NCBI GenBank assembly: GCA_026692865.1
Contig: JAPLNI010000025.1
Coordinates: 62,001-126,000 of the forward strand
Length of the DNA: 64,000 nucleotides
Direction of reading: 5' to 3'
Source: Planctomycetota bacterium
GTDB lineage: Bacteria > Planctomycetota > Planctomycetia > Pirellulales > Pirellulaceae
Shown: one piece after another, positions 1 through 64,000 of the stretch
Numbering within the stretch: position 1 is the first letter of the stretch
How the letters are laid out: each line of letters starts with the position of its first letter
Made by a program: the position numbers and the translations under genes
The notes under the pieces: model-generated
The model's database searches: none
What the model was told of the DNA's origin: nothing
What the model saw: only the letters and a program-made list of their open reading frames with translations

Positions 1-1
1 T

Positions 2-178
2 GCACTACTTCAATCGGAACGACTGGTTGCGTTAGAGGAATGGGAGCAAGCGCTCGAATGCATTCGCTGGGGGCTTTCGTTCGCCGAAAGCCAACGAGAG
101 GAGTCACCGAACGGAAAGCGGCTGCGAGAGCTTGTGAGCCTGACAACTTCGCATGTGGATACCGAGAAAAAACAATGA
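2..178 (+). CDS. C-terminal fragment of an unknown protein (cut by left edge)
   Basis: An open frame enters from the left edge and stops at TGA 176-178, giving the last 58 residues of a protein. The residues look like a normal amphipathic helical protein, rich in Leu, Glu, Trp and Arg (for example RLVALEEWEQALECIRWGL), and resemble a TPR-type helix pair, but no family can be named from this fragment. Another open frame here starts at position 40, but its composition (Cys/Arg-rich) is that of a shadow and it runs on into the dispersed repeat that follows. The 200 bp between this stop and the cysteine desulfurase hold a MITE-like repeat. Confidence 0.6.
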   Translation, partial: ALLQSERLVALEEWEQALECIRWGLSFAESQREESPNGKRLRELVSLTTSHVDTEKKQ

Positions 179-212
179 CGGAAGCCAATTTAAATCGAAC
201 GCTCTGTTGCAT

Positions 213-344
213 CTTCCAGATTAAAATCTGGGGATTGGACTCGTACCAGATGTCGTAAGACATCTGAAGACACCAGCATTTACAGTTGCTTCCGCTGAAT
301 TCCTACGAATTCAGCTACACAAAATCTAATTTAGACAAAGCTAG
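213..344 (+). repeat. MITE-like dispersed repeat, copy A
   Basis: This intergenic element begins with a short palindrome (CCAGATTAAAATCTGG at 216-231). It contains a perfect hairpin CAGATGTCGTAAGACATCTG at 247-266 and a second hairpin CTGAATTCCTACGAATTCAG at 295-314, and ends with AATCTAATTTAGACAAAGC. The same order of blocks recurs near 32.8 kb and, inverted, near 46.7 kb. The terminal motif TTTGTCCAGATTA is inverted at the other end in the better copies. There is no coding capacity. Confidence 0.75.
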
Positions 345-381
345 CCCTTCGACCACACTGACGACGTCGAGCACCGATTGA

Positions 382-1698
382 ATGACTGTTATTTACTTCG
401 ACAACAATGCAACAACACGACTTGATCCGGGCGTCGCTGCATCGATGCACCAGATTGCTTTGCAAGGTTTGGCGAACCCAGCCAGCCAGCACCGAGCGGG
501 TCGCGAGGCACGGAAAATTTTAGAAGTTTCTCGTGATGGGCTCGCGGGACACTTAGGCTGTCGCACCGACGGAATGCAGGCCGATCAGATTTTTTTCACC
601 AGCGGCGGCACCGAATCGAACAACCTTGCGATCCTTGGGTTGTCTCAACCGGTCGCAATCTCTCAATCTGCGAGCGACTCTCAATCGCACCAGGTTCTTT
701 CTCCTTCGAAGTTACCAGCGACGATCGTTTCGACAATCGAACACCCCAGCGTGCTGGGCGCAGTGGAAAGGCTTGCCAGAAATGGCACTCCGGTCCGCTA
801 TTGCCCAGTCCTTCAAAATGGCGAGATAAATCTGGACGCATTTGCGCAACTGATCTCGCGGCATGACAAGGCGATCGAAACCGCAGACAAGGCCAACCAA
901 ATTGCATTGGTGTCGGTTATGCTCGCCAACAATGAAACCGGAGTCATTCAACCGATCGCCGATATTGTCGCTCTTTGTAAACCTCGAGGCATCTTGGTCC
1001 ACACGGATGCGGTTCAAGTGCTCGGAAAACTCCCGCTTAGTTTTAAGGATCTCGACGTCGATGCGATGACCGTGACAGCCCACAAAGTTCACGGACCACC
1101 TGGAATCGGTGCCCTGGTGACCCGAGCCGGGCTGCGAGTGGAGCCTCAGCTCTTTGGCGGTTTTCAGCAACTGGCGATTCGTCCTGGAACCGAATGCGTC
1201 GCGCTCGCAGCAGGATTTGAACATGCAGTTGCGATCGCTGTGAAGGCAGTTGCCGAGCGATCCTCGGGGATGACCGCAAAGCGTCAACTCCTGGAAGCAA
1301 TGCTGCTCAAATCGCCTACGAATCCAACAATCCTAGGTCGCGAGGTTGATCGACTGCCTCATACGACGTCAATTGCCTACCAAGGATTGGATCGCCAGGC
1401 ACTGCAGATGGCCTTGGATTATGCTGGAGTGGCTTGCAGCACCGGATCAGCCTGCGCGAGCGGTTCGGGTCAGCCATCGCATGTTCTGAGGGCGATGGGA
1501 ATTGACGAGCGGCTTGTTCGAGGAGCCATTCGATTTAGTTTGTCTCACGAAACGACGCGAGAAGAAGTCGAATGGGCTGCCGCGAAAATCAATTCGGTTG
1601 TAGAAACTCTGGCAGCAAAAAGCTCTCGCTCAAATCTCTCCGCAGAAAATCTCTCCGCAGAAAATTTCTCCGCAGACCAACTCGAAAAAACCGTTTAA
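382..1698 (+). CDS. Cysteine desulfurase (NifS/IscS family, PLP-dependent class V aminotransferase fold)
   Basis: This enzyme releases sulfur from L-cysteine as an enzyme-bound persulfide for Fe-S cluster or thio-cofactor synthesis. The 438-residue protein starts with YFDNNATTRLDPGV, carries the cofactor-binding GGTESNN (75-81), the His121 stacking residue, Asp209 (HTDAVQ) and the PLP lysine Lys235 in TAHKVHGPPGIGAL. The persulfide cysteine is Cys358 in the STGSACASGSG loop. This is close to the usual 380-400 residues plus a tail. The last 25 residues contain three copies of a five-residue unit (NLSAE/NFSAD) encoded by a 15-bp tandem repeat, so the tail is probably disordered. The stop is 3 nt before aroA, implying co-transcription. 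No scaffold gene (iscU/nifU) is adjacent, so the acceptor pathway is unknown. Confidence 0.93.
   Translation: MTVIYFDNNATTRLDPGVAASMHQIALQGLANPASQHRAGREARKILEVSRDGLAGHLGCRTDGMQADQIFFTSGGTESNNLAILGLSQPVAISQSASDSQSHQVLSPSKLPATIVSTIEHPSVLGAVERLARNGTPVRYCPVLQNGEINLDAFAQLISRHDKAIETADKANQIALVSVMLANNETGVIQPIADIVALCKPRGILVHTDAVQVLGKLPLSFKDLDVDAMTVTAHKVHGPPGIGALVTRAGLRVEPQLFGGFQQLAIRPGTECVALAAGFEHAVAIAVKAVAERSSGMTAKRQLLEAMLLKSPTNPTILGREVDRLPHTTSIAYQGLDRQALQMALDYAGVACSTGSACASGSGQPSHVLRAMGIDERLVRGAIRFSLSHETTREEVEWAAAKINSVVETLAAKSSRSNLSAENLSAENFSADQLEKTV
1632..1676 (+). repeat. 15-bp tandem repeat (3 units) in the 3' end of the cysteine desulfurase gene
   Basis: The unit AAATCTCTCCGCAGA is repeated exactly at 1632-1646 and 1647-1661, and once with one substitution at 1662-1676. 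It is in frame and encodes NLSAE, NLSAE and NFSAD near the C-terminus. The repeat length is a multiple of three, so copy-number change would not break the frame. Confidence 0.9.
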
Positions 1699-1701
1699 CC
1701 G

Positions 1702-3054
1702 ATGTCCAACTCGTCACCGATACCTACCGCTCAACCCAAGCCAAAACGAGTCATGGTTCAACCGTGCCAAAGTGTTGTTGGCGAAATCCGTCCACCAGGT
1801 TCGAAAAGTATCACCAATCGGGCTTTGATATGTGCTGCGATGGCTCGCGGAGTTTCGAATTTGACAGGAGTCCTCGATAGCGAGGACACGACGGTGATGG
1901 TCCACGCGTGGCAGCAGATCGGCCTCAAAGTCGATTGGAGACGCGACTTGTCGGAGCTTTCGATCGTTGGATGTGGAGGAGTCTTTCCCAATGATCACGG
2001 CGATTTTTTTATTGCTAACAGTGGCACCACGATTCGCTTTTTGACCGCCGCGCTTGCTACCGGAAAAGGTAAATTCAGAATCCACGGCGTTCCGCGAATG
2101 CATCAACGTCCTATCGAAGATCTTCTAGATGGACTTCGGCAGCTTGGCGCGGATGTGCAAAGCCTTAATCAAGAATTGCCCAATTGCCCGCCGGTCCAAC
2201 TCGCCGCACGCGGGCTCTCCGGTGGCAAGTCGAAGGTCGCTGGCAATGTCTCTAGCCAGTTCCTGAGCGGGCTGATGATGGCGGCTCCGTATGCGCAATC
2301 AAGCGTTGAACTTGTTATCGACGGAGAATTGGTTTCCAAGCCCTATGTCGACATGACAGCCGCAGTCATGAAATCGTTTGGTGTCACCGTTCAAGAAGTC
2401 ATGAACGAACAGCAGGAGTGCGGCGGCTATGTAATCCAGGCCCCGACTTCGTACCATGCCATCGATTACTCAATCGAACCTGATGCGTCGGCTGCGAGCT
2501 ACTTCTTTGCCGCGGCAGCACTCACCGGTGGTAGGGTCCGAGTATTGGGGCTCAGTCGGAATGCGTTGCAGGGGGATGTTGGGTTTGTAGAAGTTCTTCG
2601 CCAAATGGGATGCGAGGTTACTTACGGCGACAATTGGATCGAAGTCAGCGGCAGTGCCCGCCACGGCATCGACATCAACATGAACGCGATTAGCGATACG
2701 GTTCAAACGCTCGCAGCCGTAGCTCTGTTTGTCGACGGACCGACAACCATTCGAGGCGTCGAGCATAACCGACACAAGGAAACAGATAGAATCGGCGACC
2801 TTGCTACTGAACTGCGAAGACTTGGAGCACAGGTCGACGAGTTTCAAGACGGACTGCGAATCATTCCGCAAAAGCTGAATCCGGCTGAAATTCATACTTA
2901 TCATGATCATCGGATGGCTATGAGCATGGCTTTAGTTGGGCTCCGCCAAGAGGGCGTATGGATTCTTGATCCTCAGTGTACGGAAAAGACTTATCCAAAG
3001 TTCTTCCAAGATCTTGGAAGAATCACCAATCAAGTTCCTGTTTATGCTTCCTAA
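1702..3054 (+). CDS. aroA: 3-phosphoshikimate 1-carboxyvinyltransferase (EPSP synthase)
   Basis: This enzyme joins phosphoenolpyruvate to shikimate-3-phosphate in the shikimate pathway. The 450-residue protein has the shikimate-binding PPGSKSITNRAL at 31-42 (Lys35), the PEP-loop ANSGTTIRFLTAAL, GNVSSQFLSGLMMAAP, EPDASAASYFFAAAALTGG, the catalytic HKETDRI segment and the C-terminal HDHRMAMSMAL. It carries an N-terminal extension of about 20 residues before the conserved start of the fold; an internal ATG (MVQPCQS) could be the real start. It follows the cysteine desulfurase by 3 nt. The aromatic-pathway genes aroB and trpC lie elsewhere in the window, so this is not an aro operon. Confidence 0.95.
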   Translation: MSNSSPIPTAQPKPKRVMVQPCQSVVGEIRPPGSKSITNRALICAAMARGVSNLTGVLDSEDTTVMVHAWQQIGLKVDWRRDLSELSIVGCGGVFPNDHGDFFIANSGTTIRFLTAALATGKGKFRIHGVPRMHQRPIEDLLDGLRQLGADVQSLNQELPNCPPVQLAARGLSGGKSKVAGNVSSQFLSGLMMAAPYAQSSVELVIDGELVSKPYVDMTAAVMKSFGVTVQEVMNEQQECGGYVIQAPTSYHAIDYSIEPDASAASYFFAAAALTGGRVRVLGLSRNALQGDVGFVEVLRQMGCEVTYGDNWIEVSGSARHGIDINMNAISDTVQTLAAVALFVDGPTTIRGVEHNRHKETDRIGDLATELRRLGAQVDEFQDGLRIIPQKLNPAEIHTYHDHRMAMSMALVGLRQEGVWILDPQCTEKTYPKFFQDLGRITNQVPVYAS

Positions 3055-3150
3055 GCCAAACGCGATTGATCTCGATTTCTTCATTCCCGATTCGCGCTGC
3101 TCGCAATAGCAGTCGCCTAACCATTCAAACCTATCAATCGCAATCATTCA

Positions 3151-4428
3151 ATGACTTCACCACTTTCAATCTCTGCCAATTGGGATGCGATTATTATCGG
3201 CGGTGGTGCGGCTGGTCTTTGGGCCGCAGGGACAGCTGCTGCTCGGGGCAAGAAGGTCTTGGTTTTGGAGAAAAATAACAAGCCGGGTGTGAAGATACTG
3301 ATGTCCGGCGGAACGCGATGCAACATTACTCATGCTTGTTCAGCACGCCAAATCGCCGAAGCATATGGACGACAAGGACGATTTCTTCTTTCACCCCTTA
3401 GCCGACTAACCCCTGAAGACGTCATCAACCAATTCATGGCGATGGGGGTTCCTTCGAAAGTGGAAGAGACCGGGAAAGTCTTTCCGGTAAGCGACCGTGC
3501 GATCGATGTACGTGACGCTCTGGTGACCAGACTGAGCGAGTTCGGTGCAACGCTTTGCTCAGGAGTCGCCGTAAACTCTGTCGAATACGACAAGACAGAA
3601 GGTGGTTTTCACGTTCATGTGGATGGAAGAGTTTTTGATTCGTCTCGCGTGTTAATCACCACTGGTGGCCTGAGCTACGCTGGTTGTGGTACTACAGGAG
3701 ATGGATACGCGTGGCTGAAGAAAATGGGTCACACCATCACACGGCTGAGGCCTGCTCTCACACCGATCGTTTCCTCGGCAAATTGGGTTCATGAGCTATC
3801 TGGAATTACGATTCCTGACTGTGAAGTCACCGCGATGCCTGATGGAAAAAAACCAAGAGGGAAGGAAGCTCATCTAGCTCAGTCACGAGGAGGATTCTTG
3901 TGGACTCACTTCGGATGCAGCGGACCAACCGCGATGAATGTATCGAAACAGTTTTCTGCTCAAGAAAGTTTTACGAACGCTTGTTTGGCGATCGACTTGC
4001 AACCGGACGCAGCTCTCCCTGATCTTCAAGCATGGCTCGAAAAATCAAGTCACGGCACTTCAGCACAGCGGCAGATATCGACAGTGTTGTCGGAAAGGCT
4101 ACCGAAGCGGCTCGTCGGCGGTCTCCTTGATAACGCATCCGTTCCAAACGATATACGAATGGCAGAACTCTCGAACCGACATAAACTGGCGATACTCGAT
4201 CGCATGAAAGGTTGGCGAATTCCTGTTGCTGGAACTCGTGGATATCCCAAAGCGGAAGTAACGTCAGGAGGTGTCGACCTTTTGGAAGTGGACTCGCAAA
4301 CAATGCAGAGCCGGTTAATTCCGGGCTTATTCTTGGCGGGCGAAATACTCGATTTAGACGGTCCGATCGGCGGTTATAACTTCCAGGCCGCCTGGAGCAC
4401 CGGACACACCGCAGGCGAGAATCTCTAG
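3151..4428 (+). CDS. HI0933/BaiN-family FAD-dependent flavoprotein
   Basis: A 425-residue protein of the HI0933-like (YhiN/BaiN) family, FAD-binding proteins of poorly known physiological role. The N-terminus is a Rossmann dinucleotide site, AIIIGGGAAGLWAAGTAA, with GGGAAG at 17-22, followed by the family motif MSGGTRCNITH. Further family blocks are TTGGLSYAGCGTTGDGYAWLKKMGH, LRPALTPI, GGFLWTHFGCSGPTAMNVS and the C-terminal VTSGGVDLLEVD...GLFLAGEILDLDGPIGGYNFQAAWSTG that closes the FAD site. Start ATG 3151 lies 96 nt after aroA. Related BaiN enzymes reduce unsaturated bile acids, but nothing here indicates the substrate. Confidence 0.9.
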   Translation: MTSPLSISANWDAIIIGGGAAGLWAAGTAAARGKKVLVLEKNNKPGVKILMSGGTRCNITHACSARQIAEAYGRQGRFLLSPLSRLTPEDVINQFMAMGVPSKVEETGKVFPVSDRAIDVRDALVTRLSEFGATLCSGVAVNSVEYDKTEGGFHVHVDGRVFDSSRVLITTGGLSYAGCGTTGDGYAWLKKMGHTITRLRPALTPIVSSANWVHELSGITIPDCEVTAMPDGKKPRGKEAHLAQSRGGFLWTHFGCSGPTAMNVSKQFSAQESFTNACLAIDLQPDAALPDLQAWLEKSSHGTSAQRQISTVLSERLPKRLVGGLLDNASVPNDIRMAELSNRHKLAILDRMKGWRIPVAGTRGYPKAEVTSGGVDLLEVDSQTMQSRLIPGLFLAGEILDLDGPIGGYNFQAAWSTGHTAGENL

Positions 4429-4504
4429 AGTATCATAGAGACAGGCTGAGTGGTTTTGGTAAACTTAGATCTGTTTCCTAAAAATTTAAACTTAAGGTCC
4501 CTTT

Positions 4505-5308
4505 ATGCCCAGTATTTTTGAAATTTTCCAATCGCAACTTGGAGACGTGCAACTCGACCAAATCGCCAAGCAAATTGGTGCAGACAAGTCAAAAACACGC
4601 GATGCGATCGCGATGACTCTTCCGACCATGATCGAGGCTTTGGCGAGACAAGCAGAAAAACAAGGCGGAGCTGATAAGATTCATTCCCAGCTCAGCAACA
4701 CTCGCGTCTCAAGTGGATCTTCTGGTGGCTCAGGCTCGATGCTTGAGCAACTAGGGCAAATCTTGCAACAAGAAGGTGGAAGCGTCGCAGCGTCACAACC
4801 GGGACGCCCCTCGCCTACTTCGCATGGTTCCAATGTTTCGGTTCAAGAAGAAATTCTTCCACCTGGCATGTCGAAACCAACATCGAAACCAACCCCAACT
4901 CAACACAGCCCAGCCCCTCACCACCCATCAACACAAACTCAGTCTCGTCCGCAAGCTTCGCCGCAGTCGAGCGGTCCAAATCCGATGGATATTTTCGGCG
5001 AGCTATTCGGCAATAAGCAAGGTCGAGTCGCAGATGCGGTTTCCAAGTCCTCAGGAATTGGTCGCTCGCAAGCGGGCTCGCTGATTGAAATTCTTGGGCC
5101 GCTCCTATCGGGTGCGCTCGCAAAACAAACTCAATCAGGCAATATGTCTTCGAGCGACTTAGATAGCATCCTGAAGAAAGATCGAGCTCGCGTTCAGCAG
5201 TCACCAGGAGGTGGATTGTTTGACAAACTGCTTGATCAAGATGGAGATGGAGACTTCGACATGAACGATATGCTAAAAATTGGCATGTCGATGCTTTTCA
5301 AGAAGTAA
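4505..5308 (+). CDS. DUF937 (YidB-like) protein with a C-terminal EF-hand-like loop
   Basis: The first 65 residues match the DUF937/YidB pattern: a small helical domain with alternating QIAKQIGADKSKTRDAIAMTLPTMIEALARQAE. A central region of about 90 residues is Ser/Pro/Gln/His-rich and probably disordered. A second helical segment (VADAVSKSSGIGRSQAGSLIEILGPLLSGAL) resembles another copy of the same domain. The C-terminus holds DQDGDGDFDMND, a 12-residue loop that fits the EF-hand/dockerin calcium-binding pattern. There is no signal peptide. The function of DUF937 proteins is unknown. It lies 76 nt after the flavoprotein and converges on the MBL hydrolase gene 18 nt away. Confidence 0.8.
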   Translation: MPSIFEIFQSQLGDVQLDQIAKQIGADKSKTRDAIAMTLPTMIEALARQAEKQGGADKIHSQLSNTRVSSGSSGGSGSMLEQLGQILQQEGGSVAASQPGRPSPTSHGSNVSVQEEILPPGMSKPTSKPTPTQHSPAPHHPSTQTQSRPQASPQSSGPNPMDIFGELFGNKQGRVADAVSKSSGIGRSQAGSLIEILGPLLSGALAKQTQSGNMSSSDLDSILKKDRARVQQSPGGGLFDKLLDQDGDGDFDMNDMLKIGMSMLFKK

Positions 5309-5326
5309 TAACTCCCCGATTCGCGA

Positions 5327-6088
5327 TCATAGCTCAATGCAAAGCAGGTCATCCGCGAGGATGATTTGATCGGGTCCCAGGTCGCGATGCTTTGCAAGTG
5401 AACCAGCCAGATCCACGGGGTCTGCATTTTCGCTCAGTGGTTGCAGGTGAGTCATAACAAGCCGTTGCACGCGAGCTTTCTTGGCTCCTTTCAGCACGGC
5501 ACTTGTCCAGCTATGACCGGTCATCCTTGCAAATTCAATTTCGCTATCGCAGAAGTTGCACTCGTGAATCAACCAGTCAACTTCACGAACTTCATTCCAG
5601 TATGGCGACGTATCGTCGGCTGTCGTGTCGGTTACATAAGCGAGCGAAAGGTCCTCCCAATCCATTCGGTAGCCAACCGAACCGCCAGGATGTGTCAGTG
5701 GGAACCATCGAACAACTGCATCATTCAGTGTCAAGGAATCGCCTAAGCTTTCCAGCGAAACCCATTCAACGGGTAACTCCGCCGGAAACAGGAGCGGGTG
5801 AAGCATTCCGTTCCTAATGGCATCGATCTTTGCTTGTTCAGCATAGACATAGACCTTTTTAAGAATTGTCTTGGGCACAATATCCAATAAGCATGTCAGA
5901 CCAAAAACATGATCTAGATGAGCGTGACTCAGAAAAATGTGCAGTGATTCCTTTGCGATCAATGGAGTCGCTCGGAAGATCCCCGTGCCGGCATCGAACA
6001 TAACCCCCGCTTCGGGGAGAAAGACACAGCTCGTTTGTCGACGTTCGCCGGGATGGTATCCCGCGGTTCCTAGAAAGTGTACGTTCAT
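5327..6088 (-). CDS. MBL-fold metallo-hydrolase (RNase Z-like subfamily)
   Basis: A metallo-beta-lactamase-fold hydrolase of 253 residues. It starts MNVHFLGTAGYHPGERRQTSC, has FDAGTGIFR as the first metal-site strand, the di-zinc motif SHAHLDH, a later His in PLTHPGGSVGYR, TDTTADD, IHECNF, GHSWTSA and a final MTHLQPLSE. The pattern is closest to the RNase Z/arylsulfatase-like branch, but the substrate cannot be assigned. I chose ATG 6088 because homologous proteins begin at this strand; an upstream in-frame ATG at 6106 would overlap aroB by 17 nt. With 6088 the start is 1 nt beyond the aroB stop, which suggests translational coupling. Confidence 0.87.
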   Translation of the reverse strand: MNVHFLGTAGYHPGERRQTSCVFLPEAGVMFDAGTGIFRATPLIAKESLHIFLSHAHLDHVFGLTCLLDIVPKTILKKVYVYAEQAKIDAIRNGMLHPLLFPAELPVEWVSLESLGDSLTLNDAVVRWFPLTHPGGSVGYRMDWEDLSLAYVTDTTADDTSPYWNEVREVDWLIHECNFCDSEIEFARMTGHSWTSAVLKGAKKARVQRLVMTHLQPLSENADPVDLAGSLAKHRDLGPDQIILADDLLCIEL

Positions 6089-6089
6089 T

Positions 6090-7235
6090 CTAAGTTTGTA
6101 CACCAAAAGCTTCTTCGAACGTTACGTTGCGAGTCCGCTCAACGTGACCAATTCGAGTTGGAAGGATGAAAGCGAGCTTACCGTTCTCAACTTTTTTGTC
6201 GTTTTGCATCAACTCCCAAAGTCGCGCGGGCTTCAACCCTTCGAAGTAGATCGGTAGGCCGAGTCGTTGCAAAAGAGTCGATTGCCGATCGACGATGGAT
6301 GCGTCGATCATGCCGCGACGAACGGCTGTTTGTGCGGCCAGATGCATCCCAATCGAAACCGCTTCGCCATGAAGGAGTTGCCCGTACTTCGTGTCCGCCT
6401 CGATCGCGTGTGCGAAGGTGTGTCCGTAGTTCAAGATGGCTCGCAATCCGGTTGTCTCGTATTCGTCCTTGGAGACAACCTCTGCTTTTAATTGGCACGA
6501 CCTCGCGATGATGTGCTGGATCGATTCGGGATGCCTACCGCCAATGGCAACCGCATGGGACTCGAGATACTCGAAGAATTCCTCGTCGAGAATAACTCCG
6601 TACTTCACGACTTCGGCAAGTCCGCTTCGGAATTCTCGATCGGGCAGCGAGTCCAGTGCTTGAGTGTTGATGACAACGGCTGTTGGTTGCCAAAAAGCAC
6701 CGACCATGTTTTTAGCAGTCGGCAAGTTGATTCCCGTCTTGCCTCCGACGCTGCTATCGACCATTGCCAAGAGAGTTGTCGGGACTTGGATAAATCGAAT
6801 ACCGCGAGTGTAAGTCGCTGCTGCAAACCCTGCGAGATCACCGATAACACCACCACCGATGGCAATCATGACACTCGCGCGATCGGTCTTTTCACGAAGA
6901 AGAAACTCCCAAATCCTTGCTAACTCCGCAATCGACTTGGACTGCTCGCCGCTGGGGATGGCTAATAGAGAAGCTCGGGTACCCGCCGACTGAAGTTTGT
7001 CCTGAATTGGCTTGGCATAAGGTGCTGCGATAGAACCATCTGCAACGATCACAACGTGAGAGCAACGACCTAGCTCGCCAAGAACCGCGAGCAATGCGTT
7101 CTCGAAACCTTTAATTAAGCTCTCTTTGTTTGTTTTGCTAGATGAAGCACCGCATAGATGGATCAGGTATGAACGGTCAGCAAGACTAACCGGAATTACC
7201 TCGAAAACATCTGCTAAGTCCTGTTTCAAGCTCAT
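6090..7235 (-). CDS. aroB: 3-dehydroquinate synthase
   Basis: This is the second enzyme of the shikimate pathway, converting DAHP to 3-dehydroquinate with NAD and zinc. The 381-residue protein shows the NAD-binding GGGVIGDLAGFAAATYTRGI, the QVPTTLLAMVDSSVGGKTGIN block with the active-site lysine, LPDREFRSGLAEVVKYG, and the metal-ligand region NYGHTFAHAIE followed by HGEAVSIGMHLAA. Length and order are typical. It is the middle gene of a three-gene minus-strand run: the rhomboid stop lies 42 nt upstream and the MBL hydrolase starts 1 nt after its stop. Confidence 0.96.
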   Translation of the reverse strand: MSLKQDLADVFEVIPVSLADRSYLIHLCGASSSKTNKESLIKGFENALLAVLGELGRCSHVVIVADGSIAAPYAKPIQDKLQSAGTRASLLAIPSGEQSKSIAELARIWEFLLREKTDRASVMIAIGGGVIGDLAGFAAATYTRGIRFIQVPTTLLAMVDSSVGGKTGINLPTAKNMVGAFWQPTAVVINTQALDSLPDREFRSGLAEVVKYGVILDEEFFEYLESHAVAIGGRHPESIQHIIARSCQLKAEVVSKDEYETTGLRAILNYGHTFAHAIEADTKYGQLLHGEAVSIGMHLAAQTAVRRGMIDASIVDRQSTLLQRLGLPIYFEGLKPARLWELMQNDKKVENGKLAFILPTRIGHVERTRNVTFEEAFGVQT

Positions 7236-7277
7236 GAGCGACCTGCAAATCTCAACGAAAACAAAAGCTTCTTTTTC

Positions 7278-8237
7278 CTAGCGACGCCACTTGGGTGCTT
7301 CAACATTTGCAAGGATCACTGCAAGTACAACCCCCGTTAGCAGTCCACCTAAGTGAGCCAAGTTTGCGATTCCGCCAACACTACCGGTAAACCCTAACAA
7401 CAGCCATCCTAACATAATCGCTACCGAAGTATTGGAGAGAATGATTCCCATATCTGGCCTAAGGATCGATTTAATCCACAGGTAAGCAAACACACCGTAC
7501 ACGACGCCCGATAGACCTCCGAAACGGTGATATCCCATCAAGTTCACAGGCATCAGCCCTTGAAATAGATTCGACAGTACAGCCATAACCAGCACCATCC
7601 ACGCGAACCGAACACTCCCTTCAATCCGCTCTACGATTCTTCCAAGCTGCGCCAGCGCTAGCACATTGAACAGGAGGTGAAATGTGAATCCATGCAAAAA
7701 AATAGGAGTCACTGCTCGCCATAGCTCGCCTTTGTTCAGACTGGCTCGTGGGTCTTTGGTTGCGTCGAAATCGGACGCTCGAACGAAAGTCAGCTCGTTG
7801 AACATCATGGTACCGAAATGATTTCGTGGTTGCGGATTCATGAAATCTGTGGTGAAGCTAACAATCGACGCAACTACTAACAACGTCATCGTGATGGGTG
7901 GAATCCCACCGGAGACAATATTGCTCCCCGGTATGTTCTGAAAAATACTCTTGCCGGAACGGATGTTCTTAGCGGCGGCTTGTTGTTTAAGCTTTTGATC
8001 TTTGAGGATTTTCTGAGCTTCAGCGACTGCGTCAACATACTTGGGTGAGTTCGGTGCGTTGAGAAACTGGGCCATTTCCAGTTTGGCTTCGTCAACGCGA
8101 TCTTCGTCTCGCGTCCAGATGTCCCAAATACCTTCCTTCTCGCCCGCTTCCACGTGAGTAGAAATAGATTTCACCAGCAAGTAGGCGGCAATGGATTCCG
8201 CTTTCTCCTTGCCCTCGATGGTCGCAAGCAATCTCAT
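7278..8237 (-). CDS. Rhomboid-family intramembrane serine protease
   Basis: A 319-residue polytopic membrane protein. Residues 1-110 form a soluble N-terminal domain with a short alpha/beta start (MRLLATIEGKEKAESIAAYLL), like the cytoplasmic domain of GlpG-type rhomboids, followed by a charged linker. The rhomboid core has WRAVTPIFLHGFTFHLLFNVLAL (loop 1 and TM2), the catalytic serine Ser243 in FGGLSGVVYGVFAYLWI and the catalytic histidine His295 in IANLAHLGGLLTGVVL. The substrate is unknown. It is the first gene of an apparent operon with aroB and the MBL hydrolase; I see no functional link between them. Confidence 0.92.
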   Translation of the reverse strand: MRLLATIEGKEKAESIAAYLLVKSISTHVEAGEKEGIWDIWTRDEDRVDEAKLEMAQFLNAPNSPKYVDAVAEAQKILKDQKLKQQAAAKNIRSGKSIFQNIPGSNIVSGGIPPITMTLLVVASIVSFTTDFMNPQPRNHFGTMMFNELTFVRASDFDATKDPRASLNKGELWRAVTPIFLHGFTFHLLFNVLALAQLGRIVERIEGSVRFAWMVLVMAVLSNLFQGLMPVNLMGYHRFGGLSGVVYGVFAYLWIKSILRPDMGIILSNTSVAIMLGWLLLGFTGSVGGIANLAHLGGLLTGVVLAVILANVEAPKWRR

Positions 8238-8303
8238 TCGGCTAATCTGCTCAACATTCTATATTTGTGATTCGTTGATAAAACCAAGACTACCGACAAC
8301 TGG

Positions 8304-8447
8304 CCGGTCCGCCTGTTGCCTGATGAAATTGGCATTTTTCCTGAGCCGATGGCGCTAGCCTCGGGTGCTATCTGGCAAATTGTTGCAAAATCGAAACCCG
8401 TGGCTAGCGCCATCGGCTCAGGTTTCATCAGCCCGGTCCGCCTGTTG
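8304..8447. repeat. REP/BIME-like inverted repeat, copy a, flanked by 15-bp direct repeats
   Basis: TGAGCCGATGGCGCTAGCC at 8342-8360 is matched exactly by its reverse complement at 8402-8420, leaving a 41-nt loop. Outside these arms, TGATGAAA and TTTCATCA continue the symmetry. The whole unit is bordered by an exact 15-bp direct repeat CCGGTCCGCCTGTTG at 8304-8318 and 8433-8447. The same core recurs near 46.1, 51.0, 51.6 and 61.0 kb and inside the gene at 56.9 kb. Confidence 0.88.
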
Positions 8448-8492
8448 GTCATTCGGTATTCGAGCGATTGCCTCAAGTGATTACGGCTAGTT

Positions 8493-9275
8493 CTATAACT
8501 GCTCCAGCCGCGCTCGCTCAGCTTCGCTCATTCGGTAGTAATCGGCTCGTTTCATACCCGCTGCTGCTGCCTGGTCTACCACTAATGTAACGCACGGATG
8601 CAATTGGAGGGACGACGCAGGGAGCGCAGCACTCAGTGGCCCTTCAACGGCCGCCGCAATTGCGTCCGCTTTCCCTGCTCCACAAGCGATCAACAAAATT
8701 GAACGCGACTCCAATATAGTTCCGATTCCCATCGTGATCGCTGATTTGGGGACCTGTTCGATCGAATCAAAAAATCGAGCGTTATCGGTTCGCGTCAATT
8801 GTGTTAGCGTCTTTACACGCGTTCGACTGGCAAGACTAGAGCCTGGTTCGTTGAAAGCGATATGCCCGTCGCTACCAATTCCCAGTAACTGCAAATCGAT
8901 TCCGCCCAAAGAACGGATTCGCTCTTCGTAGGCCAGGCATTCCCCATGCAAGCTTCCCGCATCTCCTATCGGTACGAAAGTTTGCTCTAAAGGAATATCG
9001 ATGTGTTGAAAGAGATTTTCGTTCATGAAGCGGCGGTAACTGCACGGGTGTTCTGCGGCTAGCCCCACATACTCGTCAAGATTGAAAGTGTTTACGTTCG
9101 CGAAGGATATGGGGATGGATTTGTAGAGCCGAATTAACTCGCGATACGCTCCCACCGGTGTGCCTCCCGTGGCAAGCCCCAAGCAGGAGCTTGGTTTGCT
9201 CTTTACCTGATTAGCAATCTCCATCGCAGCAAACGTAGCCACAGCCGCCGCATCAGGTTGAATTACAATTCGCAA
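8493..9275 (-). CDS. nagB: Glucosamine-6-phosphate deaminase
   Basis: This enzyme converts glucosamine-6-phosphate to fructose-6-phosphate and ammonia, the last step of amino-sugar breakdown. The 260-residue protein has the phosphate-binding LGLATGGTPVGAYRELI, the FNLDEYVGL motif with the catalytic Asp, YRRFMNENLFQHIDI, and LLGIGSDGHIAFNEPGSS containing the catalytic Asp/His pair, followed by TMGIGTILESRSILLIACG and EGPLSAALPAS. Length matches the family. No nagA or transporter is adjacent; the next gene on the strand is 298 nt away. Confidence 0.95.
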   Translation of the reverse strand: MRIVIQPDAAAVATFAAMEIANQVKSKPSSCLGLATGGTPVGAYRELIRLYKSIPISFANVNTFNLDEYVGLAAEHPCSYRRFMNENLFQHIDIPLEQTFVPIGDAGSLHGECLAYEERIRSLGGIDLQLLGIGSDGHIAFNEPGSSLASRTRVKTLTQLTRTDNARFFDSIEQVPKSAITMGIGTILESRSILLIACGAGKADAIAAAVEGPLSAALPASSLQLHPCVTLVVDQAAAAGMKRADYYRMSEAERARLEQL

Positions 9276-9573
9276 AGTAACAAAATTTCTAGATCTGAGA
9301 GGTAAAGAAAAAGGGGGAAAGCGAACACTTATCGCTGATCGCCAGCATCTTCGGGGGTTGTTCTTAAGCTTTTTGCAACATAAGTACGTGATGAGTTGAG
9401 CCTAAGACGCCAGCCGATTTTAGTCCGACCACACTACGCGTCGGCTATCTCCTTAAGCTCAAAAACCAACATATCTAAAGAATAGTTGAAATTCTTGCAA
9501 ATATAAAGTCCTAGCGATCTGCGACGAGTTTCGAAACACCGGCGGCATTTGGACTCAAAACGGCAGCAAAAAA

Positions 9574-10884
9574 CTACCGCTTCGCTGGATAGCTAAACTT
9601 TCTAATTGAATCGGGAAACATAGTAATACTGGTGCCACTGCACATGGGAACTTGGTAGCGACCATTTTTGACAACACACGGGTCGACAAAATGTTCATGC
9701 AAGTGGTCAACATACTCCGTTATTCGCCCTTCTAAAGATCCGCTGACACAAATATAGTCAAAAATCGATTCGTGTTGAACGTACTCGCATAAACCAACAC
9801 CGCCAGCATGCGGACATATCGGGATCCCGAACTTTGCAGCCAGCAAAAGAACCGCGACAACTTCGTTGACACCGCCGAGCCGGCAAGAATCTATTTGGCA
9901 GTACCGAATGGATTTGGCCTGCAAAAGCTGCTTAAACATTACCCTATTGTGACAATGTTCGCCGGTAGCAACACCGATCCCTAAAGGTTCCATCGCCCGA
10001 GCAATCGCGGCGTGGCCCAGAATATCATCAGGCGACGTTGGCTCTTCGATCCACATGGGTTTGCAAAAGGCAAGCGATTTCATCCAATCAATCGCATCAC
10101 CAACGTCCCACCGTTGATTGGCGTCAACCATCATGGTGCGATCGCCGCCGATTTCGTCTCTCATGATTTTCGCGCGACGAATGTCATCTTGCAGGTCTGC
10201 TCCAACCTTCATTTTGAAGTGGGTGAATCCTTCGCCTATGGCCTCACGACACAGCCTTCGAATCTTCTCGTCCGAGTATCCAAGCCAGCCAGCCGACGTC
10301 GTATAAGCGGGGTAACCATCACGGAGCATCTCCCGTTCACGATCTTGTCGCGTCGGCACCAAACGCTCAAGCATTTCCTGAGCATCGCTTGGCATCAAAG
10401 CATCAGTCAGGTACCTCCAATCAACCATCTCGACAATTTGGGCAGGCGTCAGATCTGACAACAGTTTCCAGAGCGGCTTCTTCTCTAGCTTGGCCCAAAG
10501 GTCCCAAAGAGCATTCACAATCGCGGCCGTCGCAAGGTGAATGACTCCTTTTTCAGGACCGATCCAGCGCAGTTGCGAGTCTCCCGTAAGGTGCTTCCAG
10601 AAAGCGCCCGGAGCCGATGCGAATTCGTCAATCGAGTGACCAATCACCAGCGGTCGCAGTGCATTGATCGCAGCCACCACGATCTCGTTTCCACGACCTA
10701 TCGTAAAAGTCAAACCATGCCCTTCGACACCGTCTCCACGATCCGTTTCAAGAACGACATAGGCAGCCGAATAATCGGGGTCTGGATTCATCGCATCCGA
10801 ACCATCAAGCGAATCGGACGTTGGAAAACGGACATCGAATATCTGTAAGCCGATGATGTTGCCGGAGATCATTTTGAATGTCAT
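9574..10884 (-). CDS. L-fuconate dehydratase-like enolase-superfamily enzyme
   Basis: A 436-residue mandelate racemase-subgroup enolase-superfamily enzyme that most resembles L-fuconate dehydratase, which removes water from L-fuconate in the non-phosphorylating fucose pathway. Catalytic features are visible: the KxK motif at 224-226 (HFKMKVG), metal ligands Asp254 (VDANQRWD), Glu280 (WIEEPTSPDD) and Glu309 (TGEHCHNR), and the general-acid His359 in CPHAGGVGLCEYVQH. N-terminal capping domain residues (IFDVRFPTSDSLDGSDAMNPDPDYSAAYV) are typical of FucD. It lies 37 nt after the DUF21 gene. Related sugar-acid dehydratases cannot be excluded without substrate data. Confidence 0.88.
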   Translation of the reverse strand: MTFKMISGNIIGLQIFDVRFPTSDSLDGSDAMNPDPDYSAAYVVLETDRGDGVEGHGLTFTIGRGNEIVVAAINALRPLVIGHSIDEFASAPGAFWKHLTGDSQLRWIGPEKGVIHLATAAIVNALWDLWAKLEKKPLWKLLSDLTPAQIVEMVDWRYLTDALMPSDAQEMLERLVPTRQDREREMLRDGYPAYTTSAGWLGYSDEKIRRLCREAIGEGFTHFKMKVGADLQDDIRRAKIMRDEIGGDRTMMVDANQRWDVGDAIDWMKSLAFCKPMWIEEPTSPDDILGHAAIARAMEPLGIGVATGEHCHNRVMFKQLLQAKSIRYCQIDSCRLGGVNEVVAVLLLAAKFGIPICPHAGGVGLCEYVQHESIFDYICVSGSLEGRITEYVDHLHEHFVDPCVVKNGRYQVPMCSGTSITMFPDSIRKFSYPAKR

Positions 10885-10921
10885 TCAGAGAGGTAACAAG
10901 CAACGAGCCAAACTGCCAGAC

Positions 10922-12442
10922 TTAGTCCAAACTAGCTTGCTCGCCGGTAAGAAGAATTTCTAATACTTCCGAGGCAGACTCTGCAGTCTTAAGTCGCGTC
11001 GCAATAAAATCACTTTCATCCATGATTGTCGCGATGATCGCTTGGAGACGTTGATGCACACGAGGCTGCCCAGCGGGTGTGAGAAGCACCGTCAACAAGT
11101 GGGCTCGCTCCTGGGTTCCCCGATAAGCAATTCCTTTTTCCGAGCGAATCACAAAAACGACTGGCTTCGAGAGTCCTGCGATCCGAGCGTGTGGCATTCC
11201 TAATCCACCGCCCAGATAGGTCTCTACAATCCGCTCGCGTTCATCGATCGCGCGTGCAATTTGCTGCTTGGGAACAGGTAACGATTCTGGTCGCATTCGA
11301 TCCAACGCAATACGAATCGCTTCTGTGGTATTGGACGCTTCTACATCCAATTGAATGCGGTCTTCCGTCAATGCATCCGACAGGAGTATCTGCTCTTCGT
11401 CTTCGAACTCATCGCGAATCGTACCGATGATTTCTTCGATAACATCCTCAAGCGTCAGAAATCCAACCCAATTACCAGACAGGTCGCGAACAAGTGCTGC
11501 GTGGATCCGCTTCTTCTGCATGTCCGAAAGAAGAGATTCTAAAAGCGTGTTCTCAGTCGTCGTAATAAATGGGCGTTTGATCGGGCCTAAGTCGACTTGA
11601 TCGCTTGCAGAAAACAATGTGTCCTTCAAATGAATTATCCCAATCGGTTCGTTCGGGTCCGCGTCGATTAAAGGATATCGGCTAAACCGGTATCGACGCA
11701 TCATCTCTAGGTTTTCATCCCAACTTTCTCGAATACTCAGGCATCTCACTTGGGAGCGCGGCCGCATCGCATCTTTCACCTTGAGCTCGCCAAGATCAAA
11801 AACGTTCTCAAGAAACAACAGCCTTCTAAACGACATCATCCCCTCTGATTGGCCTTGGCTGAGGAGAATACGCAGTTCGTCTTCGCTGTGCCGATCGTGA
11901 TGATCGTTCACACCTAACCCGACAAGACTCAGCAGTGCGTTGGCTGAAGCATTTAAGGCTTTGAGGGGAATATAAAACAAAAACCAAAAAAACCGGAGCG
12001 GACCTGCTGTCCATAGCGACGCTTCGTCTGTCATGCGAATCGATACGGACTTGGGTATCAACTCGCCGAATAAAATATGGAGGAAACTGACCAGCAAGTA
12101 ACTGATCGTAAAGGCGACACCGTGGAGCGAGAACCATGCCGCCACTCCGTGCTCCGGAAACAATCCTGTCCAAGATAGCAACGGTTCGATCAATTGAACA
12201 ATTGCTGGTTCCGCAACGAATCCTAGCCCAATCGAAGCGAATGTGATTCCGAGTTGGCAAACCGAGAGGTACTCGTCCAAGTTTTCTTGAACGATCTCAA
12301 CGGCACGTGCGCCGGAGACTTTGTTGTCAAGCATCTCCTCGATACGAGACGGACGCATTTTGACCGCAGCGAACTCGGCAAGTACGAAAAAACCATTGAG
12401 CAACAGCAACAGAATTGCGATGAGAAGAAAAACAATCGTCAT
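10922..12442 (-). CDS. DUF21/CNNM-type membrane protein with CBS pair and C-terminal PTS EIIA-2 domain
   Basis: A 506-residue fusion. Residues 1-190 are a DUF21 (CNNM/CorC) membrane domain with three to four hydrophobic helices and the signature ELIPKSVSIR. Residues about 200-345 form a tandem CBS pair (MRPRSQVRCL..., ...FLTLEDVIEEIIGTIRDEFEDEE), as in HlyC/CorC transport proteins. Instead of the usual CorC_HlyC domain, the last 145 residues resemble a fructose-type PTS EIIA domain: ARAIDERERIVETYLGGGLGMPHARI, with the phospho-acceptor histidine position at His418, then HLLTVLLTPAGQPRVHQRLQAI. CNNM/CorC proteins are implicated in Mg2+ or cation transport; the EIIA domain suggests phosphorylation-dependent control. 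It is followed 37 nt later by fuconate dehydratase. Confidence 0.88.
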   Translation of the reverse strand: MTIVFLLIAILLLLLNGFFVLAEFAAVKMRPSRIEEMLDNKVSGARAVEIVQENLDEYLSVCQLGITFASIGLGFVAEPAIVQLIEPLLSWTGLFPEHGVAAWFSLHGVAFTISYLLVSFLHILFGELIPKSVSIRMTDEASLWTAGPLRFFWFLFYIPLKALNASANALLSLVGLGVNDHHDRHSEDELRILLSQGQSEGMMSFRRLLFLENVFDLGELKVKDAMRPRSQVRCLSIRESWDENLEMMRRYRFSRYPLIDADPNEPIGIIHLKDTLFSASDQVDLGPIKRPFITTTENTLLESLLSDMQKKRIHAALVRDLSGNWVGFLTLEDVIEEIIGTIRDEFEDEEQILLSDALTEDRIQLDVEASNTTEAIRIALDRMRPESLPVPKQQIARAIDERERIVETYLGGGLGMPHARIAGLSKPVVFVIRSEKGIAYRGTQERAHLLTVLLTPAGQPRVHQRLQAIIATIMDESDFIATRLKTAESASEVLEILLTGEQASLD

Positions 12443-12655
12443 GAATTGCTCAAAGGCAGAGATGTCTCGCTAATCGGGAGTTATTGATTGTGGAAGTTCG
12501 TCCTCAAAACAGCCTAAACGAACCTCATTGCAGAACGCGATTCTAATGCATAACAGGCTCCAACGCACGCATGGTGAACCAAAATATGTATGATAAGACC
12601 AATGTAAATACATCGTCTTGATGACACGCCGCCGTTTTTTTATTGAACTTTTGCC

Positions 12656-13312
12656 ATGCCTTTTGACCGATTTTCTGTTCTGTGGATGCGTTGCATGCCG
12701 ACTTGCTTCATGCTTTTGCAAGTGATCGCTACATCCTTCGTGTCTTCGCAAGAATCTCACGCGGAACAATTTGTGCTTTTCGATGTAATGTTCGACTACA
12801 CGAAACAAGATGCTGAAAACTCGAAACCGAGTAAGTCCCACTTCTATGTTAAGAATGACCGGCTCAATCCGGATCGCCCCACGGATTGGACATCGCCGAT
12901 TGACTATCGCAACGGAACGGCTCATCTTCGCCTCGAGGTGATCGAGAAACCCGCTGGTAGCGAACCAACGCGTTGGAGCGTTTGCTACATCCCGAACAAG
13001 GGCAAAAGGAATGGGTACGGTTGCTTGGGAACCGACATGTATCGCGACTCAGGGGTTTATGAAAAAGATATTCCAATGACATCCTTCTGGGAGAATGATT
13101 CCATCCTTTGGAACGAAGGTATCAAACAAGTAGATTTAGTCATCAAAGACGATAGCGGTGGAAAAGGACACGCGCACAAGCGACCGGACTCCGAAAAATT
13201 CTTTCCGACCAAAGTCCGCATGACTTTAATACAAGTGTCCGCCGGTTCAAAATACGATCCGAAGCAGTTGCCTGAGTTGGCTCCGAAAAAATCGACTTCG
13301 GTTCAACCGTAG
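12656..13312 (+). CDS. Secreted protein of unknown function
   Basis: A 218-residue protein with a hydrophobic N-terminus (LWMRCMPTCFMLLQVIATSFVSSQESHA) that reads as a signal peptide cleaved after HA near residue 36. The mature part is beta-rich, with FVLFDVMFDYTKQD, a Trp/Tyr-rich middle (RWSVCYIPNKGKRNGYGCLGTDMYRDSGVYEKDIPM) and a terminal FFPTKVRMTLIQVSAG. I do not recognise a domain. It is divergent from the DUF21 gene with 213 nt between the starts, and 58 nt upstream of the acetyltransferase. Confidence 0.7.
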   Translation: MPFDRFSVLWMRCMPTCFMLLQVIATSFVSSQESHAEQFVLFDVMFDYTKQDAENSKPSKSHFYVKNDRLNPDRPTDWTSPIDYRNGTAHLRLEVIEKPAGSEPTRWSVCYIPNKGKRNGYGCLGTDMYRDSGVYEKDIPMTSFWENDSILWNEGIKQVDLVIKDDSGGKGHAHKRPDSEKFFPTKVRMTLIQVSAGSKYDPKQLPELAPKKSTSVQP

Positions 13313-13370
13313 CTCGTCGCAAGCCATCAAGTATCGCCCTCCGATCATCACTTTTATCGGTTCAAAAACA

Positions 13371-14078
13371 TTGCAGCATATTAACGCCTTCAATCAACCG
13401 ATCGGTACGCCGCTTCTGAATTGGCAACCTCCGCAACGCCCACTTCGACAAGCGATGATGGGCGATTACTGCTCGGTCCAACCACTGGAGATATGTCTTC
13501 ACGCAAAGGATTTGCACGAGGCGAATTGTTTAAACGATAGCGGAAGTACTTGGACCTATCTTCCTTATGGTCCCTTTGATTCGCTCTGCCGTTATCAAAA
13601 GTGGCTTGAAGAATCTTGCCGAAGTGATGACCCGATGTTCTTTGCAATTGTTGATCTCAGCACGGGCAAGCCGAGTGGCGTTGCCAGCTACCTTCGCATA
13701 TTGCCCGAAAGCGGATCGATAGAAGTTGGTCATGTTCACTTCTCACCATTGCTGCAAAGATCGCGAATTGCGACGGAAGCGATGTATCTGATGATGAAAC
13801 ACGCTTTCGATCTCGGGTATCGACGTTATGAGTGGAAGTGTGACGCACTCAATGAACCCTCACGCAGCGCGGCGAATCGACTTGGTTTTTCCTTCGAGGG
13901 GATCTTTCGACAAGCGACAGTTTATCGAAATCGCAATCGGGATACAGCTTGGTTTTCGATCATCGACAGCGAGTGGCCACATCTGCATGCAGCCTTCAAA
14001 AAATGGTTGTCGCCAGAAAACTTTGACAACGACGGCGCTCAGAAAGTTTCACTTAGCAAGCTTACGGCTATTTGCTGA
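13371..14078 (+). CDS. GNAT-family N-acetyltransferase (RimJ/RimL-like)
   Basis: A 235-residue acetyl-CoA-dependent N-acyltransferase. The N-terminus FNQPIGTPLLNWQPPQRP precedes a GNAT core with FFAIVDLSTGKPSGVASYLRI, VGHVHFSPLLQRSRIATEAMYLMMKHAFDLGYRRYEWKCDALNEPSRSAANRLGFSFEGIFRQATVYRNRNRDTAWFSI. The acetyl-CoA loop (LLQRSRIATEA) is degenerate relative to the consensus Q/RxxGxG/A but is in the right place. The start is TTG 13371, as no ATG precedes the conserved N-terminus. The substrate could be a ribosomal protein N-terminus, polyamine or antibiotic; none is indicated. Confidence 0.85.
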   Translation: MQHINAFNQPIGTPLLNWQPPQRPLRQAMMGDYCSVQPLEICLHAKDLHEANCLNDSGSTWTYLPYGPFDSLCRYQKWLEESCRSDDPMFFAIVDLSTGKPSGVASYLRILPESGSIEVGHVHFSPLLQRSRIATEAMYLMMKHAFDLGYRRYEWKCDALNEPSRSAANRLGFSFEGIFRQATVYRNRNRDTAWFSIIDSEWPHLHAAFKKWLSPENFDNDGAQKVSLSKLTAIC

Positions 14079-14194
14079 TGGTCAAGTCTCGCAACCGGAT
14101 TTTCACTGAGTTGATGAATACTGCGCCGCTTCGTTGGGCGTGCATACGCAAGCGGATAGTAAGTTACACTATTTCTGTGAGAGTTCACCGATCG

Positions 14195-15460
14195 CTAATT
14201 CTTGACATCGCTGAATCGGTAAATGATGCCACCACTTGCTGTGGATGTGAAGTAAACTTCGCCCGCTTCATCCTCGCCAAAGGTTACGATCGGAAGGGCA
14301 GACGGCCAAGCGATTGGTCGATTAGCGATAGTCTGTTTCGTTTCTGGGTCTAACTTGAGCGCCCATAGCTTTCCGCTTACATAATCTCCGTAAAGATAAA
14401 ACCCTTTCAGTGCATCGATTTGTTTGCCTCGATATACATTGCCACCGGTAATCGATTTGCCCCAATCTGGAGTGTGTGGATACTCCCAAACGGGCTCGAT
14501 CATTGGCGACGAATTCGACGCCGATTCAGCGAACAGATGGGATGCTTCGCGTATGCTCCATCCGTAGTTACCGCCAAGTTTTCCTAAATTGATTTCTTCC
14601 CAAAGATCTTGACCGACATCCGCAATATAAAGCTGACCATTCTCCCGATCGAAACTCATCCGCCAAACATTTCGCAAGCCAGTCGCATAAATCTCTGGGC
14701 GTGCACCGGTTACTTTTGCATAGGGGTTATCACGAGGAATTGCGTAAGCCAACCCCGGATCTTTCTTATCAACATCAATACGAAGAATCTTCCCAAGCAC
14801 CGTACTGGTGTCTTGCGCTGACAACAACGGATCGCGTGCGTTTCCTCCATCACCAAGAGCTATGTAAAGAAAACCATCTGGCCCAAAAGCAATAGTGCCT
14901 CCGTTGTGATTCCAAAACGGTTGCTTGATTTTCATGAGGATCTCTTCACTTTTCGGGTCCGCAATATTTGGATCGCTAGATGAGACTTTGAATCGCGATA
15001 TGTAAGACGTATTGGGTTCGACGGTTGTCGTGTAGTAGACAAAGAACTGACCGTTGGCTTTAAACTTTGGATGAAACGCAAGGCCTAGCAAGCCCTCTTC
15101 GTTTTGCTTCTCTTTATAAGAAACCTGCGGCTCGATTTCTAAGAATGTGGTCGGCTCTTCCTTCGATGTGACAGACGGCAGAACATAAATCGTTCCAAGT
15201 TGGCTTCCGATGAAAAGCCGACCACTTCCATCACCCGCATGATCAATTAGGACGGGTCGTTCGACTTGAAAGTGATCAAACGCTTTCTCTACCGACACAG
15301 GCATTGGCGTTTGGTCAACAGAAAAGTCAGCCCCAAGAACTGGTAGGCTTGCCGCCAATAGGAAAAAGGAAGCTAAATTTGCATTCTGCCCCGATCTTCG
15401 TCGCATGTGAGATGAACTGAGCATTACTGCAACCGAGCGAAAGAGCTTGGAAAGGACCAT
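14195..15460 (-). CDS. Exported PQQ-dependent sugar dehydrogenase-like protein (GSDH family)
   Basis: A six-bladed beta-propeller of the glucose/sorbosone dehydrogenase family, which oxidises aldoses in the periplasm with PQQ in characterised members. The family blocks are PVLIDHAGDGSGRLFIGSQLGTIYVL, EEGLLGLAFHPKFKANGQFFVYYT, GTIAFGPDGFLYIALGDGGNARDPLLSAQDTSTVLGKILRIDVD, EIYATGLRNVWRMSFDRENGQLYIADVGQDLWEEI and GNYGWSIREASHLF. The N-terminus carries a signal peptide ending LAASLPVLGA. The start is uncertain: I take ATG 15460, preceded by GGAG 11 nt upstream; ATGs at 15424 and 15406 also retain the signal peptide, and an upstream frame opens at 15532. Whether it binds PQQ cannot be told from sequence alone. 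Confidence 0.85.
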   Translation of the reverse strand: MVLSKLFRSVAVMLSSSHMRRRSGQNANLASFFLLAASLPVLGADFSVDQTPMPVSVEKAFDHFQVERPVLIDHAGDGSGRLFIGSQLGTIYVLPSVTSKEEPTTFLEIEPQVSYKEKQNEEGLLGLAFHPKFKANGQFFVYYTTTVEPNTSYISRFKVSSSDPNIADPKSEEILMKIKQPFWNHNGGTIAFGPDGFLYIALGDGGNARDPLLSAQDTSTVLGKILRIDVDKKDPGLAYAIPRDNPYAKVTGARPEIYATGLRNVWRMSFDRENGQLYIADVGQDLWEEINLGKLGGNYGWSIREASHLFAESASNSSPMIEPVWEYPHTPDWGKSITGGNVYRGKQIDALKGFYLYGDYVSGKLWALKLDPETKQTIANRPIAWPSALPIVTFGEDEAGEVYFTSTASGGIIYRFSDVKN

Positions 15461-15607
15461 ATTAAATGTACTCCAACAAGAGCGAAATTCTCTAAATAGC
15501 GAACAACCAAAATATAACCGAAAACACGCCATTCACAAAACGTTCGAAGCCCGATTATATCCCGATTGCACCAAAACATTCTGTACCGACTGGTCTCTAT
15601 CAGAGAA

Positions 15608-16564
15608 TCACCCCCGCATTTGCGTTGGACTGGAACCGGTGATTCTTTTGAAGGCCCGATAGAAAGTCGTGAGGTCATCGAATCCGCACTGGAATGCGAT
15701 CGAAGTCACCTTTCGGTCAGTTTGCTTCATGAGTTCTTTTGCATGGTGAATTCGAAGTCGATTCACATATTCCAACCAAGTCGCGCCGGTTCTCGCTTTG
15801 AATTCGTTGGTAAAAGTTCGCCGCGACATGCCCGACGCGAAAGCTGCTTCATCGAGCGTTAGCAATTCATAAAAATTGCGATGAAGCCATTCGAGATAGG
15901 CCTCAAGTAGAGGATCGGTTGGATGCTCGGTTTCAGTGCGTTGATCGGCAATCACGCGAGACTTTTTGCTTTTTGGAGGGACCAACACAAGTGCAAGTTC
16001 GGCGAGCAGATTCATGGCCGTTGCGACTGACGAAAGCAGACTGGGCGCGTCTTCTTGATCGTTGAGATATAGGATCTTACGCAGGTGCTGCTCGATACGA
16101 AGCGTTTGAAACTTGGGCTCTCGATAGACTCCCGCAATAAAACTCGGCAAGATAAGTGACACACAAGTCAACTGTCTGAAGTCGATCCCTAACCCATAGA
16201 GCGAAATTGGTGAATGCGCGGAATCTACAATTCGATGGGGCAATCGAGCTGGCAAAAGCACTAGGTCGCCCGTTTCGCAACGTACTTGTTTGCAATCCAT
16301 TTCGATACTTCCATGCCCCTCTCGAATCCAGAGCAACTTGAAGAAGGAGTGCGTTGTTGTACCCATCGAAAACGCTTGATCATGGCGGCTTTCGAAGGCC
16401 CATAGTCCATTGGAACCTAGATTTTGAGGAACTGGCGTCGAACGACGAAGGATTGATGGAGAATTGGATGTAGGAGAAACCACGGGAACACTTCCTGTTC
16501 GATTTGACTTGCTTTCGACAACCCAATTGTACTTGCTTTTTGGCTTAATTGCCCAAAACGCCAT
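15608..16564 (-). CDS. AraC-family transcriptional regulator
   Basis: A 318-residue regulator with an N-terminal cupin-like sensor region (HSFFKLLWIREGHGSIEMDCKQVRCETGDLVLLPARLPHRI) and a C-terminal double HTH domain (residues about 215-318): LTLDEAAFASGMSRRTFTNEFKARTGATWLEYVNRLRIHHAKELMKQTDRKVTSIAFQCGFDDLTTFYRAFKRITGSSPTQMRG. The sensor region suggests a small sugar-like effector. The gene is divergent from the DapA-like/oxidoreductase/epimerase cassette with 56 nt between start codons, so it most likely controls that cassette and itself from the shared intergenic region. Confidence 0.92.
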   Translation of the reverse strand: MAFWAIKPKSKYNWVVESKSNRTGSVPVVSPTSNSPSILRRSTPVPQNLGSNGLWAFESRHDQAFSMGTTTHSFFKLLWIREGHGSIEMDCKQVRCETGDLVLLPARLPHRIVDSAHSPISLYGLGIDFRQLTCVSLILPSFIAGVYREPKFQTLRIEQHLRKILYLNDQEDAPSLLSSVATAMNLLAELALVLVPPKSKKSRVIADQRTETEHPTDPLLEAYLEWLHRNFYELLTLDEAAFASGMSRRTFTNEFKARTGATWLEYVNRLRIHHAKELMKQTDRKVTSIAFQCGFDDLTTFYRAFKRITGSSPTQMRG

Positions 16565-16620
16565 CGATCATTGCTTAATTCGCCAAGCCTGCCCGTTGCC
16601 GCACAGTTATTATTGAAAGC

Positions 16621-17559
16621 ATGATGAACAACACACCTCCCATTCTATATCGGCGTAAGATCACCGGCATGTCGGCGATTCTTTTGCCTCTTTTGTCCCA
16701 CACTGAAATTGACTGGCAAGGCCTTCGCGGTCACGTTGGTCGAACATCTGACGCGGGGCTTGTTCCCGCAGTCAACATGGACACCGGTTACGGAAATCTC
16801 ATTAGCCCGCAACAACGAATCGACGTCCTTCGAGCGACTCAAGAAGTGACAGCCGGACGCCCTTTTATCGCCGGCGCGTTCGTTGGTGACAAACCCGATT
16901 CAGCGTTCAACTTCGATCTCTATCGCGAGCGAATCGACGAGATTCAGGCTTTTGGTGGCGTACCTGTCATATTTCAAAGCTATGGATTGACACAACAATC
17001 GCCCGAAAAGCTAATCGAAGCTTATGCAAAGATCGGTGCCCACAGTGGTAGCTTCTATGCGTTTGAGCTGGGCAAGATGTTTGCTCCATTCGGTGCGATC
17101 TACGACTTGGATGTTTACGAACAAATGATTCAAGTACCTCAATGTCTCGGTGCAAAACATTCGTCATTGAATCGACAACTGGAATGGCAACGGCTTACTT
17201 TGAGAGATAAAGTTCGACCCGAGTTTATGGTGTTGACCGGAAATGATCTTGCGATCGACATGGTGATGTACGGGAGCGACTATCTTCTTGGGCTAAGCAC
17301 CTTCGCGCCAGAAGAATTTGCTCGGCGCGATGCGATGTGGGAAAGCGGTGACAGCGGTTTTTATGAACTGAATGACCTCCTACAGTATCTGGGGTTTTTG
17401 GCATTCCGATCACCAGTTCCCGCTTATAAGCATAATGCCGCTCAGTTTCTCAAAGCACGAGGTTGGATCGAGACCTCGCTAACTCACCCCGGTAGTCCGA
17501 CTCGTCCAGACTCCGACGTTGCAATCCTAGAAGAAATCCTTAAAAGGCTCGAATCATGA
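16621..17559 (+). CDS. Dihydrodipicolinate synthase/N-acetylneuraminate lyase-family protein
   Basis: A 312-residue class I aldolase-type TIM barrel. The Schiff-base lysine is Lys179 in [11 protein letters not shown]. Other features are an N-terminal [48 protein letters not shown] and [23 protein letters not shown]. It departs from genuine DapA (no GTTGE motif; MDTGYG instead), so lysine synthesis is unlikely; a 2-keto-sugar-acid or keto-sugar aldolase or dehydratase fits better. The stop overlaps the start of the next gene by 4 nt (ATGA), and it is first in a cassette with an oxidoreductase and a sugar isomerase/epimerase. Confidence 0.86.
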
Positions 17560-18719
17560 ATCGCCCTCCTCTTAAAATTGCCATGCACGGTGTGACCGGT
17601 CGTATGGGAACCAATCAACATTTGATTCGATCGGTGCTTGCCATCATGCGGCAGGGTGGCGTGAAGCTCGCCAACGGCGAGATGCAACAAATCGAACCCA
17701 TTCTTCTTGGGCGAAGTCCATTAAAACTTCAAAAGCTTGCCGAGTCGGTTGCGACTAAAGAGATTGGACGACCGATCGCCTGGACCACCGACATGGATGC
17801 GGTACTTGCTGACAAATCGATCACCATTTTCTTCGACGCATCCAGCACTCAAACGCGTCCAGAGGTTCTTCGAAAGGCGATGGAGCACGGCAAAGCAGTC
17901 TACTGCGAAAAGCCAATTGCAACAGAACCAACTGCAGCGCAAGAACTTGCGGAAGTCGCTGCGAAAACCGGTATGAAAAACGGAGCTGTACAGGACAAGC
18001 TATGGCTGCCTGGTATTCGCAAGCTTCGGATGCTTCGCGAACAAGGCTTCTTCGGAAAGATCTTGAGCGTTCGCGGTGAGTTCGGATATTGGGTCTTTAC
18101 CGGTCACGACCAAGATCAACCTGTACAACGGCCTTCATGGAACTATCGAAGTCAAGACGGTGGCGGAATCATGATCGACATGTTCTGCCATTGGGAGTAC
18201 TTGATTAACGATTTGTTTGGACCAATTGATCGCGTGTTAGCTCACGCAACCATTGAGATTCCAGAACGTATTGATGAGTCGGGTGCGGCATACAAGTGCA
18301 CAGCAGACGATGCAGCGTATGCGATCTTCGTTTTGAAGAATGGACTTACCTGCCAGTTTAATAGCTCATGGACAACACGCGTTCGTCGCGACGATTTGTT
18401 GACAGTCCAAATCGACGGCACACACGGTTCTGCGGTCGCGGGGCTGCGTGAATGTTGGATTCAAAGCGCAGGCGGAACACCCAAGCCAACCTGGAATCCT
18501 GATATCCCTCAACCGATTAACTTCTTTAATGGCTGGCAGCAAATGCCGAACACTGTCGAGTATGACAACGCATTCAAGATTCAGTGGGAACTGTTTATCA
18601 AACACGTTGTTGGCGAAGGCGATTTCCCTTGGAGCCTTGCTTCTGCCGCTGCTGGAGTTCGACTTGCAAATTCAGGCCAACAATCTGTCGATGAACAGCG
18701 ATGGATTTCGGTCCAATAG
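17556..18719 (+). CDS. Gfo/Idh/MocA-family NAD(P)-dependent oxidoreductase
   Basis: A 387-residue dehydrogenase of the glucose-fructose oxidoreductase/inositol dehydrogenase family. It has an N-terminal Rossmann fold ([20 protein letters not shown]), the family motif [16 protein letters not shown], the [15 protein letters not shown] segment and a C-terminal alpha/beta domain with [28 protein letters not shown], containing the usual catalytic Asp/His pair (DMFCHW). It overlaps the upstream DapA-like gene by 4 nt and precedes the TIM-barrel isomerase by 68 nt. It probably oxidises a sugar or polyol hydroxyl, possibly at C3. Confidence 0.93.
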
Positions 18720-18787
18720 CCACGAAGTATCACCGCAACTTTCCTTCAAAGTCATCGTGTGTGACGCGTAAGCAAAAGAAAAACTGA

Positions 18788-19624
18788 ATGAAATCATCTG
18801 TTCTCGATGTTCCTTCGCGTGAGCGACTTGCGGTTCATACCATTACGACAAAGCCGTGGCCACTGCCGGTCGCGGTTGATAGATTTGCTGCTGCCGGTAT
18901 CGGCGGGATCAGTATCTGGGTCGAAGCGATCGCAGGGATGTCGAACTCGGAAGTGCGCAGCACAGTGGAAGCTTCTGGTTTGAAAGTCCCCGCATTGGTT
19001 CGCGGAGGCTTCTTTTGTGATCCTGATGCTCAAGAGCGGGTCCGTCGAATCGACAACAATCGACGGCTGATTGAACTTGCAGGCGAAATCTCAGCAGAGA
19101 TGCTTGTTCTGGTGGTCGGCGCGACTCCTCGAGAGCCACTTAATATCCAACGCGGTTGGGTTCGTGATGCTATTGAAAGTCTACTAGACGATGCAAAAGC
19201 GGCTAATGTACGTTTGGCAATTGAGCCGCTCCACCCGATGTATTCAGGAGACAAAAGCTGCGTCAATCGTTTAACACAAGCACGAGAAATGTGTGAAGCA
19301 ATCCAACATCCGATAGTTGGAGTCGCTGTCGATGTCTATCACGTTTGGTGGGACGAAGCATTGGAAAGCGAGATAAAAAGGTTAGGCGAACTCAAAGCAT
19401 TGTTCGCATTCCATCTTTGCGATTGGCGCGTTCCCACTCGAGATATGCTCAACGATCGCGCATTGATGGGTGATGGATGCATTGACATCCGAAGCATTCG
19501 AAAGCTTGTAGAGCAGAACGGCTTTCGCGGGTGGAATGAAGTCGAAATCTTTTCAGAAGAACATTGGGCTCGTGATCAACAAACCTTTCTAGATGACATT
19601 ATCGAACGCTACCAAGGCTGCTAG
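18788..19624 (+). CDS. Sugar phosphate isomerase/epimerase-type TIM-barrel protein
   Basis: A 278-residue AP-endonuclease-2-type TIM barrel of the sugar phosphate isomerase/epimerase class. Putative metal-site residues are visible: Glu in LAIEPLHPMY, Asp/His in VGVAVDVYHVWWDEAL, His in LFAFHLCDWRVPTRD, and Glu near the C-terminus (WNEVEIFSEEHW). It is the last gene of the cassette controlled by the divergent AraC regulator. Related enzymes isomerise hydroxypyruvate, xylose-like sugars or 3-keto-sugars; which applies here is unknown. Confidence 0.9.
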   Translation: MKSSVLDVPSRERLAVHTITTKPWPLPVAVDRFAAAGIGGISIWVEAIAGMSNSEVRSTVEASGLKVPALVRGGFFCDPDAQERVRRIDNNRRLIELAGEISAEMLVLVVGATPREPLNIQRGWVRDAIESLLDDAKAANVRLAIEPLHPMYSGDKSCVNRLTQAREMCEAIQHPIVGVAVDVYHVWWDEALESEIKRLGELKALFAFHLCDWRVPTRDMLNDRALMGDGCIDIRSIRKLVEQNGFRGWNEVEIFSEEHWARDQQTFLDDIIERYQGC

Positions 19625-19680
19625 TTGGCTAGGCGAGCAGCAAACTACACAAAAAACCATCGAGGTTTGCAAGTTCATTT

Positions 19681-22623
19681 TTACTCTTCTTCGTAATCTT
19701 CGGAGTCTTCTTCCTCGACATCTTCCCATTCGACGTCTTCGTCCTCCTCTGCCTCCTCTTCGTCGGCGGCCACGGTTACTGCGGCTCGTTGGCGGTTGTC
19801 TTGGTCATGTTTGGTTGGCTTGGCTTGATCCGTATCCCAACCATCATCGCGGCGTATTTTGTTTTTGCGGGCAGGCTTATCCTGCTCGACTTCGCCTCCT
19901 CGCATCGCCTCCCAGTCTGCCACACTGAGAACTACTTCACGAGCTTGCGAGCCGTTGTATTGGCCAACGATTCCATCTTCAGCCATGAAGTCGATCAAAC
20001 GAGCCGCTCGACCATAACCGATCCCCATCGCACGCTGTAGCAAGGAGCAACTTCCACGACCTTCGCGGACAACAATATCGACGGCCGACTCGTAGAGCTC
20101 ATCACGTTTCTTGAATGCACCCGGTTTCACGGGATCGCCTTCGTCTGCATCCTGCTTGGGTTTGATGTGCATGAGCTCGTGGACAAAGTTCTGTTCGCCA
20201 GTGCTGCAGTGATCCACGACTCGATTGATCTCATCGTCACCCAGGTAAGTGCCCTGACCGCGTAGAAGCGAGCTCGTTTGTGGCCACAAGAACAGCATGT
20301 CACCGTTACCCAGAAGCTTGTCCGCACCCATTTCATCGAGAACAACTCGCGAGTCAGTTCGGCTAGCGACTTGGAAGCTGATACGCGCGGGAAGGTTGCT
20401 CTTGATCAAGCCGGTGATAACATCGACGGTTGGTTTTTGAGTCGCGAGGATCAAGTGAATCCCAACGGCTCGGCTCTTTTGCGCAAGTCGAATAATGTGG
20501 GATTCGACCTCTTTTCCGCAAGTCATCATCATGTCGGCAATTTCGTCAGCGACGATCACAATGAAAGGAAGATGATCTGGGATAAGATCCGCATCGTCTG
20601 CCGTTTCAGGTTTGAGTCGTTCGTGAAGCTCTTCATGCCCAAGTTGATTATAGTTCGTGATATGCCGAACTCCTGCGCGAGCGAGCAACGCATAACGCTC
20701 CTCCATCTTATCGACGGCCCAAGCTAATATTGCTTCGGCTTTCTTCATGTCAGTCACAACTGGGTGCATCAAGTGAGGCAATCGCGCGTAGCCACTCAAC
20801 TCGACCATCTTCGGGTCAATCATCAACATACGCACTTCATCAGGTCGTCGCGACATCAGGATCGAAGTGATGATGCTATTCAAGCAGACGGACTTACCGG
20901 TACCCGTTCGACCTGCGATCAACAAGTGAGGAAGCGTCGCGAGATCCACGGTCAACGCCTTTCCTGATACGTCTTTGCCCAAGAAGAGCGGGATCTTCAT
21001 CTTCTTGACGGCTGCTCCGCTTTCTTCGATGACTTCGCGAAGGCGAACAACTTGTCGTTTCTCATTGGGTACTTCGATACCTACCGTATTCTTCCCTGGA
21101 ATAGGAGCCACAATCCGAACGCTCGGTACCCGAAGCGCGATCGCTAAATCATCAGAAAGACCGGTGATTTTATTCAATCGAAGACCTGCTTCGAGTTCAA
21201 TCTCGTACTGCGCGATAACAGGTCCCGTTTCGATTTCAACGACGCGAATGTTCAGATTGAAATCCTTGAAGGTTTGCTCCAGGACTTTTGCTTTGCGACG
21301 GACTTCCGCTTCTTGATCATCGTAGGAGACTTCATCGCCAGGTATAAGCAGGTCGATTCCCGGTAAGACATATTCTTCAGAACCTTCAGGAAGCTTCGTG
21401 TCATCCAATCCTTCCAAGGAATCTCGCGCCGCATCTTTATCCGCTTTCTTTTGCTTCCGATTTGCAATGCGTGGGCCTTCAACATCGTGAGCTTCGTCGG
21501 CACGAACGTAGGTTGTCTCGCCATCGACCTCCAACTCTCGAATAGCGGATTCGATCGTATCTTCGACGTCTTCTTCCTCCTCGCTTTCGTATTCCTCCGA
21601 CTCGTATTCATCGGACTCTTCCTCTTGCACTTCTTCATCAGGTGTATTCGGCTTCTTACCTAATAGAGAATCTTTGAGGACTGGCGCAAAGGAGCTGGTC
21701 ATCGAACGCCTTGCACTTGCAGAATTGGCATTACCACTGGAGCTCGCATTCAACGCGGACTTTGTCGCTGCAGATGCAACAGCTGGCGAAGTAGCGCTAA
21801 GCAGAGGCTCAGCAGTTTCGCTCGACAGATCAATTTCCGCTGGCGTATCACCTTGCGCTTTCCGGCCAATTCGAATTGGTGGAAGCGTTTCTTGCGGAAC
21901 TGCCGATTCTACCGCTCCGGTTGCCGTGTCCTTCCGCAAGGTAAGTGACGCGGGCAAGTCCGACCGTCCAACTGCAGGTCTAGTCGATGCGACTTCGGCT
22001 GTCTTTTGCACTAACCAGGCAGCAGGTACTCCAAGGGCTCGAGCGATTTCGTACAACCCAGTCGCAGTGATACCTAAGTATCGCAAGACGGCATATTTGG
22101 TGCTTAGCAAGAGTCCCGCGGTCAGCGTTGCAAGGATAAGCACTAACCCACCTGCGAAGGCTGTATGCTTGTGCAAGAACCCACTGGTCATAGCTCCCAG
22201 ATAACCACCAGACCCAATCGGAACAGGCAAACCAGGATTGAGCCCGACCGCGGGAAAGAAAGTGACTAACGATAATCCGACGAGACTCCACCCAAAGCTT
22301 CTTCCAAGTGGCGATGACCAAGGTTCTTGACGCAACAAAACAACAACAGTCAAAACCAACAAAGCAGCGACAATGTAAGCGCCCGCCCCAGTCGCTTGAA
22401 ATAGAAGATGACTTACCCAAGCACCCGTGTAACCGCAAATGTTCGCGACGGTCGTATTAGTTGGGTAAGCAATTTCATCAGGTTGATAAATGCGAGATAG
22501 TACTTGTAGCGTCGGTAAAGGGTCCGCAGCATCGTGACTGAGAAGCGAAAGCCACACGAAAACAGCGATGGCTCCAACAAAAAGAGCAGCCATATCCCAG
22601 CGAACGTTGCGAGAGTCTGACAT
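19681..22623 (-). CDS. ftsK: DNA translocase FtsK/SpoIIIE
   Basis: This pump moves chromosome DNA through the division septum and assists dimer resolution. The 980-residue protein has four to five N-terminal membrane helices (residues about 10-185), a low-complexity linker with an acidic run of Glu/Asp/Ser/Tyr near 330-355, the alpha domain, the motor with Walker A AGRTGTGKSVCLN (Lys577) and Walker B FIVIVADEIADMMMT, and the DNA-reading gamma winged helix YESAVDIVVREGRGSCSLLQRAMGIGYGRAARLIDFMAEDGIVG. Unusually, about 75 residues follow gamma and end in a tail made almost entirely of Glu, Asp and a few Val/Trp/Tyr. ATG 22623 is preferred to an upstream TTG at 22635. KOPS sites were not searched for. 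Confidence 0.95.
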   Translation of the reverse strand: MSDSRNVRWDMAALFVGAIAVFVWLSLLSHDAADPLPTLQVLSRIYQPDEIAYPTNTTVANICGYTGAWVSHLLFQATGAGAYIVAALLVLTVVVLLRQEPWSSPLGRSFGWSLVGLSLVTFFPAVGLNPGLPVPIGSGGYLGAMTSGFLHKHTAFAGGLVLILATLTAGLLLSTKYAVLRYLGITATGLYEIARALGVPAAWLVQKTAEVASTRPAVGRSDLPASLTLRKDTATGAVESAVPQETLPPIRIGRKAQGDTPAEIDLSSETAEPLLSATSPAVASAATKSALNASSSGNANSASARRSMTSSFAPVLKDSLLGKKPNTPDEEVQEEESDEYESEEYESEEEEDVEDTIESAIRELEVDGETTYVRADEAHDVEGPRIANRKQKKADKDAARDSLEGLDDTKLPEGSEEYVLPGIDLLIPGDEVSYDDQEAEVRRKAKVLEQTFKDFNLNIRVVEIETGPVIAQYEIELEAGLRLNKITGLSDDLAIALRVPSVRIVAPIPGKNTVGIEVPNEKRQVVRLREVIEESGAAVKKMKIPLFLGKDVSGKALTVDLATLPHLLIAGRTGTGKSVCLNSIITSILMSRRPDEVRMLMIDPKMVELSGYARLPHLMHPVVTDMKKAEAILAWAVDKMEERYALLARAGVRHITNYNQLGHEELHERLKPETADDADLIPDHLPFIVIVADEIADMMMTCGKEVESHIIRLAQKSRAVGIHLILATQKPTVDVITGLIKSNLPARISFQVASRTDSRVVLDEMGADKLLGNGDMLFLWPQTSSLLRGQGTYLGDDEINRVVDHCSTGEQNFVHELMHIKPKQDADEGDPVKPGAFKKRDELYESAVDIVVREGRGSCSLLQRAMGIGYGRAARLIDFMAEDGIVGQYNGSQAREVVLSVADWEAMRGGEVEQDKPARKNKIRRDDGWDTDQAKPTKHDQDNRQRAAVTVAADEEEAEEDEDVEWEDVEEEDSEDYEEE

Positions 22624-22834
22624 GGAGCAAAACAATCCCGGCGAATGTAGTCGAATACCCGTTCAGCCGAATCCATGGCGTCCAAAGTTTATGCGAGCCC
22701 TCCGTAACTTTTGAGGCATCGGTACTTCGCAGCGAAAAAACAAACCCCAAGTTCTTCTTTAGCGAGAAACATTTTCATTGTTCTGTTAAAGTCGTCACAA
22801 ACGATCTAACCGTGAGCGATTATCAAATCTAAAA

Positions 22835-25177
22835 TTACAGCCGAGGTAATGGTGGAACCGGCTGAGGCGGTAGTTGTGGAACTGGAATTACTGGAACGAG
22901 AGGAAGTGGTGGCGGTGGCGGTTCAACTTCAAAACGAGCCTCTATTCCAAGCCCATATTGCAACTCCCATTTTGCCAGATCACTCCATGGCGTGTTGGGA
23001 TGATCATTTAACACACGCTCTAAAAGGGCAGCCGCAGTATTTGCACGATTTGTAGCCTCAACCCCGCCAATAACATTTGAACTCGGTACAAGTTCAATTT
23101 TATAGATGCGCTGATTAAGCATTGAGTTTAAAGCTTGTGGTTCGACAAGCATTTTACTACGCTGAATGAATTCGGAAATTCGAACACTGTGGGCAAGTAA
23201 CCGTCCAAGGTTTAAGTCGTACCAAGCTCGCCATCTTGGTGACTTTTCGTTTTTGTAGGCTGTTGGAGTAACAAATGCCAATGACATTTCATTACCAGAG
23301 GATTCTGAAGGAGGTGTTGAATCGGAAGTAGACGTCTCAGAACTATCGACGCTATTCGACGCAAAGCTCGATAGCATGATTTGGATTGCCCGCTCAATTC
23401 CCTGTTGAACTGGTAACAACTTTTGAACATTGCGACCGAGTTGCAGATTTAGTTTCTTAGGGAAATCCCGGTGCGAGCCATTGCTCGAGTAAGAAAAATA
23501 TGGGAATCGATCGTCGTTGATTGTGGGAAAGCGGGTTTGTGGTGGCCAGTAATCGATCGTTCCCGTCAAAGCGGCAGCCTCGATGATTGCACGACGCAAA
23601 GGATACTTATCGATGTCGTATGCGATTTCCCAACCGCTCCGATAGTCTGGCATGTAGTCGAACAACTGCTCGCGCTGTGAAGCCGCAATGTCGCCAATTC
23701 TATTCAAGGCTGTAAATGAGCCGCCTGTCGCCAACGACAATCGTGTCAGGGCGTAGGGACCGCTTGGCGCCAAGAGAAGTTGTCGATGGGGTCCGCCCGA
23801 ATTTACACTAGAGGGTATTGGAGTCCCGCCACCCCAGTTCACGTTACCCGATTCGTGCCATAGAGGAAGTTGGGCTCGCTCTGGAAAAGCACTATCGGGA
23901 CCTCGCTTCACCGGCAACAGTACCGACCAAAGATAAGGCTCTGGGAGGGTGTATTGCTGCAATCCTTTTTCCATACCGAACACCGATAGGGGACCGACGA
24001 CATGTACACGTGCATTACGATAACGACACAACTGTATTGCGTCCTCGAGCATCGCAAGATCATCGCCCGATTCATCAGTCCAAATGACTACTTCAATTCG
24101 AAGATGTGCAGGAATTCTAGGAATCCTACCAATCGCAAAATCGAGTGCGTTAAGTACGTTTTCATTTCCAGTTTGATCGATGGGTAAGTTTTGTATGGCA
24201 GAGGCTATCTCTTTCGAGTCGAAAAAAGTGAGGTTACGTGCAACTTGGACAGTTGTTTGCCCGAAAGCGAAAACAGAGGTTTCAGGTCTCACTTTGGAGT
24301 CGCCTACGTTTGCCTTAAGACTTTCGTAGAAAGAATAAACTTGAGGAGCAAGCTGCCTGCGTTCCTCTACCAAGCTTAAAGACGCGTCCATTAGCCAAAC
24401 AATTGCGATGGGCCCGTCTTGGCCAATAGATCCGCGAAGCTTTTCCATCACGCGATCCGCTGCACCGGACGCCGATGCAGACTGACGTACTCCATCTTTT
24501 GGAGTGACCAACAAGGCCTCTTGAATCTTGATTCCTTTTTTGGATATCGTCGGTATCCAAGACACGGCCGATTTAGGACGATTCTGCTTGGGTCGACTGT
24601 CCTTCGTAGATTTCTGGGCCGATGCCATTGTGCCTTCAGTGGTGAGTTGATCGATTGGGGTCCGGGTCATTGATTCGACCATCGCTTCGATATTAAGAGT
24701 CTCAGGAACATCGATTGAAACATCAACCGATAACTCAGGAGGAGGCATTTCAGATGACAATGGCTGTACAGGACTCATCGACTCCGGTTGCTGATCGGCG
24801 ACCGCAGGCATCATGTCGAACGCGACGAGCTCGTTCGAATCGGGCGCGAGCGCCGCCGCAGACAGGCTGAGCGATCCTCCGCCATTCTGCAACTCGGGCA
24901 GAACAATGAAAATCCCCAAAAAGAGAATTAATGCACAATGCAAAATAAGCGAAGTCAGCGTCGCCACGCTGGTCTTTTCTGTGAGCAGTCGATAGAAGAA
25001 TTCTGTTACGAATGCAACAATTCTTGAGGCAATCGACTTCGACAAGACGATTCGTTCGGGTGACCCTTGGAATACACTATGGCATTGAGGACACTTTAAT
25101 TTTGCGGTTTCGGATTGATTATCCGCGAGTCGGCATTGCGCATCGCAGCTTGGGCAAACCATATGAGCGTAATTCAT
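22835..25177 (-). CDS. Zinc-ribbon, single-TM protein with a von Willebrand factor A domain
   Basis: A 780-residue planctomycete-type protein. Residues 1-35 are a zinc ribbon (CPSC at 8-11 and CPQC at 29-32, MJ0042-like), residues about 71-93 a single membrane helix, followed by a Pro/Ser/Glu linker and a VWA domain from about 256 with a MIDAS-like DASLS at 264-268 (VWLMDASLSLVEERRQ) and later WTDESGDDLAMLE. A large C-terminal region of unknown fold ends in a proline-rich tail (PPPPPLPLVPVIPVPQLPPQPVPPLP). The layout predicts a cytoplasmic zinc ribbon and an exported VWA domain binding a protein partner through a divalent metal. It lies 211 nt upstream of ftsK on the same strand. Confidence 0.82.
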   Translation of the reverse strand: MNYAHMVCPSCDAQCRLADNQSETAKLKCPQCHSVFQGSPERIVLSKSIASRIVAFVTEFFYRLLTEKTSVATLTSLILHCALILFLGIFIVLPELQNGGGSLSLSAAALAPDSNELVAFDMMPAVADQQPESMSPVQPLSSEMPPPELSVDVSIDVPETLNIEAMVESMTRTPIDQLTTEGTMASAQKSTKDSRPKQNRPKSAVSWIPTISKKGIKIQEALLVTPKDGVRQSASASGAADRVMEKLRGSIGQDGPIAIVWLMDASLSLVEERRQLAPQVYSFYESLKANVGDSKVRPETSVFAFGQTTVQVARNLTFFDSKEIASAIQNLPIDQTGNENVLNALDFAIGRIPRIPAHLRIEVVIWTDESGDDLAMLEDAIQLCRYRNARVHVVGPLSVFGMEKGLQQYTLPEPYLWSVLLPVKRGPDSAFPERAQLPLWHESGNVNWGGGTPIPSSVNSGGPHRQLLLAPSGPYALTRLSLATGGSFTALNRIGDIAASQREQLFDYMPDYRSGWEIAYDIDKYPLRRAIIEAAALTGTIDYWPPQTRFPTINDDRFPYFSYSSNGSHRDFPKKLNLQLGRNVQKLLPVQQGIERAIQIMLSSFASNSVDSSETSTSDSTPPSESSGNEMSLAFVTPTAYKNEKSPRWRAWYDLNLGRLLAHSVRISEFIQRSKMLVEPQALNSMLNQRIYKIELVPSSNVIGGVEATNRANTAAALLERVLNDHPNTPWSDLAKWELQYGLGIEARFEVEPPPPPLPLVPVIPVPQLPPQPVPPLPRL

Positions 25178-25531
25178 AGGATTATCAACTTTAACGAGAC
25201 CAGAATCAAATGAATGGCTATCAGCTGGACACCCCGCTAGCTACTGACTCCTTGACACAGAAACCTGCCTGCATAAGGAGCTCTCGCTCCCTGTCAGGAA
25301 CGCCTGCCTTCGCCAATCAAGAAACCCCGTTGGGCCAATACTGGCTTGATTTTAACCCATATCCGCGCAACAAACCACCCTTTCATCCGTAGTGTATCAC
25401 GAAAGAAAGCATAAACTGAGTTTCCTCTCATGGCGGAGATGCAGTTACAATCTTACGCGATGAATGCGTCGAATTGATCTTGGCTACATCTCGAGAAAAC
25501 AAACCATTTTTGCTGCACTGCAGGATCTTAA
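25178..25531. other. Intergenic region between divergent genes
   Basis: These 354 bp separate the divergent VWA and MurI-like genes and must hold both promoters. I see no convincing gene, repeat-family copy or RNA. A short stem GGAGC-TCTC-GCTCC lies near 25277-25290, but it has no run of T and no other feature to support a function. Confidence 0.4.
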
Positions 25532-26896
25532 ATGAAACCTATTTTACCGTTGTTGATGCTCCTAAGCATTCCACACTTGGCTACGGCGAACGCAGTGGCA
25601 GATTCGCCGGAAACGACTCAAGTGCTAGACACGATAATCGTCCATGCAACCCAACCGACCAATAGTGACGCACCATTTTCATTTGACAAGTCTGATTACC
25701 AAGGGGATTTAACCAAGCTTCCGATCGGTGTTTTCGATTCAGGGATTGGCGGGCTTACAGTCCTTGAAGCGATCTTGTCTCTGGATGCATTCAACAATGA
25801 CAATCTGCGTCCCGAAGCGGACGGTCGTCCTGATTTCGCAAACGAGCGCTTTATCTACCTCGGTGACCAAGCCAACATGCCGTATGGAAACTATGCGGCT
25901 CGCCGAAAGGAAGATTATCTTCGTGAGCTGATCTTGAAGGACACCCTTTTTCTTCTTGGCAAACGCAGCTTCGATATGCCTACTTCGACCAAGCCGCGGT
26001 TCGACAAACCACCGGTAAAAGCGATTGTCATTGCTTGCAACACGGCAACCGCATACGGATTGGAAGATGTCCGGCAAGCGATTCAAAAATGGGGCATTCC
26101 AGTCTTCGTGGTTGGAGTGGTTGAGGCAGGCGCCCGAGGCGTCAACGAGCTCATATCGCCCACAGATGCTCCTTCGACAATCGCCATCATGGCAACCGTT
26201 GGAACATGTGCGAGCAACGCTTACCCCAAGGCGATTGATCGCGTTACAGGTCTCGCCGGCAAGAGAATACCGACCGTGATTCAGCAGGGTTCTGTCGCTC
26301 TTGCTGGAGCGATTGAAGGCGATCCCGCTTTTGTAAAAAATCCGCATGGATCCAACTCAGCAACTATCGCAGATTACATTCAAAACGATGTGACGAGCTT
26401 GGTAGAAAACTATCGTCAATCGGGTCCGAAGGAACCTATCAAGATGGTGGTCCTTGGCTGCACTCACTTCCCGCTTGTCGAAGAAGAGATTTTGAAAGCC
26501 TTCGAAAGACTTCGCACTATGGATTCGAACAACGATGGGAAGCTACCCTACCAGCAATTAGTAGCCGAGCATCTACAAGTGGTTGATCCAGCTAAATTGG
26601 TAGCGAAAGAACTGTTTCGTCGCCTCGCTGCGGATCGTTTACGACTCACCGGTACGCAGGCTTCGATTTTGAAAGAGGACTCCTTCTACATGTCTGTCCC
26701 TTCACCGAATGTTGCTGCATCTCTCAAGACAACTAACGGTGATTTGACTGTTGAGCACAAGTATGGCCGAGAAACAGGAAAGCTTTATGTAGAGGACACA
26801 CGGGTAGTCCCGATGCGAGTCGAGATGCTTCCGGAATCAAGCAGGAAACTGATCCAAAACCGATTGCCGCAAGTTTGGAAACGGCTCGGGAAATAG
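25532..26896 (+). CDS. Exported glutamate-racemase-like (Asp/Glu racemase superfamily) protein
   Basis: The core resembles glutamate racemase MurI: GVFDSGIGGLTVLEAI at 67-82, the first catalytic cysteine Cys169 in IVIACNTATAYG, the VGVVEAGARG segment, and the second cysteine Cys310 in VVLGCTHFPLVEEEI. Two things differ from ordinary MurI. The protein is 454 residues rather than about 270, with insertions after the first strand and a long C-terminal extension. It also begins MKPILPLLMLLSIPHLATANA, a clear signal peptide, predicting export. A periplasmic role is unexpected, because D-glutamate for peptidoglycan is made in the cytoplasm. It may have another substrate or a moonlighting role. Both catalytic cysteines are retained. 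Confidence 0.82.
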   Translation: MKPILPLLMLLSIPHLATANAVADSPETTQVLDTIIVHATQPTNSDAPFSFDKSDYQGDLTKLPIGVFDSGIGGLTVLEAILSLDAFNNDNLRPEADGRPDFANERFIYLGDQANMPYGNYAARRKEDYLRELILKDTLFLLGKRSFDMPTSTKPRFDKPPVKAIVIACNTATAYGLEDVRQAIQKWGIPVFVVGVVEAGARGVNELISPTDAPSTIAIMATVGTCASNAYPKAIDRVTGLAGKRIPTVIQQGSVALAGAIEGDPAFVKNPHGSNSATIADYIQNDVTSLVENYRQSGPKEPIKMVVLGCTHFPLVEEEILKAFERLRTMDSNNDGKLPYQQLVAEHLQVVDPAKLVAKELFRRLAADRLRLTGTQASILKEDSFYMSVPSPNVAASLKTTNGDLTVEHKYGRETGKLYVEDTRVVPMRVEMLPESSRKLIQNRLPQVWKRLGK

Positions 26897-26921
26897 GGCT
26901 TTAGTGCGCGAAGGCGCCAAA

Positions 26922-27180
26922 TTTGGAGTGCTCCGTTTCGGCGGAGCTTTAAGACTTATCTGTCGGCTCGCGATCTAATCCGTCTTAGTGAACGGAACAG
27001 TAATCCGTCTCGCGAGATCTTTCTTTTACGCGATGTCCCTCGCCCCAAAGCTGTGACAAGTCACAGCACTCCAAATTTGGAGTGCTCCGTCTTGGCGGAG
27101 CTTTAAGACTTATCTATCGACTGTCAATCTAAGTGATCTAAGCGAACCTCACGACGTTCTCTCCTCAAAACTTTGTTTCA
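26922..27180 (+). repeat. Tandem repeat with 154-bp period (locus 1)
   Basis: The block TTTGGAGTGCTCCGT(C/T)T(C/T)GGCGGAGC followed by TTTAAGACTTATCT starts at 26922 and again at 27076, exactly 154 bp apart. Between the two starts lie GATCTAATCCG, CGCGAGATCTTTC and the palindromic GCTGTGACAAGTCACAGC. Each unit contains two hairpins: GCTCCG...CGGAGC and CTGTGACAAGTCACAG. The same 154-bp unit is found inverted at 37.68-37.99 kb. The array fills the gap between two convergent genes, but its hairpins are not followed by long T runs. Confidence 0.85.
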
Positions 27181-27187
27181 TGCGATC

Positions 27188-28066
27188 CTATTTTTTATCG
27201 TTCTTTTTCTGATTACTATTTTTGTTGTTGTTATTCTTGCTGTCATTCTGCTTGTCTTGTGCGATTGCTTTAGCAAGTTGAGATTTTTCAGCCAGAAGCT
27301 TACCTTGCTCCGATACCGCTTTTCTGCGAAGCGTTGCAACCCGTAGCTCGTCTTTCTCATTCGCTTCCTTGGCTTGAATACGCTCTCTTTCAGAAGCTTT
27401 AAGGTCTGGATGGGACTCGACCTGTTGCTTTAAGCGTAATCGCAAATCGACAAGTTTATTCTGAGCAGCAGCTAGTTTTTCGCGGGCTGGATTCAGCTCT
27501 GAAACTGACTCAAGATAAGAGCTTACCGTGCTGCGCCACTGAGCCATATCGATTGCGGCTTGAGCTTGTTGCTTACGCGACGACTCATCAGGCTGAGATT
27601 CGGCAGCGATTGATTTTAAGGTACTAGCGGCGCGTGCAGCCTTCTCAATTTCAGACGAGTATTTTGGGGCCTGCTTCATAGCTTCTAACCAAGGCTTCGT
27701 CGCTTCGTCGTAGGCCAATTGCGCAACTCGCTGAGCCTCAGTGGCTTTTGGCAGGCCTAACTTTTCTCCCAGAGTCTTTTCTAAACGGTTAGTCGTCTCG
27801 TTTTTTGCTTTACTGGAAGTCGTAAATGCTTCAGCAGATTTTTTTGCCTCAAGTTCTGCTGTTCGCAGCTCTTTGAGACTTGCTTGAATCTTCTTCTCAG
27901 CTTCATTGATGTCTTGCCGCTCGTTTTGAACCTTCGCGTCATCTTTGCGTTCTTTCGCAGCTTTTGCCGGATTTCCTTTCTGCGCTGCAAGTCCATCAGA
28001 ACTGAGGGACAGCCCTGCTGCAATCGCCAAGAGAAATGCCAGCAGTAATATTGGTAGGTGGCGCAT
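27188..28066 (-). CDS. Exported coiled-coil protein of unknown function
   Basis: A 292-residue protein with a signal peptide (MRHLPILLLAFLLAIAAGLSLSSDGLAA) followed by long helices rich in Lys, Glu, Ala and Gln, for example NEAEKKIQASLKELRTAELEAKKSAEAF and LAAAQNKLVDLRLRLKQQVE, which should form a coiled coil, and an Asn/Lys-rich disordered tail. I chose ATG 28066 because it begins the signal peptide; an upstream ATG at 28174 would add 36 residues with a second hydrophobic stretch. No known domain is recognised. A cell-envelope structural role is plausible but unproven. Confidence 0.72.
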   Translation of the reverse strand: MRHLPILLLAFLLAIAAGLSLSSDGLAAQKGNPAKAAKERKDDAKVQNERQDINEAEKKIQASLKELRTAELEAKKSAEAFTTSSKAKNETTNRLEKTLGEKLGLPKATEAQRVAQLAYDEATKPWLEAMKQAPKYSSEIEKAARAASTLKSIAAESQPDESSRKQQAQAAIDMAQWRSTVSSYLESVSELNPAREKLAAAQNKLVDLRLRLKQQVESHPDLKASERERIQAKEANEKDELRVATLRRKAVSEQGKLLAEKSQLAKAIAQDKQNDSKNNNNKNSNQKKNDKK

Positions 28067-28367
28067 GAACAATCTCACTTCACTGGAGCAGAGAAAACAG
28101 GCATGGACAGGAAGGAAAACCGGCAGGACCAAAATCAGGAAGACTGGGCACTCGATACGAGTATACATTCTCAAACATCGCTTAGCAGGAAAAGTTCCGC
28201 TACTGGCAGTTTAAATCCCCTCCATCGCGTTCCATGGTACAATTCCGTCACAGCATTTGCTCTAATAAAGCCCGCTTTGTCCGACACGAAACGACAGCTC
28301 GCAATACAGCGGGCATGCAATAACAATTCAGCCCCGCCGAAAATTCTACCATTCCGAGATTCCCCCT

Positions 28368-29375
28368 ATGCAACTCACATTTTGCTTTCACTTCCTATTG
28401 CTGCTAGCAACCATTCAATATGCCATGCCAGAGATAGCGGTATCCGCCGAACCTGTTTTTTCGCTTACTCAATCCGACACGAAGATCATCGTAAAGGTTG
28501 GCGATCAGTTATTTGCGGAATACATCCTCCAAGATCCCGCAACTAATAAGAGTTATTTGTGGCCGGTATATGGGCCAACCGGAAAATCGATGACGCGTAG
28601 CTATCCAATGAAACAAGTCGAGGGAGAGGTGACCGATCATTACCATCATCGAGGCATATGGTTTGGCCACGAGGATATCGGCGGAGCTGATTCATGGGCT
28701 GAGACCAAGACTTATGAGAAGAATGGGGTAATTCCTCCGAGTAACCAAGAACGCGTCGACAAGCTTGGCAGCCAGAAACACCGTAGCATTCGCTCGATGA
28801 GTGCCGACGAGAAGCAAGCAAACATCGTAAGTGAAGTCGACTATCTTGGACCAGATGGAAAAAAGACCTTAAGCGAAGTACGAACCTTGGTGTTTCGCGT
28901 TGATGGTAAAACACGATTGATTGACTTCCATCAGGACTTCATCGCAACTGAGGGCGAAGTTACTTTTGGTGACAAAAAAGATGCAGGTCTTAGCATTCGT
29001 GTCCCTTCCACGATGTCCGTGGACAGCAAAAAAGGGGGACGTATTTTGAATAGCGAGGGACTGACTGATAAAGACGCATGGAGCAAGCGAGGTAGATGGT
29101 GCGACTACTCGGGCCCTGTCGAAGACGAGACACTTGGCGTGACAATCTTGAATCACCCATCTAGCTTCCGACATCCAACATCCTGGCACGTACGAACCTA
29201 TGGACTATTTACCGCGAACCCATTTGGTACACTCGATCCCGAATCCCCCAACGGGCCTCATACACTCAAGAAGGATGAAAAGCTCTCTCTGCGACATCGG
29301 TTTATTCTTCATGATGGAAGCTTTTCTCAAGAAGATATCGAGCAGGCTTACAAGCGTTATATCGAAGCGAGATAA
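28368..29375 (+). CDS. Exported DUF6807 (PmoA-like) protein
   Basis: A 335-residue protein with an N-terminal signal peptide (MQLTFCFHFLLLLATIQYAMPEIAVSA) and the PmoA-like DUF6807 pattern: KSYLWPVYGPTGKSMTRSYPM, DHYHHRGIWFGHEDIGGADSW, RLIDFHQDFIATEGEVTFGDKKDAGLSIRVPSTM, WCDYSGPVEDETLGVTILNHPSSFRHPTSWHVRTYGLFTANPFG and LSLRHRFILHDG. The family is abundant in Planctomycetes and Bacteroidetes and is often found near Gfo/Idh/MocA and glycoside-related genes, but it has no demonstrated activity. The PmoA name comes from an annotation and does not imply methane oxidation. Confidence 0.87.
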   Translation: MQLTFCFHFLLLLATIQYAMPEIAVSAEPVFSLTQSDTKIIVKVGDQLFAEYILQDPATNKSYLWPVYGPTGKSMTRSYPMKQVEGEVTDHYHHRGIWFGHEDIGGADSWAETKTYEKNGVIPPSNQERVDKLGSQKHRSIRSMSADEKQANIVSEVDYLGPDGKKTLSEVRTLVFRVDGKTRLIDFHQDFIATEGEVTFGDKKDAGLSIRVPSTMSVDSKKGGRILNSEGLTDKDAWSKRGRWCDYSGPVEDETLGVTILNHPSSFRHPTSWHVRTYGLFTANPFGTLDPESPNGPHTLKKDEKLSLRHRFILHDGSFSQEDIEQAYKRYIEAR

Positions 29376-29562
29376 CTGTTACTCTCTATGTCGTAAATTA
29401 CCTTTGAGCAACAAAGCTCGAAGTGAATGATTGTCGATTGGGGATTAAAACACAGAGAGCACAGAGTTGTTGGTGCGATGAAAAAGGCCTTTGCAATAAA
29501 GCACAATTGATGTTTTTGCGTACATAAAACATCTTCGAGCAGCAACAGATATCTTGTTTTAA

Positions 29563-30600
29563 TTATTTTTGCGATTGCATAATCGCTAGTATAACAGCGC
29601 CCACAATTAAAACTGTTAGAGCGATGAGAATCGCAGCTTTATTGCTTTTGCGTTCTGCTGTGCCACCTTCGACGAGCCGACTAGTTAATGATTTGGCTTC
29701 TTGAACCGAATCCTCGCCGCCCTGGGCAGTCTCCGATGACGGGTTTTCAGTTGGATTGAGAATTGATTCTAGGGTATCCGCGACGCTTGCTGCCGAGCTA
29801 GGCCGATCGTCGGCTTTTTTTTCCAACAATTGATCTACGAGATTAACTAATTTTGGTGGGCAATCTGAAACAAACTCACTTACAAGAGGTGGCTTTTGTT
29901 TGACGTGCTTGCCCATCATGTCCCTGAAAATTAATGCTTGCGAGCTTTGATTCTCACTGATGAAAGGTGGCCTCCCCGTGAGCATCTCGAACATAAGGCA
30001 CCCCAGAGCGTAGAGATCCGTTCGACCATCAACCGGTTTTGCCATCGCTTGTTCGGGCGCGAGATACTTAGCAGTCCCGACAGTAAAGCCTTCGACTGTC
30101 AATTGCATCGAATCAAGATCGCGAGCCAGACCAAAATCGCCGAGTTTCAATCGGCCGTCATCGGATAAGAATATATTCGCAGGCTTCAGATCGCGATGCA
30201 CAATCTTGGATTCATGGAGGTGTTCAAGGCCACGACAAATATCGATTCCACACTCAACAGCATCTTGCCAAGGTAGTTTTTTCTTTTTGGCAAGAACGTC
30301 ACCCAAGCTACCCCAAGGTACTAATTCCATCGTGTAGTAAAGCACGTTCTCGTCGAATCCACAATAGTCATATGCAACTACATTCTCATGCTTCAGCTTT
30401 TGAGCAACAGAAATCTCGCGAACAAATCGCTTATGTATCTCTTCGTTGATAGCGGTTTCAGAAGTGAGCGTCTTTAAAGCATACTCCTTTCCATCATTGA
30501 GATTCCTCGCTCTAAAGACTGCTCCGGCACCACCGCTCCCAAGGCGCCCCGTAATCTCAAAGTGTTCTAATTTTGAACCAACACTTAAATCTTGATGCAT
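29563..30600 (-). CDS. Tail-anchored serine/threonine protein kinase
   Basis: A 345-residue eukaryote-like (Hanks-type) kinase. Visible catalytic features are the glycine loop LGSGGAGAVF (20-29), Lys43 in YALKTL, the catalytic loop IVHRDLKPANIFL with Asp137, and DFGLAR (155-160). GTAKYLAPEQAM and DLYALGCLMFEMLTGRPPF follow. After a roughly 60-residue Ser/Glu-rich linker the protein ends in one hydrophobic helix (AAILIALTVLIVGAVILAIMQSQK), so it is anchored at its C-terminus with the kinase in the cytoplasm and no extracellular sensor. It lies 60 nt downstream of the secreted esterase gene. Confidence 0.93.
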   Translation of the reverse strand: MHQDLSVGSKLEHFEITGRLGSGGAGAVFRARNLNDGKEYALKTLTSETAINEEIHKRFVREISVAQKLKHENVVAYDYCGFDENVLYYTMELVPWGSLGDVLAKKKKLPWQDAVECGIDICRGLEHLHESKIVHRDLKPANIFLSDDGRLKLGDFGLARDLDSMQLTVEGFTVGTAKYLAPEQAMAKPVDGRTDLYALGCLMFEMLTGRPPFISENQSSQALIFRDMMGKHVKQKPPLVSEFVSDCPPKLVNLVDQLLEKKADDRPSSAASVADTLESILNPTENPSSETAQGGEDSVQEAKSLTSRLVEGGTAERKSNKAAILIALTVLIVGAVILAIMQSQK

Positions 30601-30660
30601 CGCATATCCTTGGAATCTATCGGTACCGAATAACTCTAAGATTCATTAATCGCGTAAAGC

Positions 30661-32679
30661 CTACTCTCGATCAGTCACCGACTTCACACGGTCAACGACC
30701 TTCCAATCATTGTCGAAAAAGTCTGCCGCAATGACTGTACCAGCCGCATCTAGACTGGGCGACTGCGAGACATCAATCAGCGCCCAATCGGGAAGTTTAG
30801 GGTTTTGGAGAGAGTTCGTCTTGTCATGAGCTTCTCGGAATGTAAGTCCTGAATTTACAATGATGTAACGGTTTGGGTTGAATGGGTTTGGGTAGCAGAA
30901 AAGTGGTACGTTGTTGGATACATCTGCTTCTTGGTTTCCAATCTTGAGAACTTGGTCATTCCAAACGATTACCTCATTTAATTCCTTGCTTTCAAGCATT
31001 TTCTTAAGCAGTGAATTTGTCGTTGGAGTTCCCCACAAGATGAGGTTACATTCCTTGACCTCTTGCGCTGTGATCTCTCGAGGATTTCTAGTAATCACAT
31101 CACCTCGCATTAGTCCGCGCCATCGAACGAGAAAATGTTCGGCCTCGATGCGGGACCATTTATCCGCTGCGGTACCATCGGGTTTCCCATCGGGTAAGAC
31201 TACGATAAACCTGGACTTTAGCCCGTCGTCGATCGGGCCTTGCAGTAGTGGTTTTTTCATAAGCCCAGTGATTGTTGAATCTCCTGATACAGTCCACTTC
31301 CAGGTCGTGCCGTTATCAGTATTTGTATTAGTAGCGATCTCGACTTCGTTAACAAAAACCTTCGGTAACCCGGCGGTTTTTGGCAAATCAACAGACAAAC
31401 TCGATACGTTATCTGTCGTGATTTGAATTTCATTTTTAGCTTCATTCCAAATCGCGTCGACTCGTGAGTCTTCCCATTGCTTTTCCATGCCAGTGATTTG
31501 AAGCCAATGCATTCGGCTGTACGCAAGTGAACGCGTTTGCAACGATAGCTTTTTCGGAAGTTCATTTCGGCCAACAGATACGAACTGCTCAACACGCGAC
31601 TGCACGTCCTTGAGGACTTCCGGGTGATACTTGTGCCCCATTCCTGGACCGATGAGATGAGTCGTTTGCAAACCTTCCTTAGCAAGAACTTCCGACATGT
31701 ACTCGGCAGAATCACGCTGAGGATCGTTTTCTCCTGAGTAGCAAACCAGAGGAACGTTCAACAAGTTCCTCGCATAGTTTGGGACGTCGTAAACGCCCCA
31801 TAACTTCTGCTCATACCATGGCGGCATCTTTTCAGCGGTAAGTTTCTGATACCGCTTCACATCGACGAAACCGGCTCCCGTATGAACGCAGGCCCATTGA
31901 TCAGCAAAGTGCGCACCGATATGCCAGGCACCTGCACCGCCCATACTGAAACCTGCTAATGCAATCCGCTCAACGTCAATATTGAATCGTTCGATAGCAT
32001 CATCGCGTGCTTCGAACACGTCGGTTTCGCCAGCGCTTTTCCATCCATTGCAGTAGCGACCAAACGGGTGAATGACGATGGTTCCTTTCGGCTGAAACTG
32101 ACCTAGCTTTTTTGAGTTCAACCGACTGTAAACGAAATTGATGTCCGTATCCGTATCACCACGTCCATGAAGCCAGACCCACATTGGAACATTCGGTTTG
32201 CCTTTACCGAAGACGAGGCCGTCGGGAACTTCAGCACCGTATGGCTGTGGCGAGTCATCGATCTTGGAATAAAACCCGAGGACTTTTTGACCGCTTCCAT
32301 CCATCCACGGCGTTGTACCTTTCTTGAGCGAAGCAATGCGATTTGCCGCCTCTTCTAACAAGGCTGTCGCTTTCTTAAGATCGTCTTCCGACTTCTTGCC
32401 ATACCATTCCTGAAAATCAATCGCATAGCGAACCGCCTTGAGAAAGATCTCCGCGTCGGCTGCGCGCGGATGCTTCTTCACCGACGCGAACTCCCGCGTG
32501 AGCACTTTCAGTCGCCCTTCGAGCGTTTTAATCTGGTCGGCTGATAGCGCGGTGGTCGCCTTCGGTGGTAACGCTCCTCGAAACGAAGCTGTAGCTCCGT
32601 CGGGACGAAGCTGCGCTTGTACGGAAGACGCAGAAAGTAAACCAATCCAAACGAGAAAGAAAAAATGGAGAAATCGCAT
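30661..32679 (-). CDS. Secreted alpha/beta hydrolase (PHB-depolymerase/esterase-like)
   Basis: A 672-residue exported protein. The signal peptide is MRFLHFFFLVWIGLLSASSVQA; ATG 32679 starts it, and the upstream GTG at 32712 is less likely. The central alpha/beta-hydrolase core has VWLHGRGDTDTD, HPFGRYCNGW and the nucleophile elbow LAGFSMGGAGAWHIGAHFAD, with PLVCYSGENDPQRDSAEY and GPGMGHKYHP as the likely Asp and His regions. The extra N-terminal helical domain and about 280 C-terminal residues (with a predicted beta-rich part) are not assigned. The substrate may be an ester or a polymer; the family name does not settle it. Confidence 0.8.
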   Translation of the reverse strand: MRFLHFFFLVWIGLLSASSVQAQLRPDGATASFRGALPPKATTALSADQIKTLEGRLKVLTREFASVKKHPRAADAEIFLKAVRYAIDFQEWYGKKSEDDLKKATALLEEAANRIASLKKGTTPWMDGSGQKVLGFYSKIDDSPQPYGAEVPDGLVFGKGKPNVPMWVWLHGRGDTDTDINFVYSRLNSKKLGQFQPKGTIVIHPFGRYCNGWKSAGETDVFEARDDAIERFNIDVERIALAGFSMGGAGAWHIGAHFADQWACVHTGAGFVDVKRYQKLTAEKMPPWYEQKLWGVYDVPNYARNLLNVPLVCYSGENDPQRDSAEYMSEVLAKEGLQTTHLIGPGMGHKYHPEVLKDVQSRVEQFVSVGRNELPKKLSLQTRSLAYSRMHWLQITGMEKQWEDSRVDAIWNEAKNEIQITTDNVSSLSVDLPKTAGLPKVFVNEVEIATNTNTDNGTTWKWTVSGDSTITGLMKKPLLQGPIDDGLKSRFIVVLPDGKPDGTAADKWSRIEAEHFLVRWRGLMRGDVITRNPREITAQEVKECNLILWGTPTTNSLLKKMLESKELNEVIVWNDQVLKIGNQEADVSNNVPLFCYPNPFNPNRYIIVNSGLTFREAHDKTNSLQNPKLPDWALIDVSQSPSLDAAGTVIAADFFDNDWKVVDRVKSVTDRE

Positions 32680-32766
32680 CGATTCACAAGTATTGTAGGA
32701 GTTTCTTGTCACGGGAGAAATGACGATACTGGATTGTAGCTTAATTGGTTCTTGTCACGGAACTAG

Positions 32767-32910
32767 TACTTTGTCCAATTAAGAAATGAGGGCTGGAGCT
32801 TGTAGCAGATGTCGTAAGACATCTGAATGCCGCAGGTTTGACAACTGTTTCCACCAACTTCGGAATTCTTACGAATTCCGCGACTCACGAATCTAATCTG
32901 GACAAAGCAA
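32767..32910 (+). repeat. MITE-like dispersed repeat, copy B
   Basis: This is the best-preserved copy. Its left end TACTTTGTCCAATTAA is matched in reverse complement by the right end CTAATCTGGACAAAGC. Inside are the hairpins CAGATGTCGTAAGACATCTG (32806-32825) and GGAATTCTTACGAATTCC (32862-32879), in the same order as copy A at 213-344. It lies between the secreted esterase and the low-complexity membrane protein genes. The remaining intergenic sequence here (32911-33037) shows nothing further. Confidence 0.8.
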
Positions 32911-33037
32911 TAGAGGTTTATTCAAGTTAAAACTATCGGCAATTGAACAGCCTGCGTGCGTCATAACAAAGCGGGCTACATCAGTTCGATATAACAAAAA
33001 CTCCAGACCGCGATATTTCATTCAAAACAGCGTCTGG

Positions 33038-33937
33038 TCAATCAACAGCATCAGCAGCAACTGACGAAGATGCGGAGGCGCTTTTGACTTTCGAAACAAA
33101 GCTTTTAAGCCCTTGACGTGGCGAGGACTCCGCAGGTGGCGTGTTGAGCGTAACGTCCGCGATGGGTGAAGGCTTGCGAGGCTTGCTTTCTGATTCCTTC
33201 GTTTCCGGCTCTGAAGTAGCAAAAGGCTTGGGCGGCGGCGTTTGCATCACAGGTGCCGGCCATCGATTGGCAGACGATTGAGTAGTAACAGTCGATGAAA
33301 TGATTCGCTCAAATTTGCCGCTCGACGGCTGAACAATCGGTGCTTTGTCTGGAGATTGGGTTTCCGCACTTGTGATTGGCTTGGCAGATTGAACACTCCG
33401 TCGCAATGCACCGACATCTCGAAGCGGTTCAAATATCGGGTTGACCGGTGCGGTTGCTTGCGACGAAGAAGGTCTGGCTTGAGGGCTCGGCTGGGCGATA
33501 GATTGGGCGTAAGCAAGTTGCTGCTCACGAAGACGATCCTTCTTCGAATTTGTTGATACTTTGGTACGTGGACTTTCTGAGCTATCGTCACCGGCGATTG
33601 TCGCATTGGCAACGCGTTCATTGTTTCGACTTTTCTTATTCTTCTTACTCCCGTTCGATCTTCCAGACCCACGATCACGACTGCCGCCGGAAGAGTCTTC
33701 TGTACTGAGCTTCGAAGAGGTCTCTTGCGATTTTCCACTAGCGGTCTTGGTGTTCTTTGTCTCTTTGGCAAGCGACTGATGCTTTGTATTGAATCGCGTC
33801 AGTCGAAGAAACAGAACGGTTAGAAAGACCCCGATCAATACCGGAACAAGCCACGAAAAGACGTCACCGCTGGAGCTACTGCTTGCTGGGTTGTCTGGGA
33901 GTGACGGTGAAGCCAGTCCGGTTTGCGCGATCATCAT
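33038..33937 (-). CDS. Membrane-anchored low-complexity protein of unknown function
   Basis: A 299-residue protein with one membrane helix near the N-terminus (DVFSWLVPVLIGVFLTVLFLRLTRF, about residues 24-48) followed by a long Ser/Lys/Pro/Thr/Gln-rich cytoplasmic region without recognisable domain. It contains basic clusters (SNGSKKNKKSRNNER) and repeated Pro-Ser segments. Its composition suggests a disordered region able to bind other proteins. It lies 134 nt downstream of the Ski2-like helicase on the same strand. Confidence in expression is moderate because low-complexity frames can be open by chance. Confidence 0.6.
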   Translation of the reverse strand: MMIAQTGLASPSLPDNPASSSSSGDVFSWLVPVLIGVFLTVLFLRLTRFNTKHQSLAKETKNTKTASGKSQETSSKLSTEDSSGGSRDRGSGRSNGSKKNKKSRNNERVANATIAGDDSSESPRTKVSTNSKKDRLREQQLAYAQSIAQPSPQARPSSSQATAPVNPIFEPLRDVGALRRSVQSAKPITSAETQSPDKAPIVQPSSGKFERIISSTVTTQSSANRWPAPVMQTPPPKPFATSEPETKESESKPRKPSPIADVTLNTPPAESSPRQGLKSFVSKVKSASASSSVAADAVD

Positions 33938-34071
33938 TTGGAACGAAATATTCGATGGAAAAATTGATTATCTAGGATTGCAAGTACGGAAAGGCACTTA
34001 TCCCGATTTTACCTGTAAAGCATATTCCGGATGCATGCCGGCTCCAACCCGAGATTAGCTAAATTCTCATT

Positions 34072-36786
34072 TCAAATTCCGGCTGGATCAAATCGCTCTG
34101 GCTTTACAATTCGATCGTCAACCAGGAGATTTTCAATTCTACCCGCTTCAAGCAACTCATCCGTCGATTGTGGATCCACCAGTCGGCAGCACTCGGTCAA
34201 CTGATTGACAAGATCATCCCAGACGTGCTCCCAGGTTTCGGGGGTTGTTGTCGTCGGAGGGATCGATGCAAATTCGCCGCACAGCAGAACGAACCGCAAA
34301 ACGTGGCGAAACAGAATCCCTTCCTGACGTTGAAAACCCCGCGCAAGGACGTATTTATTGAAATCGCAATCGAATTCCAGCAGCTCACCAACCACCCAAA
34401 CATCGCGAGTATATACATCGTGTACTCGGGGAACGTCGTAATCAAAAAGCCGTCGAACCTTTTCACCTAAAAAGATAACTCGAGGGGGTGGCTCGAAAAA
34501 CATCTTTCGTTCTGGCCGAGACGTTCCAGTTGCCATCGCCTCAAAATCGACTGGCACATTTGCTTGATCGTTCTCTTCTTCGAGTGTTTTACCGGTCAGT
34601 TCGGCGGACGTTGCTAGCCCCAATTCAAGTAATCGTGGATGTAAACGGGTCGTTGCAAGAGGACCAAATGGTAACTCCTCAACCGGAGGGACTCGAACAA
34701 GCCGCGACACATTTGCAGGGAGTTCCAAAGCACTTTCCAAAGCTAAGATCTTTTCGGTGCGGTCAGCGTAGGCCAACTGCTCTGCTAGATAAACACCATA
34801 GAGCGGATTAACACTACGAAGCTGCATCAGCACTGACGCTCGCGGAGTCGGAATTGCCGTTTCAGGCTTGTAATCGTCAAGGTTGTATTGAACCGCGTTT
34901 GGATTCTCAAGCACCTTGATCGCAATCGGATCGATGGACTCGTCATCATCGAAGTCAGTCGGGTTGACGATCGACTCCGACTTCGGTGCATCATTTTGTT
35001 CTTCGGATTCGGTGCTCGTTTCGCTTTCTTCTGCATCACGATCGTCATCATGATCGGAGTCGACTGGGTCGCTGCCTTCGGATGTGTGTTGAGGCTCGTT
35101 AACGGATTTTGAAGAGAATAAATTGTTGCTTTTTTCGTTGGCTCGATGCGCTGCAAAGAGTCCGTCTGCGATTTGTTGGACGGTTTGCTTTTTCACGGTT
35201 GCAATTATCTTGGACGGGATCGCTTCGGCCACAGCAGGAAGCGGTTGAAGTTGCAGGTAGCCACCTCCGGCCAACGTAACCAGCATTTGATTTAAATGAC
35301 GTTGGCCCGCTTCGATGTCAGCATTGGTCATAAGCCTACGACCGACAAGATTCCGAAGTGGTTGCACCTCGGGCGCCTCGATCAAGAGGTAAGCTAAGAG
35401 CCGCCACGGCAATTGTCCTCGGCTGGAGAGATTAGCTGGAGGAGCGACTCGCAACGCTTCAAATTGATTCGCAGTCCAATAGACTTCACCCTGCCGTTTC
35501 TTCGGCATCTTTTTCTTGAGTTGCTTTTTAGCGCGCAGCAGGCCCGGGTCTTTGGTATCTTCCGGAATCGAATCATATTTCTGCTTCCATCGAAGATACT
35601 TGACGTCGTCTTCGTGGGCGAGTGCATACACAAATCCTTCTTTGTCAAACTGCGGTCGGCCAGCGCGGCCGAAAATTTGATGTGCAGAACTTGCCTCGAT
35701 CACCTTCTTTTTGTCGCGTGGCCCCTTGAGTATGGTGGGAAGAATAACCGATCTGGCGGGAAGGTTGATACCTGCGGAAAGGGTCTCAGTACAAACCGCA
35801 ATGCTTAGCAGTTTTTCCTGGAAAAGATCTTCGACAATTCGACGATAGCGCGGCAAAATTCCAGCGTGGTGAATACCGATTCCTCGTTGCAGAATGGCTC
35901 GAATCTTTGGACCGGCTCCCTGTGATAAATCAAACGATTCCAATCGTTCAGCAAGCTTAGCCTGTCTGGCTTTGTCGATCAGCTTTTTCCCTTTTAGTAG
36001 CTCCGCAACTTGCCAGCATTGATCGCGATTAAAACAGAACACCAAACCGGGTGTTCTTCGTTGAATTTCGTCTCCCTCGGCGATTCGTTCCAAATGTTCG
36101 TCGAGATAAGCATCATCGATCCACTCAAATCGCAATGGGACCTTTCGTTCAGTTCCTTGTACCAGCTGCAGCTTACGATTGTGCGACCGCGATAGCCATG
36201 AACAAAATTCGTAGCTATTCCCAACCGTTGCAGAAAGAAGCAAGGTCCTGACGTGTGCTGGTAACATCCCAAGCGTTAGCTCCCAAACAACACCGCGTTC
36301 AGGATCATTGAAGCTATGGAATTCATCCATAACAACTGAAGCACATTGATCCATCGGAAAAGCACTTGGGTGCAACAATCTGTTCAAAAGAATCTCGGCG
36401 ACAACCACCAAGATGGGAGCATCTCCATTGACCGTGCGATTGCCTGTCACCAAGCCTACATCATCTGGAGAGAAACCCCATCGCTGCACGGATTGTTGGA
36501 GTTCTAGAAGTTTCTGATCAGAAAGTGCAATCAGTGGCGTTGTATAGTAACACTGCTTCCCCGTTCGTAGCGCTTCGTAAACGGCAGCCTCCGCAATGAG
36601 TGTTTTGCCGGTGCCAGTGGGCGCGCACACCAAGACACCTTGATCCGTTGTATACCAAGCAAGCAGAGCTTCTTCTTGGACAGGATATGGAGCGAATGGC
36701 AACGATGCAAAGTAATCTTCGGCAATCGAGTCGCGGCTCGGGGGCTCGCTACCTGGTTTGCTTCGATCGTTTGGAGAATTGGTCAC
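34072..36786 (-). CDS. Ski2-like DEAD/DEAH-box helicase
   Basis: A 904-residue superfamily 2 helicase. Motif I is APTGTGKT (Lys61), motif II DEFH (154-157), motif III SAT, and domain 2 has VCTETLSAGINLPARSVILPT and HQIFGRAGRPQFDKEGFVYAL. The Ski2/Mtr4-type order (motor, then helical and accessory regions) is clear. An acidic Asp/Glu/Ser-rich stretch divides the C-terminal third. Ski2-like bacterial helicases are usually thought to act on RNA or DNA processing, and this one is not assigned to a pathway. The GTG start (36786) overlaps the trpC stop by 4 nt (GTGA), indicating translational coupling. Confidence 0.88.
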   Translation of the reverse strand: MTNSPNDRSKPGSEPPSRDSIAEDYFASLPFAPYPVQEEALLAWYTTDQGVLVCAPTGTGKTLIAEAAVYEALRTGKQCYYTTPLIALSDQKLLELQQSVQRWGFSPDDVGLVTGNRTVNGDAPILVVVAEILLNRLLHPSAFPMDQCASVVMDEFHSFNDPERGVVWELTLGMLPAHVRTLLLSATVGNSYEFCSWLSRSHNRKLQLVQGTERKVPLRFEWIDDAYLDEHLERIAEGDEIQRRTPGLVFCFNRDQCWQVAELLKGKKLIDKARQAKLAERLESFDLSQGAGPKIRAILQRGIGIHHAGILPRYRRIVEDLFQEKLLSIAVCTETLSAGINLPARSVILPTILKGPRDKKKVIEASSAHQIFGRAGRPQFDKEGFVYALAHEDDVKYLRWKQKYDSIPEDTKDPGLLRAKKQLKKKMPKKRQGEVYWTANQFEALRVAPPANLSSRGQLPWRLLAYLLIEAPEVQPLRNLVGRRLMTNADIEAGQRHLNQMLVTLAGGGYLQLQPLPAVAEAIPSKIIATVKKQTVQQIADGLFAAHRANEKSNNLFSSKSVNEPQHTSEGSDPVDSDHDDDRDAEESETSTESEEQNDAPKSESIVNPTDFDDDESIDPIAIKVLENPNAVQYNLDDYKPETAIPTPRASVLMQLRSVNPLYGVYLAEQLAYADRTEKILALESALELPANVSRLVRVPPVEELPFGPLATTRLHPRLLELGLATSAELTGKTLEEENDQANVPVDFEAMATGTSRPERKMFFEPPPRVIFLGEKVRRLFDYDVPRVHDVYTRDVWVVGELLEFDCDFNKYVLARGFQRQEGILFRHVLRFVLLCGEFASIPPTTTTPETWEHVWDDLVNQLTECCRLVDPQSTDELLEAGRIENLLVDDRIVKPERFDPAGI

Positions 36787-37568
36787 GCGTTCCCCAATAG
36801 ACTGTGAACGGCTTGAGTAATATCAGGTTGCCGCATCAAGGACTCGCCGACAAGTATCGCCTGAACGCCCGCATCATGAAGAAGCTTTGCATCGGAGGAA
36901 GTAAAGATCCCGCTTTCACCAACGACACATCGATCGTTGGGAATCGATTCTTTCATTCGAATCGTATGGTGTAGATCGACTTCAAAAGTATGTAGATCAC
37001 GATTGTTGACGCCTACGAGCGGACATCCGGTTGCAAGGACCGCTTCGAGATTGTCACGCTCGTACAACTCGATCAACGCATGCATCCCCAAGTCTCTCGC
37101 GATACGATAAAGTTGCGTTAGCTCGACCGCTGACAAGCACTCGGCAATCAGAAGCACAGCATCAGCACCTGCCAAACGAGCCTCCACAATTTGATATTCG
37201 TCCAGAATAAAATCTTTTCGCAGAAGCGGGAGATCTACTTCGCTACGAATTCGAGTGAGGTATTCCAGATCGCCTTGAAAGTAATCACGATCGGTAAGCA
37301 CACTGAGTGCGGCTGCTCCACCGGCTTGATATGCTCGGGCGATCGCAACCGCGTCGAAATCTTCTCGGATGATTCCCTTAGATGGGCTCGCTTTTTTGAC
37401 TTCCGCGATAAGCCGGATTTTTTCGTGTCCAGCCAGGGCAGCATGAAAATCTCGCAGCGGCGGTGCCGACGGAAGTTGTGTCATCAGGCTCGCAAGCGAA
37501 CAGATCGATTTCGCTTTTTCTATTTCCAGCCGCTTGGTTGCGACAATTTTTTCAAGGATGGTCGACAA
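36783..37568 (-). CDS. trpC: Indole-3-glycerol phosphate synthase
   Basis: This enzyme closes the indole ring in tryptophan synthesis. The TIM barrel has STILEKIVATKRLEIEKAK at the start, RLIAEVKKASPSKGIIREDFDAVAIARAY, GGAAALSVLTDRDYFQGDLEYLTRI, LPLLRKDFILDEYQIVEARLAGADAVLLI, GVNNRDLHTFEVDL and VVGESGIFTSSDAKLLHDAGVQAILVGESLMR. I chose TTG 37568 because it begins the conserved fold and gives 261 residues. The frame stays open upstream to ATG 37757, but that part runs into the 154-bp tandem repeat and looks unrelated (basic Arg/Leu-rich). It overlaps the downstream helicase gene by 4 nt. Confidence 0.9.
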   Translation of the reverse strand: MSTILEKIVATKRLEIEKAKSICSLASLMTQLPSAPPLRDFHAALAGHEKIRLIAEVKKASPSKGIIREDFDAVAIARAYQAGGAAALSVLTDRDYFQGDLEYLTRIRSEVDLPLLRKDFILDEYQIVEARLAGADAVLLIAECLSAVELTQLYRIARDLGMHALIELYERDNLEAVLATGCPLVGVNNRDLHTFEVDLHHTIRMKESIPNDRCVVGESGIFTSSDAKLLHDAGVQAILVGESLMRQPDITQAVHSLLGNA

Positions 37569-37680
37569 GGGAATTTCTTCACGAGTGAGGTTTTGAATCA
37601 AGGAACTATTGCATAATAGTAGCTCAGCAATCAAAACCGACCAAGCACCGAGAGAACCACCGAAGTTTATGATGGGACTT

Positions 37681-37987
37681 TGGAGTGGTGCGACTTGTCG
37701 CAGCTTTCGGGCAAGCGACATAACGCAAAAGAAATGCCTCGCGAGTTCGAGAGTCATCGAGTTCGCGAAGATTTCTTAGATCGACAGCCGACAGATAAGT
37801 CTTAAAGCTCCGCCGAGACGGAGCACTCCAAATTTGGAGTGCTGCGACTTGTCGCAGCTTTCGGGCGAGCGACGCGACGCAAATGAAATGCCTCGCGAGC
37901 TTGAAAGCCATCGAGTTCGCGGTGATTTCTTAGATCGGTAGCCGATGGATAAGTCTTAAAGCTCCGCCGAGACGGAGCAGTCCAAAT
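37681..37987 (-). repeat. Tandem repeat with 154-bp period (locus 2, inverted relative to locus 1)
   Basis: Units begin with TGGAGTG at 37681 and 37835, exactly 154 bp apart. Each holds the palindrome TGCGACTTGTCGCA, then a conserved middle (GAAATGCCTCGCGAG, CATCGAGTTCGCG, GATTTCTTAGATCG) and the hairpin GCTCCGCCGAGACGGAGC preceded by TAAGTCTTAAA. This is the reverse complement of the blocks at 26922-27180. Open frames in this stretch translate to a basic repetitive peptide and are not genes. The array lies just upstream of trpC. Confidence 0.88.
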
Positions 37988-38012
37988 AGCTGTATAGCAA
38001 TCACCGATTGAC

Positions 38013-38822
38013 TTAGTCCAAGAACGCTACGTTTCGCATCGCCTTTGATTCGTTCTCCGTGTTCATGACGACTTGATGCCATCCATGAAGAGTGATCGTC
38101 GCGTGATCGGCGTGACGAACTCGACCTTTGACGAATACTACTGGATTTCGTCGCATCGTTCGCCATGCCCATGTTCTCGCGTTTGGATTATCAGACAGAA
38201 TTACTTTGTATTGATTCTCAGTCACTCCGTTCGGATGCCGAGCACAAACATGTACCGTTTCTCCACCAGTTCGGTAGCAGAATTCAGCCCAGTGAGGCTT
38301 CCCGCCATTGCCTCGACGTAGCGGCTCGTTCTTCAAAACTAATGATTCACTAACAGAATATCCAGTCATTGGCAAAAAGAACCATTCTCCTTGACGAATA
38401 AACGCCGAGTTCTTTCTGCTGTTGAGGAACTTTCCTGATACACCGTGCCGAGCAACCGCTCGTCGAACTTCCTGAGGCTGAAGCGATTCTTTTGCCTGTC
38501 GAACCGTACCAACGGGAGCCGCTTCAGGAATGCCAGCCACGAACCAGTGTCGTTCATCGTGTCCACAAAGGAACTTGCTTTTTTCGTTGTCGTCTCGAAC
38601 TAGCAGTAGCAAATGGCGATCAACGGGCTGAACATCTAGGACTTCAATAATAGGCTCGGAGGCAGCGAACGTCCGAACCTCGAAGTACTCGCCTCGTCGA
38701 TCCTCGGAGATGTCCAATTGGAGTGCCCCGAAACTTCTGATCACACGTTGATGCGACTGATCGACAACCTTCAGGCGAGCCCCTATGCGTTCAAATTTTT
38801 GAGTTAACCATGTAGTATCCAT
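38013..38822 (-). CDS. Conserved-looking protein of unknown function
   Basis: A 269-residue protein with no signal peptide or membrane segment. It reads as a compact domain: MDTTWLTQKFERIGARLKV, VDQSHQR, VQPVDRHLLLLVRDDNEKSKFLCGHDERHWFVAGIPEAAPVGTVRQAKESLQP, FIRQGEWFFLPMTGYSVSESLVLKNEPLRRGNGGKPHWAEFCYRTGG and a final HADHATITLHGWHQVVMNTE. The many Trp, His and Tyr residues suggest a folded enzyme or binding protein, but no known motif is recognised. I chose ATG 38822; an upstream start at 38924 would add 34 residues of different composition. It stands alone, next to the 154-bp repeats. Confidence 0.65.
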   Translation of the reverse strand: MDTTWLTQKFERIGARLKVVDQSHQRVIRSFGALQLDISEDRRGEYFEVRTFAASEPIIEVLDVQPVDRHLLLLVRDDNEKSKFLCGHDERHWFVAGIPEAAPVGTVRQAKESLQPQEVRRAVARHGVSGKFLNSRKNSAFIRQGEWFFLPMTGYSVSESLVLKNEPLRRGNGGKPHWAEFCYRTGGETVHVCARHPNGVTENQYKVILSDNPNARTWAWRTMRRNPVVFVKGRVRHADHATITLHGWHQVVMNTENESKAMRNVAFLD

Positions 38823-39224
38823 GCCCCAATAGACAGCTTGATTTTTCAAAGGTTCATCAAAAAATGACGCCCAGCGTCGACTGAACTTAAGTAGACTGAA
38901 CTTAATATACGAAAAACATAACAAGTCGATGTGCCGAACTTACTAAAAGCGTCCAATCGGGTAGCTGTGGATGATTGAGACCTAAAAAGGTTCAACAAAG
39001 TCGTAAGCAAGCCCCGAGGTTTCCCTCTTGAATGAAATTCCTCTCGGAACGAATTTCCGCCAGTATCTTATGGCTAGAACCATTTGCTGAGACTATCAAG
39101 TTTGAAGATTCGCAACCCTTACGGATAAGGTGCCAAAGGGAGAATCCGCCGCGCAGCGTCTATTTCTCGAAACCATCGAGTTGAATTCTGAAGAAGATGA
39201 CTTAGGTCAGTGGGCGTCAATAAG
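38823..39224. other. Intergenic region without recognisable gene
   Basis: About 400 bp upstream of the unknown 269-residue protein and downstream (on the minus strand) of tRNA-Ala. Apart from the hairpin at its right border I see no gene, repeat copy or RNA. It presumably holds the promoter of the minus-strand gene. Confidence 0.4.
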
Positions 39225-39255
39225 AAAGCCTTTAGACCAACTGGCCTAAAGGCTT
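39225..39255 (-). terminator. Likely terminator of tRNA-Ala
   Basis: A 10-bp perfect stem (AAGCCTTTAG/CTAAAGGCTT) with a 10-nt loop lies about 13 nt beyond the tRNA 3' end on the minus strand and is followed by TTCTTATT on that strand. Position and form fit Rho-independent termination of the tRNA transcript. Confidence 0.6.
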
Positions 39256-39267
39256 GTTTTGAAAAAG

Positions 39268-39340
<73 letters not shown>

Positions 39341-39566
39341 GGGGCAGAGAGATAAACTTATCTCGTTAATTCAAGGGCGTCAAGCCGCATCGTGCCGGGT
39401 AATGGTTGCTAAAACGCGGGTTTTACTCGGATTTACCGTCTTGGCTTAGGAACTATCATGCCCTGATCGACGTAGTCAGTCGCACTTGCCGCAAATTTTG
39501 TGGAAGGTATTTTGATGATTCGAAGAAGATGCGACTGAGGTTGTTATTTAGAGGAATGATTGTGCT

Positions 39567-41621
39567 ATGCCCGATTTGATTGCGCAGGGTCCGCGTTCGC
39601 AGGATCGTTGGCGGCGGGCATTGCCGATGCCCGACTCGGGGGAGCGTGTCACGCTGGGTCGGACTTCGTCTGGATGGGCAGTGCCCTGGGATGACCGCGT
39701 ATCGCGAGAGCATGCGGATATAGAATGGTCAGGAACGCTTCTTACCGTAACCCGCAAGCTTCATGCGAGAAATCCAATTTTCTACAAAGGTGTTCGCAAA
39801 GACCAGTTTCAAGTCTCGGTCGGCGATCACTTTGTCATCGGACAAACGACGTTCAGTCTTGTTGATCAGCGTATTCGACTGGTCGCACCTGGTGACTCTT
39901 TTCCGGCAGTCACCGAGCATACCTTCGCCGCGTCGCAATTGCGACAAGCTCGGTACCGCGACGCAGATAGTCGTATTGAAGTATTGAGCCGGCTGCCGGA
40001 GATCATCCAAGGAAGCAGTACTGACAATGAACTCTTTCGCCGTATGGTGAACTTGTTAGTCGAAGGCATCCCGAGGGCTTCCTTTATTGCGATTATTGCA
40101 GAGCCGACTTCAAAGCCAGTCAACGCAACTACAAACGATGAACGTGCCCCCGGCTCTCAATCTGAAAAATTAAAACTCGCGCGATACCAAAGCGAATCGG
40201 ACGTAGGTGCGAGGGTTACTCATGATGTAAGCATCTTTAAAGCAGAAGCAGAATCCATCGAGATAACCGCTTCATCCAATCATGGAGACAGTGGTTGGAG
40301 TCGTTCGGCATCGGGCCGCGAAGTGGGTGGTTTATCCGAGTCCAACGACGGACAGCAACTCGATCAAGGAATTCGTGTTCTTCATTGGGACTCAAGGAAT
40401 TTAGTTGGGCAACAGTTTTCGCCAAGCGCTGGTTTGATTCGAAAATCACTTACCAGCGGTGAGAGCGTGTTGCATGTTTGGAGCCGAACAAATCCACGAA
40501 GCGATTCGTCGTATACGCAAACAGAAAACATTGATTGGGCTTTTTGTACGCCGCTACGTAGTGAAGCGTGTCCGGGATGGGCCATCTATGTGGCTGGTGA
40601 TTTTAGCGGCCCGATGCTTGGGCCTAATGCAGCGCGGGATGCAACGATTGCGCTTGCGGATGACGTCGAGGATGATTTGAAGTTTACTGAGCTTGTTGCG
40701 ACGACACTTGGATCGCTTCGACAAACGCGATTGCTGCAAAGGCGTCAAGATAGTCTACGGCCTTTCTTCGCACCGGTTGTTCGGCAAGCACTCTCCAATC
40801 GCGATCCAGATGTCGTGCTTACACCGCGAGAGGCTAATGTCTCCGTGTTGTTTTGTGACCTTCGGGGATTTTCCAAGCAAAGCGAAGAGTCAGCCGAACA
40901 CTTGTTGGAACTATTACGACGGGTGAGCGACGCACTGGGTGTGATGACGCATCACATTCTCGCGCGTGATGGGGTAGTCGGTGATTTTCATGGTGATGCG
41001 GCGATGGGTTTTTGGGGATGGCCGTTTGAAGACGCAAAATCGGTGGTCAGCGCGGCCCATGCGGCTCTGGCGATTCAGGCTGAGTTCGAAGCGGCCTCCG
41101 TCATTGGTGATCATCCGCTGGCAGGCTTTCGTGCTGGACTGGGAATCGCGACTGGAAAGGTAGTTGCTGGACGCATTGGAACAGTGGACCAAGTCAAAGT
41201 CACAGTCTTTGGTCCCGTGGTGAATTTGGCTGCTAGACTCGAGAGCATGACCAAGCAGTTACGCGCATCGATCTTGATCGACGAAGTAACGGCAGAGCGA
41301 GTTCGCAGAGAAATACCGACTAGCTCCGCTCGCGTACGGCGTGTTGCAAGGGTCCTTCCGGTCGGCATGAGAACGCCTTTGATGGTGAGCGAACTCCTGC
41401 CTCCCGAAGGAGATCGCTCTGTTCTGACAGATGCTCACATTGAGGCCTACGAGCATGCCCTGGACGCTCTTCACGCTGGGAAATGGTCCGAGGCATTCAA
41501 CTGGTTACATCGTGTGCCTGCTGAAGACCGCGTCAAGGACTTTTTGACAGTCTTTATCGCCCAACATGGCCGCATGCCCCCCAGCGACTGGCAGGGATTT
41601 ATCAAACTTCTTGAGAAGTGA
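39567..41621 (+). CDS. FHA-GAF-class III adenylate/guanylate cyclase
   Basis: A 684-residue signalling protein. Residues about 25-105 form an FHA domain (ERVTLGRTSSGWAVPWDDRVSREHADIEW), which binds phosphothreonine peptides. A GAF-like region covers about 140-400, interrupted by a Ser-rich insert. The class III cyclase domain from about 425 has NVSVLFCDLRGFS with the first metal Asp, the second in VGDFHGDAAMGFWGWP, FRAGLGIATGKVVAGRIGTVDQVKVTVFGPVVNLAARLE, and a C-terminal TPR-like stretch. Substrate-specifying residues are not readable here, so ATP or GTP use is open. No kinase lies beside it, but a tail-anchored Ser/Thr kinase is encoded at 29.6 kb, so a phosphoprotein partner is possible. 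Confidence 0.92.
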   Translation: MPDLIAQGPRSQDRWRRALPMPDSGERVTLGRTSSGWAVPWDDRVSREHADIEWSGTLLTVTRKLHARNPIFYKGVRKDQFQVSVGDHFVIGQTTFSLVDQRIRLVAPGDSFPAVTEHTFAASQLRQARYRDADSRIEVLSRLPEIIQGSSTDNELFRRMVNLLVEGIPRASFIAIIAEPTSKPVNATTNDERAPGSQSEKLKLARYQSESDVGARVTHDVSIFKAEAESIEITASSNHGDSGWSRSASGREVGGLSESNDGQQLDQGIRVLHWDSRNLVGQQFSPSAGLIRKSLTSGESVLHVWSRTNPRSDSSYTQTENIDWAFCTPLRSEACPGWAIYVAGDFSGPMLGPNAARDATIALADDVEDDLKFTELVATTLGSLRQTRLLQRRQDSLRPFFAPVVRQALSNRDPDVVLTPREANVSVLFCDLRGFSKQSEESAEHLLELLRRVSDALGVMTHHILARDGVVGDFHGDAAMGFWGWPFEDAKSVVSAAHAALAIQAEFEAASVIGDHPLAGFRAGLGIATGKVVAGRIGTVDQVKVTVFGPVVNLAARLESMTKQLRASILIDEVTAERVRREIPTSSARVRRVARVLPVGMRTPLMVSELLPPEGDRSVLTDAHIEAYEHALDALHAGKWSEAFNWLHRVPAEDRVKDFLTVFIAQHGRMPPSDWQGFIKLLEK

Positions 41622-41817
41622 TCCTCGCTGCGTTCGCGTTTAAGCCTTATCCAAACGCAGCTATCTCCCCCTAGCCCGCAAAGTCTACGTAACGCGTACG
41701 ACTGGCATGTAGCACGTACTCTGTTGGTCGCAAGATCGCTACAAAGCTTGCGGACGGCACAACCAGTAGCCGATACGAACCATGAGTGATGGAACTTTCC
41801 CAGGGAAGGGTGAAGAG

Positions 41818-43062
41818 ATGAAAATAGTTGCTCGCAAGCATATCTGCATAGGAATTGCGGCTTCAGTACTGAGCGGTTGCTTCGCCACGAATTTGATTGC
41901 GCAGATGCCAGGCACTCAGTTCTCGCCATGGAATCAACTTGGCCGTGCATGGGGAATCGGAATAGGTGACGGATACAACGAGTGCGTCAACTGCCCCCGG
42001 GAGCATTCCAAAGGATACGGAATCAACGCTCTCAAAACTTCCGGCGATAAAGTGAATGCTCAGTATCCATCTGAATCCGCCCCATGGTATTCGAAGCTAA
42101 ATCCTTTCGGCAGCAACCACTCAGATTCGGCTTATGGCGTTCCCGGTTCCAATGCTTGTGCGCAGAGTTTGCCGACTAGCCATTTTGTTCTGCCACCATC
42201 GGGAGCTTCCTACCAACATTTTGCGACACCCGCCGAAACCCCTCTTCCCTGGTCGTTAGCACCGCAAACCCATTTCCAACGGTCGACCATTCCCCAACAG
42301 GGCATGCATGCGTCACCTTACGCGTCACCTTCCACGACGCCTCATTCTGGTGGCTATCAAGCAGATATTCCTCGCGCAATTCCTGATCCAGTACCTCAGC
42401 AGCAAGGAAGCGGATGGGCTCCACAATCACCAAGCTCAGGATATTCGACTGTCGAGCAATACCGAAGCGAACCGACTCCAGCAACCCGTCAGCCAGTACC
42501 ATCACGGGATAAGGATCGAGAAGTAATCGAACCGCAAAGAATGCCGGAATCGACACCTGAGAAACCGGGCACAAAAAAACCTGCAGACTCGCCCGACTTT
42601 AATCGCCCATCCTCAAGCCCAAGTGATGATCTGCTTGGCACTGATTACCTGCTAGATGTCTCGGATGTTCCCCCGCCAACGGCTTTGAGATCACTGCAAC
42701 CGCAAGACAAACCCTTGGGACAGTTTCCAAACGAGTCAGTGCCACAAAAAGAGAGTCCGCGTGCTAAAGAGACAGATGAATCTGATTCTCTGTTACCAAT
42801 GAACGACGAATCTTTTGATCTTGTCCCAGGAAACGACCTACCTCCGATTACTCAGAGACGCGTAATGCCGTCAAAACAGTCAACTCGAGCAATTCCTGCC
42901 TCGGTCTCGCGAGCCTGGAGCAACAGAATCCAACAAAACACGCGAGTCGATGAGCAACTCTATTCTGACGATGGCCACTCAAGCCGACAACCAATAGACG
43001 GAGCCGCAACACCGTGGACTAGTAATCCGACCGGCAGAAGTATCCAAAATCGTTATCGCTAA
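41818..43062 (+). CDS. Low-complexity lipoprotein of unknown function
   Basis: A 414-residue protein starting MKIVARKHICIGIAASVLSGC. The lipobox-like LSGC suggests a lipid-anchored exported protein; ATG 41818 is chosen because it starts this signal, while an upstream ATG at 41782 is less suitable. The N-terminal part has GRAWGIGIGDGYNECVNC, with Cys-x2-Cys. Most of the remainder is Pro/Ser/Gln/Asp-rich and probably disordered. No domain is recognised. It converges on the sigma factor gene across a bidirectional terminator. Confidence 0.68.
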   Translation: MKIVARKHICIGIAASVLSGCFATNLIAQMPGTQFSPWNQLGRAWGIGIGDGYNECVNCPREHSKGYGINALKTSGDKVNAQYPSESAPWYSKLNPFGSNHSDSAYGVPGSNACAQSLPTSHFVLPPSGASYQHFATPAETPLPWSLAPQTHFQRSTIPQQGMHASPYASPSTTPHSGGYQADIPRAIPDPVPQQQGSGWAPQSPSSGYSTVEQYRSEPTPATRQPVPSRDKDREVIEPQRMPESTPEKPGTKKPADSPDFNRPSSSPSDDLLGTDYLLDVSDVPPPTALRSLQPQDKPLGQFPNESVPQKESPRAKETDESDSLLPMNDESFDLVPGNDLPPITQRRVMPSKQSTRAIPASVSRAWSNRIQQNTRVDEQLYSDDGHSSRQPIDGAATPWTSNPTGRSIQNRYR

Positions 43063-43119
43063 ATGGCGTTATCGCAAAACCAAATGCAACTGCTGGTCTT
43101 TCTTACAAAAGCCCAAACG

Positions 43120-43147
43120 AAAACAGGACTCTTTCGAGTCCTGTTTT
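43120..43147. terminator. Bidirectional Rho-independent terminator
   Basis: A perfect 12-bp stem AAAACAGGACTC/GAGTCCTGTTTT with a 4-nt TTTC loop lies between the convergent lipoprotein and sigma-factor genes. The stem base is an A run on one side and a T run on the other, so it can terminate transcription from either direction. Confidence 0.85.
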
Positions 43148-43177
43148 ACATTCTGTTAAACCATTGCTGATCAGGCG

Positions 43178-44746
43178 TTAATCCAAGAAGCCCACCAACT
43201 CTTGCGAGCGGCTTGGCTGCTGAAGTTTCCGAACCGCCTTGGCTTCAATCTGACGAATACGTTCGCGCGTTACTTTGAAGATGTGCCCAACTTCTTCCAA
43301 TGTGTAGCTGTATCCATCACCAAGACCATAACGCAGCTTGATAATCTCTCGCTCGCGATAGCTCAACGATTTGAGAACACGAGTAATGCGAATTCGAAGC
43401 ATTTCCTGAGCGGCACCAATCGCAGGGCTTTCTGCTGTTCCATCTGGAAGCAAGTCGCCGAATTGGCTGTCTTCACTGTTGCCAACGGGACGATCCAGCG
43501 AAATCGGATATCGGCTCATCGCCAAAACGCGGCGAGCTTCTTCTACGGTGGTTTCGGCTCGTTTGGCTGTTTCTTCGAGGGTTGGCTCGCGACCCAGTTC
43601 TTGCAAAAGCTGTCTTGCAACGTTTCGAACTCGGGACATGGTTTCGACCATGTGAACAGGAATACGAATTGTACGACTTTGGTCTGCAACAGCTCGAGTG
43701 ATTGCCTGACGAATCCACCAAGTCGCATAAGTACAGAACTTGAATCCTCGTCGATATTCGAACTTATCAACCGCTCGCATCAAGCCCGCGTTGCCTTCTT
43801 GGATAAGGTCCAAGAAGCTGAGTCCACGGTTACGATACTTCTTCGCGATCGAAACTACCAAACGAAGATTACCTTCGCTCAATTGCTTCTTAGCTCGTTG
43901 ATATTGCGTGTAGACCTTGCGAACCATGTCAACGCGTTTGCGGAGACTTGTCGGTGTTTCCTGAGTCGCTACTAAAATCTGGCGGTACTCGCGCTTGAGT
44001 TGTGCGACTTGCGATGGCGCAACATGTCGAGCGTCAAGCTTCTTCAGATCCGCCGTGATTTCGTCAACGCGACGACTGAATTTTTCAAGCGTGCCTATAA
44101 GTTGTTCGATTCGCTGAGTCCGAAGGCCCAGTTCCTCAACCAATCGAACTGCCTTTCGACGACGACGTGCTAAGGCTTGCCAAGCTTCTTGTCGTTTTGC
44201 GATCGGAAGAGTTCGCGTGAGTGCGTTTCGGTAGTCGCGGCGGTTCCTCTTCAACAACGTCTCGAGAGTCTTTAAATTATGCGGCAATCGCCCAAGGATC
44301 TGCTCCTTCTCAAGTCGATCAGTGACAGAGACTTGAACAGTACGATCAAATGGGAGTTCGCCCGTGTGAACACGTCGCAAAATCTTGTAGGCGATTTGAA
44401 TTACGTAATCGCATTCAAGCAGTTTGGTACGAAACCGCCGACGCGTTACTTCGATGGTTTTTGCAAGGCGAATTTCTTCATGACGAGTCAACAGAGGAAT
44501 TTCCCCCATTTGCGTCAAGTACATGCGCACCGGGTCATCGGACCACGTTTCAGCTTCTTCGACACCAGCCAACAGATCTTCATCTGCCTCAATCTGGATC
44601 TGCTCTTCCACAACTGCAGCGTCCGAAGGACCGGGATCGCCAAGATCCTCTGATTCTTCTTCGAGGGACAACTTGTGAAGCCCATCCAAATCGTTACTGC
44701 CACGTGGGGCGTCGTCATCAAAATCGACCAGCAGGCCATCAAACAA
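43178..44746 (-). CDS. RNA polymerase sigma-70 factor (RpoD/SigA type)
   Basis: Region 1.2 is [30 protein letters not shown]. Region 2 has [82 protein letters not shown]. Region 3 follows, and region 4 ends [48 protein letters not shown]. These are primary-type (group 1/2) sigma features. About 180 basic, helical residues separate regions 1.2 and 2. I chose TTG 44746 because AGGAG lies 7 nt upstream; the frame also opens at GTG 44800. A GTG-initiated N-terminal addition lacks a ribosome site. This gives 522 residues. Whether it is the housekeeping sigma or a paralogue cannot be told from the window. Confidence 0.92.
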
Positions 44747-45478
44747 GGTTATACTCCTGAAACCTAAAGTTCTTCTACTGAGGGGGACCGATGCTAGCAC
44801 TTGGAATGAACCAAGGTCCCCGCATCAAAAATCAACCCTGAAAAATAAATGTTCTTCGCAAATGAGCCGAAGCTTGTGTGAAAAATGTCTGGTGTGCCGA
44901 ATTTGTGTTGCCGCCTAACGGCGACAATTCAAACCAGCCTCTTCTCCACAATAGTCCAAAGCTCCACACTATGTAGCGGAATTCGGTTCGCCTTAACTAT
45001 TCTCCGTCTCGCGGTCCCAACCCACCGTCTACTCCCCATATGATTTTCTAGATTATTATCCAGGAAACCCCCGCTAAAAGCAGTATTCGAAAAATAAACC
45101 GTCTCACGAAGAGAGCGCTTAGTCCGGTCAGGATTTTTGAAAGATAATGCAGTAAATCCTCGGAGGGATAACATATGCATTCTTTAATTCCCGGACGATG
45201 AAGCGACCCATCTCTTCGAAACTGTGACCCTGTCTTCCGATGACAAACTTAATTTTACCCAAGCTTCACCTTCGGTCTAGTCTTTTCTACTGTAGAATTC
45301 GACGATTCCCTCAGCTGAAAGAGTAAAGTTTACCGAAGCCGAGTATCCGCTAGTTTAAGCCGAGCGCCTATTCGTTAGCTGACCGGTACAGTTACTCAAA
45401 TCCCTTTAACTTAAGTCTGAGCAATCTCGCTCGCTCGTTGAACAGAAAACCGAAAAGCCCACTAAAGCAACCTATACC
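44747..45478. other. Intergenic region between divergent genes
   Basis: About 730 bp between the divergent sigma factor and zinc-ribbon membrane protein genes. I see no convincing gene or known repeat-family copy. It probably includes both promoters, and possibly regulatory sequence, as sigma-factor genes often have long leaders. Confidence 0.4.
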
Positions 45479-46054
45479 GTGCAATACTTACTTCCATGCC
45501 CATGCGGGCACTCCGTCCTAGTCGCTCGCAGTCAAGCTGGCTCGACAATCGTATGCTCAAAGTGCAACACGATTCTTGATATCCCGACAATTCGTGGAAT
45601 GACTAATCTTACTCCATTAGCTGCTGAAGAGCTTGGGGATTCCTCTGCAACCGGAAAGCAAAGCAAGTCTTCTAAAAATCGATCATCGGCAACGGCTTCG
45701 AAAAGCACTCTTCGAAAAGTACTCACCGCAGTTTTCTTTATGGTTTTCGTAGTCGCAGGCCTCACAACCGCCCGGTGGGGCATTATTCGATACTTCACTC
45801 CAACTCCTTTCACTGTTGACGATGAAATCAAAGAGGGAGCCGAAGCTCTCGCCCGCTTCACACCGGCTGACGCCTGGGATGCATGGCAATATTATCAGTC
45901 AACGGCTATGAGAGAGAAAAACCCAGCTCCTTACTATCGCATAAAACGGGTAATGGAGATGCAAGACGAGAACATGCGGTTGGGTGGAATCATCACCGGA
46001 ATTGCCTTCGCTGGCTTGATGGCGTCGATTTTCGTCGGCAGACGACCAGCCTAA
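45479..46054 (+). CDS. Zinc-ribbon membrane protein of unknown function
   Basis: A 191-residue protein beginning YLLPCPCGHSVLVARSQAGSTIVCSKCNTIL, a zinc ribbon with CPCG and CSKC pairs, as seen in many planctomycete proteins. After a Ser/Lys-rich linker there is a membrane helix (VLTAVFFMVFVVAGLTTARWGIIRYF) and a second hydrophobic helix near the C-terminus (GGIITGIAFAGLMASIFVG). The ribbon presumably faces the cytoplasm. Start GTG 45479 directly precedes the zinc ribbon. No partner is evident in the neighbourhood. Confidence 0.72.
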   Translation: MQYLLPCPCGHSVLVARSQAGSTIVCSKCNTILDIPTIRGMTNLTPLAAEELGDSSATGKQSKSSKNRSSATASKSTLRKVLTAVFFMVFVVAGLTTARWGIIRYFTPTPFTVDDEIKEGAEALARFTPADAWDAWQYYQSTAMREKNPAPYYRIKRVMEMQDENMRLGGIITGIAFAGLMASIFVGRRPA

Positions 46055-46089
46055 CTCTTGATTCCTTCCTTCAAGACCGACGCGTCACC

Positions 46090-46119
46090 AAAAAGCTGCG
46101 TTGATGAAAAGGGCTTTTT
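46090..46119 (+). terminator. Possible terminator after the zinc-ribbon protein gene
   Basis: AAAAAGC is followed by GCTTTTTT about 16 nt later (within 46090-46119), 36 nt after the stop. The stem is short and A/T-rich, so this is only a weak candidate, although the T run is on the expected side. Confidence 0.35.
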
Positions 46120-46204
46120 TCATGAGCCGAAGGCGTTACCTTTGGCTGCCGCATGATCAATTTGCGGCGAAGCCGAAACCCGTGGCTAGCTTCATTGGCT
46201 CAGG
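46119..46204. repeat. REP/BIME-like inverted repeat, copy b
   Basis: The left arm TGAGCCGAAGGCGTTACC is followed about 45 nt later by the degenerate right arm GGCTAGCTTCATTGGCTCA, with CGAAACCCGTGGCTAGC and ATTCATCAGCCC as in copy a (8342-8420). Both arms have several mismatches, so this copy has drifted. Confidence 0.75.
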
Positions 46205-46682
46205 ATTCATCAGCCCACCAAGAAATCCCCTCTGGTTCAGCCACATCCATCAGTGCAAGCAGGTTGTTTCCAAGTGTCCAAATCAAGATTTCTTGGAATT
46301 CGGAACATCAATCGATTTGCCAAGACGACTTGTCAATGATTATTCGCTACTGATTTAACAGTTCTGGAAAGCGTTTAAATCGTCAGGAGAAGCAGGCATC
46401 CATGCCCATTCGCTCATTCAAACCGACCGTCGAGCCTACAAACTTTGGTGTCTGCAGATCGTCGGTTGGCCTGGATTGGCGGCGCATCCTCTGCGCTTCA
46501 TCTCCCAAGGTTGGGCTCTTTCTGTGACTACATCACAAAAGCGTCATTCCAATCGGCTTTGTCTTATGTGGATTTCAGTGGTAAATCTGATAGCGATTTG
46601 ACACTTTGATTTTCGGCAACTCTCTGCTTTTGACATTGAATTGCTGTTATTGAATTGCAAATTTGGATTTCAAGCTTGTTTT

Positions 46683-46836
46683 TGCTTTGTCAAAATTTAA
46701 ATTCGGGGTATTTGAATTCTTGAGAATCCAGATATCGATAGGTGAACCAGTAAAACCCTGCAGTCTTCAGATGTCTAACGACATCTGCTACGAGTACAAT
46801 TACTATCCCCCGCTTTTAATCTGGACGAAGTACTAG
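46683..46836 (-). repeat. MITE-like dispersed repeat, copy C (inverted)
   Basis: Read on the minus strand, this has the terminal TACTTCGTCCAGATTAAAA, then the hairpin CAGATGTCGTTAGACATCTG (plus coordinates 46768-46787), GAAGACTGCAGG, and a diverged second hairpin (GGATTCTCAAGAATTC) and end TTTTGACAAAGC. The order matches copies A and B. It sits between the zinc-ribbon protein and the amidotransferase homologue; the 46210-46680 stretch beside it shows nothing else. Confidence 0.75.
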
Positions 46837-47576
46837 GCCACCATTCGGAGTTCTGCCGATTGAGATTGAACACCTTCGATAAACTCCTCGAAGATCCGGA
46901 TGTCCAGTGCACTTGCAGCCGAGGATTCTGGATGAAACTGGGTGCCCATCGCAAACCAATTGGCGATGTCACTTTCAAATGCTTCGATGATTCCATCTTG
47001 GCACTTGGCTGTGCAACGGAAGCCGTCGGCCAAACGCGCGACGGCCATATGATGACGACTTGCTACGCGAATTTCACCTTCACCATAAACGCGACCGAGT
47101 ATGGAGTTGCTTTCGACCACTAGCGAATGTCGATGATTCGGGTCTTGGTTATCGCGGTGAGGAAGTGCTCCTGGTACATCGACAGGAATGTGGTAATACA
47201 AATCACCACCTTGAACAACGTTGAGAAGTTGGTGTCCGACACCAATACCGAAGACAGACATTTTTCGCTCGCAGATTTCCATCGCTAGTCGTCGATCAAA
47301 ACGCTCGCGACGAGCTTCCATCGGCTTAATGGAGCTGTGCATATGAAAACCATCATTGCGTGGATCTAAATCGGCTCCACCAGTTAAGACAAAGCCGTCG
47401 AGCCTATCCAATAGCTCTGACACGGAGTCTTCATCGTCGATAATGGGAACGATGACCGGTATACCGCCCGCCGCAGCGATACTGTCAAAGTAACCCGCCG
47501 CCAAGAAACTGTAAGCTGGGACGCCTTGATGGCTCCCTCGATAATCCGCGTTAAGACCAATAAGTGGTTTCGACAT
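46833..47576 (-). CDS. Class I glutamine amidotransferase-like (peptidase C26/PuuD-type) protein lacking the catalytic cysteine
   Basis: A 247-residue protein with the gamma-glutamyl-GABA hydrolase pattern: KPLIGLNADYRG, DSIAAAGGIPVIVPI, RLDGFVLTGGADLDPR, RDNQDPNHRHSLVVE and GTQFHPESSA with His215 and Glu217. The nucleophile elbow, normally GICRGxQ, reads GIGVGHQLLNVVQGG (110-124), so the cysteine position (112) is glycine (codon GGT). Without the nucleophile the usual hydrolase chemistry should be lost, leaving a binding or regulatory protein. ATG 47576 starts the conserved fold; an upstream in-frame start at 47633 adds a non-conserved stretch. It is not next to any gene of gamma-glutamyl or polyamine metabolism. 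Confidence 0.85.
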   Translation of the reverse strand: MSKPLIGLNADYRGSHQGVPAYSFLAAGYFDSIAAAGGIPVIVPIIDDEDSVSELLDRLDGFVLTGGADLDPRNDGFHMHSSIKPMEARRERFDRRLAMEICERKMSVFGIGVGHQLLNVVQGGDLYYHIPVDVPGALPHRDNQDPNHRHSLVVESNSILGRVYGEGEIRVASRHHMAVARLADGFRCTAKCQDGIIEAFESDIANWFAMGTQFHPESSAASALDIRIFEEFIEGVQSQSAELRMVA

Positions 47577-48030
47577 TGAGAAGATCCCTTCCTCGAGCGA
47601 AAATGATAAAACAACGAATGCTAAACCCTGCAAGGTTGACGATTTCCACTCGTGAATCAGGCTTTACTACGGACTCGTAAGGAGAACTCATATAATGCCA
47701 TTCGTAGCGGTCGCGACTGCGATAAATCCGATTGCAATCCTTGCAAGAAACGATGTCATTGTGTCTCATGTTTTTCGCATTGAATAATTCAATAACCAAG
47801 CACATGTTTCACTTGACTGACGAAGCATATCAGCCGATTGACCGTACGCAATAATTCATACCTATTTGACAATCTTCACATTTGCTAGCACCATATCTAG
47901 TGTTTTGCAGCATCAAAACACACGGGGCTGGAGAGAATAGGTAAGGGACGGTTGAACGAAATAAATGTGACGCAATCGAAACGCCCCCTCTTACCGTCTG
48001 TTTAACGCACTTTAACGATTGATAGTGGCT
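47577..48030. other. Intergenic region
   Basis: About 450 bp between divergent genes. A 72-codon minus-strand frame starting at 47769 contains a Cys-Lys-Asp-Cys motif and reads plausibly, but it runs into the first codons of the amidotransferase homologue and is not supported further. I see no repeat copies or RNA. Confidence 0.35.
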
Positions 48031-49104
48031 ATGATCTTCAACCGTGTAGCATTGGCCTCGATCGGCTGTGTGCTGCCTCCAGAAATTTGGTCCTCGGAAT
48101 CGGTCGAAATTCGCTTGTCTGCACTCTACCACAGGTTGAATTTGCCTCTTGGAAGACTGGAATTGATGAGTGGAATTCGGGAGCGACGGATGTGGGCTCC
48201 GTCGACGAGCATCACCAATCCGAGTATCGAGAGCTGCAAACGAGCTCTTGCCGCTGCAAGCATCAAACCTGAGGCAATTGGCTGCCTTATTCACGCTAGT
48301 GTATGCCGAGATTTCTTGGAGCCTGCCACGGCTTGTGGAGTACACGCCGCCTTGGGATTATCAAAAGATGCTTGGGTTTATGACGTTTCCAATGCTTGTC
48401 TTGGAGTCATGAATGCGGCTGTTCAAATTGCGATGATGATCGAGGCCGGTATCATTGATGCGGGGTTAGCGGTGGGAACGGAAAACGCTCGGGGGCTCGT
48501 GGAAAGCACGATTTCCCAGCTCAATCAAGACACCAACCTTACTCGCAAATCGATCAAGCCAGCCTTTGCATCCTTGACGATCGGGTCGGGCTCCTGTGCT
48601 TGGCTCTTAGTTAATCGCGAAAAGTATCCCAACCGAGGATCCTTTCATGCTGCTGTGGCGCGAGCTCACACTGAAAACCACAATCTTTGCCAAAGCGACA
48701 CAGACCAATCGGGCTCAGGCATGCAACCTCTGATGAATACCGATTCGGAGCTGCTTTTGGAACAAGGAATCGCCACGGGGGCAGCGGCTTTTCGAGCGAT
48801 TGAACCGCTCTTGCCTTGGAGTCGCCAATCAATGGATGCGACCGTGTGCCACCAGGTCGGCTCTACCCATCGCAGGATGATGCTGGAACGTATCGGACTT
48901 CCGATTGAAAAGGACTTCGCAACGTTCGAATCACTCGGAAATACCGGTTCAGTCGCACTTCCTACTGCCCTCGCGATCGGTCTGCAATCCGGCGCAATTG
49001 CACAGCCCTCTCGAGCGGTCTTAATGGGAATCGGCTCGGGCATCAATTCGGTTATGATTGCTACCACGTTGGACGAGGTAGCAGTGATTGGCGATTCTCT
49101 TTAA
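48031..49104 (+). CDS. FabH/OleA-like 3-oxoacyl-ACP synthase III
   Basis: A 357-residue thiolase-fold ketosynthase. The acyl-accepting cysteine is Cys123 in YDVSNACLGVMNAAVQIAMMIEAGIIDAGLAVGTENAR; the catalytic His is in VCHQVGSTHRRMMLERIGL and the Asn in TFESLGNTGSVALPTALAIG. The SNACLG form of the active site recalls OleA, the Claisen-condensing enzyme of long-chain olefin synthesis, as well as FabH. No oleB/C/D or acyl-carrier gene is adjacent, so the pathway is open. ATG 48031 is preferred to TTG 48019 because it starts the conserved first strand (FNRVALASIGCVLPPE). Confidence 0.85.
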   Translation: MIFNRVALASIGCVLPPEIWSSESVEIRLSALYHRLNLPLGRLELMSGIRERRMWAPSTSITNPSIESCKRALAAASIKPEAIGCLIHASVCRDFLEPATACGVHAALGLSKDAWVYDVSNACLGVMNAAVQIAMMIEAGIIDAGLAVGTENARGLVESTISQLNQDTNLTRKSIKPAFASLTIGSGSCAWLLVNREKYPNRGSFHAAVARAHTENHNLCQSDTDQSGSGMQPLMNTDSELLLEQGIATGAAAFRAIEPLLPWSRQSMDATVCHQVGSTHRRMMLERIGLPIEKDFATFESLGNTGSVALPTALAIGLQSGAIAQPSRAVLMGIGSGINSVMIATTLDEVAVIGDSL

Positions 49105-49242
49105 CCTCCGCCTTTGTTGAGGTTTCTTGCAACCAGGCGATGACCATTTTAAAAACCTGATTAGACTTATCAAACAAATAACGTTGACCAGCAAGTCATT
49201 ATCTAGAAGCTGTTAGATTTTCCTTTTTGAAAGTTTGTTTTG

Positions 49243-50238
49243 ATGCGAGAGTTTCATGTTTGTGGGCTAGGCAACGCGATCGTCGATATTTTTTTGGAGG
49301 TCGACAACAAGGCTTTTGAGGGACTGGGCTTCGAGAAAGGAACCATGCGTTTGATTTCGCCAGAAGAGCAGCAAGACTTGCTGGCCAAGTTTCATGATGG
49401 GAGTTACGACTTGCGATTGGTAAGTGGCGGATCGGTTGCCAACTCGGTGATCGGTTTATCACAACTTGGAGGCAAAGCCGCGTTTATCGGCTGCGTAGGA
49501 GATGACCGTTATGGATTGCACTACGCCGAAGAGTTTACGCAATTGTCGATCGATCTTGGCAACCCGGTTTTGGTCGGCAAAACGACCGGGACCTGCGTAG
49601 CGATCATCACACCAGATGCTGAACGAACCATGCGCACAAGCTTGGCTGTCTCCAGCGAGTTAGCAGCGAAACATGTCGACGCCGCTCGCATCGCTGCCTC
49701 AGAGTGGCTCTTTATCGAAGGCTACGTTTTTGCCAACGCGGACACTGGACAACACGCCATTCGCGAGGCAATCAAAATTGCGAAAGCATCCGGAACAAAG
49801 GTCGCCCTGACTTGCTCCGATGCGTTTATTCCTCAAGTCTTCGGAGACGTTTTCAAGGAAGCTTTAGCTCAAAGCGATCTGTTGTTTTGCAACGCACCCG
49901 AGGCGATGGCTGTCACCGGAACAACTTCAAGTGCCGATGCCTTCGAAGCTCTTGAGTCGATGGTTCAATCGTCCGTCGTCACCGATGGTCCTGCTGGCGC
50001 TTTCGTTCGCTTCGATAGAAAAACCGCACACGTTCCAGCTTGTCCCTGCCAACCCAAAGATTTGACCGGTGCGGGAGACATGTTCGCGGGAGCTTTTCTC
50101 TACGGCATTACCTCAGGAGTAGAACCTGCCTTAGCAGCCAAAGGTGCAAACTACATGTCGATGAAAGTCATCACGCAAGTGGGAGCAAGACTCCATCACG
50201 GTGCCAAAGATTTTTGGAATACCGGAATTACGGCGTAG
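49243..50238 (+). CDS. PfkB-family carbohydrate/nucleoside kinase (adenosine-kinase-like)
   Basis: A 331-residue ribokinase/PfkB-fold kinase. It has the N-terminal VCGLGNAIVDIFLEVD, the substrate loop RLVSGGSVANSVIGLSQLGGKAAFIGCVGDDRYGLHY, and the signature DLTGAGDMFAGAFLYGI with the catalytic Asp. This pattern (SGGSxANS) is typical of bacterial adenosine-kinase-like proteins, but ribose, fructose or other substrates cannot be excluded. ATG 49243 is chosen over TTG 49240. It follows the ketosynthase by 138 nt in the same direction. Confidence 0.9.
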   Translation: MREFHVCGLGNAIVDIFLEVDNKAFEGLGFEKGTMRLISPEEQQDLLAKFHDGSYDLRLVSGGSVANSVIGLSQLGGKAAFIGCVGDDRYGLHYAEEFTQLSIDLGNPVLVGKTTGTCVAIITPDAERTMRTSLAVSSELAAKHVDAARIAASEWLFIEGYVFANADTGQHAIREAIKIAKASGTKVALTCSDAFIPQVFGDVFKEALAQSDLLFCNAPEAMAVTGTTSSADAFEALESMVQSSVVTDGPAGAFVRFDRKTAHVPACPCQPKDLTGAGDMFAGAFLYGITSGVEPALAAKGANYMSMKVITQVGARLHHGAKDFWNTGITA

Positions 50239-50379
50239 GCTAAAACCTACGTCACCGCAACGCGGTACCTTAGAGGCAGCAATGGCGTGGGGAAATTTTT
50301 CCACACGTAGATAATCAAAAGAGCAGTTAGCATGATCCGTTGCATCGCCTCGAAATAAGTTCAAAGAATCGAAAAAAGG

Positions 50380-50414
50380 GGCTCGTACATTATCACAAAT
50401 AATGCACGAGCCCT
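50380..50414 (-). terminator. Strong hairpin with T run on the minus strand (orphan terminator)
   Basis: GGGCTCGTACATTAT pairs with ATAATGCACGAGCCC (one mismatch) across a short loop. Read on the minus strand it is followed by CCCCTTTTTT. This would terminate a minus-strand transcript, but the nearest firm minus-strand gene ends at 51097, 680 bp away, and the plus-strand kinase gene ends 140 bp upstream. It may end an unannotated small transcript. Confidence 0.55.
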
Positions 50415-50930
50415 ATCTACCGCGAAAAATGAGCCTCACCCGATTGTTGGGTGTGTCGCGAGATCGGTATCACATGGATCCGGTGTCGGACGCTTCTAAG
50501 ATCACGGTGCCTCCCTGACTTACGCATCAACCAAAAGGAATTCAGAACACATCCATGCGTTGTTGCCTCTCGATCGCTGGGTGAGATTCAGGTTATTGGT
50601 GGTGAGCCGGTTTCGAAGTAACCGCTGCGTTGACCACACTCGTCCCATTCGTACGCTGTAACCAAATCTCGAAGGGACCACGTAGCAGACAGCGTGCCAA
50701 GACCAAAGATTTGCATGAAGTCGCAATAATTTCTTGGCTTCTCCCGATCAAACCGTAAATATAGGGAGATTTTGTGATTTAGGCCGGCTTCGCTCAGCGG
50801 AATTTACGATCGAATGTAAAATCGATTTTCAATCTCTTGTAAATTTTACAAGTGCTAGCAAACCATTTTACAAATTTACAAATTTCGAACCGGGAAAGCA
50901 CCCTGCAAACCTGGACGTGAGGGGATGGGC
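50415..50930. other. Region without a supported gene
   Basis: About 500 bp between the orphan hairpin and a REP copy. A minus-strand 68-codon frame (50520-50726) is open but has no family resemblance; another frame of the same strand reads partly protein-like, ending about 50590. These may be remains of a decayed gene or a small RNA; neither is supported enough to annotate. Confidence 0.35.
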
Positions 50931-50934
50931 ATTT

Positions 50935-51025
50935 TTGTGAGCTATAGTCTCGGGCTCATTCTGGCAAACTGTGACAAAATCGAAAACCGTGGCTAACGCC
51001 ATCGGCTTAGATTTCATTAGCACCT
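50935..51025. repeat. REP/BIME-like element, copy c
   Basis: The stretch TCGGGCTCATTCTGGCAAACTGTGACAAAATCGAAAACCGTGGCTAACGCCATCGGCTTAG (within 50949-51010) follows the loop and right arm of copy a with few changes, and TTTCATTAGCACC continues as in copy a. The left arm is degenerate. The similarity of the loop, not just the arms, shows that whole units were copied. Confidence 0.75.
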
Positions 51026-51096
51026 GGCAAACCCCTATCGCCCCAGGACAGCCTACCGTCCCAGGGCAGAAGGGCATTCAAAGCAGCACTTCAGGC

Positions 51097-51393
51097 TTAG
51101 CGGTACAGAACCGTTGCGTACCAACCCTTAGGACCGCGAGCCACGCCGATCTCTACAGGCGTCTTCTGACCCCAGTAGCAGCAACGACGAATAGCATCGT
51201 CTGCCGAAACAGTCGAAAATCCAACCCCTTCATAGCGACCAGCTCCCATGGAACCGCCTACATGGCGCATTTTTCCTTCAGAAGCTTGCCTTTGCGATTT
51301 AGCTTGTGCAATTCCTTGATTTGCAGATGCGGGTAGTGAGAAACTTGCAACCAAGAGGCCACAAGCGATAAGAGAACATGCAAAACGACGCAT
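51097..51393 (-). CDS. Small exported protein with a CC motif
   Basis: A 98-residue protein with a signal peptide (MRRFACSLIACGLLVASFSLPASA) and a mature part of about 74 residues: MGAGRYEGVGFSTVSADDAIRRCCYWGQKTPVEIGVARGPKGWYATVLYR. The Gly/Tyr/Trp pattern and adjacent cysteines suggest a small folded domain, possibly with a disulfide or redox role, but no known family is recognised. Start ATG 51393. It stands alone, with REP copies on both sides. Confidence 0.7.
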   Translation of the reverse strand: MRRFACSLIACGLLVASFSLPASANQGIAQAKSQRQASEGKMRHVGGSMGAGRYEGVGFSTVSADDAIRRCCYWGQKTPVEIGVARGPKGWYATVLYR

Positions 51394-51572
51394 GTCGTGT
51401 TACTCCATTTGCGAGACAAAAACTCGAAAATCCATTTCAATTCAAAAGCGACTCATTCCATCAAGCCGCCACCACATCCCACCAGGTTTACGCATTCAAC
51501 CCATCTTGTCAAAGGGCTTGACAACCCAGGCAGAATTGAGGAGATGAGCAAAATACCCAACAGGGGGGAGAA

Positions 51573-51661
51573 CCTGAGCCGCTGGCGATAGCCGCGTTAG
51601 TGGAAGTTCCTGCGCAAGCGAATGGTTAGTCTCTTGAACTCGGCTAACGCCTGAGGCTCAA
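51573..51661. repeat. REP/BIME-like inverted repeat, copy d (second subfamily)
   Basis: CTGAGCCGCTGGCGATAGCCGC and its partner CGGCTAACGCCTGAGGCTCA enclose a loop (CGTTAGTGGAAGTTCCTGCGCAAGCG...) that differs from copies a-c but matches copy e near 61.0 kb. So two subfamilies with different loops share the same arms. Confidence 0.78.
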
Positions 51662-51727
51662 TAAAGCGACTCATAAACTTCCGGGCTTGAATTCAGCGAC
51701 CCAAAAGGCGGAATAGGACACTGATTT

Positions 51728-51778
51728 CGCGGACTACACGGAGGAGGAATATTAGGCGATTAATCCGTGTCGTCCGCG
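51728..51778. repeat. Imperfect inverted repeat near the ABC ATPase 3' end
   Basis: GCGGACTACACGGA pairs with TCCGTGTCGTCCGC (13 of 14) across about 21 nt. It lies about 70 bp beyond the ABC ATPase stop on the minus strand. It lacks a strong T run, so it is not clearly a terminator. The rest of 51394-51848 holds REP copy d and nothing else I can support. Confidence 0.45.
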
Positions 51779-51848
51779 TCGTCCGTTTCCAATCACCCAG
51801 CAAATAGATTGGTTTTTCTAAGTCATATCGCAATAGATTGGGCTCACA

Positions 51849-52505
51849 TCAGGCGAGCATCAACCGCTGTCCCATCGCGGCTGCGACTTCCAACGAGTGC
51901 GTAACGACAATAAGAAGGAAGCTCTCCTGTTTTTGCAAATTCAGCAGAAGCTCCGTGATGGATTTTGCGGAAACTGGGTCCAAGTTTCCCGTGGGTTCGT
52001 CAGCCAAAACTAGCTTCGGCTTCAGCAACAGCGATCGAGCAATCGCGATCCGCTGCTTTTCTCCGCCACTGAGCTCACCTGGCAAGTGATCGGCACGCTC
52101 GCTCAGCCCGACTGCCTCAAGGAGTTCTCTCGCTCTCGCGTACTGTTCTGCGGTCGATGCACCAGCTGCCAGAGCCGGAAGCAACACGTTCTGAATTGCC
52201 GTTAATGCCGGCATCAAGTGGTGGTCTTGAAAAACAAAACCAATTTGTCGGTTTCGGAAGCTTGCTTGTGACTGGGCGTCGAGTGCAAACGGGTCTTCGC
52301 CGAAGAGCGTAACTGTTCCGCTAGTCGGCTGATCGAGCGTGCCAATGATCTGGAGCAGGGTTGATTTCCCTACTCCACTGGGGCCTGTGATTGCTAGGCT
52401 CTCACCCGACGAAAGCGAGAGACTGACACCACGCAGAATGTGCAGCTCGGAACGACCACTGCTAAAGGTCTTACAAATATTGTTGACAACTAAATCTGGC
52501 TGCAC
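51849..52505 (-). CDS. LolD-like ABC transporter ATP-binding protein
   Basis: A 218-residue ATPase of the LolD/FtsE/MacB class. Walker A is ITGPSGVGKSTLLQIIG, the signature HLPGELSGGEKQRIAIARSLL, Walker B KLVLADEPTGNLD and the H loop IVVTHSLEV. The segment IGFVFQDHHLMPALTAIQNVLLPALAAG is the usual coupling region of this class. LolD works with LolC/E permeases to extract lipoproteins, and MacB-type relatives export other substrates. No permease gene is adjacent, which is unusual. Start GTG 52505; the frame is open upstream through a 15-bp tandem repeat, but no start codon occurs there before a TAG at about 52607. Confidence 0.88.
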   Translation of the reverse strand: MQPDLVVNNICKTFSSGRSELHILRGVSLSLSSGESLAITGPSGVGKSTLLQIIGTLDQPTSGTVTLFGEDPFALDAQSQASFRNRQIGFVFQDHHLMPALTAIQNVLLPALAAGASTAEQYARARELLEAVGLSERADHLPGELSGGEKQRIAIARSLLLKPKLVLADEPTGNLDPVSAKSITELLLNLQKQESFLLIVVTHSLEVAAAMGQRLMLA

Positions 52506-52524
52506 GGTAGATAATGTACTGACA

Positions 52525-52599
52525 GGATTATGGACGGCGGGATTATGGACGACTGGATTATGGACGACGGGATTATGGACGACGGGATTATGGACGGCG
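52525..52599. repeat. 15-bp tandem repeat (5 units) upstream of the ABC ATPase
   Basis: Five contiguous copies of GGATTATGGACGACG (with single-base variants GGCG and ACT) cover exactly 75 bp. It begins 20 bp upstream of the ABC ATPase GTG start. On the minus strand it is in frame with that gene and would read VHNPV repeats, but without a start codon. Confidence 0.95.
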
Positions 52600-52644
52600 A
52601 GTAGATTCTAGAACGATAGTACAACCATCTCCTATCATAGCGAC

Positions 52645-53757
52645 TTAAACCGTGCGGCGTGATTCATCGGCTAGTAGTTTCTCAAGTCTTCGTTGAAGCC
52701 TGTTGCCGACCGTTTCAGGACCGGATGAAGTTGAATCATCCACTGCCGAAGCAGTTGAATCTGATTCCACCAGGTTTGCAACACCAGGCGCCGGTGAACC
52801 ATCTGAATCAAGCGGCATTTGTGGAGCTGAAGATTTCGCTTGAAGAGGAGGCCCGGGATTTCCAAAGGGTCTACATATCGTTCCATCATGAATATAGAGA
52901 CGATTACGGCCTCCCATTTTCGCTGCATAGAGTGCCTCGTCAGACCGTCGAACGAGATTGCCGAGTCGTTCCTCGGGGCCAATTTTCGAAACGCCACACG
53001 AAACGGTTATGGGAATGCTTACCCCTTCCGTTTCCATGATTCTTGCTTGAACGCTTTTGCGGAAGTCATCGATCCTCTGTGCTGTGGATTCGATGGTCAA
53101 ATCCGCTAGGATCGCAAATTCTTCGCCCCCATAGCGAGCCACATCGATCCCTTCTCCCTGGAGCGTTTTCAACTGAGCGGCAAGGTCTTTTAATACAGCA
53201 TCGCCCGCGGGATGACCAAATGTGTCGTTGATCTTCTTGAAGAAGTCGATGTCGATCAGCACAAGGCAGAACGGCTTTTTGGACGTCTTCCATCGTTGCA
53301 TTCGCTCGTCCATTTTATGATCAAACGCACGACGGTTCGACAATCCCGTCAGACCATCCGTTCGAGCTTCGGTCAGATATCCGGCGAGCTCCTTGGTTTG
53401 CGTTTCGATCCGGTTCTCAGCCGCCTCCAACTGTGCTTTTAGCTCATTATTTGCAGCAGTAATGCGAGACAATAATGCTTGAACTTCTTCAGCAGATGGC
53501 TTTTTACCCGATTCGTTTGCACGCTTTGCGAGGGACTCAAACTCGGCTTGATAAGCTGAAAAGTTGCCAGCAAAATCACTTGTGATCGAAGCGAAGTTCC
53601 TTACGAAGCGAAGCACTTGAGCACGTTCTAGGGAGTCATCAACAACTTGCGGAGGAGCCATCCGCCGCCCAATCCAAATACCTAATAACAACCCTAACAA
53701 GAGGAGCGTTGTGCCGAGTATCAGACCGGCCAAGAACATGGGAGTGCTTGGATTCAT
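52645..53757 (-). CDS. Membrane-anchored diguanylate cyclase (GGDEF)
   Basis: A 370-residue protein. An N-terminal membrane helix (MFLAGLILGTTLLLLGLLLGIWIG) is followed by a helical region with a coiled coil (RITAANNELKAQLEAAENRIETQTKELAGYLTEA) and a GGDEF domain: DGLTGLSNRRAFDHKMDERM, VLIDIDFFKKINDTFGHPAGDAVL, VARYGGEEFAIL (active site) and SDEALYAAKMGGRNRLYIHDG. An RxxD-type inhibitory site is not evident before the GGEEF motif. It should make cyclic di-GMP. The tail of about 70 residues is Ser/Pro-rich. The ATG (53757) overlaps the glgC stop (53754-53756) in the sequence ATGA. Confidence 0.92.
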   Translation of the reverse strand: MNPSTPMFLAGLILGTTLLLLGLLLGIWIGRRMAPPQVVDDSLERAQVLRFVRNFASITSDFAGNFSAYQAEFESLAKRANESGKKPSAEEVQALLSRITAANNELKAQLEAAENRIETQTKELAGYLTEARTDGLTGLSNRRAFDHKMDERMQRWKTSKKPFCLVLIDIDFFKKINDTFGHPAGDAVLKDLAAQLKTLQGEGIDVARYGGEEFAILADLTIESTAQRIDDFRKSVQARIMETEGVSIPITVSCGVSKIGPEERLGNLVRRSDEALYAAKMGGRNRLYIHDGTICRPFGNPGPPLQAKSSAPQMPLDSDGSPAPGVANLVESDSTASAVDDSTSSGPETVGNRLQRRLEKLLADESRRTV

Positions 53758-55094
53758 CGTGCGACAGTATTCCGCGTTCGGTCAAGACCGAGTGGCATAA
53801 GCACCGAATGAGCCCCAGCCGGTGCGTCAAACCGAAGCGTTTCGCCTCGATGCCCCAGCAATGTTTCAATCGCATCCGTTTTAGGGATCGTTACAATTCC
53901 CCCTTCGCTGATTGTAAAACCGCGTTGTCGATCTTTTTCGAGATCGTATCCAATCTCAAAGCCAGCAGGAATCCGAACCCCTTTGTCGATGATGGTTCGT
54001 CGAATCTTGCAGTGCCGACCGATGTCGACACCTTCGAATAGGATGCTGTCTTCAACATGCGCGTAGCTATTCACTCGCACCTGAGGACCAATGACGCTGC
54101 GCTCGACGCGGCCACCACTAATAATCGTTCCGCTACAAACGAGCGAATCTAAAGCGACGCCCATTCGTTCACGGTCGCCGCTGCTCCGACTGCCGAACAC
54201 AAACTTGGGAGGTGGAAGATTGGCTTGATAGGTTCGAATTGGCCAAGAAGAATCGTACAAATTCAGTAGCGGATCGATCGCAATCAAATCCATGTTTGCT
54301 TCGAAGTATGCATCTAATGTCCCGACATCTCGCCAGTAAGAATCCTGTTTGCGATTCTCGTCACGGAACTGGAATGCATACACTTGGTCCTTACTAATAA
54401 TGGAAGGAATGATGTTCTTTCCAAAGTCATGGTTGCTGGTTGGATTATTTGCATCAATACAGAGTTGTTCCAACAAGAAACGTGTCGAAAAAACATAGAT
54501 CCCCATCGATGCCAAGCAATGATTCGGATCGCCTGGGATGTGCTTGGGATGAGCAGGCTTCTCATCGAATCCGACCACACGTTGGTTTTCATCGACCGCC
54601 ATCACGCCGAACTGGGTTGCTTCTTCTGGAGAGACTCGCAAAGCACCAATCGTCAAATCCGCGTTCATTCGGCAATGGTACTCGATCATCGCCCGATAAT
54701 TCATCTTATAGATGTGGTCACCCGCCAAGATGACGATGTAATTAGGGCGTTGCTTTTCAATTTCGTAGATATTTTGATAAACCGCGTCAGCTGTCCCCTG
54801 ATACCACTGCTCATCGATTCGCTGTTGGGGCGGGATGTTGTCGATGTATTCATTCAGCTCGCGACAAAAGTATCCCTGCCATCCAAGGTTGATGTGGCGA
54901 TCCAGGCTTGTGGCTTTGTACTGCGTCAAAACCATCATCTTGCGGAAACCACTGTTGAGGCAGTTCGACAGCACAAAATCTATGATTCGATAATTCCCGC
55001 CAAACGGGACCGCAGGCTTGGCTCGATCTCGAGTAAGTGGCTCCAGACGAGTCCCTTTTCCACCAGCTAATATTACGGCTAACGTGTCGTTCAT
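53754..55094 (-). CDS. glgC: Glucose-1-phosphate adenylyltransferase (ADP-glucose pyrophosphorylase)
   Basis: This enzyme makes ADP-glucose, the donor for glycogen synthesis. The 446-residue protein begins MNDTLAVILAGGKGTRLEPLT (GGxGxRL nucleotide loop), RAKPAVPFGGNYRIIDFVLSN, WYQGTADAVYQN, VILAGDHIYKMNYRAMIEYH, VVGFDEKPAHPKHIPGDP and the left-handed beta-helix domain from about 300 with DSWPIRTYQANLPPPKFVF. ATG 55094 starts the conserved fold; an upstream frame to 55142 adds a non-conserved stretch. It overlaps the downstream GGDEF gene by 4 nt. Other glycogen genes (glgA, glgB) are not in the window. Confidence 0.95.
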   Translation of the reverse strand: MNDTLAVILAGGKGTRLEPLTRDRAKPAVPFGGNYRIIDFVLSNCLNSGFRKMMVLTQYKATSLDRHINLGWQGYFCRELNEYIDNIPPQQRIDEQWYQGTADAVYQNIYEIEKQRPNYIVILAGDHIYKMNYRAMIEYHCRMNADLTIGALRVSPEEATQFGVMAVDENQRVVGFDEKPAHPKHIPGDPNHCLASMGIYVFSTRFLLEQLCIDANNPTSNHDFGKNIIPSIISKDQVYAFQFRDENRKQDSYWRDVGTLDAYFEANMDLIAIDPLLNLYDSSWPIRTYQANLPPPKFVFGSRSSGDRERMGVALDSLVCSGTIISGGRVERSVIGPQVRVNSYAHVEDSILFEGVDIGRHCKIRRTIIDKGVRIPAGFEIGYDLEKDRQRGFTISEGGIVTIPKTDAIETLLGHRGETLRFDAPAGAHSVLMPLGLDRTRNTVAR

Positions 55095-55190
55095 CTTGAA
55101 CCGCTCAACTCTAAGTAGTTGTAAGTTTCTCCTCACCTCCAACCTATCTTAGCATTTTTTTCCAGACCGGTCATCGTCATTTTGAAAGCT

Positions 55191-58100
55191 TTAATTTCGC
55201 GAAAGCGGTGTGATCTTCATTCGGAGCTCCTCATCGGCTCGCTTGACGACGATCTCTGTTTCCGAGCCCACTTTAAGACCTTCGATCGCGTAAGTGTAGT
55301 CGTAGATATTTTCAATCTTTCGACCTGATAACTCCACGATTATATCCTTGGCACGAACCCCGGCCGCCGCAGCCGGTCCCTTCTCAGCCACTCCCGAAAG
55401 AAGGACTCCTTTGATATCTCCCTGAATGTAGTCGGGAATCGTACCCAAGTAGGCAGTCATCGCTGCACGTGTCCCTTGGTTTTCGGGTGCTTCCTGCGAG
55501 ACAAACGGTGGAGCTCCTTCCGTTGTTACCAAGCTTTTCGCGATCAAGCCCATGAGTTTCGCCGTCAACGCTGCCCCTTCATAGTTAAGCAGTTCTGGCG
55601 TGTCTCGCGGTGTGTGATACTCGCTGTGTTGACCTGTGAAGGCCGAAAGAATAGGAACTCCTTTCAAGAAAAATGTGCTCGCATCAGTTGGAAGATAACT
55701 GTCGCTCTGAAGAGAAACATCCAAGCCGACTACCGCATTACGTCGCTCGATTTCCTGGGCCCATACCGTCGACGATCCAGTCCCTTGTAACGCTAACTTC
55801 TCACGCAACCGTCCAACCATATCCAAGTTCAAACACGCGATAACACCCGGATAAAGTGTTGCCGTAGGCGTTGCTGCAGGCGGTACAGAAGAAGTCTTCG
55901 CTTGATCGTTTGTAAGCGATGGGTCGAGCTTGGACGAGTTCGTTACAAAATGATCTGCGTAGTAGCTCGACCCGATCAAGCCCAACTCCTCACCGGACCA
56001 AGCTGCAAATACCACATCGTGCTTTAAATCGAGCGTTCCTGCATTTTTCTGAAGAGTCATGTACTGAGCAATCTCCAGCATTGCAGCGACACCAGACGCA
56101 TTGTCGTCCGCACCGCGGTGAGCTTGCCCACGTTCCTCATCGCGAGCCAACGAGTTCCCACCGCCGCCGGTCCCCAAGTGATCGATGTGCGCTCCCACAA
56201 TCAAGACCGACTTGCTTGGTTCTGCTCCTGCCATCAAACGGCCGAGCACATTCCGCCCTTCTTTTTTGATTTGATCGATATCGATAGTAGTTTCAATACG
56301 CACCTTTGGAAGAGGAATGCCCATCATGAGCTCTCCTTTGTCGAGTTCATTTTGTATCGCTAACAAGTCTTCGTCGACAGTTTTCAACCACTCGATCGCG
56401 GTCGCATCGTCAACGCTGATTGCACCGAGACTGCTTCCCGAAAGAGCCCCATCGGTCTGTAGCGGAACAAGCTGTTGACGAACTTGACTCGCCGGCCCAC
56501 TCACGACGATCAGCCCTACCGCGCCACGTTCGCGAGCCACCATCGCCTTGCGTCGTAGCGATCCATATCGAGCCAAATGCTGTCGGCGTTCGGGTGAAAC
56601 GTTTGCAGGAAGTTGCCTAAAAACCAAGACCCATTTTCCTTCGACATCTAGATGCACGTACGAGTCATACTCGGAATGCTCACCATCCTTGGGAGCCACC
56701 AGTCCATAACCGGCGAACACAACATCTGTCTCCGGAATTGCACCCACTCGCGAAAACGAAATCGGTCGCCATTGCTCGTCAAGCTTTGCTGCAACTCCAT
56801 TGATCTTCAGTGCGTTATCAGGCCCCAAATCAATTCCGGCAGTAAAGGGAAATGGCTGAAAGAAAGATTTTTCCTCTGAGCCGTAGGCGCTAGCCTCGAG
56901 TTGTATTTTTGGGACTAACGTCTTGTCAGAAAGGTCGCCCTTGGCAACCGCCGTCGGCCCACCGTTGCTTGCCTCAGGCACGAGCCCCAGCGATTCCATG
57001 TAAGCCGCAACATATGCAGTCGCCAACTTTTCGCCATCAGTCCCTGTCAAACGCCCGCCCAGTTCAGGCCTACAAAGGTAGTCGACGTGCCGTCCTACAT
57101 CCGCTGCGGAAAAATCTTTGGACGAAGTCGACTGGTTCGCCATCGCGATATTTCGAGCTTCCGCATCGGAACTCGCTGTAACCGGTGCCCTTGGTAAAAG
57201 CCCAAGTCCTTTTCTAACAGCCGCGTCATCCCACTGAGCAATAAAGATCTGCGACTTCTTATCTGCAGTACGTGTCGAAGTCCAAGTGAGAGACTTTCCA
57301 TCAGGAGTGAAAACTGGTAACCCATCAAAGCCATCGGTTGTTGTAATCCGAACGGGCTCTTTGCTACCAAGGGAGTCCACAGCGTAGAGTTCAAAGTTTG
57401 CAAAGCCATGCACATTCGTCGCAAAAATCACGTAGTCACCGCTTGGATGAAAGAATGGAGCCCAGCTCATCGCCCCCAAATGCGTCAAAGCCTTTGCTTC
57501 GGTTCCATCCAGGTTGGCTGTAAAAATCTCGGCCCGTGCTCCATCTTCGGAAAATCGACGCCAGCACAACTTCTTTCCATCTGGCGAAAAGAATGGTCCT
57601 CCATCATAGCCCACAACATCGGTGATTCGCTTCAGTTCGGAACCGTCGGACTTCATCACGTAGATGTCCATTGCGGACGCCGGATCGGTCTCAAACAACT
57701 TCTTCTCCGCCTCTGAAAGCTCGCCAGAATAGGCTCGACGATTCGATGCGAACGCAATCATCGTCCCATCAGGGGAATAACTTCCTTCAGCGTCATATCC
57801 CAACTCACTAGTTAGTTGCTTATAGGATTTGCTGTTCCGATCAAACTCAACAAGGTCGTAGGTCTGATCGTAGTCCCATGAATATCGGCGAGTTTGACCC
57901 GATGCTCGAAAATCGATTTCAGCTTTTTGTTTATCGAGCGCTAGTGGATCGTACTGAGTCGAAGCGAAGAGCACACGCTGATTGTCTGAATGGACCCAAG
58001 CACAGGTCGTCTTACCAAAGCCTGGCGAGATTCGTTCCACATCGCCCGTTTCGCGATCCATTAAGTAGATCTGATAGAACGGATTGGATGGGTCGCGTTC

Positions 58101-58301
58101 GCTTTGAAAGACCATCGTCTTTCCATCGGCGCTAAAGTACCCCTCACCGGCCCGAAGACCATCAAACGTCAGTTGGCGAACCTTTGAAAGGAATTGAGAT
58201 TCATTTGCAACCGGCGTGTCTTGAGCAACGCTGATGGACTGAAACAAGGCGGCTTGCAACAACAGAATCGCAAATACCACACTAGGAGATTGGCTCATCA
58301 T
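55191..58301 (-). CDS. Exported M28-family peptidase with TolB-like propeller, PA and PDZ domains
   Basis: A 1036-residue exported protein. After the signal peptide (MMSQSPSVVFAILLLQAALFQSISVAQ) comes a TolB-like WD40 beta-propeller (about 40-370; repeated SPDGKxxxF motifs), then an M28 metallopeptidase with a PA domain inserted (about 510-650). Zinc-site candidates are GAHIDHLG (His about 703), GADDNASGVAAMLEIA, WSGEELGLIG and HSEYHTPRD. A PDZ domain ends the protein (PAAAAGVRAKDIIVELSGRKIENIYDYTYAIEGL). A stretch near residues 468-474 (LEASAYGSE) is encoded by REP-like DNA. A periplasmic aminopeptidase role fits. Confidence 0.9.
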   Translation of the reverse strand: MMSQSPSVVFAILLLQAALFQSISVAQDTPVANESQFLSKVRQLTFDGLRAGEGYFSADGKTMVFQSERDPSNPFYQIYLMDRETGDVERISPGFGKTTCAWVHSDNQRVLFASTQYDPLALDKQKAEIDFRASGQTRRYSWDYDQTYDLVEFDRNSKSYKQLTSELGYDAEGSYSPDGTMIAFASNRRAYSGELSEAEKKLFETDPASAMDIYVMKSDGSELKRITDVVGYDGGPFFSPDGKKLCWRRFSEDGARAEIFTANLDGTEAKALTHLGAMSWAPFFHPSGDYVIFATNVHGFANFELYAVDSLGSKEPVRITTTDGFDGLPVFTPDGKSLTWTSTRTADKKSQIFIAQWDDAAVRKGLGLLPRAPVTASSDAEARNIAMANQSTSSKDFSAADVGRHVDYLCRPELGGRLTGTDGEKLATAYVAAYMESLGLVPEASNGGPTAVAKGDLSDKTLVPKIQLEASAYGSEEKSFFQPFPFTAGIDLGPDNALKINGVAAKLDEQWRPISFSRVGAIPETDVVFAGYGLVAPKDGEHSEYDSYVHLDVEGKWVLVFRQLPANVSPERRQHLARYGSLRRKAMVARERGAVGLIVVSGPASQVRQQLVPLQTDGALSGSSLGAISVDDATAIEWLKTVDEDLLAIQNELDKGELMMGIPLPKVRIETTIDIDQIKKEGRNVLGRLMAGAEPSKSVLIVGAHIDHLGTGGGGNSLARDEERGQAHRGADDNASGVAAMLEIAQYMTLQKNAGTLDLKHDVVFAAWSGEELGLIGSSYYADHFVTNSSKLDPSLTNDQAKTSSVPPAATPTATLYPGVIACLNLDMVGRLREKLALQGTGSSTVWAQEIERRNAVVGLDVSLQSDSYLPTDASTFFLKGVPILSAFTGQHSEYHTPRDTPELLNYEGAALTAKLMGLIAKSLVTTEGAPPFVSQEAPENQGTRAAMTAYLGTIPDYIQGDIKGVLLSGVAEKGPAAAAGVRAKDIIVELSGRKIENIYDYTYAIEGLKVGSETEIVVKRADEELRMKITPLSRN
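56866..56903 (+). repeat. REP-like element inside the M28 peptidase coding sequence (copy f)
   Basis: TGAGCCGTAGGCGCTAGCC at 56877-56895 matches the REP core TGAGCCGATGGCGCTAGCC at 17 of 19 positions. Similarity extends outward: ATTTTTCC on the left and TCGAGTT on the right, as in copy a (TTTTTCC, TCGGGTG). Only the left half of the inverted pair is present. In frame, this DNA encodes about LEASAYGSEEK between the propeller and the peptidase core. Confidence 0.75.
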
Positions 58302-58385
58302 GATCGTTTGTTTTCTTGGGCGGGATGGACTAAAGCAACTCTTCTAATCTAACCGAAATCAAGCCTTTCGGTGCAACAAACACAG

Positions 58386-59900
58386 TTAGTATGCTTTGGC
58401 AAAGTAAGCCATTTGAGCAGCATCTTGTCCAGTGAGAAAGCACTTACCCGGGGTGTTTCCGCCATCGAGCGGGATACAACGAATGGTAACTTTCAACTCA
58501 TCCAAAAGAGGTTTGACTGCATCTTCGGAAGCGAAATGACACTTAGCGAAACCGCCATGGATCGGCGAGTTTTCCTCGCTCTCCGATTTAAAGAAACTTC
58601 GGAAATCTTGTTCGTTCGTGATGGTTACCGTGTTTTCATCACGCATAGCGGTTGCACGCTTTAACAAGTTGTTCTGGATATCGTCGAGAATGGCTCCGAT
58701 CGTCGCGATTAGCTCCACTTGAGGTACCGATTTCGATTCACCCGTATCTCGGCGAGCCATAAAGACCGCTTGGTTAGCGATGTCTTTAGGACCAACTTCC
58801 ACGCGAATCGGCACACCCCGTTTGACGTGATACCATTTCTTTTCACCACCCCGCAGATCCCGATCGTCGATGTCCACACGAATTGTCTGATCATCCAATC
58901 GCTGAAGCATCAACTCGCGTCGCAATTTTTGGCAATACGCAAGCACTTCTGCTCTTTGAGTGTCGTCGCGATAAATGGGCATGATGACAACGTGCGATGG
59001 AGCCAATCGTGGTGGAAGTACGAGTCCATCATCGTCAGCATGAGTCATGATCAACGCACCAATCAGACGAGTCGAAACACCCCATGAAGTTGTCCACGCG
59101 AACTCGGTCTCGCCACTTTGTGATTGGAACTTAATCTCTTGCGCTTTAGAAAAATTCTGACCGAGGAAGTGAGACGTTCCCGCTTGTAATGCCTTGCGAT
59201 CTTGCATCATCGCTTCGATGCAGTACGTGATCACTGCGCCGGGAAACCTCTCGCCTGCGGTTTTCTCACCCTTGATCACAGGAACCGCCATAAAGCGTTC
59301 TGAAAAATCGGCGTAGACCTCCAACATCTTCCGAGTCTCTTCCATCGCCTCTTCGGCGGTCGCATGCGCTGTGTGCCCCTCTTGCCATAAAAATTCTGCA
59401 GTTCGCAAAAATAGGCGTGTTCGCATTTCCCATCGAACGACGTTTGCCCACTGGTTTATCAAGATCGGAAGGTCTCGATAGGATTGAATCCACTTTGCGT
59501 AACATGCACCGATGATTGTCTCGCTTGTCGGACGAACAATCAGTGGTTCTTCAAGCGGACCGGCCGGTCGCAAGCCACCCTTGCCATCGGGCTCCAATCG
59601 ATGATGCGTGACAACAGCGCACTCTTTCGCAAAGCCTTCAACGTGTTGAGCCTCCTTTTCAAGAAAGCTCATCGGAATAAACAGTGGAAAATACGCGTTC
59701 TGATGGCCAGTGTCTTTGAACATCTTGTCCAAGACCCGCTGCATGTTTTCCCACAGCGCATACCCCCATGGCTTGATGACCATACACCCGCGAACAGGCG
59801 AATTCTCGGCGAGATCCGCTCCTTTAATGACTTGCTGATACCACTCAGGATAATCCTGCTGACGAGTTGGAGTGATTGCGGTCTTGGCTGGCTTATTCAT
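58386..59900 (-). CDS. proS: Prolyl-tRNA synthetase (archaeal/eukaryotic type, ProS type 3)
   Basis: A 504-residue class II aminoacyl-tRNA synthetase. Features are AITPTRQQDYPEWYQQVIKGADLAENSPVRGCMVIKPWGYALWENMQRVLD, motif 2 QWANVVRWEMRTRLFLRTAEFLWQEGHTAHATAEEA, GTSHFLGQNFSKAQEIKF, motif 3-type WGVSTRLIGALIMTHADDDGLVLPPRLAP and an anticodon-binding domain ending in CFLTGQDAAQMAYFAKAY. The order without a large insertion domain is that of archaeal/eukaryotic ProRS, which occurs in some bacteria. ATG 59900 is preferred to TTG 59924. It is 84 nt upstream of the M28 peptidase on the same strand. Confidence 0.95.
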   Translation of the reverse strand: MNKPAKTAITPTRQQDYPEWYQQVIKGADLAENSPVRGCMVIKPWGYALWENMQRVLDKMFKDTGHQNAYFPLFIPMSFLEKEAQHVEGFAKECAVVTHHRLEPDGKGGLRPAGPLEEPLIVRPTSETIIGACYAKWIQSYRDLPILINQWANVVRWEMRTRLFLRTAEFLWQEGHTAHATAEEAMEETRKMLEVYADFSERFMAVPVIKGEKTAGERFPGAVITYCIEAMMQDRKALQAGTSHFLGQNFSKAQEIKFQSQSGETEFAWTTSWGVSTRLIGALIMTHADDDGLVLPPRLAPSHVVIMPIYRDDTQRAEVLAYCQKLRRELMLQRLDDQTIRVDIDDRDLRGGEKKWYHVKRGVPIRVEVGPKDIANQAVFMARRDTGESKSVPQVELIATIGAILDDIQNNLLKRATAMRDENTVTITNEQDFRSFFKSESEENSPIHGGFAKCHFASEDAVKPLLDELKVTIRCIPLDGGNTPGKCFLTGQDAAQMAYFAKAY

Positions 59901-60186
59901 GTGCGAAGAAATTACGGTTTTCAAGTGAGAGACTGTAAAATGGTGGCCGGCATTCGTCAGACCATATCTCCCAGTTTACGTTCTCGAACCAATTTCTCCC
60001 AGCCGCCAGCACGGAGGTAACTTTCATGGGTAAGCTCAGTGTGAAGCAAGCAACGGTTGAGAATTTGCTTGAACTTCATTCCACTTTTGCTGTTCGGTGT
60101 TTCCAATTCGGAATGTTGAACAGCCTTAAGGGGGCTGAATGGTCAGATAGCCCTGATATGCGAGGCTTAGCAGCTTCGATACACGC

Positions 60187-60777
60187 TTACTTGCTTTCGG
60201 CGGCAGCCGCGCTTGGAGCTACTGTATTTTGAGATGGTGCGTTGATCGCCCCAAACTTTGGAAGCCTGGGGTTTGGAGTCGTTTGTATCAAAGCTCGACT
60301 TACGACTGTTTGATACGCACCTGAGGAGGTTGCTGGAGCTGTATCCGTGATGGCGATCTGCGGCAGTGGCCCCTCGGGGATGAGTGCCGATATCGCTAAC
60401 TCCATTGACTCGACTCTTGCCGCAGTCGACTGCTCCGATTCACCTCGCTGAACATAGATGGGTGCTTTGCTCTGAGCGGTGAGAGAGAGAACTTCCTGAA
60501 GCTTCAGATTGCCCGCGTCCGTTAACTGATTTGATTCGTTAAAGTAACAGTGCGCAAGCGTATTAAACTCCTGCCATCCATTTGCTTTCATGACTTCAAA
60601 GGGAGCCACCGCGGCAGCGGCGTCTGCGGAACGGAATGGCTGAGGCCATGCCGAGTTTCGCATCCGGTCAGTGTGGCATTCTTGTTTAATCTGCGACCAG
60701 TTCACACAACCGCTGGAAATACCAACTACCGTGACTAATCCGAAAGAAATTCCGCGCTGAAACGATAGCTTTTCCAT
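60187..60777 (-). CDS. Lipoprotein of unknown function
   Basis: A 196-residue protein starting MEKLSFQRGISFGLVTVVGISSGC, a signal peptide with lipobox ISSGC, so a lipid-anchored exported protein. The mature part has NWSQIKQECHTDRMRNSAWPQPFRSADAAAA, a helical and then mixed region (EFNTLAHCYFNESNQLTDAGNLKLQEVLSLTAQSKAPIYVQRGE) and an Ala/Pro/Ser-rich tail. No domain is recognised. The family appears to be one of the many small planctomycete lipoproteins. ATG 60777 is preferred to 60804. It lies 345 nt downstream of the PQQ propeller gene. Confidence 0.68.
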   Translation of the reverse strand: MEKLSFQRGISFGLVTVVGISSGCVNWSQIKQECHTDRMRNSAWPQPFRSADAAAAVAPFEVMKANGWQEFNTLAHCYFNESNQLTDAGNLKLQEVLSLTAQSKAPIYVQRGESEQSTAARVESMELAISALIPEGPLPQIAITDTAPATSSGAYQTVVSRALIQTTPNPRLPKFGAINAPSQNTVAPSAAAAESK

Positions 60778-60934
60778 GGTCGCGATCCTTCGCTGCCAAA
60801 ACAATACAAAAGAGAGACTTTTGATGTATCGTCAAGATTGGTGTCGTTCCCGCGATTCCCACCCGCAAGCGCTCCAAGTCTTCGTGATCGTCAAAGTCAC
60901 TTGCGCATACACGCCCGAGATGGCAGGTGGAGAA

Positions 60935-61022
60935 TTAAGCCGCTGGCGCTTGCCGCGTCGTTGGATATTCCTGCCCAAGCGGGTGGTAAGTCGTTTGAAC
61001 ACGGCTAACGCCAGAGGCTCTA
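60935..61022. repeat. REP/BIME-like inverted repeat, copy e (second subfamily)
   Basis: AAGCCGCTGGCGCTTGCCGCG and its partner CGGCTAACGCCAGAGGCTC enclose a loop (TCGTTGGATATTCCTGCCCAAGCGG...) that resembles copy d, including TTCCTGC and CAAGCG. It occupies the gap between the lipoprotein and PQQ-propeller genes. The rest of 60778-61122 shows nothing more. Confidence 0.78.
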
Positions 61023-61122
61023 TTTGTGGATCATGAGTAATCCGGACTAGCTGTTTAACTGAAAAATTCTTCCCTGGCTTCTTTTAAAAAAGATTTCGTA
61101 CGTCACGTTCTAGCAACTGGCT

Positions 61123-62430
61123 TTATTTGCTTATTCGGTAGAGTATCGGATGAGAACGAATAAGGAGGTCTTCTTCGATGACGGCTAGCGAAGCGTAGGT
61201 TTCACCAAACAGCTCGTTCCTTGCGATTTCGCGATACTTATCTTCGGCCGCGATCACAGTCGTAACCCCGGATTGGCTTGTAAAATAGATTTTTCCTTCC
61301 GAGGAAATCGGGCTGGCAGAGTAAGTACCCGGGATGCGCTGTTGCCAGAGTCGCTCACCGTCGCTTGCGCGAACGCAAGTCGCTACTCCTAATGACGAGA
61401 CACAGAAGATTTTGCCATCGAAGACAATTGGCGAGGAAATCTCGGGGACTTGTCTCCCCTTTTTCCAAACGCCATGAGATTGCGAGACATCGCCACTGCC
61501 GTCGATTCGAATTGCATACATCTCAGGCTTCATAAAACCCGAGCAAACAATTGCGACACTTTGATCCACAATCGGTCTCGGAATTAACGAGTACCCCGTA
61601 CCGATGCTTGCTCGCCACCACTCCGATCCATCCTTGGGATTGTAAGAAATCAACCACTGAGCAGTTGTCGAAAGAATCTGCGTTCGGTCGGATTGTCGTA
61701 CGACCAGTGGCGTTGAGAAGGCTCTCTTAAATGCGGCTTTGTCTGTATTGATTGGGGGCCTGTTTGTCTTCCAACGTGGTTTCCCTGTGGCTGTATCCAG
61801 TGCGATTAAGTACTGCTCGTCGGCTCCGTCACATGGAATGATTAGCATATCGTTAAGCACCGCGGGGGTGGCTCCCGAACCGGTGATATCATCGATAGCC
61901 AGTGTGACGCTCCACAAAGTTTTGTAACTCTTTCTATCGATGCAGTAGGTTCCGAGCGAACCAAAATGGCAATAGACTCGCTCGTCATCCAAGATTGGCG
62001 TTGGCGATGCGTAGGAGTTCTGTGTGTGAATAGGAGCAGGATTTGCGATGGTTGCTAAAGTTAGCTGCTGTAATATCGCACCGGTGTTGCCATCAATCTC
62101 GATTGCAAGAAGCGTAACACTTTCAACGGTTTGAAAATCGAGTGCTCCGTGGGGATTCTCCTCAAGAGTTTCTTCAACGCGATGTTCGATCATGGCAGTT
62201 GTCTCGGCAGATGTTAGCCAAATCCGGTTGCCAGAAACCACCGGCGACGACCAACCGCGTCCGGGGATTGTCGTCTTCCATTTTGGCTTATCAAAGATCC
62301 CGCCCCACGACACAGGAAGATTTTTTGCGAGCGACGATCCATCGCCTCGCGGACCACGAAACTGTGGCCATTCTTCGGCAGTGGCGGCCATGCTTTGCAT
62401 CATCAATGTGCATAGACAAAGCCATCTCAT
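61123..62430 (-). CDS. Exported PQQ-type beta-propeller protein (BamB-like)
   Basis: A 435-residue protein with the signal peptide MRWLCLCTLMMQSMAATA and repeated propeller motifs of the PQQ/WD40-like type: EEWPQFRGPRGDGSSLAKNLPVSWG, PKWKTTIPGRGWSSPVVSGNRIWLTSAETT, YCHFGSLGTYCIDRKSYKTLWSV, LIALDTATGKPRWKTNRP, ISSPIVFDGKIFCVSSLGVATCVRASDGERLWQQRIPGTYSASPISSEGKIYFTSQSG. It is probably periplasmic; such propellers serve in outer-membrane assembly (BamB) or as dehydrogenase domains, and nothing indicates which. ATG 62430 starts the signal peptide; upstream ATGs lack one. It starts 48 nt after the end of the DinG-type helicase gene on the same strand. Confidence 0.85.
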   Translation of the reverse strand: MRWLCLCTLMMQSMAATAEEWPQFRGPRGDGSSLAKNLPVSWGGIFDKPKWKTTIPGRGWSSPVVSGNRIWLTSAETTAMIEHRVEETLEENPHGALDFQTVESVTLLAIEIDGNTGAILQQLTLATIANPAPIHTQNSYASPTPILDDERVYCHFGSLGTYCIDRKSYKTLWSVTLAIDDITGSGATPAVLNDMLIIPCDGADEQYLIALDTATGKPRWKTNRPPINTDKAAFKRAFSTPLVVRQSDRTQILSTTAQWLISYNPKDGSEWWRASIGTGYSLIPRPIVDQSVAIVCSGFMKPEMYAIRIDGSGDVSQSHGVWKKGRQVPEISSPIVFDGKIFCVSSLGVATCVRASDGERLWQQRIPGTYSASPISSEGKIYFTSQSGVTTVIAAEDKYREIARNELFGETYASLAVIEEDLLIRSHPILYRISK

Positions 62431-62477
62431 TAATTGATGTTTTTGAAAGTTCGTGTCAATCGATAAGCATGCTCGCA

Positions 62478-64000
62478 TCATGATAGCTCGCTTGCCCATC
62501 GTTTGCCTGAGACGTTTGAGACCGAACACTCAGGCAGCGAGTCCAAGAACGTTCTTCCGTAGGGCTTCGTAGTGATTCTCGGGTCCGCGATGACGACCAT
62601 ACCGGAGTCGGTTGCCGTTCGTATTAGGCGACCAAAACCTTGACGCAACTTGATGATCGCTTCCGGAAGTTGGTAGTCGCGAAAGGGGTTCCCACCACGA
62701 TTGCGGATCGCTTCCAATCGTCCTTCCAGCAGTGGATTGTCGGGCACGCTGAATGGGAGTTTCGTGATGATCACGTTTCGCAATGCATCACCGGGTACAT
62801 CAACTCCTTGCCAAAAGCTATCGGTGCCAAACAGGATTCCTTGCGGATGCTTTTTGAAGGCATCGAGAAGCTGTCCACGAGGTGTTCCATCGGCTTGGCT
62901 ATAGATTGCAAGATTCATACGCGACATCCAAGGAGTCAATCGATCCACCATCCTTCGGAGCAGATCGTAGCTTGTAAAAAGTACGAACGCATGCCCTTCG
63001 GTCAATCCAGCGTAATGCTGAATGATCGACGGTAACATATTTTCAAACTTCAGTCGTTCGCTAGAAGGGTCGGGTAGGTCTGTCAGTAGAATTAACTCGG
63101 CTTGTTTGCGATAGTTAAACGGGCTTCCGAGTTGCTTGGTCCTGGAGCCGGTTGCTCCGATACGCGATTGGAAGAATTCGAATCCTCCGTTGCGACCACT
63201 GGCGAGTGTGGCGCTGGTCATGATCACGCTCGGGACCTTTTGAAATAGCATCTTTCGTAATGTGGGTCCAACATCGATCGGTGAACAACGCAGTATGATT
63301 TTGCTCCCCATCCGATTGGTCGTTTTCTCCAGCCAATAAACCGCTTCTTCTTGAGATTGCTTGAGCCATGCTTCGAGCGAAGTGGCAAGTGTCGTTAAAC
63401 GATTACTTGCCGAAAGCAGATCTTGCTTCACGGAGGCGACGTCATGATCTTTTCCGTAACGTTCAAGTTGTTTAGCGAGTTCGATGAGCTTGTCCGATAG
63501 AATATTTTCGACGATCTCTTTATCGTGAACTCTGCCATTATGCTTGGGCTTGCCGTCATACCATTGCACAAAGTCATGTATCATTTCATCCAGTCGTTGG
63601 TTGCACTTGTGGCAAAGCTCTTGGACTTGCTTTAGGTCCAGGGCGACAAGAAGGCCCTTTCCGGTATTGGAATTGTATAGCTTTCGAAGTGTGTAATCGA
63701 TTTGCGAGCTACTGACGCTCAGCCCCAAGTGATCGCTTGCAACGGCTTCGATCGTATGACATTCATCAAGAATCACCGCGTCGTAGTTCGGAAGGATGCT
63801 CGCCCCTGCATCGCGAAGGGCTAGATCTGTGAAGAACAGCGCGTGATTGACGATCAGAATTTGTGCGTTGTGAACGCGGCGTCGGGCTTTGTAGTAGAAG
63901 CACTTGTCGTACGTCGGACATTTACGCCCCAAGCAGTTACCGCTGTCACTTGCGACTTCGTCCCATACGGGCATGGTCGGCTTGAACGGCATCGTGCTGC
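62478..64000 (-). CDS. DinG/XPD-type ATP-dependent helicase (5' end cut by right edge)
   Basis: The C-terminal 507 residues of an Fe-S helicase of the XPD/DinG class. Cysteines GNCLGRKCPTYDKC fit the Fe-S cluster region. The DEAH-type box is LDECHTIEAVASDHLG. Domain 2 shows TSATLASGRNGGFEFFQSRIGATG, LFTSYDLLRRMVDRL, GILFGTDSFWQGVDVPGDALRNVIITKLPFSVPDNPLLEGRLEAIRNRGGNPFRDYQLPEAIIKLRQGFGRLIRTATDSGMVVIADPR. The Walker A region is missing because the gene runs past position 64000. Such helicases resolve RNA-DNA hybrids or structured DNA. Confidence 0.9.
   Translation of the reverse strand, partial: STMPFKPTMPVWDEVASDSGNCLGRKCPTYDKCFYYKARRRVHNAQILIVNHALFFTDLALRDAGASILPNYDAVILDECHTIEAVASDHLGLSVSSSQIDYTLRKLYNSNTGKGLLVALDLKQVQELCHKCNQRLDEMIHDFVQWYDGKPKHNGRVHDKEIVENILSDKLIELAKQLERYGKDHDVASVKQDLLSASNRLTTLATSLEAWLKQSQEEAVYWLEKTTNRMGSKIILRCSPIDVGPTLRKMLFQKVPSVIMTSATLASGRNGGFEFFQSRIGATGSRTKQLGSPFNYRKQAELILLTDLPDPSSERLKFENMLPSIIQHYAGLTEGHAFVLFTSYDLLRRMVDRLTPWMSRMNLAIYSQADGTPRGQLLDAFKKHPQGILFGTDSFWQGVDVPGDALRNVIITKLPFSVPDNPLLEGRLEAIRNRGGNPFRDYQLPEAIIKLRQGFGRLIRTATDSGMVVIADPRITTKPYGRTFLDSLPECSVSNVSGKRWASELS

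Follow-up and report, generated by a model that had tools for sequence, protein, structure and literature searches.

The bacterial CNNM transporters commonly end in a CorC_HlyC domain, to which, as far as we know, no function has been firmly assigned. Proteins that combine DUF21 and CBS domains, as these do, are known to transport ions or polyamines. The core of the CNNM family is described as DUF21 plus CBS, with another C-terminal domain in the eukaryotic members (PMC8242095). The same paper reports an ATP-binding role for residue R235 of MtCorB, and also that HDX of the CBS2 motif is altered when CorC is deleted, which was read as identifying the site where CorC docks (PMC8242095). For E. 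coli it is reported that PtsN in its unphosphorylated form attaches to the C-terminal region of YcgO and inhibits transport, an interaction that phosphorylation weakens; the CorC domain of YcgO is given as the likely PtsN site, an assignment made by prediction and accompanied by the authors' own caution (PMC11808508). In LacS, HPr is reported to control the transporter through a fused EIIA (PMC10710835).

Here we describe a gene that combines parts of these systems, found in a window of 64,000 nucleotides from a planctomycete of the family Pirellulaceae (assembly GCA_026692865.1, contig JAPLNI010000025.1, positions 62,001 to 126,000). It encodes a CNNM-CBS-CBS-EIIA fusion protein of 506 amino acids, as defined by the open reading frame, its translation, Pfam matches and an AlphaFold2 model. 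The gene runs on the minus strand, from an ATG start at 12442 to a stop codon that ends at 10922, and the plus strand of the same interval is riddled with stops. An earlier note on this DNA had given the span 10922 to 12442, which is correct, and was silent on the strand.

The protein begins with a CNNM (DUF21) transmembrane domain at residues 7–203 (11834 to 12424, minus strand), matched by PF01595 at 155.3 bits against a cut-off of 28.4. There follows a CBS pair, or Bateman module, at residues about 222–342 (11417 to 11779, minus strand), which is recognized by PF00571 in two stretches, the best being residues 222–274, as well as by phmmer alignment to 7m1t and by the fold of 7msu. The C-terminal part, residues 352–504 (10931 to 11389, minus strand), is a PtsN-like EIIA-2 domain by profile and by fold, with PTS_EIIA_2 (PF00359) matching residues 358–497 at 69.8 bits (E 3e-19) against a cut-off of 27. 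The profile search thus agrees with the earlier note, which had described a DUF21-CBS protein ending in EIIA-2. The same note held that EIIA stands in place of CorC_HlyC, and this is what we find: PF03471 (CorC_HlyC) has no match in the window protein at E ≤ 0.1, whereas in the non-fused relative L052 it comes directly after the CBS pair. All the nearest non-fused relatives examined (L050–L054) have a CBS pair and then a CorC-type tail, L052 being the one among them that was scanned with PF03471.

Compared by phmmer with E. coli PtsN (1a6j), the EIIA part gives E 1.2e-9. His418, the His of the GGGLGMPHARI motif and correctly numbered in the earlier note, aligns with the PtsN active-site His, R402 with the preceding Arg, and H463 with the second His; we take these PtsN residues to be catalytic. 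The codon of His418, the predicted phospho-acceptor, lies at 11189 to 11191 on the minus strand. The domain shares with PtsN (EIIA-Ntr; 1a6j, 3urr) the fold, the phospho-His, the preceding Arg and the Pro-His motif, and differs from it in being fused to a transporter and in having, two residues beyond the His, an Arg where PtsN has Lys. The PtsN equivalog model TIGR01419 (NCBIfam) gives 47.4 bits, below its threshold of 138.7, and by sequence the domain is PtsN-like but not a PtsN.

AlphaFold2 was used to model the window protein, with 41 fusion sequences as input. The mean pLDDT is 86.6 and the pTM is 0.48, so the individual domains can be relied on, but the arrangement between them is not trustworthy. 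Residues 352–504 of the model superimpose on PtsN 3urr with Z 20.9 (rmsd 2.0 over 149 residues) and the EIIA part on PtsN 1a6j with Z 20.5; Foldseek also gives the PtsN fold for this part. Residues 1–180 match the transmembrane domain of CorC (7cff, Z 16.8) and residues 219–340 the CBS pair of CorB (7msu, Z 18.1). Given that the curated cut-off is passed, that the model has the PtsN fold, and that the same architecture is present in two phyla, the EIIA fusion goes beyond chance, and the observation of a CNNM-CBS-EIIA fusion is confirmed.

The spread over two phyla comes from a search for other DUF21-CBS-EIIA fusions, which the earlier note had proposed and which was positive. The Planctomycetota were searched with the window protein, a match to residue 495 or beyond being counted as full-length, and one-piece full-length fusions were found in at least 38 of 392 genomes. 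Two contig-cut fusions, G001 (cut beyond the His) and G129 (halves on two contigs), raise this to at least 40 genomes; in G210 the contig end cuts the fusion earlier than in G001. The fusion matches are the top of a score-ordered list, from which more diverged fusions could escape. The window's own family has the fusion in at least two of nine sampled genomes (G000, G353). In the Elusimicrobia, full-length fusions occur in 40 of the 198 genomes of the phylum, with one truncated (G437) and one frame-shifted (G574) in addition, and a scan of named genomes has two Elusimicrobia fusions (L077, L094) among the matches listed. Some genomes carry several fusion paralogues, with at least four in G279 (L039), two of which are in tandem on C128, and at least three in G187 (L036, L038). 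A plasmid collection contains 346 records that match the window protein, none of them over 80% of the query.

On the CNNM side the sampled fusions have one origin. In a quick tree of the CNNM part, made with 93 of the available rows and about every second fusion, all 44 sampled fusions together with G574 form one group with SH-aLRT 100. The EIIA tree has 43 fusion rows on one side of a branch and 25 other EIIA domains on the other, with support 69; it leaves out L044 and the long rows L171 and L002, and keeps L075, which is a copy of L002. Because the support for this branch is weak, the argument for one origin rests on the CNNM side, and these sequences are most simply read as descending from a single old fusion. 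An EIIA tree that counted L204 as a non-fusion rejected one fusion clade (p-AU 0.003); this was discarded, L204 being half of a contig-cut fusion. Loss of EIIA in G574 (L253) was likewise considered and rejected, since the EIIA part continues directly downstream in another frame, which makes it a frameshift in the gene or in the assembly.

No CNNM-EIIA fusion is described in the titles and abstract openings of the open-licence PMC literature that was searched. PTS domain fusions are reportedly a subject of Barabote and Saier, and the architecture may well be recorded, without comment, in domain databases. The fusion is real, old and conserved, and is a new combination of known parts.

The earlier note had named conservation of His418 in relatives as a check on its reading, and the residue is kept in 87 of the 88 fusion sequences that reach this position. 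The main alignment has 85 rows (43 planctomycete and 42 Elusimicrobia, some genomes having more than one), and 84 of them reach position 418. Of these rows 83 have His there and one, G033, has Arg; P417 and R420 are present in 84/84, E403 in 83/84 and R402 in 82/84. The best-kept EIIA columns surround the phospho-His, compared with an average of 49% for the EIIA region (84 rows); the identity of the fusions to the window protein is 29–55%, with a median of 35%. Four sequences outside the alignment, namely the planctomycete fusions G244 and G046 (left out by the start-position filter and then checked separately), L094 and the G129 half, all have His418. The second active-site position is more variable, with Gln at 463 in 13 of 42 planctomycete rows and in all 40 Elusimicrobia rows, so some members of the family may handle phosphate by a different chemistry. 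G244 has His418 but has lost R402, R420 and H463.

These exceptions would fit an EIIA domain that is now structural or ligand-binding, is no longer phosphorylated, and merely stabilizes the CBS pair as CorC_HlyC may do: Gln replaces H463 in 53 of 82 rows, one fusion has Arg for His (G033), and one has lost two arginines (G244). We regard this as unlikely, because His418, R402, R420 and P417 are the most conserved positions across two phyla, which is unexpected for a merely structural domain.

The fusion in G033 (L044:2975-4588) is the only one with Arg at 418, and HPr is undetected in this genome while EI is present. Function may genuinely have been lost in this case, or the assembly may have a gap. 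The G033 genome is fragmented and 89% complete, and its class consists of two genomes in the sample. HPr was sought upstream of EI up to the contig end and was not found. Co-loss of His418 and HPr was considered for this genome and rejected, since EI is present and several other EIIA domains keep the His.

The window genome (99.4% complete) encodes one HPr (96 bits) and one EI (98.1 bits). The presence of both had been put forward in the earlier note as something to look for, as had an HPr close to the fusion, and here the outcome is different: the HPr is on another contig (contig 58), in a cluster in the order hpf-EIIA-HPr-EI-rng (L055:6761-9888). In this cluster the stand-alone EIIA, HPr and EI are confirmed by Pfam, and the hpf-like and rng-like labels are our reading of position and sequence. 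There was no match in the window genome to PTS_EIIC PF02378, the EIIC family that was searched, nor to Hpr_kinase_C. The HPr keeps KSILG, a Ser46-like site, despite the absent Hpr_kinase_C match. The EI of Planctomycetes has been placed in a regulatory group R; except for some Proteobacteria, the members of this group are described as having no PTS transporters (PMC2405797).

HPr is present in 39 (misses G033 and G210) and EI in 38 (misses G187, G201 and G210) of the 41 planctomycete genomes that have complete or contig-cut fusions among the matches listed, and HPr is present in both Elusimicrobia genomes tested. HPr is nearly universal, being found in 375 of the 392 genomes of the Planctomycetota sample, so this co-occurrence shows capability and not linkage, and it was dropped as evidence for linkage.

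The window genome has three EIIA_2 domains, namely the fusion, the stand-alone domain of the HPr and EI cluster, and that of an HTH-EIIA protein. The last is a 246-residue HTH_17-EIIA_2 protein (L075:7959-8699; G000:C26:260240-260662) that has LLHPRR replacing the usual Pro-His motif, and G033 encodes a similar HTH_17-EIIA protein (L169). All three domains would share one HPr, and the signal might run from the transporter to the PTS. The fused EIIA would then be a membrane-anchored phosphate acceptor, more or less accessible according to the ion or ATP state of the transporter, which would in this way adjust how far HPr and the other EIIA proteins are phosphorylated. The retention of the catalytic residues would suit this arrangement. 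We consider it quite improbable, however, since what the EIIA replaces, CorC_HlyC, is a domain of a transporter that is regulated, and the cases reported from E. coli (PMC11808508) and for LacS (PMC10710835) have the EIIA acting on the transporter.

The transporter half shares with the CNNM/CorB/CorC proteins (MtCorB 7m1t, CorC, PaeA, MpfA) the DUF21 domain, the pi-helix motif G-E-x-x-P-K and a CBS pair with the ATP-binding Arg. The pi-helix motif of CorB is G126-E127-x-x-P130-K131 in the window protein, and E127 is invariant in 85/85 aligned fusions. In the phmmer alignment to 7m1t, R255 falls on R235 of MtCorB, the residue that binds ATP, and it is kept in 45/45 fusion rows and 47/48 non-fusion rows. 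Besides having EIIA and no CorC_HlyC, the fusion differs from these proteins at the metal site: the Mg2+ ligands Ser21, Ser25, Ser71 and Glu111 of MtCorB correspond to N16, V20, I66 and E127, of which the Glu alone is kept. With three Ser ligands replaced by Asn16, Val20 and Ile66, Mg2+ is not assured as the substrate. The non-fused bacterial relatives, as a rule, also have V20 and I66. The PaeA model (NCBIfam) gives 108.6 bits with the window protein, far below its cut-off of 500; polyamine exporters such as PaeA are either within the branch of the window protein or next to it. We infer from the family that the substrate is a cation.

The positions most specific to the fusions (R207, L208, E212, D216 and E302) fall within the helical bundle or CBS2, with none in the membrane domain. 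At the strictest setting, 4/5 fusion-specific residues fall in the helical bundle between membrane domain and CBS pair, as against 5/13 in a Bacillota control clade. Because the control clade also has many there, this enrichment is treated as a lead only.

The gene that lies 37 nt downstream of the fusion, as claimed in the earlier note, is on the same strand and is an enolase-superfamily gene resembling sugar-acid dehydratases (9574 to 10884, minus strand). It has MR_MLE N and C domains (MR_MLE_C 199.5 bits), and its best NCBIfam model reaches 124.1 bits against a cut-off of 500. The close spacing and common strand would suit a functional unit of the fusion with this dehydratase and the neighbouring nagB, for import or export of sugar acids under catabolite control. 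The neighbours of 37 fusion loci were compared, with open reading frames taken on the wrong strand at a few, and the dehydratase matched no neighbour at the other 36, which removes a conserved operon with the dehydratase as a candidate. DUF21-CBS proteins are moreover known to transport ions or polyamines, with PaeA among the NCBIfam matches. We therefore think a sugar-acid system very improbable, and the dehydratase-like neighbour is probably outside the system of the fusion.

The only recurrent neighbour in this comparison is purL, at 7/37 loci in one planctomycete family (L037, L056–L060, L067), its purL-like identity being established on two representatives. No PTS genes were seen beside the compared fusions, a few of whose neighbours were scanned with Pfam, and scans for promoters and terminators gave no more than shuffled sequences. 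In three Staphylococcus records (L090, L097, L098) a CNNM gene is within a few kb of a gene that starts with EIIA, and the product of the latter, judged by its sequence, looks like a fructose PTS enzyme II.

The fusion can be compared with three other systems in which EIIA is tied to a transporter. LacS is a GPH sugar permease, and its EIIA has the EIIA-Glc fold and belongs to an unrelated EIIA family, whereas the fusion is a CNNM ion transporter with an EIIA of the mannitol/fructose/Ntr family. What the two have in common is an EIIA-like domain at the C-terminus of a transporter, which in the LacS of streptococci and lactobacilli is reported to be phosphorylated by HPr (PMC10710835). The likeness to YcgO and PtsN is that the control of a cation transporter is tied, at the place of CorC, to an EIIA of the same family (PMC11808508). 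YcgO, unlike the fusion, is described as a CPA1 K+/H+ antiporter whose CorC is bound by a separate PtsN (PMC11808508); in the fusion the EIIA is covalently attached and the CorC is absent.

The third comparison is with planctomycete fusions of EIIA to a Na+/H+ exchanger (L198, L207, L208, L199), which also have a C-terminal EIIA_2 on an ion transporter. They differ in having a Na_H_Exchanger membrane domain and no CBS pair, and their EIIA is outside the CNNM-fusion group (support 69). Such Na_H_Exchanger-EIIA_2 fusions were seen at L198:262-1950, L207:253-1947, L208:1396-3156, L199:889-3384 and L171:1495-3402; L199 has two EIIA stretches, and L171 has a universal stress protein domain between the exchanger and the EIIA. 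Several kinds of ion transporter in Planctomycetota seem to use EIIA as a plug-on module.

EIIA domains in other bacteria carry the phosphate signal of carbon and energy state. Judged from the sequence, the transporter described here is probably switched directly by the PTS phosphate signal, and the coupling of a cation-transport protein to PTS status that the earlier note had suggested is supported. We favour, with some confidence, the more specific reading that the transporter is gated by phosphorylation of His418 through EI and HPr, jointly with Mg-ATP bound to the CBS pair. Phosphate would pass from PEP to the single EI, then to HPr and then to His418, and the phosphorylation state of His418 would alter the docking of EIIA on the CBS pair (CBS2) and the helical bundle. 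The membrane domain would then move or not move, and the transporter open or close accordingly, with Mg-ATP bound at the CBS pair (R255) as a second input, of energy status. Such a transporter would read the PEP/pyruvate-linked state of the PTS in cis, much as YcgO of E. coli reads it in trans through PtsN. By analogy it may be the unphosphorylated EIIA that inhibits, but we can only guess at this direction.

That EIIA has naturally taken the place of CorC here, and that PtsN binds the CorC domain in E. coli, together suggest that the CorC tail is a meeting place of PTS state and ion transport. A wider proposal, which we put forward tentatively and consider rather doubtful, is that CorC_HlyC is a general docking site for EIIA of the PtsN type; the partner would have become fused in an ancestor and taken over the slot, giving the CNNM proteins of Planctomycetota and Elusimicrobiota that are gated by the phospho-His from HPr and by Mg-ATP. 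If true, these proteins would follow LacS as a second, and widespread, class of transporter in bacteria that is regulated through its own phosphorylation. They would give a clue to the role of CorC_HlyC everywhere it occurs, and would provide a target for the permease-less regulatory PTS of Planctomycetes.
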